A stretch of 43,929 bases of DNA from Clostridia bacterium. GTDB taxonomy: Bacteria > Bacillota > Peptococcia > DRI-13 > SV3-B141. Below the pieces are notes generated by a model, which had not been told where the DNA came from, ran no database searches, and was given only the letters and a program-made list of their open reading frames with translations. The stretch lies in contig JAHDSB010000148.1 of assembly GCA_018433015.1 (NCBI GenBank), positions 1 to 43,929 on the forward strand, in the 5' to 3' direction. This document shows positions 1 to 43,929 of this stretch, piece after piece. Position numbers and translations under genes: made by a program. Position 1 is the stretch's first letter; each line of letters starts with the position of its first letter.

Positions 1-1
1 A

Positions 2-271
2 CCAGTTGTATTAGAGCCAGATACTGATAAAGTAATGTGGTTTGGCGTAGCAAAAGGAGACGGAGATACTACTCTAAAAGCTAATGGTGAATATGCTTAT
101 GAAGTAGTACGTAAAGATGGTAGTAAGTTTATCTACAACTTCACATATGCTCAAGAATCAGTAACAGGAGTAGAAGAAGTTGCACCTGAACCAAAATCAA
201 TAGCACAAAAACTCTCTGCTAACTCCCAGAACAAAACAATAACAGAAGAGGTTTATTCAACGAAAGATTAA
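2..271 (+). CDS. C-terminal fragment of an unidentified protein (5' end outside window)
   Basis: The reading frame is open from base 2 to a TAA at 269-271, so this is the last ~89 codons of a gene that begins before the window. The visible part reads as a beta-strand-rich segment (alternating Gly, Tyr, Val, Lys, with a YAYEVV-like strand) followed by a polar, Lys/Ser/Thr/Asn-rich tail without membrane segment or Cys. I do not recognise the family. The style is compatible with the end of a cell-surface or secreted protein, but that is only an impression. A strong terminator follows 54 bases after the stop, supporting that this is a genuine gene end. Confidence 0.6.
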   Translation, partial: PVVLEPDTDKVMWFGVAKGDGDTTLKANGEYAYEVVRKDGSKFIYNFTYAQESVTGVEEVAPEPKSIAQKLSANSQNKTITEEVYSTKD

Positions 272-324
272 GATTGCCATCCAGAAACGATAACTACATT
301 AGAACAGATTTGTAATGTAAGTAA

Positions 325-366
325 CCCTAGGACCTTGAAAGCAATTTCAAGGTCTTAGGGTCTTTT
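325..366 (+). terminator. Rho-independent terminator
   Basis: A 16-bp stem (325-340 with 345-360, one G-U pair) closes a GCAA tetraloop and is followed by TCTTTTTT. It ends the transcript of the partial gene at 2-271. Confidence 0.9.
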
Positions 367-370
367 TTAT

Positions 371-408
371 GCCCTATAAATACTACCTATTGGTTGTATT
401 TATAGGGC
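371..408. repeat. Second inverted repeat directly after the terminator
   Basis: Arms 371-383 and 396-408 are perfectly complementary over 13 bp (GCCCTATAAATAC and its complement). After one mismatch three more pairs form towards the loop. There is no T-tract, so it is not a canonical terminator on either strand. It may be a stability hairpin or a protein-binding palindrome. Confidence 0.55.
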
Positions 409-560
409 TGACATATTTAACCTATTCACATCCTGCCGAAAAAATATAAAATAAAAAATATAGATAATGTCACATATTTTAACGTTGCTTTGTTATATAA
501 GTGAAATCATCTTCCGCTGCTTAGAGCGACCCCGGGGTAGAAAAAGGAGATGACATCCAT

Positions 561-1106
561 TTGCATAGAATAAAAAGTCTTTTTAAAAATGAAGTAAAAC
601 ACAATTTTCAAGAAATATTCGACTCCTATTATCCTGGAATTTGCCGAAGGATTGCTTACTTGTTGGGGTCCCAGGAAGCCGTAGAAGATATAGCTCAGGA
701 AGTATTTTTGAAGCTCTACTATTCACCACCACCTAAACTTACCAACATAGGGGGATGGTTATCCCGGGTAGCCGCTAATCTCACCTATAACTATATAAAT
801 AGTGAAAAAAGCCGTAAGAAACGCGAAGTGCGAAGTGAAACTGAGGATAACAACAAGGTAATTGTCCTGGAAGATGTAATCATGAAGAAACATAAAGTAA
901 AAGAAGTACAAGATATTCTGCAGGAAATGAAAGAAAGAGACAGGATGGTACTTTTGCTCAGATTCTCAGGTTATAGTTACCAGGAAATTGCGGAAGTAGT
1001 AGGCATAGAAAAGAGCTCTGTAGGGACGGTATTAGCCCGTGCCCAGGCCAAATTTAAAGCCCTTTATTTAAAAAAAGAAGGAGGGGGTGATTCCTGTGTG
1101 TTATGA
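561..1106 (+). CDS. ECF-type RNA polymerase sigma factor (sigma-70 family)
   Basis: The 181-aa protein has the two-domain build of group 4 sigma factors. Sigma region 2 is at about residues 17-60 (FDSYYPG, then the AVEDIAQEVFLKLY helix that contacts -10 DNA and core). A charged linker follows, then region 4 at about 115-165, whose helix-turn-helix reads YSYQEIAEVVGIEKSSVGTV. It should direct RNA polymerase to a small regulon. The start is TTG at 561, ten bases after AAGGAGA. The ATG at 550 runs into a stop within eight codons. The gene overlaps the anti-sigma gene by 20 bases, implying translational coupling, and an ABC transporter follows in the same operon. The regulon and inducing signal cannot be read from the sequence. 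Confidence 0.9.
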   Translation: MHRIKSLFKNEVKHNFQEIFDSYYPGICRRIAYLLGSQEAVEDIAQEVFLKLYYSPPPKLTNIGGWLSRVAANLTYNYINSEKSRKKREVRSETEDNNKVIVLEDVIMKKHKVKEVQDILQEMKERDRMVLLLRFSGYSYQEIAEVVGIEKSSVGTVLARAQAKFKALYLKKEGGGDSCVL

Positions 1107-2310
1107 GGACGGATTATGGCAAGCTTATCTTGATCAGGAACTGGATTCAGAAAAAATACAGGAAATGACCCACCATTTACAAACATGTACTGCTTGTCAA
1201 CATACTTTAGAAAGTTTAAAAGAACAACAGCTATTAGTCAGCAAACTTTTAGGAGAATATAGGAATGACAAAGAAAAAGGAAATTATTCTTCCCTGAAAG
1301 GCTGGTTTGTTTTACAGGAAAAAATTAAAGCTAAGAATAAGAGAAAAGGTGTGTTACAAATGAAAAATATCTCGAAAAAAGTAGCGGTGGCTGCTGTAGC
1401 AGCAGTTTTTGGCGCATCACTTTTCCTTACTCCCGTACGCAGTGCCGCAGCTCAATTCTTACAAATATTCCGGGCAGAAAAGTTGGCGACCATCAGTATT
1501 AGTTATAATGATATGGATGAAATGAGAAGAGCTATAGAAGAGGGTGCCAAAGAAATTGACCTTGATGCTATCGGCAGCATGGAGTTTGAGGAAACCAGGG
1601 AAAACAAAAATGTTGACTTAGAAGAATTGCGGGAAATTGCCCAGTTCCCCGTAAAGCTACCGGAAGCATTGCCCAGTAAATATAAATTTACTGAGGCTAA
1701 TGTGTCAATGCCCTTTAAGGCAAAATTCAAATTAAATGCCCCTAATGTTAACCAACTAATTGAGGGTTTGGGAGGAACTGAATTCATTCCTGAAGAAATG
1801 GATGGTAAGGAATTCACTATCGAAGTTCCCCAAACCGTAGTGATAGATTATGCCAAACCGGACAGGGGCTATATCGTAATCTGCGAAGGAAGAAGCCCTG
1901 AGATTAAAGCCCCCGGTGATGTTAACATTGAAGATTTAAAAGATGCAGTTTTGGAGCTTCCGGTATTACCTCGAGAGCTAAAATCACAATTAGCCGGGAT
2001 CAAGGATTGGCAACATACCCTGGTTATTCCCAATATAGAAGGTTCCAGTCAAGAAGTAACAGTTAAAGGACACAAGGGGGTATTTGTGCAAGAGGAACAT
2101 TCTGAACAGGTTACCATGGAACTTAAGGATAAGGAAGCTAATGAAGGAGTAGATGTGAATATCAATGGAGAAGAGCACAAAGCCGTGGTAGTTGATGATA
2201 GTGTATCTTCTTATGGCATGTTGATTTGGGAAGAAGAAGGTGTTGTTTACGCTGTTAGTGGCGCTTTAGATTTAGATACAGCACTTAAAATTGCAGAATC
2301 CATGAGGTAA
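1087..2310 (+). CDS. Zinc-finger anti-sigma factor with extracytoplasmic DUF4367-like C-terminus
   Basis: The N-terminus carries the zf-HC2 pattern of anti-sigma factors: Cys5, a LWQAYLDQEL helix, then a His-x3-Cys-x2-Cys cluster (HLQTCTAC). Such domains clamp the partner sigma factor. One membrane helix lies around residues 98-120 (AVAAVAAVFGASLFLTPV). The remaining ~280 residues would face outside. Their last part (GMLIWEEEGVVYAVSG, then DTALKIAESM) resembles DUF4367. The start is GTG 1087 behind a strong GAAGGAGGGGG; GTG 1096 is a weaker alternative that would put the first zinc Cys at residue 2. It sits in the same operon as the sigma factor and ABC genes, so it probably holds the sigma factor inactive until an envelope signal arrives. 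I see no site-2 protease gene nearby. Confidence 0.85.
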   Translation: MIPVCYEDGLWQAYLDQELDSEKIQEMTHHLQTCTACQHTLESLKEQQLLVSKLLGEYRNDKEKGNYSSLKGWFVLQEKIKAKNKRKGVLQMKNISKKVAVAAVAAVFGASLFLTPVRSAAAQFLQIFRAEKLATISISYNDMDEMRRAIEEGAKEIDLDAIGSMEFEETRENKNVDLEELREIAQFPVKLPEALPSKYKFTEANVSMPFKAKFKLNAPNVNQLIEGLGGTEFIPEEMDGKEFTIEVPQTVVIDYAKPDRGYIVICEGRSPEIKAPGDVNIEDLKDAVLELPVLPRELKSQLAGIKDWQHTLVIPNIEGSSQEVTVKGHKGVFVQEEHSEQVTMELKDKEANEGVDVNINGEEHKAVVVDDSVSSYGMLIWEEEGVVYAVSGALDLDTALKIAESMR

Positions 2311-2316
2311 AGAACA

Positions 2317-3243
2317 GTGGAAATGATTACTACATTTAATTTAACTAAGCAATACAAAGGCCAGGGGGGCTGCAGAGAGATCAATCTTTCTGTGCCCTCC
2401 GGGCATATTTTTGGTTTATTAGGACCTAATGGTGCAGGGAAAAGTACCTTGGTAAAGACCCTGGTAGGTCTTTTGCAGCCAACTTCCGGCAGTGCTTTAA
2501 TTTTAGGAAACCCTTTAGGAAGTTATAAATGTCGGGAGAAAATTGGTTTTTTGCCGGAATTATTCAGTTATCAGAAATGGCTTTCGGCTGAAGAACTCTT
2601 AACTCTCCATGGTCAACTTTATAAAATGACGAAGCAGGCTATAAAAAAGAGGATTCCTGAGGTTTTAACACTTATTGGTCTAACAGGCACAGAACATAAG
2701 AAAGTAGGCAGCTTTAGCAAAGGGATGCAGCAAAGGATAGGTTTAGCTTGTGCCCTAATGAATGAACCTAAGCTGTTATTTCTAGATGAGCCTACTTCGG
2801 CTTTAGATCCTTTGGGCCGTCGTGATATGAGAGAAATAATGCTGAATTTAAAAGAGACAGGGACTACTATTTTTCTCAATAGCCACTTGCTGAGCGAAGT
2901 GGAAGCAGTTTGTGACCAGGTGGCTATAATAAACAAAGGAAGACTAGTAGCAGTAGGTGAAATGGAGGAGCTACTGACTAAAAAATGTGAGGTGGAAATA
3001 GAATTAGACACTATATCCCCAGAGTTCCAGCGGGAAATTAAGGAGTGGGGCAAGATTCTGGCTATACAGAATAACACTTTGCAAATCCAGGTGGCAGATA
3101 AAGAAACAGTTCCCCTGTTAGCTAAAAAAATAATTGAAGCAGGTTACAAACTATATAACCTGCATTACCGTCATTCTTCCTTAGAGGATGTCTTTGTTCA
3201 ATTGGTGGAAGGAGGGGAACAACAAGATGTGGACCATAGCTAA
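2317..3243 (+). CDS. ABC transporter ATP-binding protein
   Basis: The 308-aa ATPase has Walker A GPNGAGKST, Q-loop, the signature FSKGMQQR (a variant of LSGGQ), Walker B LLFLDEPTSALDP, and an H-loop at NSHLLSEVE. The C-terminal ~80 residues are the variable extension seen in ABC-2 exporter ATPases of the CcmA/NatA/BcrA type. It starts with GTG 2317, six bases after the anti-sigma stop (ATG 2323 is an in-frame alternative), and ends inside the permease gene. With the permease it should form an exporter. Substrates of such sigma/anti-sigma-linked exporters are often peptides, antibiotics or lipids, but nothing here identifies the cargo. Confidence 0.92.
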   Translation: MEMITTFNLTKQYKGQGGCREINLSVPSGHIFGLLGPNGAGKSTLVKTLVGLLQPTSGSALILGNPLGSYKCREKIGFLPELFSYQKWLSAEELLTLHGQLYKMTKQAIKKRIPEVLTLIGLTGTEHKKVGSFSKGMQQRIGLACALMNEPKLLFLDEPTSALDPLGRRDMREIMLNLKETGTTIFLNSHLLSEVEAVCDQVAIINKGRLVAVGEMEELLTKKCEVEIELDTISPEFQREIKEWGKILAIQNNTLQIQVADKETVPLLAKKIIEAGYKLYNLHYRHSSLEDVFVQLVEGGEQQDVDHS

Positions 3244-4063
3244 ATTAACGTACCAGGAGATTACCCACCGGCGAGTTTTTCATTTATTACTCTTGTTAAC
3301 CCTAGGGTTTTTACTATTATATGGTTTGGGTTTGCACTATGCCTATCAGGATTTGCCTAAAGATGGAGAACTGGCCAGGATAATAACTACTGAATTCATT
3401 TCTATTGGCTTGTACTTAAGTGCTTTCATAACTGCCTTTTTAACTATTTTGGGTTCTGCAGGGATTATCTCGGCTGAAGTGGAGAGCGGTATTATCCAAA
3501 CTATGCTGGTTAAACCTCTGAAACGCTGGGAAATTATTATAGGAAAATATTTAGGAATATCTATTATGTTGATTATTTATGGTACCTTTATATATAGTGC
3601 AGTGTTGGGCTTAAATTATTATTTTGGCAGAGAATTCTATTTTCTCTACAAATGGAATACTTTAAAAGCCTTAGGCCTGTATCTGTCTATACCTTTAGTC
3701 TTAGCCAGTGTGACTATGTGGGGTTCTACTTTTTTGCCTACGTTGAATAACAGTGTAATGGTTATTATTCTTTACGGCATCTCAATTATTGGAGGTTTTA
3801 TTGAACGGGCGGGAAGTTTTGTGGATAAAACAGCTCTGATGAATATTGGGATAATTACCAGCTTGCTGATGCCTGTAGAGGCTATGTATCGCAAGATGTT
3901 AAATGTCCTATTTCGTTCAGCTCCCGGACAGTTTACAATTTTCTGGGATAGCTTCTTTAGCGGTAAATATGAGCCCAGCAAGTGGATGTTGGTCTTTACT
4001 GTATTCTATATATTATTCTTTCTCTGGCGTAGCATCAGTGTTTTTTCTAAAAAAGATATTTAA
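3227..4063 (+). CDS. ABC-2 type exporter permease subunit
   Basis: A 278-aa hydrophobic protein with about six membrane segments. It contains the typical ABC-2 stretch in which a Glu-rich region (ISAEVESGIIQTMLVKP, then RWEIIIGKYLG) precedes the third helix. The frame is open from an ATG at 3188, but the better start is ATG 3227 with GGAAGGAGGGG eleven bases upstream and a MWTIAKLTYQEI beginning typical of the family. This leaves a 17-base overlap with the ATPase gene, consistent with coupled translation. It is the last gene of the operon. A weak terminator follows. Confidence 0.88.
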   Translation: MWTIAKLTYQEITHRRVFHLLLLLTLGFLLLYGLGLHYAYQDLPKDGELARIITTEFISIGLYLSAFITAFLTILGSAGIISAEVESGIIQTMLVKPLKRWEIIIGKYLGISIMLIIYGTFIYSAVLGLNYYFGREFYFLYKWNTLKALGLYLSIPLVLASVTMWGSTFLPTLNNSVMVIILYGISIIGGFIERAGSFVDKTALMNIGIITSLLMPVEAMYRKMLNVLFRSAPGQFTIFWDSFFSGKYEPSKWMLVFTVFYILFFLWRSISVFSKKDI

Positions 4064-4090
4064 AATACAATTTAAATATGTATTAAAACA

Positions 4091-4131
4091 AGCCTTGGCA
4101 GGAATGATGATTTTTGCACAGGCTTTTTTAT
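4091..4131 (+). terminator. Probable terminator of the sigma/ABC operon
   Basis: AGCCTTGGCA pairs with TGCACAGGCT apart from a two-base internal loop, with a ~14-base loop between, and is followed by TTTTTTA. The stem is imperfect, so this is less certain than the other terminators. Confidence 0.5.
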
Positions 4132-4220
4132 TTGTTATTGAGTGAAAAATATATGAGAATTTTAACTATTTTCAAATAATGGGATATTACAATTCATACG
4201 GAAATTTGGTATCATATAAC

Positions 4221-4249
4221 TGGACATCCATAATTAGGGTATATAATAT
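4221..4249 (+). promoter_or_regulatory. Putative sigma-A promoter of the sigma-54 activator gene
   Basis: TGGACA (4221-4226), a 17-base spacer and TAATAT (4244-4249) lie 46 bases before the start codon of the activator gene. An overlapping TATAAT at 4242-4247 would give a 15-base spacer. Confidence 0.4.
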
Positions 4250-4294
4250 AGATATAAATGTGCTGTACTTTACTTTTGATATAGGAGGTGTGAA

Positions 4295-6061
4295 ATGAAA
4301 TTAAGCATGCATTTGGATGAAAATGATGTAAAGAAAATGCCTCAACTAAAAATACAAAAGTTACAAATGATATTAGATTTCCTGTACTGCGGGATTTTAA
4401 CACTAGATCATCAAGGGTTAATTTTAGCCTTTAATACTTCGGCGGAAATAATTCTGAATATTAAAAGAAATACTATTATTGGTAAATACATTCAGGATGT
4501 GGAGAGTTTACAAGAAGTGGCCTCAGTAATATCACAAAATAACGGCATGGGGAGACATAAAGTAGAAATAAATGGAGCTAAGATAATCGTTAATCTCAAC
4601 AAAATGATAGAAAATGGTAAAAGTGTGGGCGTAGTAGCAATTCTTCACAAAAGTTCCTCGGCAGAATGTATTGATCAAGAGCTTAATGTTACGGAAAGCT
4701 TATTAAAAGAGATTAATATATTCATCGAATCATCCCATGACGGCTTTTTGATTACCGATAATAAGGGTAAGGTTATTAGAGTAAATGCTGCTTTTGAGCG
4801 AGTTTTTTCTGTATCCAGAAAGGATGTGTTAGGTAAAACAGCCCAGGAATTAGTTAAAACCGGTGTATACGGTAAATCTGCTGCTCTGGAAACTTTGCGT
4901 ACTTCCCAAACTTGTACAGTAATTATGGAGAATAAAGGACGTAAAATTATGGCCACAGGAACACCTGTCTTCAATTTACAGGGAAAACTTACCTCTGTAG
5001 TTGTTAACGTAAGGGATATTACAGAATTGGAAAATCTGAAATTACAGTTGGAATATCAACAAAAGTTAAATGAAAAATATTCCTATGAAATAAAAGAAAT
5101 GCGGAAAAGACAGGAGAACTTCCCAGATATTATTATGCATAGTAAAGAAATGCATCAAGTGATGGACATGGTATGTACTGTAGCAGAAGTCGATTCTACA
5201 GTTTTAGTAACGGGAGAGTCCGGTGTAGGGAAAGAAATAGTAACCCATCAAATTCACAAATTAAGCAGAAGAAACAAGGGGCCCTTTATTAAAATTAATT
5301 GTGGAGCCATACCTTACACGCTTTTTGAGTCAGAACTGTTCGGCTACGAGCCGGGGGCTTTTACCGGTGCAAAATCCCGGGGGAAAATGGGTTTCTTCGA
5401 ATTAGCCCACGAAGGAACCTTATTTTTAGACGAAATTGGTGAACTAAACGTAGATATGCAAGTTAAATTGTTGAGGGTAATTCAAGAAAAGGAAGTAACC
5501 AGAATTGGCGGGGAAAAATCCATCAAAATAGATGTAAGAATTATTACCGCTACTAATAGGGATTTAAAAAAGATGATGGAAAAAGGAGAATTCCGCCAAG
5601 ATCTGTTTTATCGTTTAAATGTACTTAATATTCAAATTCCTCCTTTGCGGGAGCGCAGGGAGGATATAGCCCCGCTAATATTAAATTTTTTAGAGAAATT
5701 TAATAAAAAATATAAAAAGAAAAAAGTGTTCACCAATGAAGCTGTAAGGGTTCTTACGGAATATGATTGGCCCGGAAATATAAGGGAATTAGAAAACTTG
5801 GTGGAGAATCTCGTTATTCTCGTTAAACAAGATGAAATAACGACCCAACACTTACCGGAAAATTTATTTAGTTCTACGTTATGTGATGATAAAATTATTG
5901 TAAAAGGTATAATTCCTTTAAAAAAGGCCATAGAAATAGTAGAATCTCAGATTGTAAATAATGCCAAGAAAAAATGTGATACTACCAGGCAAATGGCCAA
6001 GGTACTGGGAGTTAATCAGTCCACTGTAATTAGGAAATTAAAGCAGTATACGCAACATTGA
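4295..6061 (+). CDS. Sigma-54-dependent activator with two PAS domains
   Basis: This 588-aa bacterial enhancer-binding protein has a PAS-like domain at about 22-120, a clearer PAS domain at about 135-245 (SSHDGFLITDNKGKVIRVN), a short coiled linker, and an AAA+ domain at about 280-515. The AAA+ domain has Walker A GESGVGKE, the sigma-54-contacting GAFTGA loop, Walker B GTLFLDEIGE and arginine-finger region FRQDLFYRL. A Fis-type helix-turn-helix closes the protein (TTRQMAKVLGVNQSTVIRKL). The start is ATG 4295 after AGGAGGTG. Its position directly before a -24/-12 promoter makes it the likely activator of the 4-hydroxybutyrate operon. The PAS domains are probably the sensors, but the ligand is unknown; no receiver domain is present. 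Confidence 0.93.
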   Translation: MKLSMHLDENDVKKMPQLKIQKLQMILDFLYCGILTLDHQGLILAFNTSAEIILNIKRNTIIGKYIQDVESLQEVASVISQNNGMGRHKVEINGAKIIVNLNKMIENGKSVGVVAILHKSSSAECIDQELNVTESLLKEINIFIESSHDGFLITDNKGKVIRVNAAFERVFSVSRKDVLGKTAQELVKTGVYGKSAALETLRTSQTCTVIMENKGRKIMATGTPVFNLQGKLTSVVVNVRDITELENLKLQLEYQQKLNEKYSYEIKEMRKRQENFPDIIMHSKEMHQVMDMVCTVAEVDSTVLVTGESGVGKEIVTHQIHKLSRRNKGPFIKINCGAIPYTLFESELFGYEPGAFTGAKSRGKMGFFELAHEGTLFLDEIGELNVDMQVKLLRVIQEKEVTRIGGEKSIKIDVRIITATNRDLKKMMEKGEFRQDLFYRLNVLNIQIPPLRERREDIAPLILNFLEKFNKKYKKKKVFTNEAVRVLTEYDWPGNIRELENLVENLVILVKQDEITTQHLPENLFSSTLCDDKIIVKGIIPLKKAIEIVESQIVNNAKKKCDTTRQMAKVLGVNQSTVIRKLKQYTQH

Positions 6062-6116
6062 TTCTTTTTTGCATAAATCACCTGTAAACCTAGAGCTATG
6101 CCATTAAGTGAATATT

Positions 6117-6165
6117 AAAAGCACTGATTTGATGCTTTAAGCAATCAAAATCAGTGCTTTTTTCT
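6117..6165 (+). terminator. Rho-independent terminator of the activator gene
   Basis: AAAAGCACTGATTT-GAT (from 6117) pairs with ATCAAAATCAGTGCTTTT with a one-base bulge, followed by TTTCTTTT. It separates the activator gene from the sigma-54 promoter. Confidence 0.85.
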
Positions 6166-6210
6166 TTTCCCTAAAAGCAGAAACTCCTTAAACAAAGGCT
6201 TTCTTGAGCT

Positions 6211-6226
6211 TGGCATGGATATTGCT
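6211..6226 (+). promoter_or_regulatory. Sigma-54 (-24/-12) promoter of the 4-hydroxybutyrate operon
   Basis: TGGCATGGATATTGCT matches the sigma-54 consensus TGGCAYRNNNNTTGCW at every defined position, with GG (6212) and GC (6224) exactly 12 bases apart. Transcription should begin near 6237, leaving a ~28-base leader to the GTG at 6265. The upstream neighbour is a sigma-54 activator gene. I could not identify its enhancer sites. Confidence 0.9.
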
Positions 6227-6264
6227 TTAGTAGTATAGCGAGAACAAAACAAGGGGGTATACAA

Positions 6265-7569
6265 GTGAATCAATGGTCGGAGTTGTATAAACAAAAACTG
6301 ACCACAGCTGAAGAATTAGCAAAGCAGTTTAAATCAGGGGATGTGTGTGTCAGCAATGGTCAAATTGCCGAGCCGGTAAAAATCCTGGATGCCGTAACTA
6401 AACGGGCAGAAAAAGAAAATTTAACAGACATCAAACATTGTATTTTGCTTCCTATGAGAAAGCAGAAATATCTGGAAGTGGGAATGGAAAAACATATTTC
6501 CCATGTAGCTCATTTTGTGAGCGGGTTTAACAGGGAGCCTATATGGGAAGGGAGAGCCGATTATATGCCTTCTCATTACAGCCAGGTTCCGCTTGTTTGG
6601 CAAAATGTATTAAAGGCCCCTGATGTATTTTATTGTGCTGTGTCACCTATGGATAAACATGGATATTTCAGTTTTGGTACAGCCGCTGATTTCGGGAACA
6701 TTTGCAAAATAGCTAAGAAAGTATTTGTTGAAGTAAATCCTACTATGCCACGAACTTTTGGACAGTGTTTTATTCATATTTCCCAGATTGATGCTCTGAT
6801 TGAAAATGAAGATCCTATTACTGAAGTGCCCGCTCCCAAAATATCAGAAAAAGACGTCACAATTGGACAATTGATTGCTGAGGAAATTCCCAATGAAGCT
6901 ACTCTTCAATTAGGTATCGGGGGTATTCCCAATGCGGTTGCCCAGGCTTTAAAGGATAAAAAGGACCTGGGTGTCCACAGCGAAATGTTCTGTGATTCTA
7001 TGGTGGACCTGTATAATGCCGGGGTAATTACTAATGCTAAAAAAACTCTGCACCGCGGTAAGTTCATAGCCACTTTTACTTTCGGGGCCAGGAGTACTTA
7101 TGATTTCCTCGATGATAACCCTGCTGTAGAATTTCATCCAGTAGATTATGTTAACGATCCTTGTATCATTGCCCAAAATGACAAAATGATGTCCATCAAT
7201 TCCTGTATCGAGATTGATTTATTTGGTCAGGTATGTTCGGAAACTATAGGCCCTAAGAATTTTAGCGGTGTGGGAGGGCAGATGGATTTTGTTAGAGGTG
7301 CTTCTGCTTCCAACGGTGGAAAATGTTTTATTGCTTTCCAATCTACTGCTAAGAAGGATACAGTTTCCAAGATTAAGCCCGTTTTAACCCAAGGAGCATG
7401 TGTGTCTACTTCCAGAAACGATGTGGATTATATTGTAACTGAATATGGCATTACTCGTTTGAAAGGTCTGACTTGTAGTCAAAGGGCTAAAGAATTAATA
7501 AGAGTCGCCCATCCCAAATTCCGGGAAGAATTGACGAAAGCTGCTAAGGATATGCATATCATCCCTTAA
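6265..7569 (+). CDS. abfT: 4-hydroxybutyrate CoA-transferase (acetyl-CoA hydrolase/transferase family)
   Basis: The 434-aa protein belongs to family I-like CoA-transferases related to AbfT/Cat2 and Cat1. Visible landmarks are the LQLGIGGIPNAV glycine loop, the GVHSEM motif whose Glu (about residue 240) forms the covalent glutamyl-CoA intermediate, GPKNFSGVGGQMDFVRGA, and TSRNDVDYIVTEYGI. Length is close to AbfT of Clostridium aminobutyricum. It would move CoA from acetyl-CoA to 4-hydroxybutyrate. The family also contains butyryl-CoA:acetate transferases. The 4-hydroxybutyryl-CoA dehydratase two genes downstream is the reason for choosing this substrate. The start is GTG 6265 behind AAGGGGGT. 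First gene of the sigma-54-driven operon. Confidence 0.82.
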   Translation: MNQWSELYKQKLTTAEELAKQFKSGDVCVSNGQIAEPVKILDAVTKRAEKENLTDIKHCILLPMRKQKYLEVGMEKHISHVAHFVSGFNREPIWEGRADYMPSHYSQVPLVWQNVLKAPDVFYCAVSPMDKHGYFSFGTAADFGNICKIAKKVFVEVNPTMPRTFGQCFIHISQIDALIENEDPITEVPAPKISEKDVTIGQLIAEEIPNEATLQLGIGGIPNAVAQALKDKKDLGVHSEMFCDSMVDLYNAGVITNAKKTLHRGKFIATFTFGARSTYDFLDDNPAVEFHPVDYVNDPCIIAQNDKMMSINSCIEIDLFGQVCSETIGPKNFSGVGGQMDFVRGASASNGGKCFIAFQSTAKKDTVSKIKPVLTQGACVSTSRNDVDYIVTEYGITRLKGLTCSQRAKELIRVAHPKFREELTKAAKDMHIIP

Positions 7570-7597
7570 AAATAGAAAAGGATTAAGGAGTGAAAAT

Positions 7598-8833
7598 GTG
7601 AGTAAAAAATCTCCTAATAGATGGATCATATTGCTGGCGTGCGTGATCATCAACCTATGCTTAGGGGCAGGTTATGCCTGGAGCGTATTTCAAACTCCCT
7701 TAATAGAACAATTTGGTTGGACTACTTCCCAGGCTTCCCTAGCTTTTAGCCTTTCCTTTGGTATGGTACCCATAGCCATGATTATCTTTGGTCCCCTTCA
7801 GGATAGGAAAGGGCCCAAAAAGATCACCTTTGGGGGAGGAATCTTGTTTGGCTTAGGATTACTTGCCACAGGATCAATTAATTCCCTAATAGGTTTGTAT
7901 CTTACTTATGGTGTGATAGCCGGTATGGGTATTGGCATGGCCTATGGATGTTGTGTGGCTACTCCTGTAAAGTGGTTCCCTGATAAAAGAGGTCTGGCAG
8001 GAGGATTGACAGCTGCTGGTTTTGGTTCCGGTGCTATAGTCTTTGCGCCTCTGGCAGTTTCGTTAATAGAAAAGTTTAATGTAATGAGCACTTTTAAAAT
8101 ATTAGGTATAGCTTTTTTAATCGTTATCTGTTTATGTGCCTTGCTGGTGCAAGAACCGAAAAAAGAGGAGCAAGAGGAAAAGAAGGGCACCCAAAATGTA
8201 TCAGCTTTAGCAAATAGTAATGATGCCACTGCGCGGGAAATGCTTAAGACAGGTAAATTCTATATCTTATGGGCTATGTACATTATTGGTTGTATTTCGG
8301 GACTAATGATTATCGGCCACGCCTCACCTATAGCTCAAGAACAGATTGGACTTACACCTCAAGTAGCGGCTGTAGCCGTGAGCATTATCGGTTTGGCTAA
8401 TACTTTAGGCAGAATAGTGTGGGGAAGTGTTTCTGACAAAATGGGGCGTTATAAGACTTTAATTCTTATGTATATCATGGCCGGTGTAATGATGGTGTTA
8501 TTAAACGGGGCCAGAAGCTTTGGAATGTTTATCATAACTGTTTCTGGAATAGCCCTTTGTTTTGGAGGATTTTTAGGGATATTTCCTTCAATTACCGCAG
8601 ATAACTTCGGCACGAAAAACTTAGGTGTTAACTATGGTTTTGTTTTTACGGCCTTTGGTTTGGCAGCTATTATAGCTCCTAGAATGGCCGCTGTTATTAA
8701 AGAATCTAGTGGGGGAGATTATGGTCGGGCTTTTATAATTTCGGCACTTTTAAGTATTGCAGGTATCATACTTACTCTAATTATTACGCGACAACAGAAA
8801 AAAACCCAAGTAATGTCTACACCGGTTGAATAA
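7598..8833 (+). CDS. MFS transporter, oxalate/formate antiporter-like (OFA) family
   Basis: A 411-aa carrier with about twelve membrane helices. The OFA-type N-terminus (RWIILLACVIINL, then GAGYAWSVFQTPL) and the DRKGPKK loop between helices 2 and 3 are clear. The central cytoplasmic loop (about residues 186-215) is rich in Glu and Lys. OFA proteins exchange or import small organic acids. In this operon a role in 4-hydroxybutyrate, crotonate or acetate transport is the natural inference, not shown by the sequence. The start is GTG 7598, seven bases after AAGGAG; the ATG overlapping it is immediately followed by TGA. It lies 28 bases after the CoA-transferase. Confidence 0.85.
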   Translation: MSKKSPNRWIILLACVIINLCLGAGYAWSVFQTPLIEQFGWTTSQASLAFSLSFGMVPIAMIIFGPLQDRKGPKKITFGGGILFGLGLLATGSINSLIGLYLTYGVIAGMGIGMAYGCCVATPVKWFPDKRGLAGGLTAAGFGSGAIVFAPLAVSLIEKFNVMSTFKILGIAFLIVICLCALLVQEPKKEEQEEKKGTQNVSALANSNDATAREMLKTGKFYILWAMYIIGCISGLMIIGHASPIAQEQIGLTPQVAAVAVSIIGLANTLGRIVWGSVSDKMGRYKTLILMYIMAGVMMVLLNGARSFGMFIITVSGIALCFGGFLGIFPSITADNFGTKNLGVNYGFVFTAFGLAAIIAPRMAAVIKESSGGDYGRAFIISALLSIAGIILTLIITRQQKKTQVMSTPVE

Positions 8834-9007
8834 AAACCGTAGCTTTTATAGCAACCCATGTTTATGGTAGCGGAGCATTTTTAGTCTGCTGCTGAGCAAA
8901 TAATCAAGGGAATGAAAAGAAAGGTAGGGGGTGAAACAAGGAGTTCTATAATTTGCAACATTTTGAAATTATAAAAAATTAAAGAATGTGAAGGAGGAAT
9001 TTTTAGT

Positions 9008-10585
9008 ATGGCAATTAAAACTAAAGAACAATATCAACAGAGTATTCGGGATCGTAAACCTATGAATGTATGGTTTTTGGGGGAAAAAGTTGAAGATGTA
9101 ACTACTTTTCCGCCTTTAGCTGCCAGTTTTAGTGCAGTTTCTAAAGTATATGAGCTGGCCAGTGATCCGGATTGGCAAGATTTAGTTACAGTTGAATCTC
9201 ATATCAATGGTGAAAGAGTAAGCATCTATAATGCTCCCTTAAGAACGCCGGAAGAAGCTAACAAAAAGACTAGAGCAGCCCGGGCCTTTGCAGAAGTAAT
9301 CGGCTGTTGTACTCACCGTTGCACAGGTTCCGAAGGTTTTGCCGGCTTAGGTCCTTGTACTTATGACATGGATCAAGATTTGGGGACCGACTATTTCCAA
9401 CGTTTCACAAAATTTATGGATTATGTACAGAGAAATGATTTAAGTTGTACTGTAACTGTAACAGATGTAAAAGGTCTGCGTACTTTACCACCTCATAAAC
9501 AACCTGATAAAGACATGTATGTTCATATAGATGAATATCGCGAAGACGGCATTGTCATCAGCGGTTATAAGGCTAACCAGACAGGCATTCTCTTCGCCCA
9601 TGAAGTAGTTATTGTACCCACAACAGCAATGAAAGAAGAAGATAAAGATTTTGCAGTTGCGTGTGCTGTACCTGCCGATGCCCCCGGCATTACTTATGTT
9701 TTGGGTCGTACCCCTCAAGACAAGCGTTTCTTTGAAGTAGGAGGAGATATTGAGGGCATAGATCTGGGCAAAAACTACGCTGACCACCAAGCTTTCGTAT
9801 ATTTTGATCATGTTTTTGTTCCTAAAGAAAGAGTATTTTTATGCGGTGAATGGCAATATGTTGGTCGCTTGTTGAGTTACTTTACGGCAGTACACCGTTT
9901 GACTGCTGGTGGTTGTAAAGCCGGTGGCTGTACGGCCTTAGCCGGAGCTGCAAGTTTGATTACCGAGATGATTGGTGTTAACAGAGCCGGGCATATTAAA
10001 GAAAAATTAACGGAAATGGTAATAACTGCTGAACAAGTATATGGATTATCTTTAGCAGCAGGCACGGAAGGCTTTACTCATCCCAGTGGTTTCTGGGTAC
10101 CCAATCCCCTCATGGCTCATACCTGCAAATGGACTTGTACCTGGATTCCTTTCAACGCTGTACGTTATGCCCGTGAAATAATTGCCGGTACAGGCGAAAC
10201 TGCTCCATCAGAACTAGATATGCGTAGTCCTGTAATAGGAGACATCTGTCAAAGAGAATTCAATCCCGGTAATCCTAAGTATGATGCTTTTGATCGACTC
10301 CGTGCCACTAGGTTTATTGAGCATATGACTCGTGGTTCAAACTGGACAGCTATGGCTCTTCATGGTGGTGGAAACCCTGAAGCTGCTCGTATGATGGCTA
10401 TGAGATTTACAGATTGGAAGCACTTACAAGATATGGTTAAAGTAGCTACAGGTATGGAAAAAGATCCGAAGATCTGTAAAAGTGTATTAGACAGTATCGG
10501 TAAGCGAAGTGGCAGAATAGATACCTTACAGGATCTACCTTGTGTCTGTGCCAAGGCAGAAAAAGAAGCTGCTGCTACAAAATAA
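9008..10585 (+). CDS. abfD: 4-hydroxybutyryl-CoA dehydratase / vinylacetyl-CoA delta-isomerase
   Basis: The 525-aa protein is a flavin and [4Fe-4S] enzyme that dehydrates 4-hydroxybutyryl-CoA to crotonyl-CoA through a ketyl radical. The cluster ligands of the C. aminobutyricum enzyme (Cys99, Cys103, His292, Cys299) have clear counterparts: Cys101 and Cys105 in CCTHRCTGSEG, and His296 with Cys303 in HRLTAGGCKAGG. The acyl-CoA-dehydrogenase-like fold region and the YFDHVFVP motif are present. It is slightly longer than the 490-aa reference. The ATG at 9008 follows AAGGAGG. A 174-base leader separates it from the MFS gene. That leader holds an 8-bp inverted repeat (8947-8954 with 8966-8973), and I found no promoter I trust there. 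This is the key enzyme that defines the operon. Confidence 0.95.
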   Translation: MAIKTKEQYQQSIRDRKPMNVWFLGEKVEDVTTFPPLAASFSAVSKVYELASDPDWQDLVTVESHINGERVSIYNAPLRTPEEANKKTRAARAFAEVIGCCTHRCTGSEGFAGLGPCTYDMDQDLGTDYFQRFTKFMDYVQRNDLSCTVTVTDVKGLRTLPPHKQPDKDMYVHIDEYREDGIVISGYKANQTGILFAHEVVIVPTTAMKEEDKDFAVACAVPADAPGITYVLGRTPQDKRFFEVGGDIEGIDLGKNYADHQAFVYFDHVFVPKERVFLCGEWQYVGRLLSYFTAVHRLTAGGCKAGGCTALAGAASLITEMIGVNRAGHIKEKLTEMVITAEQVYGLSLAAGTEGFTHPSGFWVPNPLMAHTCKWTCTWIPFNAVRYAREIIAGTGETAPSELDMRSPVIGDICQREFNPGNPKYDAFDRLRATRFIEHMTRGSNWTAMALHGGGNPEAARMMAMRFTDWKHLQDMVKVATGMEKDPKICKSVLDSIGKRSGRIDTLQDLPCVCAKAEKEAAATK

Positions 10586-10605
10586 ATATTAATTTTAAGT
10601 GAAGA

Positions 10606-10634
10606 TAGTGCCGCATCAAGAAGGTGCGGCATTA
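10606..10634 (+). other. Intergenic hairpin between abfD and crotonase gene
   Basis: TGCCGCA (10609-10615) and TGCGGCA (10625-10631) form a perfect 7-bp stem, extendable to 10 bp with one G-U. No T-tract follows, so it is more likely an mRNA processing or stability hairpin, or a partial attenuator, than a terminator. Confidence 0.55.
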
Positions 10635-10664
10635 TCGTCAAAAATTAGGTTAGGAGTGATTTTA

Positions 10665-11441
10665 GTGGATAATATCGTATTCCAAGTGGATGGACATCTA
10701 GCTGAAATTACTATAAATAGACCTAAAGCTTTAAATGCTTTAAATAGTGCTACCTTAAAAGAATTGCAAGTTGTAATAGAAGAAATAGCTAACAATAGTG
10801 AAATAAGAGTAGTTATTTTAACGGGATCAGGCAAAAAAGCCTTTGTAGCCGGTGCCGATATTACAGAAATGAAAGAAATGAATGCTATTGAAGCAAGAGC
10901 TTTTGGCAGGCTAGGTCAAAAAGTATTTTCCTCATTAGAAAACTTACCTCAAGTTGTCATCGCGGCAGTTAATGGTTTTGCCCTGGGGGGAGGCTGTGAG
11001 CTTTCTATGGCCTGTGATATGCGGTTGGCTTCTACTAAAGCAAAATTTGGCCAGCCGGAAGTTGGTTTAGGTATTACTCCGGGATTTGCCGGAACCCAGA
11101 GATTACCCAGGTTAGTAGGTAAAGGGAGAGCCAAGGAACTCATCTATACCGCAGATGTAATTGATGCTCAAGAAGCTTATAGGATTGGCTTAGTTAATAA
11201 AATTTATGAGCCTGAAGAATTACTGGATAAAGCTAGAGAACTGGCCCACAAAATTATTAGCAAAGGACCGTGTGCCGTATCATTAGCAAAGTCAGCTATT
11301 AATAACGGTCTAAACATGGATACGGAATCAGCTTTTAATTATGAGGCAGAAATTTTTGGTTTATGTTTTGCTACTAAAGATCAAAAAGAAGGGATGGCTG
11401 CTTTTGTAGATAAACGTAAAGCAGATTTTAAAGGATGCTAA
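10665..11441 (+). CDS. crt: Crotonase / 3-hydroxybutyryl-CoA dehydratase (enoyl-CoA hydratase family)
   Basis: The 258-aa protein hydrates crotonyl-CoA to 3-hydroxybutyryl-CoA. The oxyanion-hole region AFVAGADITEM, the first catalytic Glu in GGGCELSMACD and the second in FGQPEVGLGITPG are all present (equivalents of Glu144 and Glu164 of rat enoyl-CoA hydratase). The frame is open from 10599, but those 22 extra residues cover the intergenic hairpin and do not look like the family. GTG 10665 lies eight bases after TAGGAG and gives the usual length. It is the fourth gene of the 4-hydroxybutyrate operon and takes the product of AbfD. Confidence 0.93.
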   Translation: MDNIVFQVDGHLAEITINRPKALNALNSATLKELQVVIEEIANNSEIRVVILTGSGKKAFVAGADITEMKEMNAIEARAFGRLGQKVFSSLENLPQVVIAAVNGFALGGGCELSMACDMRLASTKAKFGQPEVGLGITPGFAGTQRLPRLVGKGRAKELIYTADVIDAQEAYRIGLVNKIYEPEELLDKARELAHKIISKGPCAVSLAKSAINNGLNMDTESAFNYEAEIFGLCFATKDQKEGMAAFVDKRKADFKGC

Positions 11442-11495
11442 AAATATTTTTTTAGAGATATAACAGCAAGGGATTCAGTGAGAGGAGAGTGAACT

Positions 11496-12335
11496 ATGAA
11501 GGTTTTAGTTTGTGGAGCAGGTACTATGGGTTCAGGTATAGCCCAGGTTATGGCAGAAGCCGGTCATGATATCCTCTTAAGAGATATTTCCGAAGATTTT
11601 GTTAAGAGGGGAATTAAAAATATAGAGAAAAACCTTAGCCGCAAAGCTGATAAAGGTAAAATTAGTCAGGATGATAAAGCAGCCATCCTAGGTAGAATTA
11701 AAGGGTTAATTTCTCTTGATGGTGCTAAGGATGTAGATTTTGTGATAGAAGCCATCGTAGAAAGAATGGAAACTAAGAAAGTATTATTTAAAGAGCTGGA
11801 CCAAATCTGTAAAGAGTCAACTATTTTAGCTTCTAATACCTCGGCCTTAAGTATTAGTGAAATTGCAGCAGTAACAGGCAGACCGGAAAAAGTTATTGGT
11901 ATGCACTTTTTCAATCCCGCGCCGGTTATGAAGCTTATAGAAGTAACAAAAGGAGCCGGTACTAGCGAAGAGACATATCAATACGTAAAGGAATTATCTG
12001 AATCTTTAGGCAAAACCCCTGTTACAGTAGAAGAAGCCCCCGGTTTTATAGTTAACAGAATATTAATACCTATGATTAATGAAGCAGCTTATATCTATAT
12101 GGAAGGTGTAGCCTCCGCCGAAGATATTGATGCGGCTATGAAATTAGGGGCTAACCACCCCATTGGTCCATTGGCCTTAGGTGATTTAATTGGCTTAGAT
12201 GTATGTTTATTAATAATGGATACCTTATACACTGAATTCGGTGATGGAAAATACCGTCCATGTCCTTTACTGAGAAAAATGGTTAGAGCAGGTTTCTTAG
12301 GGAGAAAGACCAAAAAAGGATTCTACTCTTACTAA
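11496..12335 (+). CDS. hbd: 3-hydroxybutyryl-CoA dehydrogenase
   Basis: This 279-aa protein oxidises 3-hydroxybutyryl-CoA to acetoacetyl-CoA. The Rossmann loop [11 protein letters not shown] is at residues 7-17, the catalytic His is His137 in [15 protein letters not shown], and the C-terminal dimerisation domain contains [15 protein letters not shown] and [15 protein letters not shown]. Length matches clostridial Hbd (about 282). Asp30 at the end of strand beta-2 suggests NAD rather than NADP. The ATG at 11496 follows GAGAGGAG. In this operon the reaction should run in the oxidative direction and generate NADH. Confidence 0.95.
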
Positions 12336-12340
12336 ACTAT

Positions 12341-12403
12341 AAACAGAGTTCTTAGCTTCAGCAGGAGTTTTGAACTGCCCCTGAAGGTTAGGAATCGTTA
12401 TCC
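12341..12403 (+). repeat. Copy A of a 63-bp intergenic hairpin repeat
   Basis: This stretch, six bases after the hbd stop, is 51/63 identical to 18850-18912. It contains CTTCAG and CTGAAG arms around an inner AGTT-TTG-AACT stem. The outer stem is imperfect compared with copy B. There is no T-tract, so readthrough into thlA is likely. Confidence 0.7.
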
Positions 12404-12434
12404 TTTGGATAAAAATAAACAGGAGGTTTAGTAT

Positions 12435-13610
12435 ATGAGAGAAGTTGTTATCCTAAGCGCCGTCAGAACAGCTATCGGCACTTTTGGCGGTTCTTTAACT
12501 AATATATCTGCAACAGAATTAGGCAGTATAGTCATCAAAGAAGCTATGCAACGAGCTTCAGTAGCACCGGAAAATGTAGATGAAGTAATCATGGGTTGTG
12601 TATTGCAAGCAGGATTAGGACAGAATGTAGCCCGTCAATCCTCGCTCCGGGCTGGTATACCAAACTATGTCCCTACCATGACCATTAATAAAGTGTGTGG
12701 CTCTGGCTTAAAATCAGTAAACCTGGCTGCGCAAGAAATAATGTTGGGTAACGCCGATCTTATCGTGGCAGGGGGAACAGAAAACATGTCGGCAGCGCCT
12801 TACCTGGTACCTAAAGCCCGTTATGGTTACAGAATGGGGGATGGAAAAATTGTAGATGAAATGATCAAAGACGGGTTATGGTGTGCCATGAACGATTATC
12901 ATATGGGAATCACTGCAGAAAACATCGCAGAAAGATGGGGCATCACTAGGGAAGAGCAAGATGCATTCGGAGTGGCCAGTCAACAAAAGGCTGAAAAAGC
13001 CATCAAAGAAGGGCGTTTCGTAGATGAAATTATTCCCGTACAAGTTCCCGTTAAAAAAAGTTTTAAAGAATTTGCCGTAGACGAACATCCTAGATTCGGT
13101 GCTACCATAGAGGGCTTAGCTAAATTAAAACCAGCCTTCAAGAAAGGTGGTACAGTAACAGCCGGCAATGCTTCAGGTATTAATGATGGAGCAGCAGCTT
13201 TAGTCATAGCAAGTGCAGAAAAAGCTCAGGAATTAGGGGTGGAGCCTTTAGCCAGATTTGTTATGGGTGCATCGGCTGCTGTTGATCCTGCCATTATGGG
13301 GATAGGTCCGGTGGAAGCAACCAAAAAGGTACTGGCTAAATCTGGTTGGAAAATGAGTGATCTGGAGCTTATTGAGGCTAATGAAGCTTTTGCAGCCCAA
13401 TCCTTAGCTGTGGCTAAAGAACTTAAATTTAATATGGATATTGTTAATGTTAATGGAGGGGCTATTGCCTTAGGTCATCCTATTGGTGCCAGTGGAGCAA
13501 GAATATTAGTTACACTTCTTTACGAGATGCGGAAAAGAAATGTTAAGAAAGGCCTTGCTACCCTGTGTATAGGGGGAGGCCAGGGAGTAGCGACTTTAGT
13601 TGAAAGATAA
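12435..13610 (+). CDS. thlA: Acetyl-CoA acetyltransferase (thiolase)
   Basis: A 391-aa degradative/biosynthetic-type thiolase. The acylated Cys88 is in [11 protein letters not shown], the NEAFAAQ motif is near 317, the catalytic His is in [10 protein letters not shown], and the second Cys is in TLCIGGGQG. It cleaves acetoacetyl-CoA with CoA into two acetyl-CoA, the last step of the 4-hydroxybutyrate route here; one acetyl-CoA can recharge the CoA-transferase. The ATG at 12435 follows ACAGGAGG. It ends the operon, before a long hairpin. Confidence 0.95.
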
Positions 13611-13623
13611 AAGGTATAGCTGT

Positions 13624-13681
13624 AATAAAAGCATAAGTAAAAGGGTGAGATAGTCCTCACCCTTTTACTTATGCTTTTATT
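13624..13681. terminator. Long bidirectional hairpin terminator
   Basis: Arms 13624-13649 and 13656-13681 pair perfectly over 26 bp around a 6-base loop. The arm ends are A/T-rich, giving a CTTTTATT tail on the plus strand and the mirror on the minus strand. It lies between the convergent thlA and the ArAE-type gene and can serve both. Confidence 0.85.
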
Positions 13682-13691
13682 AAAAATATCT

Positions 13692-14771
13692 CTATTCAGG
13701 TAGTTGTTCATAATTGAGGAGTCTAACAGATTCTTTGGCAGCCCAGCGTATTTTATAGGTTATTAAGGAAACTTCAACTAAGGCATGTAGGTAATAGCTT
13801 CCCTCAGGAAATCTACTATGCCAGTTATTTAAAATACGATCTAGTTTTCTCCAGATATGGGGTTCAGGGAGAAAGACATTTTTATTTCCTTCCAGGAGTT
13901 TTTGTGACAATTTTTCATTATTAACTTTATAGATATCCAGCCCTTCTTGTAATAGGGCCAGTATTTCCTGGAATTCTGCACTAACAGGCAAGTCCCCGGC
14001 CTTCTTACGTCTTTCCAGTCGTTCTTGAGCTAAGAAGATGATATCTTTAGTTCTTTGCCAGAGACCTTTGTTGTATGTTATATAGTCGCTGAAAAATCTA
14101 ATTTCTAGAGGTGTTTTATCCTGACCTTCTTCAAAAAAAGGGTTAGTATCTTTATGATAAAGTTCATATAAGCGCTGACTTTCTCGTAATAACTTTTTGA
14201 TTTTTTTTCGTTGTTGAGCGAATTCCTCGTCTGTAAGAACATTTAATTGAAAATAATCTTGAATAGCCTTAGCGAAGGCTTCGGATATAACTGTGTTAGT
14301 TTCATTTAATTTTTGGATTAACAGATGGCGATAGCGGGGAGGAGCAATGGTAGCATTAACTAACAGAGCCGTTCCTACACCGATAAAAATAGCCAGGGAA
14401 CGCATCATGGCTTGTTGGAGAAATTGCTCGGGGGGAGAAGATAGCACAAAAATAGTTGCCATAATTCCTCCTGACATCCCGCTGCGCCATTTAAAGCGGT
14501 TGCAGATTACTATAATTAGGATTGTAGCTAAACCCATAACTAAAGGATGTGTACCTACTATAAGACCTAAAAGGGTGGCCAGAGCAATGGAAGTAAAATG
14601 AACCTGCATTTGAACTTTGGCATTATTGAGGCTTAGTCCCAAAGAAGGTTGTAGGTTAAGGACAGTAGCAGCACCCGCAAAAATAGCGGGATGTATATCA
14701 AGCAAAGTACAGAAATACATGCTGGTGGCCACTGCTATTCCTGTTTTAAGTGTTCTTGCTCCAATAAACAT
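13692..14771 (-). CDS. Aromatic acid exporter (ArAE, FUSC-like) family membrane protein
   Basis: The 359-aa protein has an N-terminal half with about five or six membrane helices (from GARTLKTGIAVATSMYF to SLAIFIGVGTALLVN) and a cytoplasmic, charged, helical C-terminal half. This is the layout of the YqjA-like proteins of Gram-positive bacteria. Members are annotated as possible exporters of aromatic acids, but direct evidence is thin. An upstream in-frame ATG exists at 14786. However, an AAGGAG lies between it and the ATG at 14771, six bases before the latter, so 14771 is preferred. It is monocistronic and convergent with thlA. Confidence 0.8.
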   Translation of the reverse strand: MFIGARTLKTGIAVATSMYFCTLLDIHPAIFAGAATVLNLQPSLGLSLNNAKVQMQVHFTSIALATLLGLIVGTHPLVMGLATILIIVICNRFKWRSGMSGGIMATIFVLSSPPEQFLQQAMMRSLAIFIGVGTALLVNATIAPPRYRHLLIQKLNETNTVISEAFAKAIQDYFQLNVLTDEEFAQQRKKIKKLLRESQRLYELYHKDTNPFFEEGQDKTPLEIRFFSDYITYNKGLWQRTKDIIFLAQERLERRKKAGDLPVSAEFQEILALLQEGLDIYKVNNEKLSQKLLEGNKNVFLPEPHIWRKLDRILNNWHSRFPEGSYYLHALVEVSLITYKIRWAAKESVRLLNYEQLPE

Positions 14772-14987
14772 AGACTTCTCCTTCATTCTTACTAATGGTT
14801 AAGGGGAATAGTTTAATATTAATCCTTATTATAATTTACTAAGGCACTTAAAATCTTGAATTAATATATTTTTAATAAAATATTAACAGGGTTTTTTCCT
14901 TGTTATACGTCTCTTTATTATGAAGAACAAATTACACCTTATAATCAAGGAAAGGTTCTATTATACTTAACAGATAAGGAGGTATGA

Positions 14988-15572
14988 ATGATGGATAATG
15001 TTAGTAGCCAATTACAAAAATGTTTAAGTTTAGAGAAAGAAGCTAGTGAATTGGGATGCAGCAGAACTAGTTTATTGTGGACAGAAGATATAGTGTTTGA
15101 CCCTAGGGTGACATTAAAATGTAAACAGAACCTGTGTACTCATTATGGAAATAACTTTATGTGTCCCCCTTATGTACAAGAGAACATTGACTACTTCCAG
15201 TGCGTTAATAAATATAAAATAGCATTGTTAATCCAAAAAGAAAAAGAATTACAAGCGAACTTGAGTACTGAGGAAATTGCAGCAGAATACAAGACACTTT
15301 TTTTAGATATTCTGGATATTATCCTGTCCTTAGAAAAGAGGGCCTTTAATTTGGGATTTACTTTTAGTATGGGGCTAGGTAGCGGTAATTGTAAATTATG
15401 TGATGCTTGTGCTGCTAAAACAGGGGGACAGGCTTGTATTAATCCGCAAAAAGCCCGACCCTCTATGGAAGCTGTAGGTATAGATGTTTTACGTACCTGT
15501 GCCGGTGTTAATTTTCCCCTGGATTTTCAAAGCCAAAAAATATCCGGAACCGGACTGATCTTATTAATTTAG
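14988..15572 (+). CDS. DUF2284 family predicted metal-binding protein
   Basis: A 194-aa Cys-rich protein with CKQNLCTHYGNNFMCPPY in the first half and CKLCDACAAKTGGQAC in the second half. That is the pattern of DUF2284, whose function is unknown and which is presumed to bind an iron-sulfur cluster or metal. No signal peptide or membrane segment is present, so it should be cytoplasmic. The start is one of two adjacent ATGs (14988 or 14991) after AAGGAGG. Flanking genes do not suggest a pathway. Confidence 0.85.
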   Translation: MMDNVSSQLQKCLSLEKEASELGCSRTSLLWTEDIVFDPRVTLKCKQNLCTHYGNNFMCPPYVQENIDYFQCVNKYKIALLIQKEKELQANLSTEEIAAEYKTLFLDILDIILSLEKRAFNLGFTFSMGLGSGNCKLCDACAAKTGGQACINPQKARPSMEAVGIDVLRTCAGVNFPLDFQSQKISGTGLILLI

Positions 15573-15615
15573 GATTCTAAAATTCACAATTAATTAAGAA
15601 AAAGACAAGTTTAAT

Positions 15616-15683
15616 TTAAGAAAGTGATAATTATTAATTAACAATATTTACGTATGATGATAGTAAATAATTCACTTTCTTAA
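15616..15683 (+). repeat. Inverted repeat in the leader of the PAP2 gene
   Basis: TTAAGAAAGTGA (15616-15627) is perfectly complementary to TCACTTTCTTAA (15672-15683). A further ATTATT/AATAAT pairing follows after a 2-base bulge. The arms flank about 44 AT-rich bases that may hold the promoter (TATGAT at 15653-15658). The right arm ends just before the ribosome-binding site AGAAGGGGG. Confidence 0.5.
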
Positions 15684-15700
15684 GAGAAGGGGGCGTTACA

Positions 15701-16225
15701 ATGGAGTATTTATCCCATCTTGTAGGGGTAGGAGATAGTGCCCTTTTCTATTATTTCAATAAGCGAGTGCGCTGCCGTATTTTCAATGTTTTAATGCCAC
15801 TGCTTACTCATCTGGGGGGCTTCTTCTTAACTACAGTAACTTGTCTACTAACCATGATTTTAGGTAGCAACAAATTATCTGGGGCAGGAAAGCAGGCTTT
15901 TGTAGCTCTCGTATTGAGTTTTATTATAGGGTATTTTTTGAAAAAGATTTTTACTAGACCCCGCCCTTATTTAGTATTAACCCAAGCCATGACAGGAAGT
16001 AAATTATTTAAAGATTATTCATTTCCTTCAGGTCATACTACAGCGGCTTTTTCAGTAGCTGTTAGTTATGTTTCGGCATATACATATTTACTGGTACCTT
16101 TAGTATTTTGTGCTGCACTGGTAGGTTTTTCGCGGATTTATTTGGGGCAACATTATCCTACAGATGTCTTAGCCGGAGGAATATTAGGTACAATTGTAGC
16201 CTTAGCTGTAACTTACTGGTTCTAG
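15701..16225 (+). CDS. PAP2-type phosphatase, undecaprenyl-diphosphatase-like
   Basis: A 174-aa integral membrane phosphatase with the three PAP2 signature motifs: K-x6-RP (KKIFTRPRP), PSGH (SFPSGHTTAAFS) and SR-x5-H-x3-D (SRIYLGQHYPTD). The two His and the Arg form the active site on the outer membrane face. Proteins of this size and layout in Gram-positive bacteria (BcrC type) dephosphorylate undecaprenyl pyrophosphate and can give bacitracin tolerance; other lipid phosphates are possible substrates. The ATG at 15701 follows AGAAGGGGG. It appears to be transcribed alone from the inverted-repeat-flanked leader. Confidence 0.9.
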   Translation: MEYLSHLVGVGDSALFYYFNKRVRCRIFNVLMPLLTHLGGFFLTTVTCLLTMILGSNKLSGAGKQAFVALVLSFIIGYFLKKIFTRPRPYLVLTQAMTGSKLFKDYSFPSGHTTAAFSVAVSYVSAYTYLLVPLVFCAALVGFSRIYLGQHYPTDVLAGGILGTIVALAVTYWF

Positions 16226-16258
16226 ATCACCGGTAAGTTTTTTTATTTATATATTGTT

Positions 16259-17524
16259 TTACATATTCGTGTCATCGGAAGAAACTTTCAGCGTTTCTAG
16301 GAGCTCTAAACCTTCTAAAGGCAGAGGAAGACTATGAATATTGATACAGGGAAGATCAGAATGTAAATGAGTTGTTACATGGTTAAAGCTTTGTTCAAAA
16401 ATATCAATTTCTTGTTTGGTGTAAGGGGGATTAGTACCGTTTTTGATACTGGTAAGAACCGGCTCCAGAGGCAATACTTCATATTTGATAAGACCTTTAT
16501 CTCGAAAGCTTCTTGTATAAATAGGAATATAGGTGGCCTCTTTAAAATAAGGTTGTCCCTTTTCATCAATATCCATATGTAAGTTAAGTATGATGCTGCA
16601 GCGCCTTTCCAGACCTCTTTGGGCTGAGATGAAATTTCCTAAGGAATAGATTACAAATTTGTCTCTACTGGATTCTCCTGCGGGAGTTGTTATAATATCA
16701 GTTGGCTGAAGGACGTGAGGATGATGACCCAGGATGATGTCAGCACCTGCCTCCAGTAAGGCTTGGGATAGTTGTTTTTGTACAGAATTAGGATAAGGTT
16801 GATATTCTTGTCCACAATGAAGAGCAACAATCACTAATTGGGCACCTTGTTCTTTAGCTTTGGCGATATCACTTATCATTTTTTTGTCATCTATATAATT
16901 AACGGCAAATTCTTTACCTTTTTCCGGTCTAATGCCATTTGTTCCATAGGTATAAGCCAGAACTGCTAATTTAACTCCTTTCACTTCCGTAAGGAGAATT
17001 TTTTCTTGCTCTTCCTGGGTGCGGGAAGTTCCTGTATGTAATAGGCTTACCTGATCTAAATGATCAAGGGTTGCAACTAAGCCCCCATAATTTTTATCTA
17101 GGCTATGGTTATTGGCTGTTGTTAAAATATCAAAACCTGCGGCTTTTAAATTATCAGCCAAGATTTCCGGGGCGTTAAAACGAGGATAACCGCTGTATTT
17201 TGCAGCTTCACCGGCCAAAGTTGTTTCTAAATTTCCAATAACTAAATCTGAGGCCTGGAAGATAGGAGCCACATTAGTAAAAAATGAAGAAAAGTCATAA
17301 GTACCTTGTTGTGGATCAAAGCCTGCTTTGATTTGGGTATTATGCATCATAATATCTCCTACTGCTGTGATAGTAAAGGTATTATCTACGGGGAGAGGAG
17401 TTTCTGCATTTTCCTCAGGTACTTGGAGAGTATTAGTGTGGGAGAAGGTAGTTAAGGTGTAACCGCAGCAAAAAAATATTGTAAAAAGAATAAGTATAAG
17501 ACCGGAAAAAAATGGTTTCCTCAT
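16259..17524 (-). CDS. CapA family (poly-gamma-glutamate capsule synthesis-like) protein
   Basis: The 421-aa protein begins with a basic N-terminus and a hydrophobic anchor (PFFSGLILILFTIFFCCGY), then the PGA_cap metallophosphatase-like domain: AVGDIMMHN near residue 55, VIGNLETT, TTANNHSLD, VALHCGQEY, and DIILGHHPHVLQP. The frame is open as far as 17992, but the upstream part is antisense to the subtilase gene. ATG 17524 is the convincing start because a signal segment follows directly. CapA of Bacillus works with other Cap proteins in capsule export. None is present here, so this is one of the many standalone CapA-like proteins whose function is not established. It is divergent from the subtilase gene. 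Confidence 0.85.
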   Translation of the reverse strand: MRKPFFSGLILILFTIFFCCGYTLTTFSHTNTLQVPEENAETPLPVDNTFTITAVGDIMMHNTQIKAGFDPQQGTYDFSSFFTNVAPIFQASDLVIGNLETTLAGEAAKYSGYPRFNAPEILADNLKAAGFDILTTANNHSLDKNYGGLVATLDHLDQVSLLHTGTSRTQEEQEKILLTEVKGVKLAVLAYTYGTNGIRPEKGKEFAVNYIDDKKMISDIAKAKEQGAQLVIVALHCGQEYQPYPNSVQKQLSQALLEAGADIILGHHPHVLQPTDIITTPAGESSRDKFVIYSLGNFISAQRGLERRCSIILNLHMDIDEKGQPYFKEATYIPIYTRSFRDKGLIKYEVLPLEPVLTSIKNGTNPPYTKQEIDIFEQSFNHVTTHLHSDLPCINIHSLPLPLEGLELLETLKVSSDDTNM

Positions 17525-17560
17525 AATATTCACATCCTTAATAATCATATCTACAACTAG

Positions 17561-17589
17561 ATTATAGCAGGCTATAGAATAATTGTCTT
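17561..17589 (-). promoter_or_regulatory. Putative promoter of the CapA-like gene
   Basis: On the minus strand AAGACA (17589-17584), a 17-base spacer and a perfect TATAAT (17566-17561) stand 36 bases before the start codon. The -35 matches four of six positions. Confidence 0.4.
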
Positions 17590-17666
17590 GTAGTAGCGCT
17601 TTTGCTTTCTCTGGCATAAGGTACATCAGGTATGTATTGCGTATGTTAGAGAAAGGAGTTTTGTAT

Positions 17667-18851
17667 ATGATGAATAATGAGGAGAAAGCAGCGGGTATTA
17701 GAAAAATAGTTACCATAGAGAATAAAGATGATGTGAAGCTACTACAAGAAGTATTAGAAGCTTCGGGAGGGAGCATAATTAAAGAATTACCTTTAATTTC
17801 TGGTTTCCTCTGCGAATTTCCCCAAGACAACAGTGTATCCCTAGCGGCCAGAAATTTACCGCAAAATATAAAAATTGAGGAAGATTTAGACTTTAAACTC
17901 TGTTGCCTTTCCGGTTTCCCCTTTAATTTTCCTAATCCTTTTCCGCCTAACCAAGGTTTTTCTTCTAATCCTTCCAAGCCTACAATGCCCAAATACCCGG
18001 CTATGCCTCAGTATCCTGATCAGGTAGGTGGCAATGTTGATTGGGGAATAAGAAGAATTGGTGCACCCCAGGTTTGGAGCATGCTTAACAGCAACCGCAG
18101 GGTACGTGTTGGCATTATTGATACAGGTATTGACTATCAGCATCCTGATTTAAAGAATAATTTCAGAGAAGGAATCAGTACTTTAGATAACCATCCTACT
18201 TTTTATGATGATTATGGACATGGAACTCATGTAGCTGGAACTATTGGAGCTAACAGCAGACAAGGAATGTCAGGGATAAATCCCTTAGTTGATTTTTATG
18301 TAGTAAAAGCCTTTAACAAAAAAGGAAATGGTAAGCTATCCGATATTATAGAAGGTATTGATTGGTTAATGAGACGCCAAGTAAATATCATTAATATGAG
18401 TTTTTCAACTTCAGAAACTAACCAAATATTTGAAAGAGTTATGAGCCTTGCTTATCAACAGGGCATAATACTTGTGGCAGCGGCAGGAAATGATGGACCC
18501 AATAGTCCTGTAGATTATCCAGCTCGTTTTCCTAATGTTTTGGCAGTTTCAGCTATAGATAGTAATGATCGCTTAGCCAATTTTTCTTGTACAGGTCCGG
18601 AAATTGATTTTTGTGCACCAGGAGTCGATATAAATTCTACTTGGCTGGAAGGAGGGTATGCTGTTAAAAGCGGTACTTCTTTTGCAGCCCCCCATATTGC
18701 AGGAACTATTGCAGATATTATCAACTATTATGGCCCCATGCATCCTTATCAGATTAGAAGCTTAATGGCCCAACGAGCAGTAGCTTTGCAAGCTTTAACA
18801 CGGGAACAGCAAGGTAATGGGCTGGTAGAAATACCAAGCTTATTCAGTTAA
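17667..18851 (+). CDS. Subtilisin-like serine protease (peptidase S8), no signal peptide
   Basis: The 394-aa protease has the full triad: Asp152 (GIIDTGID), His185 (DYGHGTHVAGT) and Ser338 (SGTSFAAPH), with oxyanion Asn275 (AAAGND). Residues ~10-75 look like an I9-type propeptide/inhibitor region. A Pro/Phe/Asn-rich linker follows (about 82-118), then the catalytic domain. The frame continues upstream to 17583, but ATG 17667 lies behind AAAGGAG. Neither start is followed by a signal peptide, so the enzyme may act inside the cell, as intracellular subtilisins do, or leave by another route. It is divergent from the CapA-like gene and ends inside a repeated hairpin. Confidence 0.93.
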   Translation: MMNNEEKAAGIRKIVTIENKDDVKLLQEVLEASGGSIIKELPLISGFLCEFPQDNSVSLAARNLPQNIKIEEDLDFKLCCLSGFPFNFPNPFPPNQGFSSNPSKPTMPKYPAMPQYPDQVGGNVDWGIRRIGAPQVWSMLNSNRRVRVGIIDTGIDYQHPDLKNNFREGISTLDNHPTFYDDYGHGTHVAGTIGANSRQGMSGINPLVDFYVVKAFNKKGNGKLSDIIEGIDWLMRRQVNIINMSFSTSETNQIFERVMSLAYQQGIILVAAAGNDGPNSPVDYPARFPNVLAVSAIDSNDRLANFSCTGPEIDFCAPGVDINSTWLEGGYAVKSGTSFAAPHIAGTIADIINYYGPMHPYQIRSLMAQRAVALQALTREQQGNGLVEIPSLFS

Positions 18852-18912
18852 ACAGAGTTCTAACCTTCAGATGGGGTTTTAAACCCCCACTGAAGGTTAG
18901 AACTTGTTATCC
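18850..18912 (+). repeat. Copy B of the 63-bp intergenic hairpin repeat
   Basis: It starts in the stop codon of the subtilase gene and is 51/63 identical to 12341-12403. Here the structure is nearly perfect: GTTCTAACCTTCAG pairs with CTGAAGGTTAGAAC (14 bp). Inside, TGGGG pairs with CCCCA around an A/T loop. No T-tract follows. Confidence 0.75.
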
Positions 18913-18957
18913 ATGCTAGTAACACTTACGAACTTGTTTGGATAAATTACTTATTAA

Positions 18958-19003
18958 ACAAAGTAAAGGGAATGACTGTTAGAAGTCCTTTCCTTTACTT
19001 TGT
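18958..19003. terminator. Bidirectional terminator between convergent genes
   Basis: ACAAAGTAAAGG on the left pairs with CCTTTACTTTGT on the right, with a smaller GACT/AGTC stem inside. A/T-rich flanks on both sides fit termination of the subtilase transcript (plus) and the zinc-ribbon gene (minus). Confidence 0.7.
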
Positions 19004-19029
19004 ATTGTTTAATATAGCTGGAAAACTAC

Positions 19030-19284
19030 TCACAGAAATTCTAGTTTATTGTCGCAACAATTGATTTTGATACGATAATCATGGTGACACTTAGGACAGG
19101 TGAAAAGATGAAGACATTCGTTACTGCCAACGCCATCATTTTGGTTAAGAATAGTATCATCCAAATAGGGGCTGTAGGGATCAAAATAATTGGTCAAAGC
19201 GCCGGTATCTGATAGCGTTCCCTTACATCTGGGACAAGTTAGAGTAACCTGCATTAACCCATTACAAAGGGGACAGACAGACAT
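19030..19284 (-). CDS. Small zinc-ribbon-like protein of unknown function
   Basis: An 84-aa protein with CPLC near the N-terminus, CPRC at about 18-21, CPKC at about 64-67 and a CC pair near the C-terminus. That is enough ligands for two zinc ribbons. I do not recognise a named family. ATG 19284 lies behind AGGAGGG (spacing 7). The longer frame to 19350 lacks a ribosome-binding site and adds an unrelated hydrophobic stretch. It is transcribed alone, convergent with the subtilase gene. Confidence 0.75.
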   Translation of the reverse strand: MSVCPLCNGLMQVTLTCPRCKGTLSDTGALTNYFDPYSPYLDDTILNQNDGVGSNECLHLFTCPKCHHDYRIKINCCDNKLEFL

Positions 19285-19483
19285 AAAAATCCCTCCTGAT
19301 AAATCGTTATCTTTGTATATTTTTTTATATAAATAAAAGGTTAAATGCATATAAAAAAAACATAAACAAAAATGAAAAATTGGCAGGAGATGTAATAAAA
19401 TTAGCGAATATATATATTAAAATTTTATTAATAGTTTACTTTTGTTTTATATTTTTAAAATTTCACAAAATATATAATTTTAT

Positions 19484-19493
19484 AAAGGAGGTG
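19484..19493 (+). other. Orphan Shine-Dalgarno sequence in the transporter leader
   Basis: AAAGGAGGTG is an almost complete anti-16S match, but no usable ATG, GTG or TTG follows within range: the overlapping GTG is followed by TAA, and the ATG at 19532 runs into TAG after two codons. The surrounding gap 19285-19574 is very A/T-rich and otherwise shows no gene. A second, functional GAGGAGG precedes the ATG at 19575. Confidence 0.5.
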
Positions 19494-19574
19494 TAAAAAT
19501 AAACAAAATATTAACACTATAGTAATTATAGATGCTGTAGTAACAACAATCTAATAGTACAGAGGAGGAATATC

Positions 19575-20953
19575 ATGGTAACTTTAGGTGCAATTCATTG
19601 GATTTATATCGTTTTGGTAACGGTTGTTATTGTAACGATGGCAATGCGAAGAGACACTGTTTTACCTTGTATCATCGGTCTGTTTGTTGTTGGTATGACA
19701 TGGAGCGGTAGTAGGTTAAAACCATCCAGATTATGTTCAATGCCTTGATCGCTGCGGGAAATGAGTTTTTAGGTATTATAGTTGTTATATCTTTAGTTGT
19801 TGGTATGTCTAAAGCCATGTCAGAAACAGGCATAGATGCACTAATAGCTAAACCGGCAACAAAAGTAATGGTAAACGCTGATGTAGCGTTCTTTGTTACT
19901 GGTATTTCCATGTTGATTGTGTCCTGGTTTGTTTGGCCTTCTCCCGCCGTTGCTCTAATCGGTGCTTTAATTACACCGGTTGCGGTAAAGGCAGGTCTTC
20001 CTGTTATAGGGGCTGCTATTGCTATGAACCTATTCGGTCATGGGTTAGCTATGTCAAATGACTGGATTATTCAAGGAGCTCCCGGCGTAACAGCTAAAGG
20101 CGCGGGCCTGGCAGATCCGATGGTTATCATTAAATCAGGAATTCCTCTTTTCTTAGTAATGGGTGTTGTTACTATAACGATTGCTTATATTATGCTGAAA
20201 AGGGATATGAGTGCTAACAAAGATCATTATGCCCAGCAAGCGCTGAATTATACGGCTGCTACTACAGAAGTCAAGGAACCTTCAGGGGCTGCGAAGTTAA
20301 TGGCAGCATTAATACCTGTTGCCTTCATTGCCGATGTAGTTGCTATGCTGATCTTAGATCTTAAAGGTGGAGATGCTACAGCATTGATCGGAGGAACTGC
20401 CTTAGTAATCATGTCTGTAATTGCTATGGTGGAATTTAAAGGCGAATCATTGGAAAAAATAACGAATTATGTGCGTGACGGTTTTGTGTTCGGTATAAGT
20501 GTATTTGCTCCTGTAATTGTAATCGGTGCTTTTTTCTTCCTAGGAGGAGAAGGTACGGCAAAAGCTATCTTGGGAGAAAATGCTACGGGCTTACTTAATG
20601 ATATTGGTCTTTTCTTATCACAAAATACACCTATATCTGCGGGTCCCATATGCTTCATCCAGACAATTATAGGTGGAATCACAGGTTTGGATGGTTCAGG
20701 ATTTTCCGGTCTCCCCTTAGTAGGTTCTTTGGCCCAAACTTTCGGTACGGCAATTAATGGAGATGTTGGTGTTTTAGGAGCCTTAGGTCAGCTTTCGGCA
20801 ATCTGGGTTGGTGGCGGAACTATTATTCCTTGGGGAATCATACCTGTTGCTGCAATTTGTGGTGTAGAACCTATGGAATTGGCTCGTCGTAACTTTATAC
20901 CAGTTATTATTGGTTTAATTGTTACTACTATCGTAGCTATGTTTATAGTTTAA
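19575..20953 (+). pseudogene. Multi-pass membrane transporter, interrupted by a one-base frameshift
   Basis: Translation should begin at ATG 19575, behind GAGGAGG, giving a hydrophobic N-terminus that runs through CIIGLFVVGMTWSGS and then hits TGA at 19746. From AAAA at 19718-19721 the next frame continues seamlessly (KTIQIMFNALIAAGNEFLG) to 20953 with about ten more membrane helices. A five-A run would restore one ~459-aa protein. The downstream frame has no ribosome-binding site before its ATG at 19733. The protein shows repeated Gly/Ala-rich helices, a WPSPAVALIGA loop and a possible re-entrant GGITGLDGSGFSGLP segment. This suggests a large secondary transporter, perhaps of the ion transporter superfamily, but I cannot assign the family. 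The shift may be a real mutation, a sequencing error or, less likely, recoding. Confidence 0.7.
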
Positions 20954-20978
20954 TTAAAAAATAAAATCATATCTGAAG

Positions 20979-21028
20979 TACAGCATGAAAAACAGACGGT
21001 AATTTAACCGTCTGTTTTTCATGCTGTA
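20979..21028 (+). terminator. Perfect 22-bp hairpin terminator
   Basis: Arms 20979-21000 and 21007-21028 are perfectly complementary around the loop AATTTA. The right arm includes CTGTTTTTCATG. It lies after the transporter stop at 20953. Confidence 0.75.
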
Positions 21029-21126
21029 TGCATAATTTTAAGTGACAGTTTTTAGAAGTTCTTCGTATTTACAGGAGTTATTTAAATACTAGAGAATATA
21101 TTAAGGTATACGAAGGAGAGATTGCA

Positions 21127-21612
21127 GTGAAATATAGACGTCGCTTAAAGTACTATTTGATTAAACTATGTAGACTTAAAGATTCTCCTAAAGCCGTGGC
21201 CGGCGGATTAGCGTGGGGAGCATTTGTTCATTTTTATCCAACATTTGGCCTAGGTCCTTTAATAGCGGTGTTCATGGCCGGATTATTTAGAACTAATATT
21301 GTCGCAGCTACTGTAGGCTGGGCTATTATTATGCCTCTTTTTCCAGTGTTTTTTTATTTTAATTTTATAATAGGTGATTTCTTGATTGGGGTACCTGCTG
21401 ATAATATAGTTATGGCTATACAGGGTTTTTCTCATATTAGTTTGAAAGATATCTTCTTAGTAAGTAAAGCTTTTGTTGTTGGTTCTATAGTAAATGGTAT
21501 ATTAGGAGTAAGTTTTATTTGGGCATCAGGTTTTTGTTTATTAAAAAAGTACAGAAAAGAAATATTATGCTTTATTTGTTGTAATATAAAAGTTAAGAAG
21601 CGGGCTTTTTAA
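21127..21612 (+). CDS. DUF2062 domain membrane protein
   Basis: A 161-aa protein with a basic N-terminus (KYRRRLKYYLIKL), the DUF2062 signature SPKAVAGGLAWGAFVHFYPTFG-like region near residues 20-42, and about three membrane helices. The function of the family is unknown; members often sit near glycosyltransferases, which are absent here. The start is GTG 21127 after GAAGGAGAG. The stop overlaps the stop of the convergent next gene by four bases. Confidence 0.85.
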   Translation: MKYRRRLKYYLIKLCRLKDSPKAVAGGLAWGAFVHFYPTFGLGPLIAVFMAGLFRTNIVAATVGWAIIMPLFPVFFYFNFIIGDFLIGVPADNIVMAIQGFSHISLKDIFLVSKAFVVGSIVNGILGVSFIWASGFCLLKKYRKEILCFICCNIKVKKRAF

Positions 21613-21869
21613 GGTAGTTCTTCTTGAGCTTCAGGGGAAGAGTTACTTTTGGTCCATACTTTAGTACCATTACGTTTGGATCTACAAGGTTTACAAAAAC
21701 TATCCAACATATTTTTTAGTTTTTTGATATGGAGCGACTTTTCCTGAGCCAGTTCAGAATATAAAATTTGTATTTCGGGAGCTTCTACTTTGGAGGCAAA
21801 AGCCTTATAATTCTTTAAAAGAGCTTCTTCATAAGTAATAGAACGTTGCAGCATTTCATTTGTTCCCAT
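21609..21869 (-). CDS. Small helical protein, ferritin-like hairpin
   Basis: An 86-aa protein whose first ~55 residues form two amphipathic helices with regularly placed Glu, Tyr and His (ITYEEALLKNYKAFA, then YSELAQEKSLHIKKL). This recalls half of a rubrerythrin/ferritin-like bundle. The rest is basic and contains a CKPC pair. I do not assign a function. ATG 21869 is preferred over 21923 because AAAGGAG lies eight bases before it. It converges with the DUF2062 gene (4-base overlap). Confidence 0.7.
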   Translation of the reverse strand: MGTNEMLQRSITYEEALLKNYKAFASKVEAPEIQILYSELAQEKSLHIKKLKNMLDSFCKPCRSKRNGTKVWTKSNSSPEAQEELP

Positions 21870-21967
21870 AGGAAGGTCTCCTTTCTTGGCAGATAAGGTT
21901 TTTTCTCTACGCAAAGGGATCAATTCTTTAATTGTATTCTATGATTCATATTCTTTATTTGTGCTCG

Positions 21968-22150
21968 TTATTGCTTTTCCGGGGGAGCTACTTCAATGGA
22001 ATCCAGAGTTTGTTTGAATTGGGCACGGATACCTTTTAAATAAATTTTACGTAATTTAGCTTGTTCCGCTTTTTCTTCAGGAGTTAAACCTGAAGTTTTT
22101 TGTTTTTTAGCTAATTCATTGATACGATTAATTAATTCTTTAGTAATCAT
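21968..22150 (-). CDS. DUF896 family protein (YnzC-like)
   Basis: A 60-aa protein that matches the compact DUF896 family: INRINELAKKQKTSGLTPEE at the N-terminus and LRKIYLKGIRAQFK in the middle, ending in a short polar tail. Members are two-helix cytoplasmic proteins of unknown function found throughout the Firmicutes. ATG 22150 follows GAGGTG. It lies 98 bases upstream of the ferritin-like gene on the same strand and may be cotranscribed with it. Confidence 0.9.
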   Translation of the reverse strand: MITKELINRINELAKKQKTSGLTPEEKAEQAKLRKIYLKGIRAQFKQTLDSIEVAPPEKQ

Positions 22151-22257
22151 TAGTAGTTCACCTCTTCAAATTTTTTTGTATTTCTTGTCAAAAGTGTAGC
22201 AATTAGTAGTAACTTTTCTATAATGAACTAGAAGGTTTTCTTTGGGGGAATTTAATA

Positions 22258-22551
22258 ATGGCACATGTGCGTGTGACTTTATCAAGGGATATGCTTCAGG
22301 CCTTGCTGGGTAATCTCCTTGATGTACAGTCCCCAGCCAGTGAATATGTTGTGGAAAGTGAAATAGATGGGGAAGATGAAATAACTCGCATTATTAATTT
22401 AGCAAGTGGGGATGTTTTTGAACAAACCGTTCAAAAGCAGAAAGCAAGTATTATGATAAAACCTGAATGCAAGATTTATGAGTTTCCGAAAAAATATGAT
22501 GTCAGTGATGAAAATATGGATGAAAGTAGTGATGGGAAAAAACAAGAATAA
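22258..22551 (+). CDS. Conserved-looking small protein of unknown function
   Basis: A 97-aa acidic protein with no membrane segment or Cys cluster. The first half (HVRVTLSRDMLQALLG) could form a strand and helix. The C-terminal third is Asp/Glu/Ser/Lys-rich and likely disordered. The start is ATG 22258 with a modest GGGGG site ten bases upstream. A good terminator follows, which supports a real transcription unit. I do not recognise it. Confidence 0.6.
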   Translation: MAHVRVTLSRDMLQALLGNLLDVQSPASEYVVESEIDGEDEITRIINLASGDVFEQTVQKQKASIMIKPECKIYEFPKKYDVSDENMDESSDGKKQE

Positions 22552-22574
22552 ATGTGTATTAAATTGGATTAAAT

Positions 22575-22606
22575 AAAAGCGTTTCTCTGGGAAATGCTTT
22601 TTTTTT
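22575..22606 (+). terminator. Rho-independent terminator
   Basis: AAAGCGTTTC pairs with GAAATGCTTT (one G-U) around a short loop and is followed by a run of T. It ends the transcript of the 97-aa gene. Confidence 0.85.
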
Positions 22607-22779
22607 ATCCGCTAGCTAACACCGCTCTGCATAGTATTGTTCACCCTTCACATTATATAGCTTATACTATCTGTGAAGCAGAAAAAAGGTGACTTTTTCA
22701 TTTTATAAATAAATGACAATAATTATGAAATGTTTTTGCTTATTTTGATATAATAAGACTAGTTTTTTGAAGGAGTGAA

Positions 22780-23496
22780 ATGATGAGGACAGTTATATTT
22801 GATTTAGATGGAACCTTACTGCCCATAGACTTTGATGGATTTCTTACAGAATACATTCAATCTATTTCAGTATTTTGTCAGGACATAATTGACCCTAAAC
22901 TTTTTGTTTCAGCATTATTACAATCCATCGAAGTAATGATGAAGAATGATGGTAATAAAACTAATGAAGAAGCTTTTATGACCCATTTTTTAGATAAAAC
23001 GGGTCTAGAGAAGGAAAAAGTATATCCCCTGTTAGAAGAATATTACTTAAATGAGTTCTGTAAACTGAACAAATATGTGAAGAAAAGTAGATTGAGCTCA
23101 GATATTGTTAGCACTATCTTAAAACAAGATTGGCAAATTGTATTAGCTACAAATCCTTTATTTCCCCGTTTGGCTATTGAGGAAAGAATGCGTTGGGCAG
23201 GAGTGGCGGATTTTCCGTGGCTTCATATTACAACGTATGAAAATAGCCGAGGATGTAAACCGCAACTTATCTATTATCAAGAAATCCTCGATAAGTTAGG
23301 CTTGCATCCGGAGAAGTGTTGGATGATTGGCAATGATACAGAGGAAGATATGGTTGCCGCTGATTTGGGCATTTCTACATATTTAATTACGGATTATTTA
23401 ATTGATAAAGGAAAAAGAGAGATTAAGCCCCATGGAAGAGGGACACTGCAGGAGTTTGCCCAATTTGTATCAAAAGGTAAATTAGCAGCACTTTAA
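22780..23496 (+). CDS. HAD superfamily hydrolase
   Basis: A 238-aa phosphatase-like protein with motif I FDLDGTLL (nucleophile Asp9, acid/base Asp11 counting from the first Met), motif II VLATNP, and motifs III/IV at KPQLIYYQEIL and WMIGNDTEEDMVAA. A helical cap lies between motifs I and II. The substrate is not predictable. ATG 22780 or 22783 follows AAGGAG. A TATAAT at 22749-22754 may be the -10 element, with no clear -35. The gene is followed by the small zinc-finger membrane protein, probably in one transcript. Confidence 0.88.
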   Translation: MMRTVIFDLDGTLLPIDFDGFLTEYIQSISVFCQDIIDPKLFVSALLQSIEVMMKNDGNKTNEEAFMTHFLDKTGLEKEKVYPLLEEYYLNEFCKLNKYVKKSRLSSDIVSTILKQDWQIVLATNPLFPRLAIEERMRWAGVADFPWLHITTYENSRGCKPQLIYYQEILDKLGLHPEKCWMIGNDTEEDMVAADLGISTYLITDYLIDKGKREIKPHGRGTLQEFAQFVSKGKLAAL

Positions 23497-23518
23497 TTAA
23501 TAGTGAGGAGGAGGTTTT

Positions 23519-23938
23519 TTGGCAAAATGTAGTTTTTGTAATAAAAAAAGTACAGATATTTGTGGTATCTGTGAAAGACCCATGTGTGAAGATCATAAGC
23601 ACCCGGTAAACCGCTGGCATAATGCTTTTCATGCTAGATTTATTTGTGAAAGCTGTTACCAAGCCAAAGAAAAGCGAAGAAAGATAGTTCTTATTCCCAT
23701 CCTTATTTTGAGTGCCATAGCAATAGCCTCCACCATGGATATAACCTGGGGATTAAAAGAAGTATCTATGTGGTCTTATTTTCTTGCTTTGGCTGATCTG
23801 GCCTTAGGTATTTTTGCAGTTGCTTTATTCTATAATATTATAGCCCGCACCGAAAAGAGAATGATGTGGTTTAAACGCACTATACCTATAGTAGTGGTGT
23901 GGCTCATAATATATGGAATTACCCGAATACTAAGTTAA
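23519..23938 (+). CDS. Zinc-finger (B-box/AN1-like) membrane protein
   Basis: A 139-aa protein with an N-terminal metal-binding stretch (CSFCNKKSTDICGICERPMC, then EDHKHP, and CESC) followed by two or three membrane helices (VLIPILILSAIAIA; YFLALADLALGIFAVALF; IPIVVVWLIIYGI). The architecture, cytoplasmic zinc finger plus membrane anchor, is seen in unnamed clostridial proteins. The function is unknown. The start is TTG 23519 after GAGGAGGAGG. It lies between the HAD and DUF362 genes in one apparent operon. Confidence 0.75.
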   Translation: MAKCSFCNKKSTDICGICERPMCEDHKHPVNRWHNAFHARFICESCYQAKEKRRKIVLIPILILSAIAIASTMDITWGLKEVSMWSYFLALADLALGIFAVALFYNIIARTEKRMMWFKRTIPIVVVWLIIYGITRILS

Positions 23939-23952
23939 GTGGGGTGTTAAGC

Positions 23953-25083
23953 TTGTCAAGGGAAGTAGGATTGTATCACTGCGAGGAATACAATGCAACT
24001 AAAATTCAAGGCATTCTGGAAGAGGCTTTTAATGCTAACCCCCAGTGGTTAGAAGGGATTACCTCGGGATGCCGGGTTTACTTAAAACTTAATTTATTAA
24101 TGAAAAAGAAACCTGAAGATGCAGTAACTACCCATCCTGCCTTAGTTGAAGCCCTGGTAAGAATATTGCAGGGTAGAGGAGCACAAGTTACAATAGGCGA
24201 TAGTCCGGGAGGGCCCTATTTACCGGGACGTTTAAAAAGTATTTACAGAACTTGTGGTATGGAAGAGGTAGCTTTAAAAACCGGAGCTGCTTTAAATTAT
24301 GATGTATCTGAAACATTAGTACATTTTCCGGAAGGAAAAGTTTCTAAAGCTTTTTATCTTACTTCAGCCACTACTAAAGCAGATAAGATTATAGCTCTTC
24401 CCAAATTAAAAACTCATATGATGACGAAATATACTGGGGCAGTAAAAAATCTTTTTGGAACAATTCCCGGAATGAGAAAAGCAGATTATCACCTAAAAAT
24501 GACGAATGTGGAAGATTTTTGCGATATGTTAGTAGATTTAAATTTATGTGTTAAACCTGCTCTACATATTATGGATGCTGTAGTAGGGATGGAAGGTAAC
24601 GGCCCTTCAGGAGGCACGCCCAGAAATGTGGGAGCATTGCTGATCAGTTCAGATCCCTTTGCTTTAGATGTAGCGGCTATGTCTTTAGTGAAAATAAATC
24701 CCCAGTCTGTTCCCACAGTTACAAGGGGAGTGGCTCGGGGCAGGGTAGGGCAGATACAGGATATAATAATCCAAGGAAGTGACCTAAACTCTTGGGATAT
24801 AAAGCCCTTCATAGCACCTAAATTAAGCGGTCATGTCAGATTTGAACGCATCCCCGAATTTATAACACGTTTTATTCGACCAAAACCCGTCTTTATAGAG
24901 GAGAAATGCAAAAGCTGTGGTGATTGTGTTACAAACTGTCCTCCTGGGGCTTTAACTCTAGTGAAAGGCTATCCGGTGATAGATTTAAATAAATGTATCA
25001 GATGCTTCTGTTGTCAGGAGTTATGCCCCCAACAGGCTATTATTATTAGAAGAAACCCTATCGGAAAATTGATGGAAAGATAA
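23953..25083 (+). CDS. DUF362 protein with C-terminal 2x[4Fe-4S] ferredoxin domain
   Basis: A ~376-aa iron-sulfur protein. Residues ~20-290 are the DUF362 domain (GDSPGGPY, KLKTHMMTKYTGAVKNLFG, MDAVVGMEGNGP). The C-terminus carries two 4Fe-4S motifs, CKSCGDCVTNCPPGA and CIRCFCCQELCPQQA. DUF362 proteins are thought to be redox enzymes or electron carriers of undefined role. The frame is open from GTG 23899 inside the previous gene, and GTG 23944 is also in frame. TTG 23953, six bases after GGGGTG, is my preferred start; this choice is uncertain. The nfo gene follows within 20 bases. Confidence 0.85.
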   Translation: MSREVGLYHCEEYNATKIQGILEEAFNANPQWLEGITSGCRVYLKLNLLMKKKPEDAVTTHPALVEALVRILQGRGAQVTIGDSPGGPYLPGRLKSIYRTCGMEEVALKTGAALNYDVSETLVHFPEGKVSKAFYLTSATTKADKIIALPKLKTHMMTKYTGAVKNLFGTIPGMRKADYHLKMTNVEDFCDMLVDLNLCVKPALHIMDAVVGMEGNGPSGGTPRNVGALLISSDPFALDVAAMSLVKINPQSVPTVTRGVARGRVGQIQDIIIQGSDLNSWDIKPFIAPKLSGHVRFERIPEFITRFIRPKPVFIEEKCKSCGDCVTNCPPGALTLVKGYPVIDLNKCIRCFCCQELCPQQAIIIRRNPIGKLMER

Positions 25084-25101
25084 GAGAGGATGATTTAACG
25101 G

Positions 25102-25929
25102 GTGTTTATTGGCGCACATATTTCCATTGCTAAAGGCTTAAAAGCTGCTGTAAAAACCGCGGAAAAAATGGGAGGCAACACACTTCAGTTTTTTACGAGA
25201 AACCCCCGGGGCGGAAAAGCTAAAAAATTAGATTTACGAGATATTGAAGCTGCTCATACTTTAATGCAGGAATATAATTTTGGGCCCTTAGTGGGACATG
25301 CTCCTTATACTTTTAATTTGGCTTCTACTAAACCCTCCGTGCGAGAATTTAGTTTAAATACTATCAAAGATGATTTAGAGCGCATCAAACAAATGGGCGT
25401 ACCATATTTAGTACTTCATGTAGGAAGTCATGGTGGCCAGGGAGAAGAAAAAGGACTAAGTCTGGTGGCGCAAGGATTAAGGGAAATATTAAGTACAATT
25501 CCTAATGAAGTATATTTACTTTTAGAAGGCATGGCAGGCTCCGGTTCGGAATTAGGTTATACTTTTGAACACCTGCAAAGTCTGATTAAAGCATGTGAGG
25601 AGCATCCCCAACTGGGAATATGTTTGGATACCTGTCATTTAACAGGTGCAGGCTACGATTTACAAGATCTTGCAGCAGTTAAAAAGGGATTTGCAGAAAA
25701 AATTGGTCTGGAAAGATTAAAAGTTCTGCACTTGAATGATTCCAAATTTCCTGTAGCTTCTCGCAAGGATCGACATGAGAAATTAGGAGAAGGTTTTGTG
25801 GGTTTAGATGTTATCAAAAACATTGTTAGGGATGGAGATATGCAAAAAATACCTCTTATTCTGGAGACCCCTAATGATGATCAGGGTTATGCCAGAGAAA
25901 TATCGCTGGTGAAAGAAATGATTTCCTAA
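25102..25929 (+). CDS. nfo: Endonuclease IV (AP endonuclease)
   Basis: The 275-aa TIM-barrel enzyme incises DNA at abasic sites in base excision repair. Zinc-binding motifs are all visible: GHAPYTFNLAS, LVLHVGSHGG, LLLEGMAGSG, CLDTCHLTGAGYD, LHLNDSKF, DRHEKLGEG and ILETPNDD. The start is GTG 25102 with GAGAGGATG upstream, giving a MFIGAHISIAKG beginning typical of the family. It is close behind the DUF362 gene and probably cotranscribed. Length is normal for the short Gram-positive form. Confidence 0.95.
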   Translation: MFIGAHISIAKGLKAAVKTAEKMGGNTLQFFTRNPRGGKAKKLDLRDIEAAHTLMQEYNFGPLVGHAPYTFNLASTKPSVREFSLNTIKDDLERIKQMGVPYLVLHVGSHGGQGEEKGLSLVAQGLREILSTIPNEVYLLLEGMAGSGSELGYTFEHLQSLIKACEEHPQLGICLDTCHLTGAGYDLQDLAAVKKGFAEKIGLERLKVLHLNDSKFPVASRKDRHEKLGEGFVGLDVIKNIVRDGDMQKIPLILETPNDDQGYAREISLVKEMIS

Positions 25930-25989
25930 GCCTTCTTGCCAAGATAAGCCTATTCAAGTATACTTATATGTGAAAAATTAACATTAGAT

Positions 25990-26175
25990 CAATTAGGTGC
26001 CTTATTTAAGGAGAATAGGGAATGGGGTGAAAATCCCCAGCGGACCCACCACTGTTACTGAGGAGCTGCTGCATGCATGGAGGTTGCAAGTCACTGATCT
26101 AAAGCGGGTAAAGCTTTAATCTCGGGAAGACTGCAGTAAGTAATGATTCAGAGCCAGGAGACCTGCCTGATTTGA
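25990..26175 (+). ncRNA. Cobalamin (B12) riboswitch
   Basis: The B12 box AGCCAGGAGACCTGCC is at 26152-26167. The upstream core shows GGGGTGAAAATCCCC, GCGGACCCACCACTG and the GCATGCATGGAGGTTGCAAGTCACTG arm region of the class (in pieces from 26033 to 26098). A terminator hairpin with U-tract follows at 26196-26227, so binding of adenosyl- or other cobalamin should stop transcription before cobT. The 5' boundary is approximate. Confidence 0.95.
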
Positions 26176-26195
26176 TTATTGAAATGGATGAAGGC

Positions 26196-26227
26196 AAAAT
26201 CCACGGTTTAATTACCGTGGATTTTTT
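26196..26227 (+). terminator. Terminator (expression platform) of the B12 riboswitch
   Basis: AAAATCCACGGT (26196-26207) and its complement (26214-26225) form a perfect 12-bp stem around TTAATT, with T continuing to 26227. It lies 40 bases before the cobT start. Confidence 0.9.
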
Positions 26228-26267
26228 AATTTAAGGATTCTTACTTAAATAAGAGGAGTGAAGAAAA

Positions 26268-27308
26268 ATGCAAGGATTATTGGAAAAAACGGTACAAAAA
26301 ATTAGTCCTATAAACCGGGAAGCTGTAGAGAAAGCTAAGGAAAGACAAGATGGTTTGTTAAAGCCCCCGGGAAGTCTGGGGAAACTGGAAGATCTTTCCC
26401 TAAAACTGGCCGGCATTTATGGAGACCCTAAGCCTCAAGTGCAGAAGAAAGCTATAGTATTGATGGCCGCTGATAATGGTGTTTATGAAGAAGGATACAA
26501 CAGCTTTCCCCAAGAAATAACAAAGAGTTTAGTAGAATTAGCGGGACCGGGTTTAATCGGGGTAGCTGTTTTATCCCGGCATGTAGACAGTAAATTGGTA
26601 GTTGTTGATATAGGTATTAAAGGAGAGGTCAAAGGAGAACATATTCTTCCTAAAAAGATAAGGCAGGGAACCGCCAATATTGCTAAAGGACCTGCTATGT
26701 CCAGAGAAGAAGCAATCAAAGCAGTGGAAACGGGTATAGAAGTTACAAATTCCCTTATTGACGAGGGTATCGGTCTATTAGGTACAGGAGAAGCAGGGAT
26801 CTGTAATACAACTACTACGGCCGCTGTAATTTCAGCTCTTACAGGTATAGAACCTGAACAGGTTGTAGGAATGGGTACCGGTGGAGATGAACAGGCATAT
26901 CAGAAAAAGCTTCAAGTTGTTAAAGATGCTTTAGCACTTAATAAGCCTAATCCTAAAGATCCCATAGATGTTTTAACTAAGGTAGGTGGATTGGATATTG
27001 CCGGTTTGGTAGGCTGCTATTTAGCGGCAGCGGCCAGGAAAAAGCCCATAGTAATTGATGGGTTTATTGCAGGGGGAGCCGCCCTTTGTGCCCTTAAAAT
27101 AAATCCTTTAGTAAAGGATTATATGATTCCCTCCCATTTATCTAAAGAAAAAGGAGCCCAGGTCCTTTTGGATGCTCTAGATATGGAGCCTATGCTTTTG
27201 ATGAATATGAGATTGGGAGAAGGAACAGGAGCCGCCTTAACTTTTAATATTATTGATGGTGCATGTAAAATTATTAATGAGATGGGTTCTTTTGCTGATT
27301 TAGAATAA
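26268..27308 (+). CDS. cobT: Nicotinate-nucleotide-dimethylbenzimidazole phosphoribosyltransferase
   Basis: The 346-aa enzyme activates the lower ligand base of cobalamin (dimethylbenzimidazole or another benzimidazole or purine) to its alpha-ribotide. Family motifs are PPGSLGKLEDL near residue 33, MAADNGVYEEG, LGTGEAGICNTTTTAA, GTGGDEQAYQKK and the catalytic-Glu region LGEGTGAAL. ATG 26268 follows AGAGGAG. It is alone behind the B12 riboswitch: no cobS, cobU or cobC is adjacent, so its partners must lie elsewhere or the cell uses it for remodelling. It probably supports B12-dependent enzymes outside the window. Confidence 0.95.
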   Translation: MQGLLEKTVQKISPINREAVEKAKERQDGLLKPPGSLGKLEDLSLKLAGIYGDPKPQVQKKAIVLMAADNGVYEEGYNSFPQEITKSLVELAGPGLIGVAVLSRHVDSKLVVVDIGIKGEVKGEHILPKKIRQGTANIAKGPAMSREEAIKAVETGIEVTNSLIDEGIGLLGTGEAGICNTTTTAAVISALTGIEPEQVVGMGTGGDEQAYQKKLQVVKDALALNKPNPKDPIDVLTKVGGLDIAGLVGCYLAAAARKKPIVIDGFIAGGAALCALKINPLVKDYMIPSHLSKEKGAQVLLDALDMEPMLLMNMRLGEGTGAALTFNIIDGACKIINEMGSFADLE

Positions 27309-27332
27309 ATCATTAGCCTAATTAAGAAAGTA

Positions 27333-27447
27333 GAAGGGACTGTTACACAAGGAACTGCTTTCCTCAAGGTAGACAAGGTGGTAGAGATCCACTACCGAAA
27401 GGAGAGGAGCTTAAGGGACTGAATTGTCTAAGTGTAACAGTCCTTTT
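27333..27447 (+). ncRNA. Structured RNA element of unknown class ending in a U-tract
   Basis: An outer stem pairs GGACTGTTACAC (27337-27348) with GTGTAACAGTCC (27432-27443), and TTTTT follows as in a terminator. Inside are three further pairings: AGGAA/TTCCT (27350-27354 with 27360-27364); TAGACAA/TTGTCTA (27370-27376 with 27424-27430); and, within the latter, GGTGGT/ACTACC (27377-27382 with 27391-27396). The result is a branched fold of about 110 nt. It may be the 3' terminator of cobT with an elaborate loop, a small RNA, or a leader element for the downstream operon. I do not recognise a known riboswitch class. Confidence 0.5.
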
Positions 27448-27498
27448 TATATTTTAAATTATAAAAAGTTCATTAAGGTTCATTCTCATGAAAAATGA

Positions 27499-27516
27499 TT
27501 GTGAAATATTTGACAA
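27499..27516. promoter_or_regulatory. Rex operator
   Basis: TTGTGAAATATTTGACAA differs at a single base from the perfect palindrome TTGTGAAATATTTCACAA recognised by Rex repressors of Firmicutes. It overlaps the -35 element of the hydrogenase promoter, so bound Rex would block RNA polymerase. High NADH/NAD+ would release it. The rex gene is the last gene of this same operon. Confidence 0.88.
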
Positions 27517-27538
27517 ACTGACCAACTAGGATTATATT
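27510..27538 (+). promoter_or_regulatory. Sigma-A promoter of the hydrogenase-rex operon
   Basis: Perfect TTGACA (27510-27515), a 17-base spacer and TATATT (27533-27538). The start codon of the first gene follows 34 bases later. Confidence 0.85.
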
Positions 27539-27572
27539 GTGAATAGAAGAACTTTTTTTAGGAGGGGTACTA

Positions 27573-27821
27573 GTGGAAGTTACCGTATGTGTAGGAAGTT
27601 CCTGCCATTTAAAAGGTGCTGCGGGTGTTGTGAAAAAATTTCAGGAAATGGCAGAACAATATCCTATATATAATATAAATCTAGGCGGCAGCTTTTGTCA
27701 GAATAGATGCAGAGAAGGCGTAATAGTTGCTATAGACGGAATTATTTATACAAGAGTTAAACCGGAAGAAATCCCTCAACTATTGGAAAAACACATGAAG
27801 GGGGAACAGCTAAGTGACTAG
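27573..27821 (+). CDS. NuoE-like [2Fe-2S] thioredoxin-fold ferredoxin
   Basis: An 82-aa protein with the NuoE/TRX-like ferredoxin cluster pattern C-x4-C (CVGSSC, Cys6 and Cys11) and C-x3-C (CQNRC). It is shorter than NuoE/HydC subunits, having only the cluster domain. It likely passes electrons to or from the hydrogenase encoded immediately downstream, whose gene it overlaps by eight bases. No NuoF-like flavoprotein is in the operon, so its redox partner is unclear. The start is GTG 27573 behind GGAGGGG. First gene of the Rex-controlled operon. Confidence 0.88.
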   Translation: MEVTVCVGSSCHLKGAAGVVKKFQEMAEQYPIYNINLGGSFCQNRCREGVIVAIDGIIYTRVKPEEIPQLLEKHMKGEQLSD

Positions 27822-29499
27822 TGTTATCAGGACAAAACATGCAGAATGTAAAGATTGTTATCGCTGTTTACGTGTTTGTCCCGTTAAAGCCATTAGCTTT
27901 ACTACAGAAACACAGGCGATGATTAATGACGAAAGATGTATCATGTGCGGCCGCTGTGTTGTGGAATGTCCTCAAAATGCTAAAATTGTGCAAAATGAAG
28001 TTTATAAAGTTAAGGATTTTCTATATAATAAGCAGAAAACAGTGTTAAGTTTAGCCCCTAGTTTCCCGGCGAGTTTTGTGGAAGATGGGGGGCAGGTTAT
28101 AGATGCATTAATGTCCTTAGGTTTTACCGCAGTGGAAGAAACGGCCATAGGTGCTGTTTTTACTACAGAAGCTTATAAAAAAATATTGCGGGAAAATACA
28201 GAAGATAAAACCTACTTATCTTCTTGTTGTCCTGTTGTAGTTAATTTAATAGAAAAGTATTATCCTGACCTGAAAAAGAATGTTTTGCCCGTGATTTCCC
28301 CTATGGTTGCCCATGCTCGCTATATAAAAGAAAAGTACGGAGAGGAAACCAAGGTTGTATTTGCAGGACCTTGTATTGCTAAGCTTAAAGAAGCGGAAGA
28401 GAACGGTGTGGATGTGGCTGTCACCTTTAAACAGCTGAAGGATATTATGCCTCCTATAGAGCAGAAAGAGAATAAACAGTCAAATAAAAAATATGATTTG
28501 AAAACGAGAATGTTCCCTGTACATCATGGTGTTACCTTTGCTATGCGTGGACAATGGGGATTAGATGAAGATTATTGGTGTGTAGAAGGTATTAGACAGT
28601 GTAGAGAAGTTTTAGAAGCATTAAGAAACAATGATATAAAACCTAAATTTATAGAGTTAATGGCTTGCGAAGGAGGTTGTGTGGGTGGACCGGCTGTAGA
28701 TTCACCCTATTCCTTATTTAGGCGCAAGCAGAAAGTAATGGAATATTATCATCAAAGCGATCAACAAGTGGAACTGGAAAAACCCCAAGCTTCTTTTTCC
28801 ATGACCAAGAAATTCACAGGTCAAGCTGTTAAGGAAAAAGAATTTTCCGAGGAAGAAATTCGCAAAGTGCTCTTTAAAATGGGGAAAATCACCCCGGGAG
28901 ATGAAAGAAATTGTGAAGGATGTGGGTATAAGAGTTGCCGAGAAAAGGCTATTGCGGTATTATCAGGGTTAGCTGTTCCGGAAATGTGTATCCCTTACAT
29001 GAAAGCTAGGGCGGAATCTTTTGCTAATACCATCGTAAAAAATACCCCTAATGCTATACTTGTTGTTGATAAAGATCTAAAAGTTGTTGATTTTAATCCC
29101 TCGGCAGAAAGAATTTTTAAGCATATCCCCTTTAAAAAAGGAATAGCTTTACAAGATTATATAAATGTAGATAATTATTTGGCTGTGTTACACGGTCATC
29201 AAATCATCAGTGGCGTTAAAATCATTTATCCTGAGTGGGGATTGGTAACACGAGAAATCATAACCCCTTTAGGAAAAGATGATATGGTTATGGCTATTAT
29301 AACTGACCTTACTCAAACAGAAGAAAATCTTATTCATGTCCAGAAGATGAAAGAAGATGTAACTGTTAAGGCCAAGGAGGTTATTCATAGGCAAATGATG
29401 GTAGCCCAAACAATCGCAGGTTTGTTAGGGGAAACTACGGCCGAAACCAAGGCCACATTATTAGAGTTATGTAAGCAGTTGGAGTGTGAAAAACTTTGA
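27814..29499 (+). CDS. PAS-domain [FeFe] hydrogenase, sensory (group C / HfsB-like) type
   Basis: The 561-aa protein has two N-terminal 4Fe-4S motifs (CKDCYRCLRVCP; CIMCGRCVVECP), then the H-cluster domain with L1 SSCCP (Cys138-139), L2 GPCIAK (Cys187) and L3 MACEGGC (Cys284, Cys288). A further 4Fe-4S motif follows at 367-392 (CEGCGYKSC, later MC), then a PAS domain at about 402-510 and a short helix. This matches the layout of putative H2-sensing group C hydrogenases and the hfs-type operons of thermophilic clostridia. Unlike catalytic enzymes such as CpI, L2 has Gly where Met is usual and L3 has Glu where Pro is usual. The gene for a PP2C phosphatase overlaps its end by four bases. A role in sensing or tuning H2 metabolism is inferred. 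Confidence 0.9.
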   Translation: MTSVIRTKHAECKDCYRCLRVCPVKAISFTTETQAMINDERCIMCGRCVVECPQNAKIVQNEVYKVKDFLYNKQKTVLSLAPSFPASFVEDGGQVIDALMSLGFTAVEETAIGAVFTTEAYKKILRENTEDKTYLSSCCPVVVNLIEKYYPDLKKNVLPVISPMVAHARYIKEKYGEETKVVFAGPCIAKLKEAEENGVDVAVTFKQLKDIMPPIEQKENKQSNKKYDLKTRMFPVHHGVTFAMRGQWGLDEDYWCVEGIRQCREVLEALRNNDIKPKFIELMACEGGCVGGPAVDSPYSLFRRKQKVMEYYHQSDQQVELEKPQASFSMTKKFTGQAVKEKEFSEEEIRKVLFKMGKITPGDERNCEGCGYKSCREKAIAVLSGLAVPEMCIPYMKARAESFANTIVKNTPNAILVVDKDLKVVDFNPSAERIFKHIPFKKGIALQDYINVDNYLAVLHGHQIISGVKIIYPEWGLVTREIITPLGKDDMVMAIITDLTQTEENLIHVQKMKEDVTVKAKEVIHRQMMVAQTIAGLLGETTAETKATLLELCKQLECEKL

Positions 29500-30650
29500 A
29501 ATGGGCATTAGATATCGGTATCGCCAGTATAGCTAAGCTAGGAGAAGAGTTGTGCGGCGATGCTGTAGAAATATTAAAAAATGATAATTCAACAATAGTT
29601 GTTGTTTCAGATGGGTTAGGTAGTGGTGTAAAAGCCAATATTTTGGCAACACTGACTAGCAAAATAGCCGCTAACCTGTTAAGTAAAGGTGTAGTAATGA
29701 AGGACGTGGTAGATACCATTACTGCCACCTTACCAATTTGTCAAATTAGGCAAATTGCTTATTCAACCTTTACTATTGTACAAATATTTGATGATGGGCA
29801 GGCTTATCTTGCACAGTTTGATAATCCTAATGCTCTCTTCATCAGAAATAATGAGGTAACAAAAGTTTTAGGAACAGTGAAAGAAGTTTCCGAGAGAACT
29901 ATTAAGGAAAAAAGCCTAGTATTTGAGGAAGGCGATATCCTAATAGTCGTAAGTGACGGTGTAACCCATGCCGGCATTGGGGCTTTAAAGCCTTTAGGTT
30001 TGGGAGAAGAAGGTCTTATAGAATTAATTAAGACTAGGATAAATCTAACGGGAACATCCCAGGACATAGCGGAGCAGGTAAAAGAGTATTGTGAGATATA
30101 CAGTGCCATGGAACCGGGGGATGATATCACTGTGGTTGTTCTGAAACTGCGCAAACCTGTGAGGGGGGTCATATTAAGCGGTCCACCTCTTTCCAAAGGA
30201 GAAGATGTTCGAATTGTTGAGGAATTTTTTACAGGCAATAGGCGCAGGGCTATATGTGGGGGTACTACTGCTAATATTGTGGCAAGGGAGAAAAATTTAA
30301 AACTTCATATCATTCCCGATTACTGTGATACTTCCTTACCGCCTACAGCTAGTATGCCGGGGATAGATCTAGTTACAGAAGGCATTTTAACCTTAACAAG
30401 AGCTGTAGAATTATTAGAAGGAGGAAAATTACAGTTAAAGGATATTAAAAATAAAGAGGATGGTGCAAGCCAGCTTTTAAAGTGGTTATTGCAGTGTGAT
30501 GAGATCGATCTAATGGTAGGGTTACGCGTTAATCCTGCTCATTTAACTCCTGATTTACCGTTTCACCTGGGGCAGAGGTCTTCTCTGTTGCAGCATTTAC
30601 GTGAATTACTTGTGGCCAGAGGTAAAAAAGTGACAATAAAGTGGTTTTAA
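29496..30650 (+). CDS. SpoIIE/PP2C-type serine phosphatase with conserved C-terminal extension
   Basis: The 384-aa protein has a PP2C-SpoIIE domain in its first ~215 residues, with metal-binding Asp in CGDAVE (Asp22), VSDGLGSG (Asp39), VVSDGVTHAG and PGDDITVVVL. The remaining ~165 residues (from GVILSGPPL) form a second region with a GGTTANIVAR stretch, of unknown role. It is not membrane bound. The start is TTG 29496, overlapping the hydrogenase stop; I see no better start in frame. Encoded between two hydrogenases, it is the plausible output of the PAS-type hydrogenase: H2 or redox state altering dephosphorylation of an unknown target. No cognate kinase or anti-sigma antagonist lies in the window. 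Confidence 0.88.
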   Translation: MKWALDIGIASIAKLGEELCGDAVEILKNDNSTIVVVSDGLGSGVKANILATLTSKIAANLLSKGVVMKDVVDTITATLPICQIRQIAYSTFTIVQIFDDGQAYLAQFDNPNALFIRNNEVTKVLGTVKEVSERTIKEKSLVFEEGDILIVVSDGVTHAGIGALKPLGLGEEGLIELIKTRINLTGTSQDIAEQVKEYCEIYSAMEPGDDITVVVLKLRKPVRGVILSGPPLSKGEDVRIVEEFFTGNRRRAICGGTTANIVAREKNLKLHIIPDYCDTSLPPTASMPGIDLVTEGILTLTRAVELLEGGKLQLKDIKNKEDGASQLLKWLLQCDEIDLMVGLRVNPAHLTPDLPFHLGQRSSLLQHLRELLVARGKKVTIKWF

Positions 30651-30665
30651 AGGAGGAGACACTTG

Positions 30666-30905
30666 ATGAAAAAAGTGCGTATTGAACTGTGTGTAGGAAC
30701 TTCCTGTCACATGTTAGGTTCAGCAGATCTATCTTTAGTCGTGGATTTATTGCAACAGGAATATGAGGAACAAGTAGAGGTAGGATATTGCACATGTTTA
30801 GGTGCATGTGCTAAGGGCCCCAATGTAAAAGTAAACGGAAAAGTACTTAGCGAAGTTACACCAGAGAAACTCAAAACAGAAGTAGTAAATATTTTATCAG
30901 CCTAA
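30666..30905 (+). CDS. Second NuoE-like [2Fe-2S] thioredoxin-fold ferredoxin
   Basis: A 79-aa protein with the same cluster arrangement as the first gene of the operon: CVGTSC (C-x4-C) and CLGAC (C-x3-C), the latter preceded by an additional Cys in YCTCLGAC. The GPNVKVNGKVL strand typical of NuoE follows. The ATG at 30666 is preferred over the TTG three bases upstream. AAAGGAGGAG lies seven bases before. It probably serves the second hydrogenase, whose gene begins 57 bases later. As with its relative, no flavoprotein partner is encoded nearby. Confidence 0.88.
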   Translation: MKKVRIELCVGTSCHMLGSADLSLVVDLLQQEYEEQVEVGYCTCLGACAKGPNVKVNGKVLSEVTPEKLKTEVVNILSA

Positions 30906-30961
30906 GTAAATGATAAATATTTCTCTTTTCTTTTATTATATTTTTGAAAAGGAGTAATATT

Positions 30962-32479
30962 ATGAACCATGTTAGTGAAATAACTAAAATACGGAGACGT
31001 GTTTTAATAGAAGTGGCCAGATTGCAATGGGAAAATAGATTATTGAAGGATATTGATGATTTACCGGAAAAACTGGTACAACAGCATGATCAACGTTATC
31101 GCTGCTGTGAGTATAAAGAAAAGGCTATTTATGCAGAAAGAATAAAATTAGCTATGGGTTTAACTTTAAAGGAAGAGTATCATAAAAAACCTTTAAGCGA
31201 ATTGGCAAAAAAAGCTTTGGAGTTTCCTGTCGGGCCGGATTATCAGGTGGAAGTTATAGATATAGCATGCGATAGTTGTCCTATTAATAAATTTTTTGTC
31301 TCCAACGCCTGTCGAAACTGTCTAATTCACTCCTGTCAACAAGTTTGTCCCAGGGGAGCAATTTCCATAGTGCAAAATCAGGCCTACATTGATCAAAATA
31401 AGTGCGTAGAATGTGGATTATGTAAAAAATCCTGCCGGTTTGGGGCTATCTTGGAAATTCATCGGCCGTGCGAACAGGCCTGCGGAGTAGGGGCCATCAA
31501 ATCTGGAGAAAATCGCATATCCAATATTGATCACAATAAATGTGTAGATTGTGGAGCATGTATTACAAGCTGTCCCTTTGGAGCTATCTCTGATAGAGCG
31601 CAAATCTTAAAGACTATTAATATGCTACAAACTAATGAAAAAGTTGTAGCCTTAGTAGCTCCTGCTATAGTAGGACAATTTGGTAGAAAAGTATCTTTAA
31701 ACGCCATCATTGAAGCTCTACAAAAAATGGGCTTTTCTCAGGTAGTAGAAGTGGCTTTGGGTGCAGATTTGGTAGCAGTGGCTGAAGGAGCGGAATTTTT
31801 GCGCCGGGTACCTCATGAAATTGAGTATCTAACATCTTCCTGTTGCCCTGCCTTTGTTAAATTAATTGAAAAGCATCATCCCAATATCAAAGAAAATATG
31901 TCTACCTATGTAAGCCCCATGCTGGCCGCCGCTAATCTGCTGAAAGAACAGGACCCTAATACAAAAGTAGTATTTATTGGTCCTTGTGTTGCTAAGAAAG
32001 GCGAGGCTATGCACGATGAAGGGGTCGATACGGTTATTACTTTTGAAGAGTTAGCAGCTCTATTAGTAGCCAAAGGTATAAATGTCTCAGAATTTGATGG
32101 GGCAGGAATAGAAACTAAGGATGCCTCTGCTTTGGGGCAAGGTTTTGCTTCTACAGGCGGTGTATCTATGGCTTTATTAAACTCCTTGCCTAAAGATAAA
32201 CAAGATGAACTTAATTATATCAAGGCAGAGGGTGTTCATCAGTGTAATGAAGAGTTAAACAATTTCGAGAAAAATCTAGAAAAGGCTAATTACTTGGAAG
32301 GTATGGCTTGCGAAGGCGGATGTTTAGGAGGCCCGGGTACCTTATCAGATCAACGAATAACCAGCCGCTTGCTTAAAGATTTATGTAGAGATAATGAAGT
32401 TAAGCAGCCTTTAGATAATCCGGTAGTCCAAGAAGTACTAGTACGTCATCCCCGTTATTTGCACAGAAATAAAGATTAG
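30962..32479 (+). CDS. [FeFe] hydrogenase, multi-[4Fe-4S], HfsD/group B-like
   Basis: The 505-aa protein starts with a helical ~100-residue region, then a Cys-dense ferredoxin section: CDSC, CRNCLIHSCQQVCP, CVECGLCKKSC with CEQAC, and CVDCGACITSCP, enough for three to four clusters. The H-cluster domain has L1 TSSCCP (Cys294-295), L2 GPCVAK (Cys342) and L3 MACEGGC (Cys450, Cys454). The proton-transfer Cys is kept. As in the other hydrogenase of this operon, the Met of L2 is Gly and the Pro of L3 is Glu. The frame extends to a TTG at 30944, but AAAGGAG lies within that extension and points to ATG 30962. It is likely the catalytic H2-evolving enzyme of the operon, using ferredoxin or the NuoE-like proteins. 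Confidence 0.92.
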   Translation: MNHVSEITKIRRRVLIEVARLQWENRLLKDIDDLPEKLVQQHDQRYRCCEYKEKAIYAERIKLAMGLTLKEEYHKKPLSELAKKALEFPVGPDYQVEVIDIACDSCPINKFFVSNACRNCLIHSCQQVCPRGAISIVQNQAYIDQNKCVECGLCKKSCRFGAILEIHRPCEQACGVGAIKSGENRISNIDHNKCVDCGACITSCPFGAISDRAQILKTINMLQTNEKVVALVAPAIVGQFGRKVSLNAIIEALQKMGFSQVVEVALGADLVAVAEGAEFLRRVPHEIEYLTSSCCPAFVKLIEKHHPNIKENMSTYVSPMLAAANLLKEQDPNTKVVFIGPCVAKKGEAMHDEGVDTVITFEELAALLVAKGINVSEFDGAGIETKDASALGQGFASTGGVSMALLNSLPKDKQDELNYIKAEGVHQCNEELNNFEKNLEKANYLEGMACEGGCLGGPGTLSDQRITSRLLKDLCRDNEVKQPLDNPVVQEVLVRHPRYLHRNKD

Positions 32480-32494
32480 AGAGAGGTGAATAAT

Positions 32495-33133
32495 ATGCCA
32501 TTACGTTCCGGCCCTCTTATAGTTCCGGCAGCAGTAATGAAAAGACTGCCTATGTACTACAGATATTTGCATGCCTTGGTTGAGGAAGGTGTGGAACGGC
32601 TTTCTTCCCAAGAATTAAGTGGGCGCATGGGTATATCATCTTCTCAGCTCAGACAAGACCTCAATTGTTTTGGTGAATTTGGTCAACAAGGTTATGGGTA
32701 TCGCATAGCCGATTTATATCAAGCTATGTGTCAGATATTAGGTGTAGAAAAGAGATATAAAGCGGTATTAGTCGGTGTAGGGAATTTAGGTAAAGCTCTT
32801 ATTAATTACGAAGGCTTTCGTAGACGAGGACTTGTCGTGATAGGATTGTTTGATAGTGATGAAAATATAATTGGACAAGAAATAAATGGCCTTACAGTTA
32901 ACAATATTAGAAAACTGGGGGAATTTATAAAACAAGAACAGGTGGAGGTTGGTGTCATTACTACTCCCGCCAAGGCTGCCCAAGAGGTAGCTGATATCCT
33001 GGCTGCCGGGGGAGTTAAAGGTATCTGGAATTTTGCTCCCCAGCCCATCACTGCATCCCCGGAAATCATCGTAGAAAACACTCATATTGGAGACGGCCTC
33101 TTGAATTTGTTCTATAAATTAAAGGAAAAATAA
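32495..33133 (+). CDS. rex: Redox-sensing transcriptional repressor Rex
   Basis: A 212-aa repressor with an N-terminal winged helix (RYLHALVEEGVERLSSQELSGRMG, then SQLRQDLNCFGEFGQQGYGY), the Rossmann loop VGVGNLGKAL for NAD(H), and the C-terminal domain-swapped helix. Rex binds DNA when NAD+ is high and leaves when NADH rises. ATG 32495 is preferred, with AGAGAGG upstream; a GTG at 32486 overlaps that site. As the last gene of the operon carrying a Rex operator at 27499, it should repress its own synthesis. A terminator follows. Confidence 0.96.
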   Translation: MPLRSGPLIVPAAVMKRLPMYYRYLHALVEEGVERLSSQELSGRMGISSSQLRQDLNCFGEFGQQGYGYRIADLYQAMCQILGVEKRYKAVLVGVGNLGKALINYEGFRRRGLVVIGLFDSDENIIGQEINGLTVNNIRKLGEFIKQEQVEVGVITTPAKAAQEVADILAAGGVKGIWNFAPQPITASPEIIVENTHIGDGLLNLFYKLKEK

Positions 33134-33151
33134 AATATAATATGTTAATAT

Positions 33152-33188
33152 GATGTTGGCAATGAGTTGCCAACATCTTGCTTTTTTA
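33152..33188 (+). terminator. Terminator of the hydrogenase-rex operon
   Basis: GATGTTGGCAA pairs perfectly with TTGCCAACATC (11 bp, loop TGAG) and is followed by TTGCTTTTTTA. Confidence 0.9.
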
Positions 33189-33217
33189 GGGTTTTATTTT
33201 GTGAGGAGGTTAAAAGC

Positions 33218-34810
33218 TTGAAGCGATTCCTTAAATTAATAAGCACTACGATTATTCTTTTAGTACTGCTTATTGCTTTTCTTTATTATGGCTTGCCTAA
33301 ATTAAGGAGACAGCAGGTAGTAGTTGTTCCTTTAGATAGCCGTCCCGTAAATACACAATACTTAGAAATATTAGGGAATATGGCAAATGCCGATGTTTTA
33401 TTGCCCCCTGATGATTATCTTGATTTGTATACTAAACCTGCTCAAACAGCAAAAATAATGGGTTGGATGTTGGAAAATTCCCAAGTAAACAAATTTGTCA
33501 TCTCAGCTAATGAACTGTTTAATGGAGGCTTGATTGCCTCCAGAGAGGGAAGGTCTTATTTAAATCAGGCTAAGCAAGAACAAAACTTCAAAACCTTTCT
33601 CCTAGAAAATAAAAAGAAGGAGATTGCTGTATTGTATGTTTTACCCCGCCATTTACCCAGCCAATTTACCCGGTTATGGGAGTTTACTAAAGACTTGACT
33701 TCCTGGGCAGAGCTTCAGGACAAGTTAGCTTATGTTAGGGAAGCAGAGGCCAGGGACGAAAAAGAGATTTTTAATAAAACTAAATTGCAAGAGGAGATAG
33801 CTGTTCTGGAAGAGGTTATTCCTCCAGACATCTTAGAGGAATATGAAAATCTATATTTATATGCTGAGGAAAGAGTGAACTACTTGTTAAACCTTGCGGA
33901 GGAAGGTTTGATTGATGAGCTGGTTATAGGTCTTGATGATACAGCTCCTTATGGGTTAAATATTAAATTATATAGACAGCTGGAAGAAAGCATTGGGGGG
34001 GAAAATCCCAGTCAAAATGTAAGATTGCTCCATGGCGCTGATGATCTGACTATGCTGATGCTGGCTAAAATGTTAGGAGATAAAGAAAGCAATCCTGGTT
34101 TTGATATCACTTATCTTACTAACCAGGATGCAGAACGGATTTTTCCTTATGAAGGGATTCCCTTGCAAGAAATGATTACAGAAAGGATCGATTATCTGCA
34201 GGGTTCTTTTGCTGGTGAGGGGGCCATTCAATTAGTTATCCACAGCCAACCAGCTGATAAAAAGTCAGCCCAAGAGGTGGCCGGAAAAATTAGAGCTATG
34301 AGAGAAGAAGATAATATTATTGCTTTGGCGGATATAGCCTACACAAATAGAGGAGATAAAGATTTATTAGCATATCTGGGAAAAGAAAAGATTTATGATT
34401 ATGTAGATTCCTATGCTGGTTGGAATACGGCAGGAAATAGTATTGGTACGGTATTAGCTCATAGTGTGTTACTAGAAGACTTACAACAGCGTTGGGGAGA
34501 AAAGAAAAAATGCTGGTACCATCACAAGATGTTCCAGCATTTAAGGATATTAGATGATTATATTTATCAAGCAAAACTGCGTGCCTATTTTAATAAATGG
34601 GCACAAGCAGTACAATTGAATCCCTATAATTTCGGGGATAGATGGCAGGAGGCAAATAAGAAAATTGAAGAATTGCTCCAGGAGGAAAATAGCCAGCTTG
34701 AAGTATTAGATCATAAAATGGTTTTTCCATGGCCCCGATCTTTCGAAATTAAAGTTGAGTTCAAGGATTATGAAGAGGGAGAACGGAATCCTTCGCCCAA
34801 GACTTCATAG
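33218..34810 (+). CDS. DUF4127 family protein with N-terminal membrane anchor
   Basis: A 530-aa protein with a single N-terminal membrane segment (TTIILLVLLIAFLYYGL). The DUF4127 opening VVVPLDSRPVNTQYLE comes next, then a long mixed alpha/beta domain containing ELFNGGLIASR, GLDDTAPYG, DIAYTNRGD and YAGWNTAGNSIGTVLAH. The family has no established function; it is found in many Firmicutes. The start is TTG 33218 behind GAGGAGG; an open frame continues upstream into the rex terminator but has no ribosome-binding site. The last 43 bases overlap the convergent YitT gene. Confidence 0.85.
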   Translation: MKRFLKLISTTIILLVLLIAFLYYGLPKLRRQQVVVVPLDSRPVNTQYLEILGNMANADVLLPPDDYLDLYTKPAQTAKIMGWMLENSQVNKFVISANELFNGGLIASREGRSYLNQAKQEQNFKTFLLENKKKEIAVLYVLPRHLPSQFTRLWEFTKDLTSWAELQDKLAYVREAEARDEKEIFNKTKLQEEIAVLEEVIPPDILEEYENLYLYAEERVNYLLNLAEEGLIDELVIGLDDTAPYGLNIKLYRQLEESIGGENPSQNVRLLHGADDLTMLMLAKMLGDKESNPGFDITYLTNQDAERIFPYEGIPLQEMITERIDYLQGSFAGEGAIQLVIHSQPADKKSAQEVAGKIRAMREEDNIIALADIAYTNRGDKDLLAYLGKEKIYDYVDSYAGWNTAGNSIGTVLAHSVLLEDLQQRWGEKKKCWYHHKMFQHLRILDDYIYQAKLRAYFNKWAQAVQLNPYNFGDRWQEANKKIEELLQEENSQLEVLDHKMVFPWPRSFEIKVEFKDYEEGERNPSPKTS

Positions 34811-35601
34811 ACACTGTTAACAATGATAAAAGCTTGAGGATCTAAGTCCCGTACCATTCTTTTCAAGCGTAAAAGCTGGTATTTGCTGACAACAACATAG
34901 ACCATTTCTTTCTCTTGACCGGTATAGGCTCCTTCCCCCTTAATAATAGTGGCACCCCGATCCAGTTCTTTAATAATTAGGTCCGTAATATCTTGCCTAT
35001 GTTGGGAGATGATAGTGACGGCCTTAGCATCTTCAAATCCTTCTAAGATACGATCTATAATGCGGCTGAAGATAAAGAGAGCAACCAATGTGTATAAAGT
35101 CTTTTCTAAACCGAATAAAAGGGCCACTAGGGCGAGAACAAAAAGGTCAAAGGTAAAGAATACTACCCCCATGCTGATACCTTTATAGTCGTGAATTAAG
35201 CGGGCTATAATATCAACACCACCTGTAGTAGCACCTGAGTAGATAACGATACCTATTCCCAGACCCGAAAAAACTCCGCCATAAAGGGCCGCTAGTAAGA
35301 GATCGTTAGTTTTTAAAGCAAAACCTTGTGTTAGATCGATGGCGACAGAAACTGCAATTATAGCTAAAAGAGTTTTGTATGTAAAAGCAGGGCCTAATTT
35401 TCGCCACCCTAGTATTATTAAGGGAACATTTAAAACTAAAAGGATGATGCCTACCGGCCAACCTGATAGATAATGTATTATTAAAGCCAGGCCGGTAAAT
35501 CCTCCCTCGGCTAGGCCATTTGCTATTATAAAACCATTAAGACCAAAAGCAAAAATCAATGAGCCCAAAATAATTCCTGCATAAGATAAAAAACGTTTCA
35601 C
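34768..35601 (-). CDS. YitT family membrane protein (DUF161 + DUF2179)
   Basis: A 277-aa protein with five or six membrane helices (GIILGSLIFAFGLNGFIIAN, GGFTGLALI, SGATTGGVDIIARLI and others) and a C-terminal ~80-residue cytoplasmic DUF2179 domain (KAVTIISQHRQDITDLII, then GEGAYTGQEKEMVYVVVSKYQ). The family is common in Firmicutes and its substrate is unknown. The start is GTG 35601 behind a G-run (GGGGGGG). It has its own promoter at 35627-35654. No terminator separates it from the convergent DUF4127 gene, which it overlaps. Confidence 0.92.
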   Translation of the reverse strand: MKRFLSYAGIILGSLIFAFGLNGFIIANGLAEGGFTGLALIIHYLSGWPVGIILLVLNVPLIILGWRKLGPAFTYKTLLAIIAVSVAIDLTQGFALKTNDLLLAALYGGVFSGLGIGIVIYSGATTGGVDIIARLIHDYKGISMGVVFFTFDLFVLALVALLFGLEKTLYTLVALFIFSRIIDRILEGFEDAKAVTIISQHRQDITDLIIKELDRGATIIKGEGAYTGQEKEMVYVVVSKYQLLRLKRMVRDLDPQAFIIVNSVYEVLGEGFRSPSS

Positions 35602-35626
35602 TGCAATCCCCCCCTAGAACAAAAGT

Positions 35627-35654
35627 ATTATAAATTATGCTAATATCATGTCAC
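35627..35654 (-). promoter_or_regulatory. Putative sigma-A promoter of the YitT gene
   Basis: On the minus strand GTGACA (35654-35649), a 16-base spacer and TATAAT (35632-35627) stand 26 bases before the start codon. Confidence 0.6.
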
Positions 35655-35710
35655 ATCTTTATACTAAAAATCAATAAAAAACTTACTAAAGCATATTTTT
35701 TACTAGATGT

Positions 35711-35722
35711 TGTTATATAACA
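35711..35722. promoter_or_regulatory. Short perfect palindrome upstream of paaK, possible operator
   Basis: TGTTATATAACA is a perfect 12-bp palindrome in the divergent region between the YitT and paaK genes, 47 bases upstream of the paaK -35 box. No protein can be named for it. Confidence 0.3.
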
Positions 35723-35768
35723 CCAAATAAAATTACAGACTGTACCAAAAAAGAATGGCAAAAAAGTC

Positions 35769-35797
35769 TTGAAGGATAAAAAATTATAGCCTATACT
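35769..35797 (+). promoter_or_regulatory. Putative sigma-A promoter of the paaK operon
   Basis: TTGAAG (35769-35774), a 17-base spacer and TATACT (35792-35797) lie 31 bases before the paaK start codon. Confidence 0.6.
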
Positions 35798-35827
35798 AGA
35801 GTTTAACATTCAAAGGGAGGATTAAAT

Positions 35828-37129
35828 ATGACATACTGGAATAAGCATTATGAATGCATGCCTCGTGAAGAGTTAGAAAAACTGCAGTTGGATCGATTGA
35901 AGAAAACTGTGGAACGAGTTTATTATAATGTACCTTTTTATCGGCAAAAGTTTCAAGAAGTAGGTTTAGTACCCGAAGATATACATTCCTTGGATGATTT
36001 AAAAAAATTGCCCTTTACTACAAAACAGGAGTTAAGGGATAATTATCCCTTTGGTATGATTGCTGCTCCTATGTCGGAGATCGTGCGTCTTCATGCTTCT
36101 TCAGGAACAACAGGGAAACCCACAGTTGTAGCTTATACACGTTCTGATATAAATATTTGGTCAGAAATACTGGCACGTACCTTAACTTGTGGAGGAACAA
36201 CTAAGAATTCTGTTATACAAATAGCATATGGCTATGGACTTTTTACAGGGGGTTTAGGTATTCATTATGGGGCTGAAAGGGTAGGGGCCTCAGTTATTCC
36301 CATTTCAGGGGGAAATACTCAGCGTCAGCTGATGTTGATGGAGGACTTTGGAACTACAGTATTAGCTTGCACACCTTCCTACGCTATATACTTAGCGGAA
36401 GCTTTAGAAAAATCAGGAAGGGATAGAAGTAAATTTAAATTGAAGTATGGTATTTTTGGCGCGGAACCTTGGTCAGAAAAAATGCGCAGCAGAATCGAAA
36501 AAAGTTTAAATATTAGCGCTATTGATATCTATGGGTTATCTGAAGTGATCGGACCTGGGGTGGCCAGTGAATGTCAGGAGAAAAAAGGTTTGCATATTTT
36601 TGAAGATCATTTTATTCCGGAAATTATTGATCCAGAAACAGGAGAAACTTTACCTATGGGAGAAAAAGGAGAATTAGTCTTTACAACTATAACCAAGGAA
36701 GGCTTCCCTGTAATTCGCTACCGTACCAGAGATATCACCTATCTTACCAAAGAACCTTGTGCTTGTGGACGTACTCATATTCGCATGCATAGAGTAATGG
36801 GAAGAACTGATGATATGTTAGTAATTAGAGGAGTAAACGTATTTCCTTCCCAGATTGAATCGGTTCTTCTAGATATGGGTGAGACCAATCCACATTATCT
36901 GTTAATCGTTGATAGGAATGGAAGCCTGGACGAGCTGGAGGTTCAGGTGGAGATATCCGAAGCTATGTTTAATGATAAAGTTAAAGGCTTGGAAGGCTTA
37001 GAGAAAAAAATACAAAGCAAAATTTTATCAAATTTAGGAATATCTGCTAAGATTAGATTGGTAGAACCCAATTCTATTCCTCGCAGTGAGGGGAAAGCAA
37101 AACGAGTTATAGATCGGAGAAATATTTAA
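35828..37129 (+). CDS. paaK: Phenylacetate-CoA ligase family (AMP-forming)
   Basis: The 433-aa adenylate-forming enzyme activates phenylacetate or a related aryl acid to its CoA thioester. The P-loop [15 protein letters not shown], the [12 protein letters not shown] motif, the YRTRDIT motif with the hinge near MGRTDDML, and the C-terminal Lys region RSEGKAKRV are present, and length is typical of PaaK. ATG 35828 follows GGGAGG. An ACT-domain gene follows 12 bases later, a pairing common in anaerobes, where these ligases sit near indolepyruvate or 2-oxoacid ferredoxin oxidoreductases; none is in this window. No other phenylacetate-degradation genes are here, so the physiological substrate is uncertain. 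Confidence 0.9.
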
Positions 37130-37140
37130 GGGGGATTAAA

Positions 37141-37569
37141 ATGATTAAGCAGATTTCGTTGTTTTTAGAAAACAAAAAAGGGCGTTTAGCTCATGTTTGT
37201 CGAGTGTTAGGTAAAGCAGATATAAATATTAGGGCTTTATCAATTGCCGATACTACCGATTTTGGCGTATTGCGCTTGATAGTAAATGATCCCCGGAAAG
37301 CCTATGATATTTTAAAAGAAAATGGTTTTGCCGTAAGTATAACCAATGTATTAGCTATTGAGGTTGCTGATATACCGGGTGGCCTGTCTTGTGCTTTAGA
37401 TAAATTGGAATTAGCCGGTGTCAATGTAGAATATATGTATGCTTTTATTGGTACAACTTCTCAGGATGCTTTGGTAATAATAAGAGTAGAAAATCCGGAA
37501 ACTGCTATTGAATATGTGGAAAAAGCAGGCATAAAAGTAGTACAGGAAGATGAAATATATTCACTGTAG
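37141..37569 (+). CDS. Tandem ACT-domain protein
   Basis: A 142-aa protein made of two ACT domains, about residues 3-65 (ISLFLENKKGRLAHVCRVLG) and 70-140 (VLAIEVADIPGGLSCALDKL). ACT domains bind amino acids or related ligands. No catalytic domain is attached. It probably regulates or senses in connection with the PaaK-type ligase upstream, with which it is surely cotranscribed. The ATG at 37141 follows AAGGGGG. Confidence 0.9.
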   Translation: MIKQISLFLENKKGRLAHVCRVLGKADINIRALSIADTTDFGVLRLIVNDPRKAYDILKENGFAVSITNVLAIEVADIPGGLSCALDKLELAGVNVEYMYAFIGTTSQDALVIIRVENPETAIEYVEKAGIKVVQEDEIYSL

Positions 37570-37610
37570 TCAGGGATTAAATATCTTGACTGAGGAGGAA
37601 TTTTGTTGCA

Positions 37611-38363
37611 ATGAATATTGACCCCATTGCTTTTAGTGTAGGGCCCTTTACTGTACGATGGTATGGTATTTTAATAGCATCCGCTATTGTAATCGGTACG
37701 TTTTTGGCTCTGCGGGAAGCGAAAAGAAAGGGCTTAGACCCTGATTTATTTCTTAATTTGATTATTTTTTGTGTGCCTGCAGCATTTATTGGTGCTAGAA
37801 TCTATTACGTGATATTTAATTGGGGTTACTATAGTCGTTATCCCGCAGAAATTCCTGCCGTTTGGCATGGTGGCCTGGCTATACACGGTGGTTTAATTGG
37901 CGCGATAATAGTTGGTTATTTTCTTACGAAAAAATATACCATCAATATTTGGCAGGCGTTAGATATTGCTGCCCCCAGCATTATCTTGGGGCAAGCCATA
38001 GGACGTTGGGGAAATTTCTTTAATCAGGAGGCTTATGGCTATCAAGTCGACCCAGACAGGATTCCTTGGGCCATGTATATTGATGGAGCCTATCGTCATC
38101 CTACTTTTCTTTATGAATCCTTGTGGGATTTAGCCGTGTTTTTCTTTTTGTTATGGTTGAGAAGAAGGAAGAATTTACAGCAGGGAGATGTCATCTTAAG
38201 TTACGCCCTGCTCTATTCCATAGGACGTTTCTTTGTAGAAGGCTTTCGAACGGATAGTTTGATGCTTACTTCTAATTTACGGGTGGCCCAGGTTCTTAGT
38301 GTAGTGGTAATAGTAGGAGCTGCAGGATTGCTGTATTATCGTCATAGAAAATTACATACCTAG
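37611..38363 (+). CDS. lgt: Prolipoprotein diacylglyceryl transferase
   Basis: A 250-aa membrane enzyme that transfers diacylglycerol to the lipobox Cys of prolipoproteins. The Lgt signature GRWGNFFNQEAYG is at about residues 135-147, with HGGLAIHGGLIG upstream and GFRTDSLML near the C-terminus; seven membrane helices fit the sequence. ATG 37611 follows GAGGAGG. It lies 41 bases after the ACT gene. The GerMN lipoprotein two features downstream is a possible substrate. A terminator follows. Confidence 0.96.
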   Translation: MNIDPIAFSVGPFTVRWYGILIASAIVIGTFLALREAKRKGLDPDLFLNLIIFCVPAAFIGARIYYVIFNWGYYSRYPAEIPAVWHGGLAIHGGLIGAIIVGYFLTKKYTINIWQALDIAAPSIILGQAIGRWGNFFNQEAYGYQVDPDRIPWAMYIDGAYRHPTFLYESLWDLAVFFFLLWLRRRKNLQQGDVILSYALLYSIGRFFVEGFRTDSLMLTSNLRVAQVLSVVVIVGAAGLLYYRHRKLHT

Positions 38364-38371
38364 TTAATTTT

Positions 38372-38405
38372 AAGGCTGGTGGAAAAACGCCAGTCTTTTC
38401 TTTTA
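38372..38405 (+). terminator. Terminator after lgt
   Basis: AAGGCTGG pairs with CCAGTCTT (one G-U) around a ~10-base loop, followed by TTCTTTT. Confidence 0.75.
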
Positions 38406-38474
38406 GTTGTCATAATTTTGTCTCCTCAAAATATTATTTAATAGTAATGAATAGAAGAGGGGAGAGGAATAAAA

Positions 38475-39083
38475 GTGAGAAAACTAGGTATCATGTTGAT
38501 ATTAATCTTGGTAGCAACTTCAGTATTTTCCGGATGTGTTGTTAAGGACAAAATAACATCTTTAAAAGAAAGTTTTAATAAAGATGAGCAAGAGCTACAA
38601 GAAACAGGAGATACCCCCACAGTTATTATTGAGACTCCTGAAAACATTGAAACAACACCGGTTGCTACCACTGAAACAAAAGTAATATCTCTGTTTTTTG
38701 TTAATGCCGATAATAAATTGGTAGCGGAAGAAAGAAGTATAACCAAGGTCGAAGGTATTGCCCGGGCTACAATGGTAGAATTATTAAAGGGACCAACGAA
38801 GAATGATTTAAAGGCAGCTGTTCCCACAACGACTAAGCTCTTAGATATAAATGTGAGACCTGATGGTTTAGCTATTGTAGACTTTAGCAATGAATTGATT
38901 AAGGATTTAAGTGCATCCCAATCTGCTGAGGAACTGGCAGTATTTTCAATTGTAAATACATTGACACAATTTCCAACTGTTGATAAAGTAGAATTACGAG
39001 TTGATGGTAGAAAAGTAGATACCTTATTAGGGTATGTTAATATTGATGATAATTTGGTGAGTAATACAAGCTTGCTTAAATAA
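38475..39083 (+). CDS. GerMN-domain lipoprotein
   Basis: A 202-aa lipoprotein: signal segment KLGIMLILILVATSV, lipobox FSGC (Cys22), a Glu/Thr-rich linker to about residue 70, then one GerMN domain (SLFFVNADNKLVAEERS, ATMVELLKGP, AIVDFSNEL, LAVFSIVNTLTQFPTVDKVEL). GerM of Bacillus subtilis (two such domains) acts in sporulation and germination. This protein has one domain, so equivalence is uncertain. The start is GTG 38475 behind GGGAGAGG. Its location before the amidase, murI, rph and rdgB resembles the racE-gerM-rph-rdgB neighbourhood of Bacillus. Confidence 0.88.
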   Translation: MRKLGIMLILILVATSVFSGCVVKDKITSLKESFNKDEQELQETGDTPTVIIETPENIETTPVATTETKVISLFFVNADNKLVAEERSITKVEGIARATMVELLKGPTKNDLKAAVPTTTKLLDINVRPDGLAIVDFSNELIKDLSASQSAEELAVFSIVNTLTQFPTVDKVELRVDGRKVDTLLGYVNIDDNLVSNTSLLK

Positions 39084-39108
39084 GCGCCTGTACGGGCGCG
39101 TTTTTTTT
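39084..39108 (+). terminator. Terminator directly after the GerMN gene
   Basis: GCGCC and GGCGC (plus a T-G pair) form the stem around GTAC, followed by G and eight T. It begins at the base after the stop codon. Confidence 0.85.
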
Positions 39109-39200
39109 CCACTATTTTCTACCAAATATTTAGAGGAGATTTGTCGACTGTAAGAGAATATTGATACAGTTAAACAAAATTTTTTGTAAAAGGAGGTGAA

Positions 39201-41123
39201 ATGGTGAAGTATGTACACCTGAAAAGGTGGTTCCTTTGTTTGTTTATTTTGATGTTAATCAGTATACCCGTTTGGGCAGGAGAAGAAGGTGTAGTAACTG
39301 GCAGTGTAGTTAATATACGTCAAGGTTCTAGCTTAGCACATCAAGTTGTCACTCAGGTTAAAGCTGGACAAACTGTAGCAGTTTTGGATAAGCAGGGAGA
39401 TTGGCTGTACATACAATTAACTAGTGGACAAAAAGGGTGGATACATAGTGATTATGTGGATATTAGTCCCACTTCTGGTAAAAAGGTAATTGTAAACGGT
39501 TCAATTGTTAATCTACGCCAAGGACCCGGCACAAATTATTCTAGGGCTGGACAGGTCAGTAATGGTACAGAACTTGTAGTGTTGGCGGAAAAAGATGGCT
39601 GGTATAAGATCCAGTCCCCCCAAGGTGGACAAGCCTGGATAGCTGGGTGGCTTGCCCAAGAAATTAACTCAGTTCCAGCTCCTTCTACAGAACAGCAATT
39701 TGTAATAATAAACACAAATGTTGTTAATGTGAGAAGTGGACCAGGAACAAATCATGCCGTTGTTACTAAGATTGGGCTTAATGAGAGACATCCGATCCTG
39801 ACCCAACAGAATGGTTGGTATAAAATACAGGTAGGGAACCAGCAAGGATGGGTTTTGGGTGAATTAGTTCGATTATCTTCTGAAGGATCTGATAATCTTA
39901 CACCACCCAGTAAAAACGAAAATAATGATACCGGTGCTTCAGATCAGGAATCCTATGAAAAAAAGGTAATCGTTACTGGGAATGTAGTTAATGTTAGACA
40001 GTCAGGGGATATGGGAGCTCCCGTAATAGCTAAAGTCTATGCAGGGCAACAGCTTTCTACCCTCAACAAAAAGGGAGATTGGCTTCAAATTCAACTTGCC
40101 AGCGGACAGACAGGATGGATAGCCAGTTGGCTAATAATGCCTGTTCCGGGAGAGCTTCCGGATCTTCCTTCCCGTGGTGGTCAGGAAAGAGAAGTGTTAT
40201 CTGCACCCCTGGCCGATGGAAAGACTTTTAGAATTATGGACTTAGCTGGAAGGCCCATACTGGTTTTAGAAGGCTGGTCTAAAAACGAATACCTGATTAA
40301 AAATACAGATGTTTCTTCCTTGATGCTGGAATTGAAAGGACCTAGTACTATCAAGTATCAAGGAAAATTATCCAAAGTGGGGATATCAGATATTAATATT
40401 TACCCCAAAAATAATAAATCTATGGTGGAACTCACCTTAACTTTTCCTCCTGTAGTTAATGTATCCAGTGATAAAAACTCTACAAGAATTGAACTGGCTG
40501 CTAATCAGAGTAATCCTATAGGTGGAGATGGCAGTTTAAGGGGTAAAGTCATCGTAATAGATCCGGGACATGCCGAGATTATACCGGGAGGGTTAAAACC
40601 CGGCGCCGTAGGTAGTATGACAGGTTTAAAAGAAAAGGATGTTAATTTAAGCATCTCTTTAAAGCTGAAGAGTATGTTGGAAGGAGCCGGCGCTAGAGTT
40701 GTCATGACTCATACGGGGAGTACTTATCTCTCCCTTACGCAAAGGGCCGAAGTTGCTAATAACATTAATGCAGATATTTTTGTCAGCGTCCACGCTAATT
40801 CTAATGATAGTCCTTATATAGCAGGACATTCAGTATATTTCTATGCTCCTTGGAACAACCCCTTGTTATTTGTACAGAGAGCTCAACGGGAAAAGTTGGC
40901 CACTCTGGTACAGAGGGAATTAGTAAAAGCTGGAGGAAGAAGGGACATAGGAGTATTAGATAATAAGGCCTTTGTTGTATTAAGAGATACAAGAGTTCCT
41001 TCCATACTCGTAGAGACAGCTTTTCTCTCCAATGCTGAGGAAGAAAGATTACTAGGAGATGATACATATCGCCAGCAGTTGGCTTATGGCATTTTCAATG
41101 GGATTAAAGCATATTTTAGGTAA
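39201..41123 (+). CDS. N-acetylmuramoyl-L-alanine amidase with four SH3b domains
   Basis: The 640-aa secreted cell-wall hydrolase has a signal peptide (residues 1-26). Four bacterial SH3 domains lie at about 29-88, 95-153, 168-226 and 256-312, each with a VVN(V/I)RxG-type start. An AMIN-like beta region is at about 335-435, and an Amidase_3 domain at about 448-640. Zinc ligands are His in IDPGH, Glu in GLKEKDVN and His in SVHAN; the catalytic Glu is in ILVETAFLSN. It cleaves the amide between MurNAc and L-Ala. SH3b and AMIN modules would target it to peptidoglycan. ATG 39201 follows AAAGGAGGTG. Possible roles are cell separation or sporulation. Confidence 0.95.
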   Translation: MVKYVHLKRWFLCLFILMLISIPVWAGEEGVVTGSVVNIRQGSSLAHQVVTQVKAGQTVAVLDKQGDWLYIQLTSGQKGWIHSDYVDISPTSGKKVIVNGSIVNLRQGPGTNYSRAGQVSNGTELVVLAEKDGWYKIQSPQGGQAWIAGWLAQEINSVPAPSTEQQFVIINTNVVNVRSGPGTNHAVVTKIGLNERHPILTQQNGWYKIQVGNQQGWVLGELVRLSSEGSDNLTPPSKNENNDTGASDQESYEKKVIVTGNVVNVRQSGDMGAPVIAKVYAGQQLSTLNKKGDWLQIQLASGQTGWIASWLIMPVPGELPDLPSRGGQEREVLSAPLADGKTFRIMDLAGRPILVLEGWSKNEYLIKNTDVSSLMLELKGPSTIKYQGKLSKVGISDINIYPKNNKSMVELTLTFPPVVNVSSDKNSTRIELAANQSNPIGGDGSLRGKVIVIDPGHAEIIPGGLKPGAVGSMTGLKEKDVNLSISLKLKSMLEGAGARVVMTHTGSTYLSLTQRAEVANNINADIFVSVHANSNDSPYIAGHSVYFYAPWNNPLLFVQRAQREKLATLVQRELVKAGGRRDIGVLDNKAFVVLRDTRVPSILVETAFLSNAEEERLLGDDTYRQQLAYGIFNGIKAYFR

Positions 41124-41135
41124 AGTGAAATAAAG

Positions 41136-41168
41136 AAATTCCCGTCTCTTAGTAGACGGGAATTTTTA
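41136..41168 (+). terminator. Terminator after the amidase gene
   Basis: AAATTCCCGTCT and its complement form a perfect 12-bp stem around CTTAGT; T continues to 41167. Confidence 0.9.
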
Positions 41169-41239
41169 TTGGTTAACTTTATTTGGCATGATATACTTAA
41201 TACTAGTTTTACTATTATTAGGACAGGAGAATGATAGAT

Positions 41240-41761
41240 ATGTGGATCGCTTTAGGAAACTATTTATTTATCTTTTTTGCTCGTATCTGTGATGTATCAT
41301 TAATGACTCTACGAACTTTAATGATTGTTAGGGGTCAGAGGGTATATGCCGCAGTTATAGGATTTTTCGAGGCAGTGATTTACATAGTTGCTTTAAATAA
41401 GATATTTACAGACTTAGATAATCCCTTAAACTTACTGTTTTATGCTGGAGGCTTTGCTGCAGGTAACTATGTGGGAAGCTTTTTAGAAGAAAAGTTAGCG
41501 GTGGGAGTATTAACAGTCCAAGTTATTACCATGAAAGCTCCTTTAGACTTAACAAAGAAGTTGAGAAAAAAGGGTTTTGGTGTTACTGTTATAGATGGAA
41601 GGGGAAAAGAAGGTACGCGTTATATCTTGCAAATAATCTTAAGGCGTAAGGCGGTTAAACAATTACGCTGTATTATAGATGAGTGGGATAAAGAAGCCTT
41701 CTGGACTATTTTTGATGCTAGAACAACCAAGGGAGGTATTTTCCTCCGCAAAGGAAAATAA
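41240..41761 (+). CDS. UPF0316 / DUF2179 family membrane protein
   Basis: A 173-aa protein with about three membrane helices (NYLFIFFARICDVSLMTLR; AAVIGFFEAVIYIVAL; FYAGGFAAGNYVG) and a C-terminal DUF2179-like domain (VQVITMKAPLDLTKKLRK, then YILQIILRRKAVKQL). This is the layout of the UPF0316 family, whose function is unknown. An ATG at 41231 is one base after AGGAG, too close. ATG 41240 (spacing 10) is more likely. It precedes murI by 35 bases and may be cotranscribed. Confidence 0.88.
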   Translation: MWIALGNYLFIFFARICDVSLMTLRTLMIVRGQRVYAAVIGFFEAVIYIVALNKIFTDLDNPLNLLFYAGGFAAGNYVGSFLEEKLAVGVLTVQVITMKAPLDLTKKLRKKGFGVTVIDGRGKEGTRYILQIILRRKAVKQLRCIIDEWDKEAFWTIFDARTTKGGIFLRKGK

Positions 41762-41796
41762 AGTTTAATATATTCTATATACAGGAGCGATAAGAT

Positions 41797-42600
41797 ATGA
41801 AGGAGAAGAAAGCTCCCATTGGCGTCTTTGATTCGGGCGTAGGGGGGTTGACTGTTGTTCTGGAGATGTTGCGCCAGATGCCCCATGAATCATTTATTTA
41901 TTATGCAGATACAGCTCATGTGCCATATGGTGATAGGGAACCTGAGGAATTAAAAGAGTTTGCGTTTTCTATAACCGATTTTTTAGTTCAGCAAGGATGT
42001 AAGATGGTTATTATCGCTTGCAATACAAGTACTTCTATAGCCTATCAGGATTTAAAAAAAGCTTTTTCTCTACCTTTAATTGGGGTGATAGAACCCGGAG
42101 TAGATAAAGCTTTAGAAACTACTAAAAATGAAAAAATAGGTGTAATCGGGACAATGGCAACGGTAAATAGTGGTTCGTATCAGAAAATGCTGAGGAGTAA
42201 AAACCCACGGGTAGAGGTAACGGCCATGTCATGTCCCCTTTTTGTTCCGCTGATTGAAAAAGGAAGGACAGCGGGAGATGAAGTGTATCAAGCCGCCTAT
42301 TCTTACCTGGAGCCCATGAAAAGAACTGGCATAGATAGTCTGATTTTGGGGTGTACTCATTATCCTTTCTTACTGCCTATGATAAAAGAAATATTAGGAC
42401 CGGATGTTATACCCATTGATCCGGCGCGAGAAACTGTAAATAGAGCTAGAGAATATTTGAAAGAAGCAGGGCTTTTACAGGAAGAGGGAAAAGCCCTACA
42501 TGAATATTATGCTAGTGGTGACCCGGAAAGTTTTGGGCTAGTGGGAGGTAAATTCCTCAAGCGAGATTTAGGTCAAGTGAGAGGAATAACTTTAGACTAA
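41797..42600 (+). CDS. murI: Glutamate racemase
   Basis: The 267-aa enzyme makes D-glutamate for peptidoglycan. Motifs [29 protein letters not shown] (first catalytic Cys, about 75) and LGCTHYPFL (second catalytic Cys, about 187) are all present. The ATG at 41797 follows AGGAGCG. It lies upstream of rph-rdgB, as in several Firmicutes. Confidence 0.97.
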
Positions 42601-42680
42601 GAAGGGATTATTATAATAGAGAAATTATTTTAAATTTTTTACTTAGGTTTTTCTGTGGTAAAAGTTCAGGAGGGAATATA

Positions 42681-43412
42681 ATGGAACGATGTGATGGAAG
42701 AGATTTTGATGAATTAAGACCAGTAAAAATAACAACAGATTATATTAAATATGCTGAGGGGTCTGTCCTCATTGAAGCAGGAGAAACTAAGGTTATTTGT
42801 AATGCCACTGTGGAAGAAAAAGTGCCGCCTTTTCTCAAGGGACAGAATAAAGGGTGGATAACTGCCGAATATTCTATGCTTCCCCGTGCTACTCCAACTC
42901 GTAATTTTCGGGAAGTTAATAAAGGGAAAGTTAGCGGTCGTACTAATGAGATACAGCGTTTGATTGGACGCTCTTTAAGGGCAGTAGTGGATCTGGAAGA
43001 ATTGGGTGAACGTACTGTAATGTTGGATTGTGATGTTATACAGGCTGATGGAGGAACGCGTACAGCATCTATAACCGGTTCCTATGTGGCTTTAGTGCTA
43101 GCCCTACAGAAGTTAGTTAAGAATGGAACTCTACGTAAGCTTCCCCTTAGAGATTGGCTAGCTGCTGTCAGTGTTGGAAAAGTAAATGATGAGCTGCTCT
43201 TGGACTTATGTTATGCTGAAGACTCTCAAGCAATTGTTGATATGAATATTGTTATGACGGGAGCAGGTAAATTTGTGGAAATCCAGGGAACTGCGGAAGG
43301 TTACCCTTTTACTCGGGAAGAACTGGAGGGATTTCTAACTTTAAGCAATAAAGGAATCATAGAACTGATGGAGCTGCAAAAAAAGGCTTTAGGTGGAGCC
43401 TATGAAGTTTAA
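42681..43412 (+). CDS. rph: Ribonuclease PH
   Basis: The 243-aa phosphorolytic 3'-5' exoribonuclease trims tRNA 3' ends. Signature stretches are [47 protein letters not shown] and the [16 protein letters not shown] core. The ATG at 42681 follows CAGGAGGG. It overlaps rdgB by 11 bases, so the two are translationally coupled. Confidence 0.97.
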
Positions 43413-43929
43413 GACTACAAAGCTATTGTTAGCATCAAAAAATCAAGGCAAGTTGGAGGAATTGAAGGTACTATTGCAAGAGTATCCCCTAGAAGTTATC
43501 AGTCTAGAGGAATATCCTGAACTTCCAGAAACTATAGAAGACGGAAAGACTTTTGAAGAAAATGCTATTAAGAAGGCCTGGGAAAAGGCTAAAGAAACAG
43601 GTTTGTTAACTATTGCCGATGACTCAGGTTTAGAGGTTGAGGCTTTAGGAAATAAGCCGGGTGTTTATTCTGCCCGTTTTGCAGGTGAGCCCAAAAGTGA
43701 TAAGCGTAATAATCAAAAATTATTGTCCTTATTAAAGGGAATTCCCCTGGAAGAAAGAAAGGCTCGCTTTGTCAGTGTTATTGCCATTGCAACTCCTGAA
43801 AAAAAGATCTATACTGTTGAAGGTACTTGTGAAGGACGTATTCTCTTTGAGGAAAAGGGAGCAGGAGGGTTTGGTTATGATCCCTTATTCTATTTTCCTG
43901 ACTTGAATAAAACCTTTGCAGAATTAACT
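43402..43929 (+). CDS. rdgB: XTP/dITP pyrophosphatase (RdgB/HAM1), 3' end outside window
   Basis: The gene starts at ATG 43402 within the end of rph and stays open to the window edge (176 codons seen; the family is about 200). It hydrolyses non-canonical purine triphosphates such as dITP and XTP. Motifs are [15 protein letters not shown] (substrate loop), [22 protein letters not shown] with the catalytic Asp pair, [10 protein letters not shown], and [13 protein letters not shown]. The rph-rdgB pairing is conserved in Firmicutes. Confidence 0.95.

Follow-up and report, generated by a model that had tools for sequence, protein, structure and literature searches.

The window analysed here is a 43,929-nucleotide stretch of DNA from a Clostridia bacterium. 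Between the stop codon of its cobT gene and an [FeFe]-hydrogenase operon lies an element of 115 nt (27333-27447), which starts 22 nt past the stop codon and ends 123 nt ahead of the next gene. Immediately 5' of cobT is a cobalamin riboswitch (25978-26184, 97 bits against Rfam), with a 12-bp terminator hairpin (26196-26225) standing between the two. Between 27814 and 32479, the hydrogenase operon codes for a pair of [FeFe]-hydrogenase-like proteins. The first of these has a weak PAS match, and their genes are separated by one for a SpoIIE-type phosphatase. The operon is possibly a sensory hydrogenase system. The features of the locus are:

26268-27308, forward strand: cobT, nicotinate-nucleotide--dimethylbenzimidazole phosphoribosyltransferase (TIGR03160, 412.6 bits, cut-off 319.3; PF02277; open reading frame), whose transcript is presumed to be ended by the element
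27331-27348, forward strand: 5' arm of the outer stem, perfect core 27337-27348 (stem search)
27349-27357, forward strand: AAGGAACTG, left copy of a 9-nt near-direct repeat flanking the insert, 8/9 identical (sequence, collapse test)
27358-27412, forward strand: apparent insert of 55 nt at the palindrome tip, which folds into an inner hairpin; terminal inverted repeats not found (collapse test, fold)
27413-27421, forward strand: AAGGGACTG, right copy of the near-direct repeat, identical to outer-arm positions 27334-27342 (repeat search, collapse test)
27413-27446, forward strand: alternative compact terminator hairpin, 27413-27421 paired with 27438-27446, 9 bp, 16-nt loop, -9.8 kcal/mol (z = -2.15, 6 of 200 shuffles as stable)
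27432-27449, forward strand: 3' arm of the outer stem, running into the U-tract, perfect core 27432-27443 (stem search)
27442-27453, forward strand: T-rich tract past the stem, CCTTTTTATATT, like that of an intrinsic terminator (sequence)
27510-27538, forward strand: promoter-like site TTGACA-17-TATATT, 11/12, for the hydrogenase operon, 3' of the element (promoter scan)
27573-27821, forward strand: thioredoxin-like [2Fe-2S] ferredoxin, which opens the [FeFe]-hydrogenase operon (PF01257, 27.4 bits, cut-off 24.8)

The initial annotation had described a perfect 12-bp outer stem with a U-tract enclosing more than 80 nt, and both points were borne out. The core of the stem pairs 27337-27348 with 27432-27443 across 83 nt, and the stem reaches about 16-19 bp in the minimum-energy fold when G-U and A-U pairs are counted. 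A perfect stem of at least 12 bp arose in only two of 5000 dinucleotide shuffles of the element, and the whole 115 nt folds at -46.4 kcal/mol (z = -5.3), a stability that none of 200 shuffles equalled. The outer stem runs into a U-tract, TTTTTATATTTT; six of its 12 bp are G-C pairs, followed directly by TTTTTATATT, which is the arrangement of a GC-containing terminator stem. Long-range stems (at least 11 bp, loop of at least 60 nt) are not enriched genome-wide, with six entries, among which this element is entered twice, versus 29 in three Markov replicates. Elsewhere in the window, perfect palindromic hairpins of ~27 and ~22 bp with 6-nt loops (13623-13682 and 20979-21028) are probably terminators, and another wide-loop hairpin, a 12-bp perfect inverted repeat with a 44-nt loop, lies at 15616-15683.

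Folded by itself, the inner 83 nt had z = -1.4, a stability matched by 19 of 200 shuffles, and its best part, 60 nt picked post hoc, reached z = -2.5 (3/200). Because the inner region lies near the level of its shuffles, the stability of the element comes mostly from the outer stem. At least three further helices had been described inside it. The 7-bp pairing among them, UAGACAA/UUGUCUA, is present (27370-27376 with 27424-27430, 47 nt between), but a meaningful branched structure is unsupported, since a perfect 7-bp pairing appeared within the inner 83 nt in 197 of 1000 shuffles. This pairing also crosses the predicted inner hairpin and competes with a small 3' hairpin, so that the helices cannot all nest together. 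The branched picture is a plausible predicted fold that the sequence does not single out.

Comparative searches gave no support to a structured RNA of unknown class, as the element had first been described. At gathering score, Rfam contains no family for the element and matches only the cobT cobalamin riboswitch in the window; at E up to 10, there were only sub-threshold matches, the best of them to the AfaR small RNA (RF02515). AfaR resembles the element in its outer stem and U-rich tail, whereas the inner structure is not common to the two, and the score of 25.7 bits is so far under the gathering score of 100 that the element is not a member. BLAST of the element against its own genome, 100 genomes (own included), plasmids and phages gave no full-length homologue. 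Screening 46 class genomes with a covariance model built on the element (R1) turned up no homologue that keeps the inner helices; in the collections searched, the element's own family is represented by its own genome alone. As far as these collections reach, then, the outcome that the initial annotation had named as speaking against its reading, a lack of relatives with the inner helices, is the one observed.

The same results bear on a suggestion that the element makes a small RNA. Either the cobT transcript, at its 3' end, or a separate promoter might give rise to a stable small RNA that the outer stem terminates and in which the inner helices are functional. Small RNAs derived from 3'-UTRs are common, the stability of the whole element would suit one, and a weak promoter-like site (ATGAGA-18-TAGAAT, 9/12, 27277-27306) would start transcription just upstream. 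That site means little, because the scan found 10 promoter-like sites against 6.3 +/- 2.2 expected. The inner part is not clearly more stable than shuffles, and the searches gave no Rfam match at gathering score and, in the 46 class genomes, no homologue that keeps the inner helices. The several GGA motifs might be bound by CsrA, but a PF02599 search had 0 matches in the own genome, compared with matches in 3 of 14 control genomes, and we rejected a CsrA-titrating RNA on this count. We consider a small RNA unlikely. An HDV-like ribozyme topology, with the 7-bp pairing as its pseudoknot, was likewise rejected: no G starts the would-be P1, and the pairing is at chance level.

The position of the element, just after a gene and ahead of the next promoter, is that of a terminator. 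Two genomes of family f2 (G001 and G008) have cobT followed by the same hydrogenase gene, and in both the gap contains a plain hairpin, GAGGGATTAATCCCTC, then TTTTT. The same gaps (L038 and L039) carry TTGACA-17-TATGCT, read by eye, at a place matching the hydrogenase promoter-like site. These nearest syntenic relatives have a plain terminator at the place equivalent to the element. A CobT protein search of the genome contigs gave 16 relatives, none of them close (best 52% identity). The element most likely closes the cobT unit and lies outside the hydrogenase leader, barring read-through. A cis-regulatory role, another option raised at the outset, finds no backing here: a separate promoter-like site, downstream of the element, serves the hydrogenase operon, and the element has no Rfam match at gathering score and, in the 46 class genomes, no homologue that keeps the inner helices.

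One feature argues against a terminator: loops of 83 nt, as in the outer stem, are unusual among terminators, and in one survey more than 90% of hairpins have loops under 13 nt (PMC8355165). The alternative hairpin at 27413-27446 has a loop of 16 nt and, taken alone, the layout of an ordinary terminator. The 3' arm thus has two mutually exclusive pairings, which raises the question of a ligand- or protein-responsive attenuator, in which this arm would switch between the near partner (27413-27421) and the far one (27334-27348), perhaps with the 7-bp pairing as an alternative fold. A 9-nt direct repeat occurs in only 37 of 1000 shuffles, and a cobalamin riboswitch precedes cobT, both of which would fit such a device. 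However, both pairings end at one U-tract, so that switching would leave the output unchanged. The hydrogenase operon has its downstream promoter-like site, the 7-bp pairing is expected by chance at the frequency given above, and the 9-nt repeat is accounted for by a palindrome family and an insert, as set out below. An attenuator is very improbable. Neither a small RNA nor a regulatory switch has positive support beyond the strong fold.

Scattered through the genome is a family of palindromic terminators, roughly 50-57 nt long, which the two ends of the element match. Across 25 genomes of the order, R1 recovered only the element and palindromes of 55-57 nt: five in the own genome (56-57 nt, E 0.008-0.35) and, at E <= 1 in the other 24, a single 55-nt palindrome without insert, in G002. 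Under stricter filters, the 46 class genomes yielded one more weak match (G031, E = 0.2, 109 nt), which we read by eye as unrelated and did not accept as a homologue. The left 22 nt of the element (GGGACTGTTACACAAGGAACTG) align to one half of a palindrome at the end of contig C175 with a score of 24, and the right 36 nt (AAGGGACTGAATTGTCTAAGTGTAACAGTCCTTTTT) to its other half with a score of 35; among 20000 random 64-mers of the own genome, three reached the left score and none the right. The summed score against C175 was 59 for the element and 52 for the family member on C125, with the next at 38 among 222 terminator-like hairpins from 440 kb of the own genome. As the reference palindromes were reached through an element-derived model, this resemblance was partly selected for, and the hairpin control and the coarser-grid control described below answer that point only partly, because the sample included C125, which was chosen after a weak BLAST match. 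The pattern search that first pointed to the palindromes on C180 and C63 gave 20 matches versus 23 in its control.

A second model (R2) was built from the contig-end palindrome and those on C180, C63 and C125, with the element excluded. Run on the own genome, R2 recovered its sources along with palindromes on C160, C43 and C72; it also matched a second repeat, which lies at the ends of C20, C32 and C14. The matches listed at E <= 10 number 25, both strands of a palindrome counted. Within the order, 16 of the 25 genomes had a match at E <= 0.1; many of the weaker matches are, by eye, merely other strong terminators, and, judged by sequence, the clearest relatives come from G010, G012, G014 and G004. 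Even with filters off, R2 did not recognise the element whole (best 10.1 bits, over 27398-27450), which we attribute to its 64 extra nt. Membership of the family is therefore claimed only for the element without its insert.

The extra length can be removed by one cut. When the element was collapsed at every possible place, the best cut anywhere was exactly 64 nt, with a score of 114 versus 71 uncollapsed, in five equivalent registers from 27349-27412 through 27353-27416. The 64 nt are accounted for by the 55-nt insert together with a single copy of the 9-nt near-direct repeat, and the collapsed element, at 56 nt, has the size of the palindrome family and folds as a single hairpin (-30.5 kcal/mol). 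On a coarser grid, the element scored 106, against at most 55 for 220 terminator-ended segments of the own genome and at most 62 for 300 random segments; the 221st terminator-ended segment is the C125 reference itself, which scored 175. BLAST found no second copy of the 55-nt insert in the genome. Since the insert is absent from every other member seen, a gain by the element is a simpler reading of these sequences than a loss of the 55 nt from all other members.

Near-identical palindromic terminators also lie within about 90 nt of the ends of four contigs of the own genome (L094-L097, found with R1):

C196, 83-139: contig-end palindrome
C124, 86-142: contig-end palindrome
C148, 100131-100187: contig-end palindrome
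C175, 41151-41207: contig-end palindrome

By BLAST, these copies match at 99-100% over 137-162 nt. The same sequence continues past the palindrome toward the contig end, so that they mark one terminus of a repeat present in four or more copies. This suggests that the palindrome-capped repeat is a multicopy mobile element whose interior, which we did not find, is absent from the assembly. Searches of the repeat gave no tRNA, no Rfam match, no plasmid match and no viral contig with the family pattern. A second contig-end repeat (L120, L121 and L124, found with R2) has a similar layout but a different sequence; it starts with GGGAGTGTTGCAAAAC, followed by a palindrome and then TTTTTT:

C20, 46216-46270: second repeat
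C32, 21009-21063: second repeat
C14, 59203-59254: second repeat

In G002, one contig end (C29, L093) carries a terminator palindrome, and only a few bases beyond it comes sequence that we take to resemble the start of a group II intron.

These caps raise the question of whether the element itself is a miniature transposable element (MITE), its outer stem a terminal inverted repeat and termination a by-product. The same kind of palindrome caps the repeat common to four contig ends, and a similar cap is found on the second repeat at three. Against this, the full element is single copy by BLAST, no target-site duplication is visible by eye around 27331-27449, and the contig-end repeat is not established as an insertion sequence, its interior not having been found and the plasmid and viral collections giving no match. 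We therefore hold a MITE to be doubtful. The REP/REPIN route was rejected: there is no Y1 transposase in the genome (PF01797, Y1, RAYT transposase, 0 matches), which speaks against it, and the full element is single copy. More tentatively, and with appreciable reserve, we propose that palindromic terminators capping a multicopy mobile repeat were scattered through the order and adopted as host terminators, and that the cobT copy then gained a tip-duplicating insertion, with it two alternative 5' arms, and survived the split.

The surroundings of the family members are those of gene ends. We inspected 19 sites, among them the element and the contig-end copies, with a crude ORF finder; the nearest predicted ORF of at least 60 aa mostly ends close by. 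Convergent ORFs end on both sides at 23 and 20 nt on C63 and at 30 and 18 nt on C43, and in other genomes at 30 and 23 nt (G010, C185) and 10 and 5 nt (G004, C44). On C175, C32, C14 and C72, one side has its nearest ORF pointing the other way or sitting further off. In nine rows of the model-fitted alignment A5 (22 rows in all), picked by hand at one row per site with L117 and L120 omitted, 185 of 219 cells of the shared pairing pair, and 12 of 25 pairs show changes on both sides versus 1-5 pairs when the partner is slid; these counts lean to structure because the alignment was fitted to that structure.

We found no description of this palindrome family in the literature searched, coverage of which was partial. 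The repeated stem-loop sequence families of Cozzuto et al. (2008, PMC2267715) are likewise short dispersed palindromes, mostly intergenic and some of them related to insertion sequences; in the parts of that paper available to us there is no mention of the present family, and the window copy differs in its tip insertion. In low-GC Firmicutes, according to Petrillo et al. (2006, PMC1590033), stable intergenic stem-loops are mostly terminator-like; they often carry a complementary A-tract on the 5' side and cluster at the 3' ends of genes. The element resembles these bidirectional A-tract/T-tract intrinsic terminators, so described, in its stable stem right after a stop codon, its 3' U-tract and its partly complementary A/G-rich 5' side; members of the palindrome family are likewise found mostly at gene 3' ends, several of them between convergent genes. 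It differs in having a loop of 83 nt with a hairpin of its own.

Taken together, the evidence makes it quite probable that this element ends the cobT transcript as a Rho-independent (intrinsic) terminator, descended from the dispersed palindrome family and with its tip widened by an apparent 55-nt insertion. It is most likely an element of an ordinary kind in an unusual, stretched form, and of the three options that the initial annotation had left standing, a decorated terminator is the one that the evidence favours. As RNA polymerase leaves cobT, the 3' arm CAGUCC, just ahead of the U-tract, would pair in one of two ways: with the near copy AAGGGACUG (27413-27421), giving the compact 9-bp hairpin with its 16-nt loop, or with the original far arm GGGACUGUUACAC, giving the 12-bp perfect outer stem. 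Because the near and far pairings finish at the same U-tract, either would release the transcript there, at about 27445-27453, and cobT transcription would not run on into the hydrogenase operon, which is promoted separately.

This reading disposes of a candidate new RNA class, since most of the branched look comes from a single strong palindromic terminator with an insert. Should the link to the family hold, a terminator may tolerate an insertion of 55 nt in its loop, as the near-repeat that flanks the insert provides another 5' arm. The palindromic terminators would then form a family common to host genes and to the ends of repeated elements, with relatives likely across the order.
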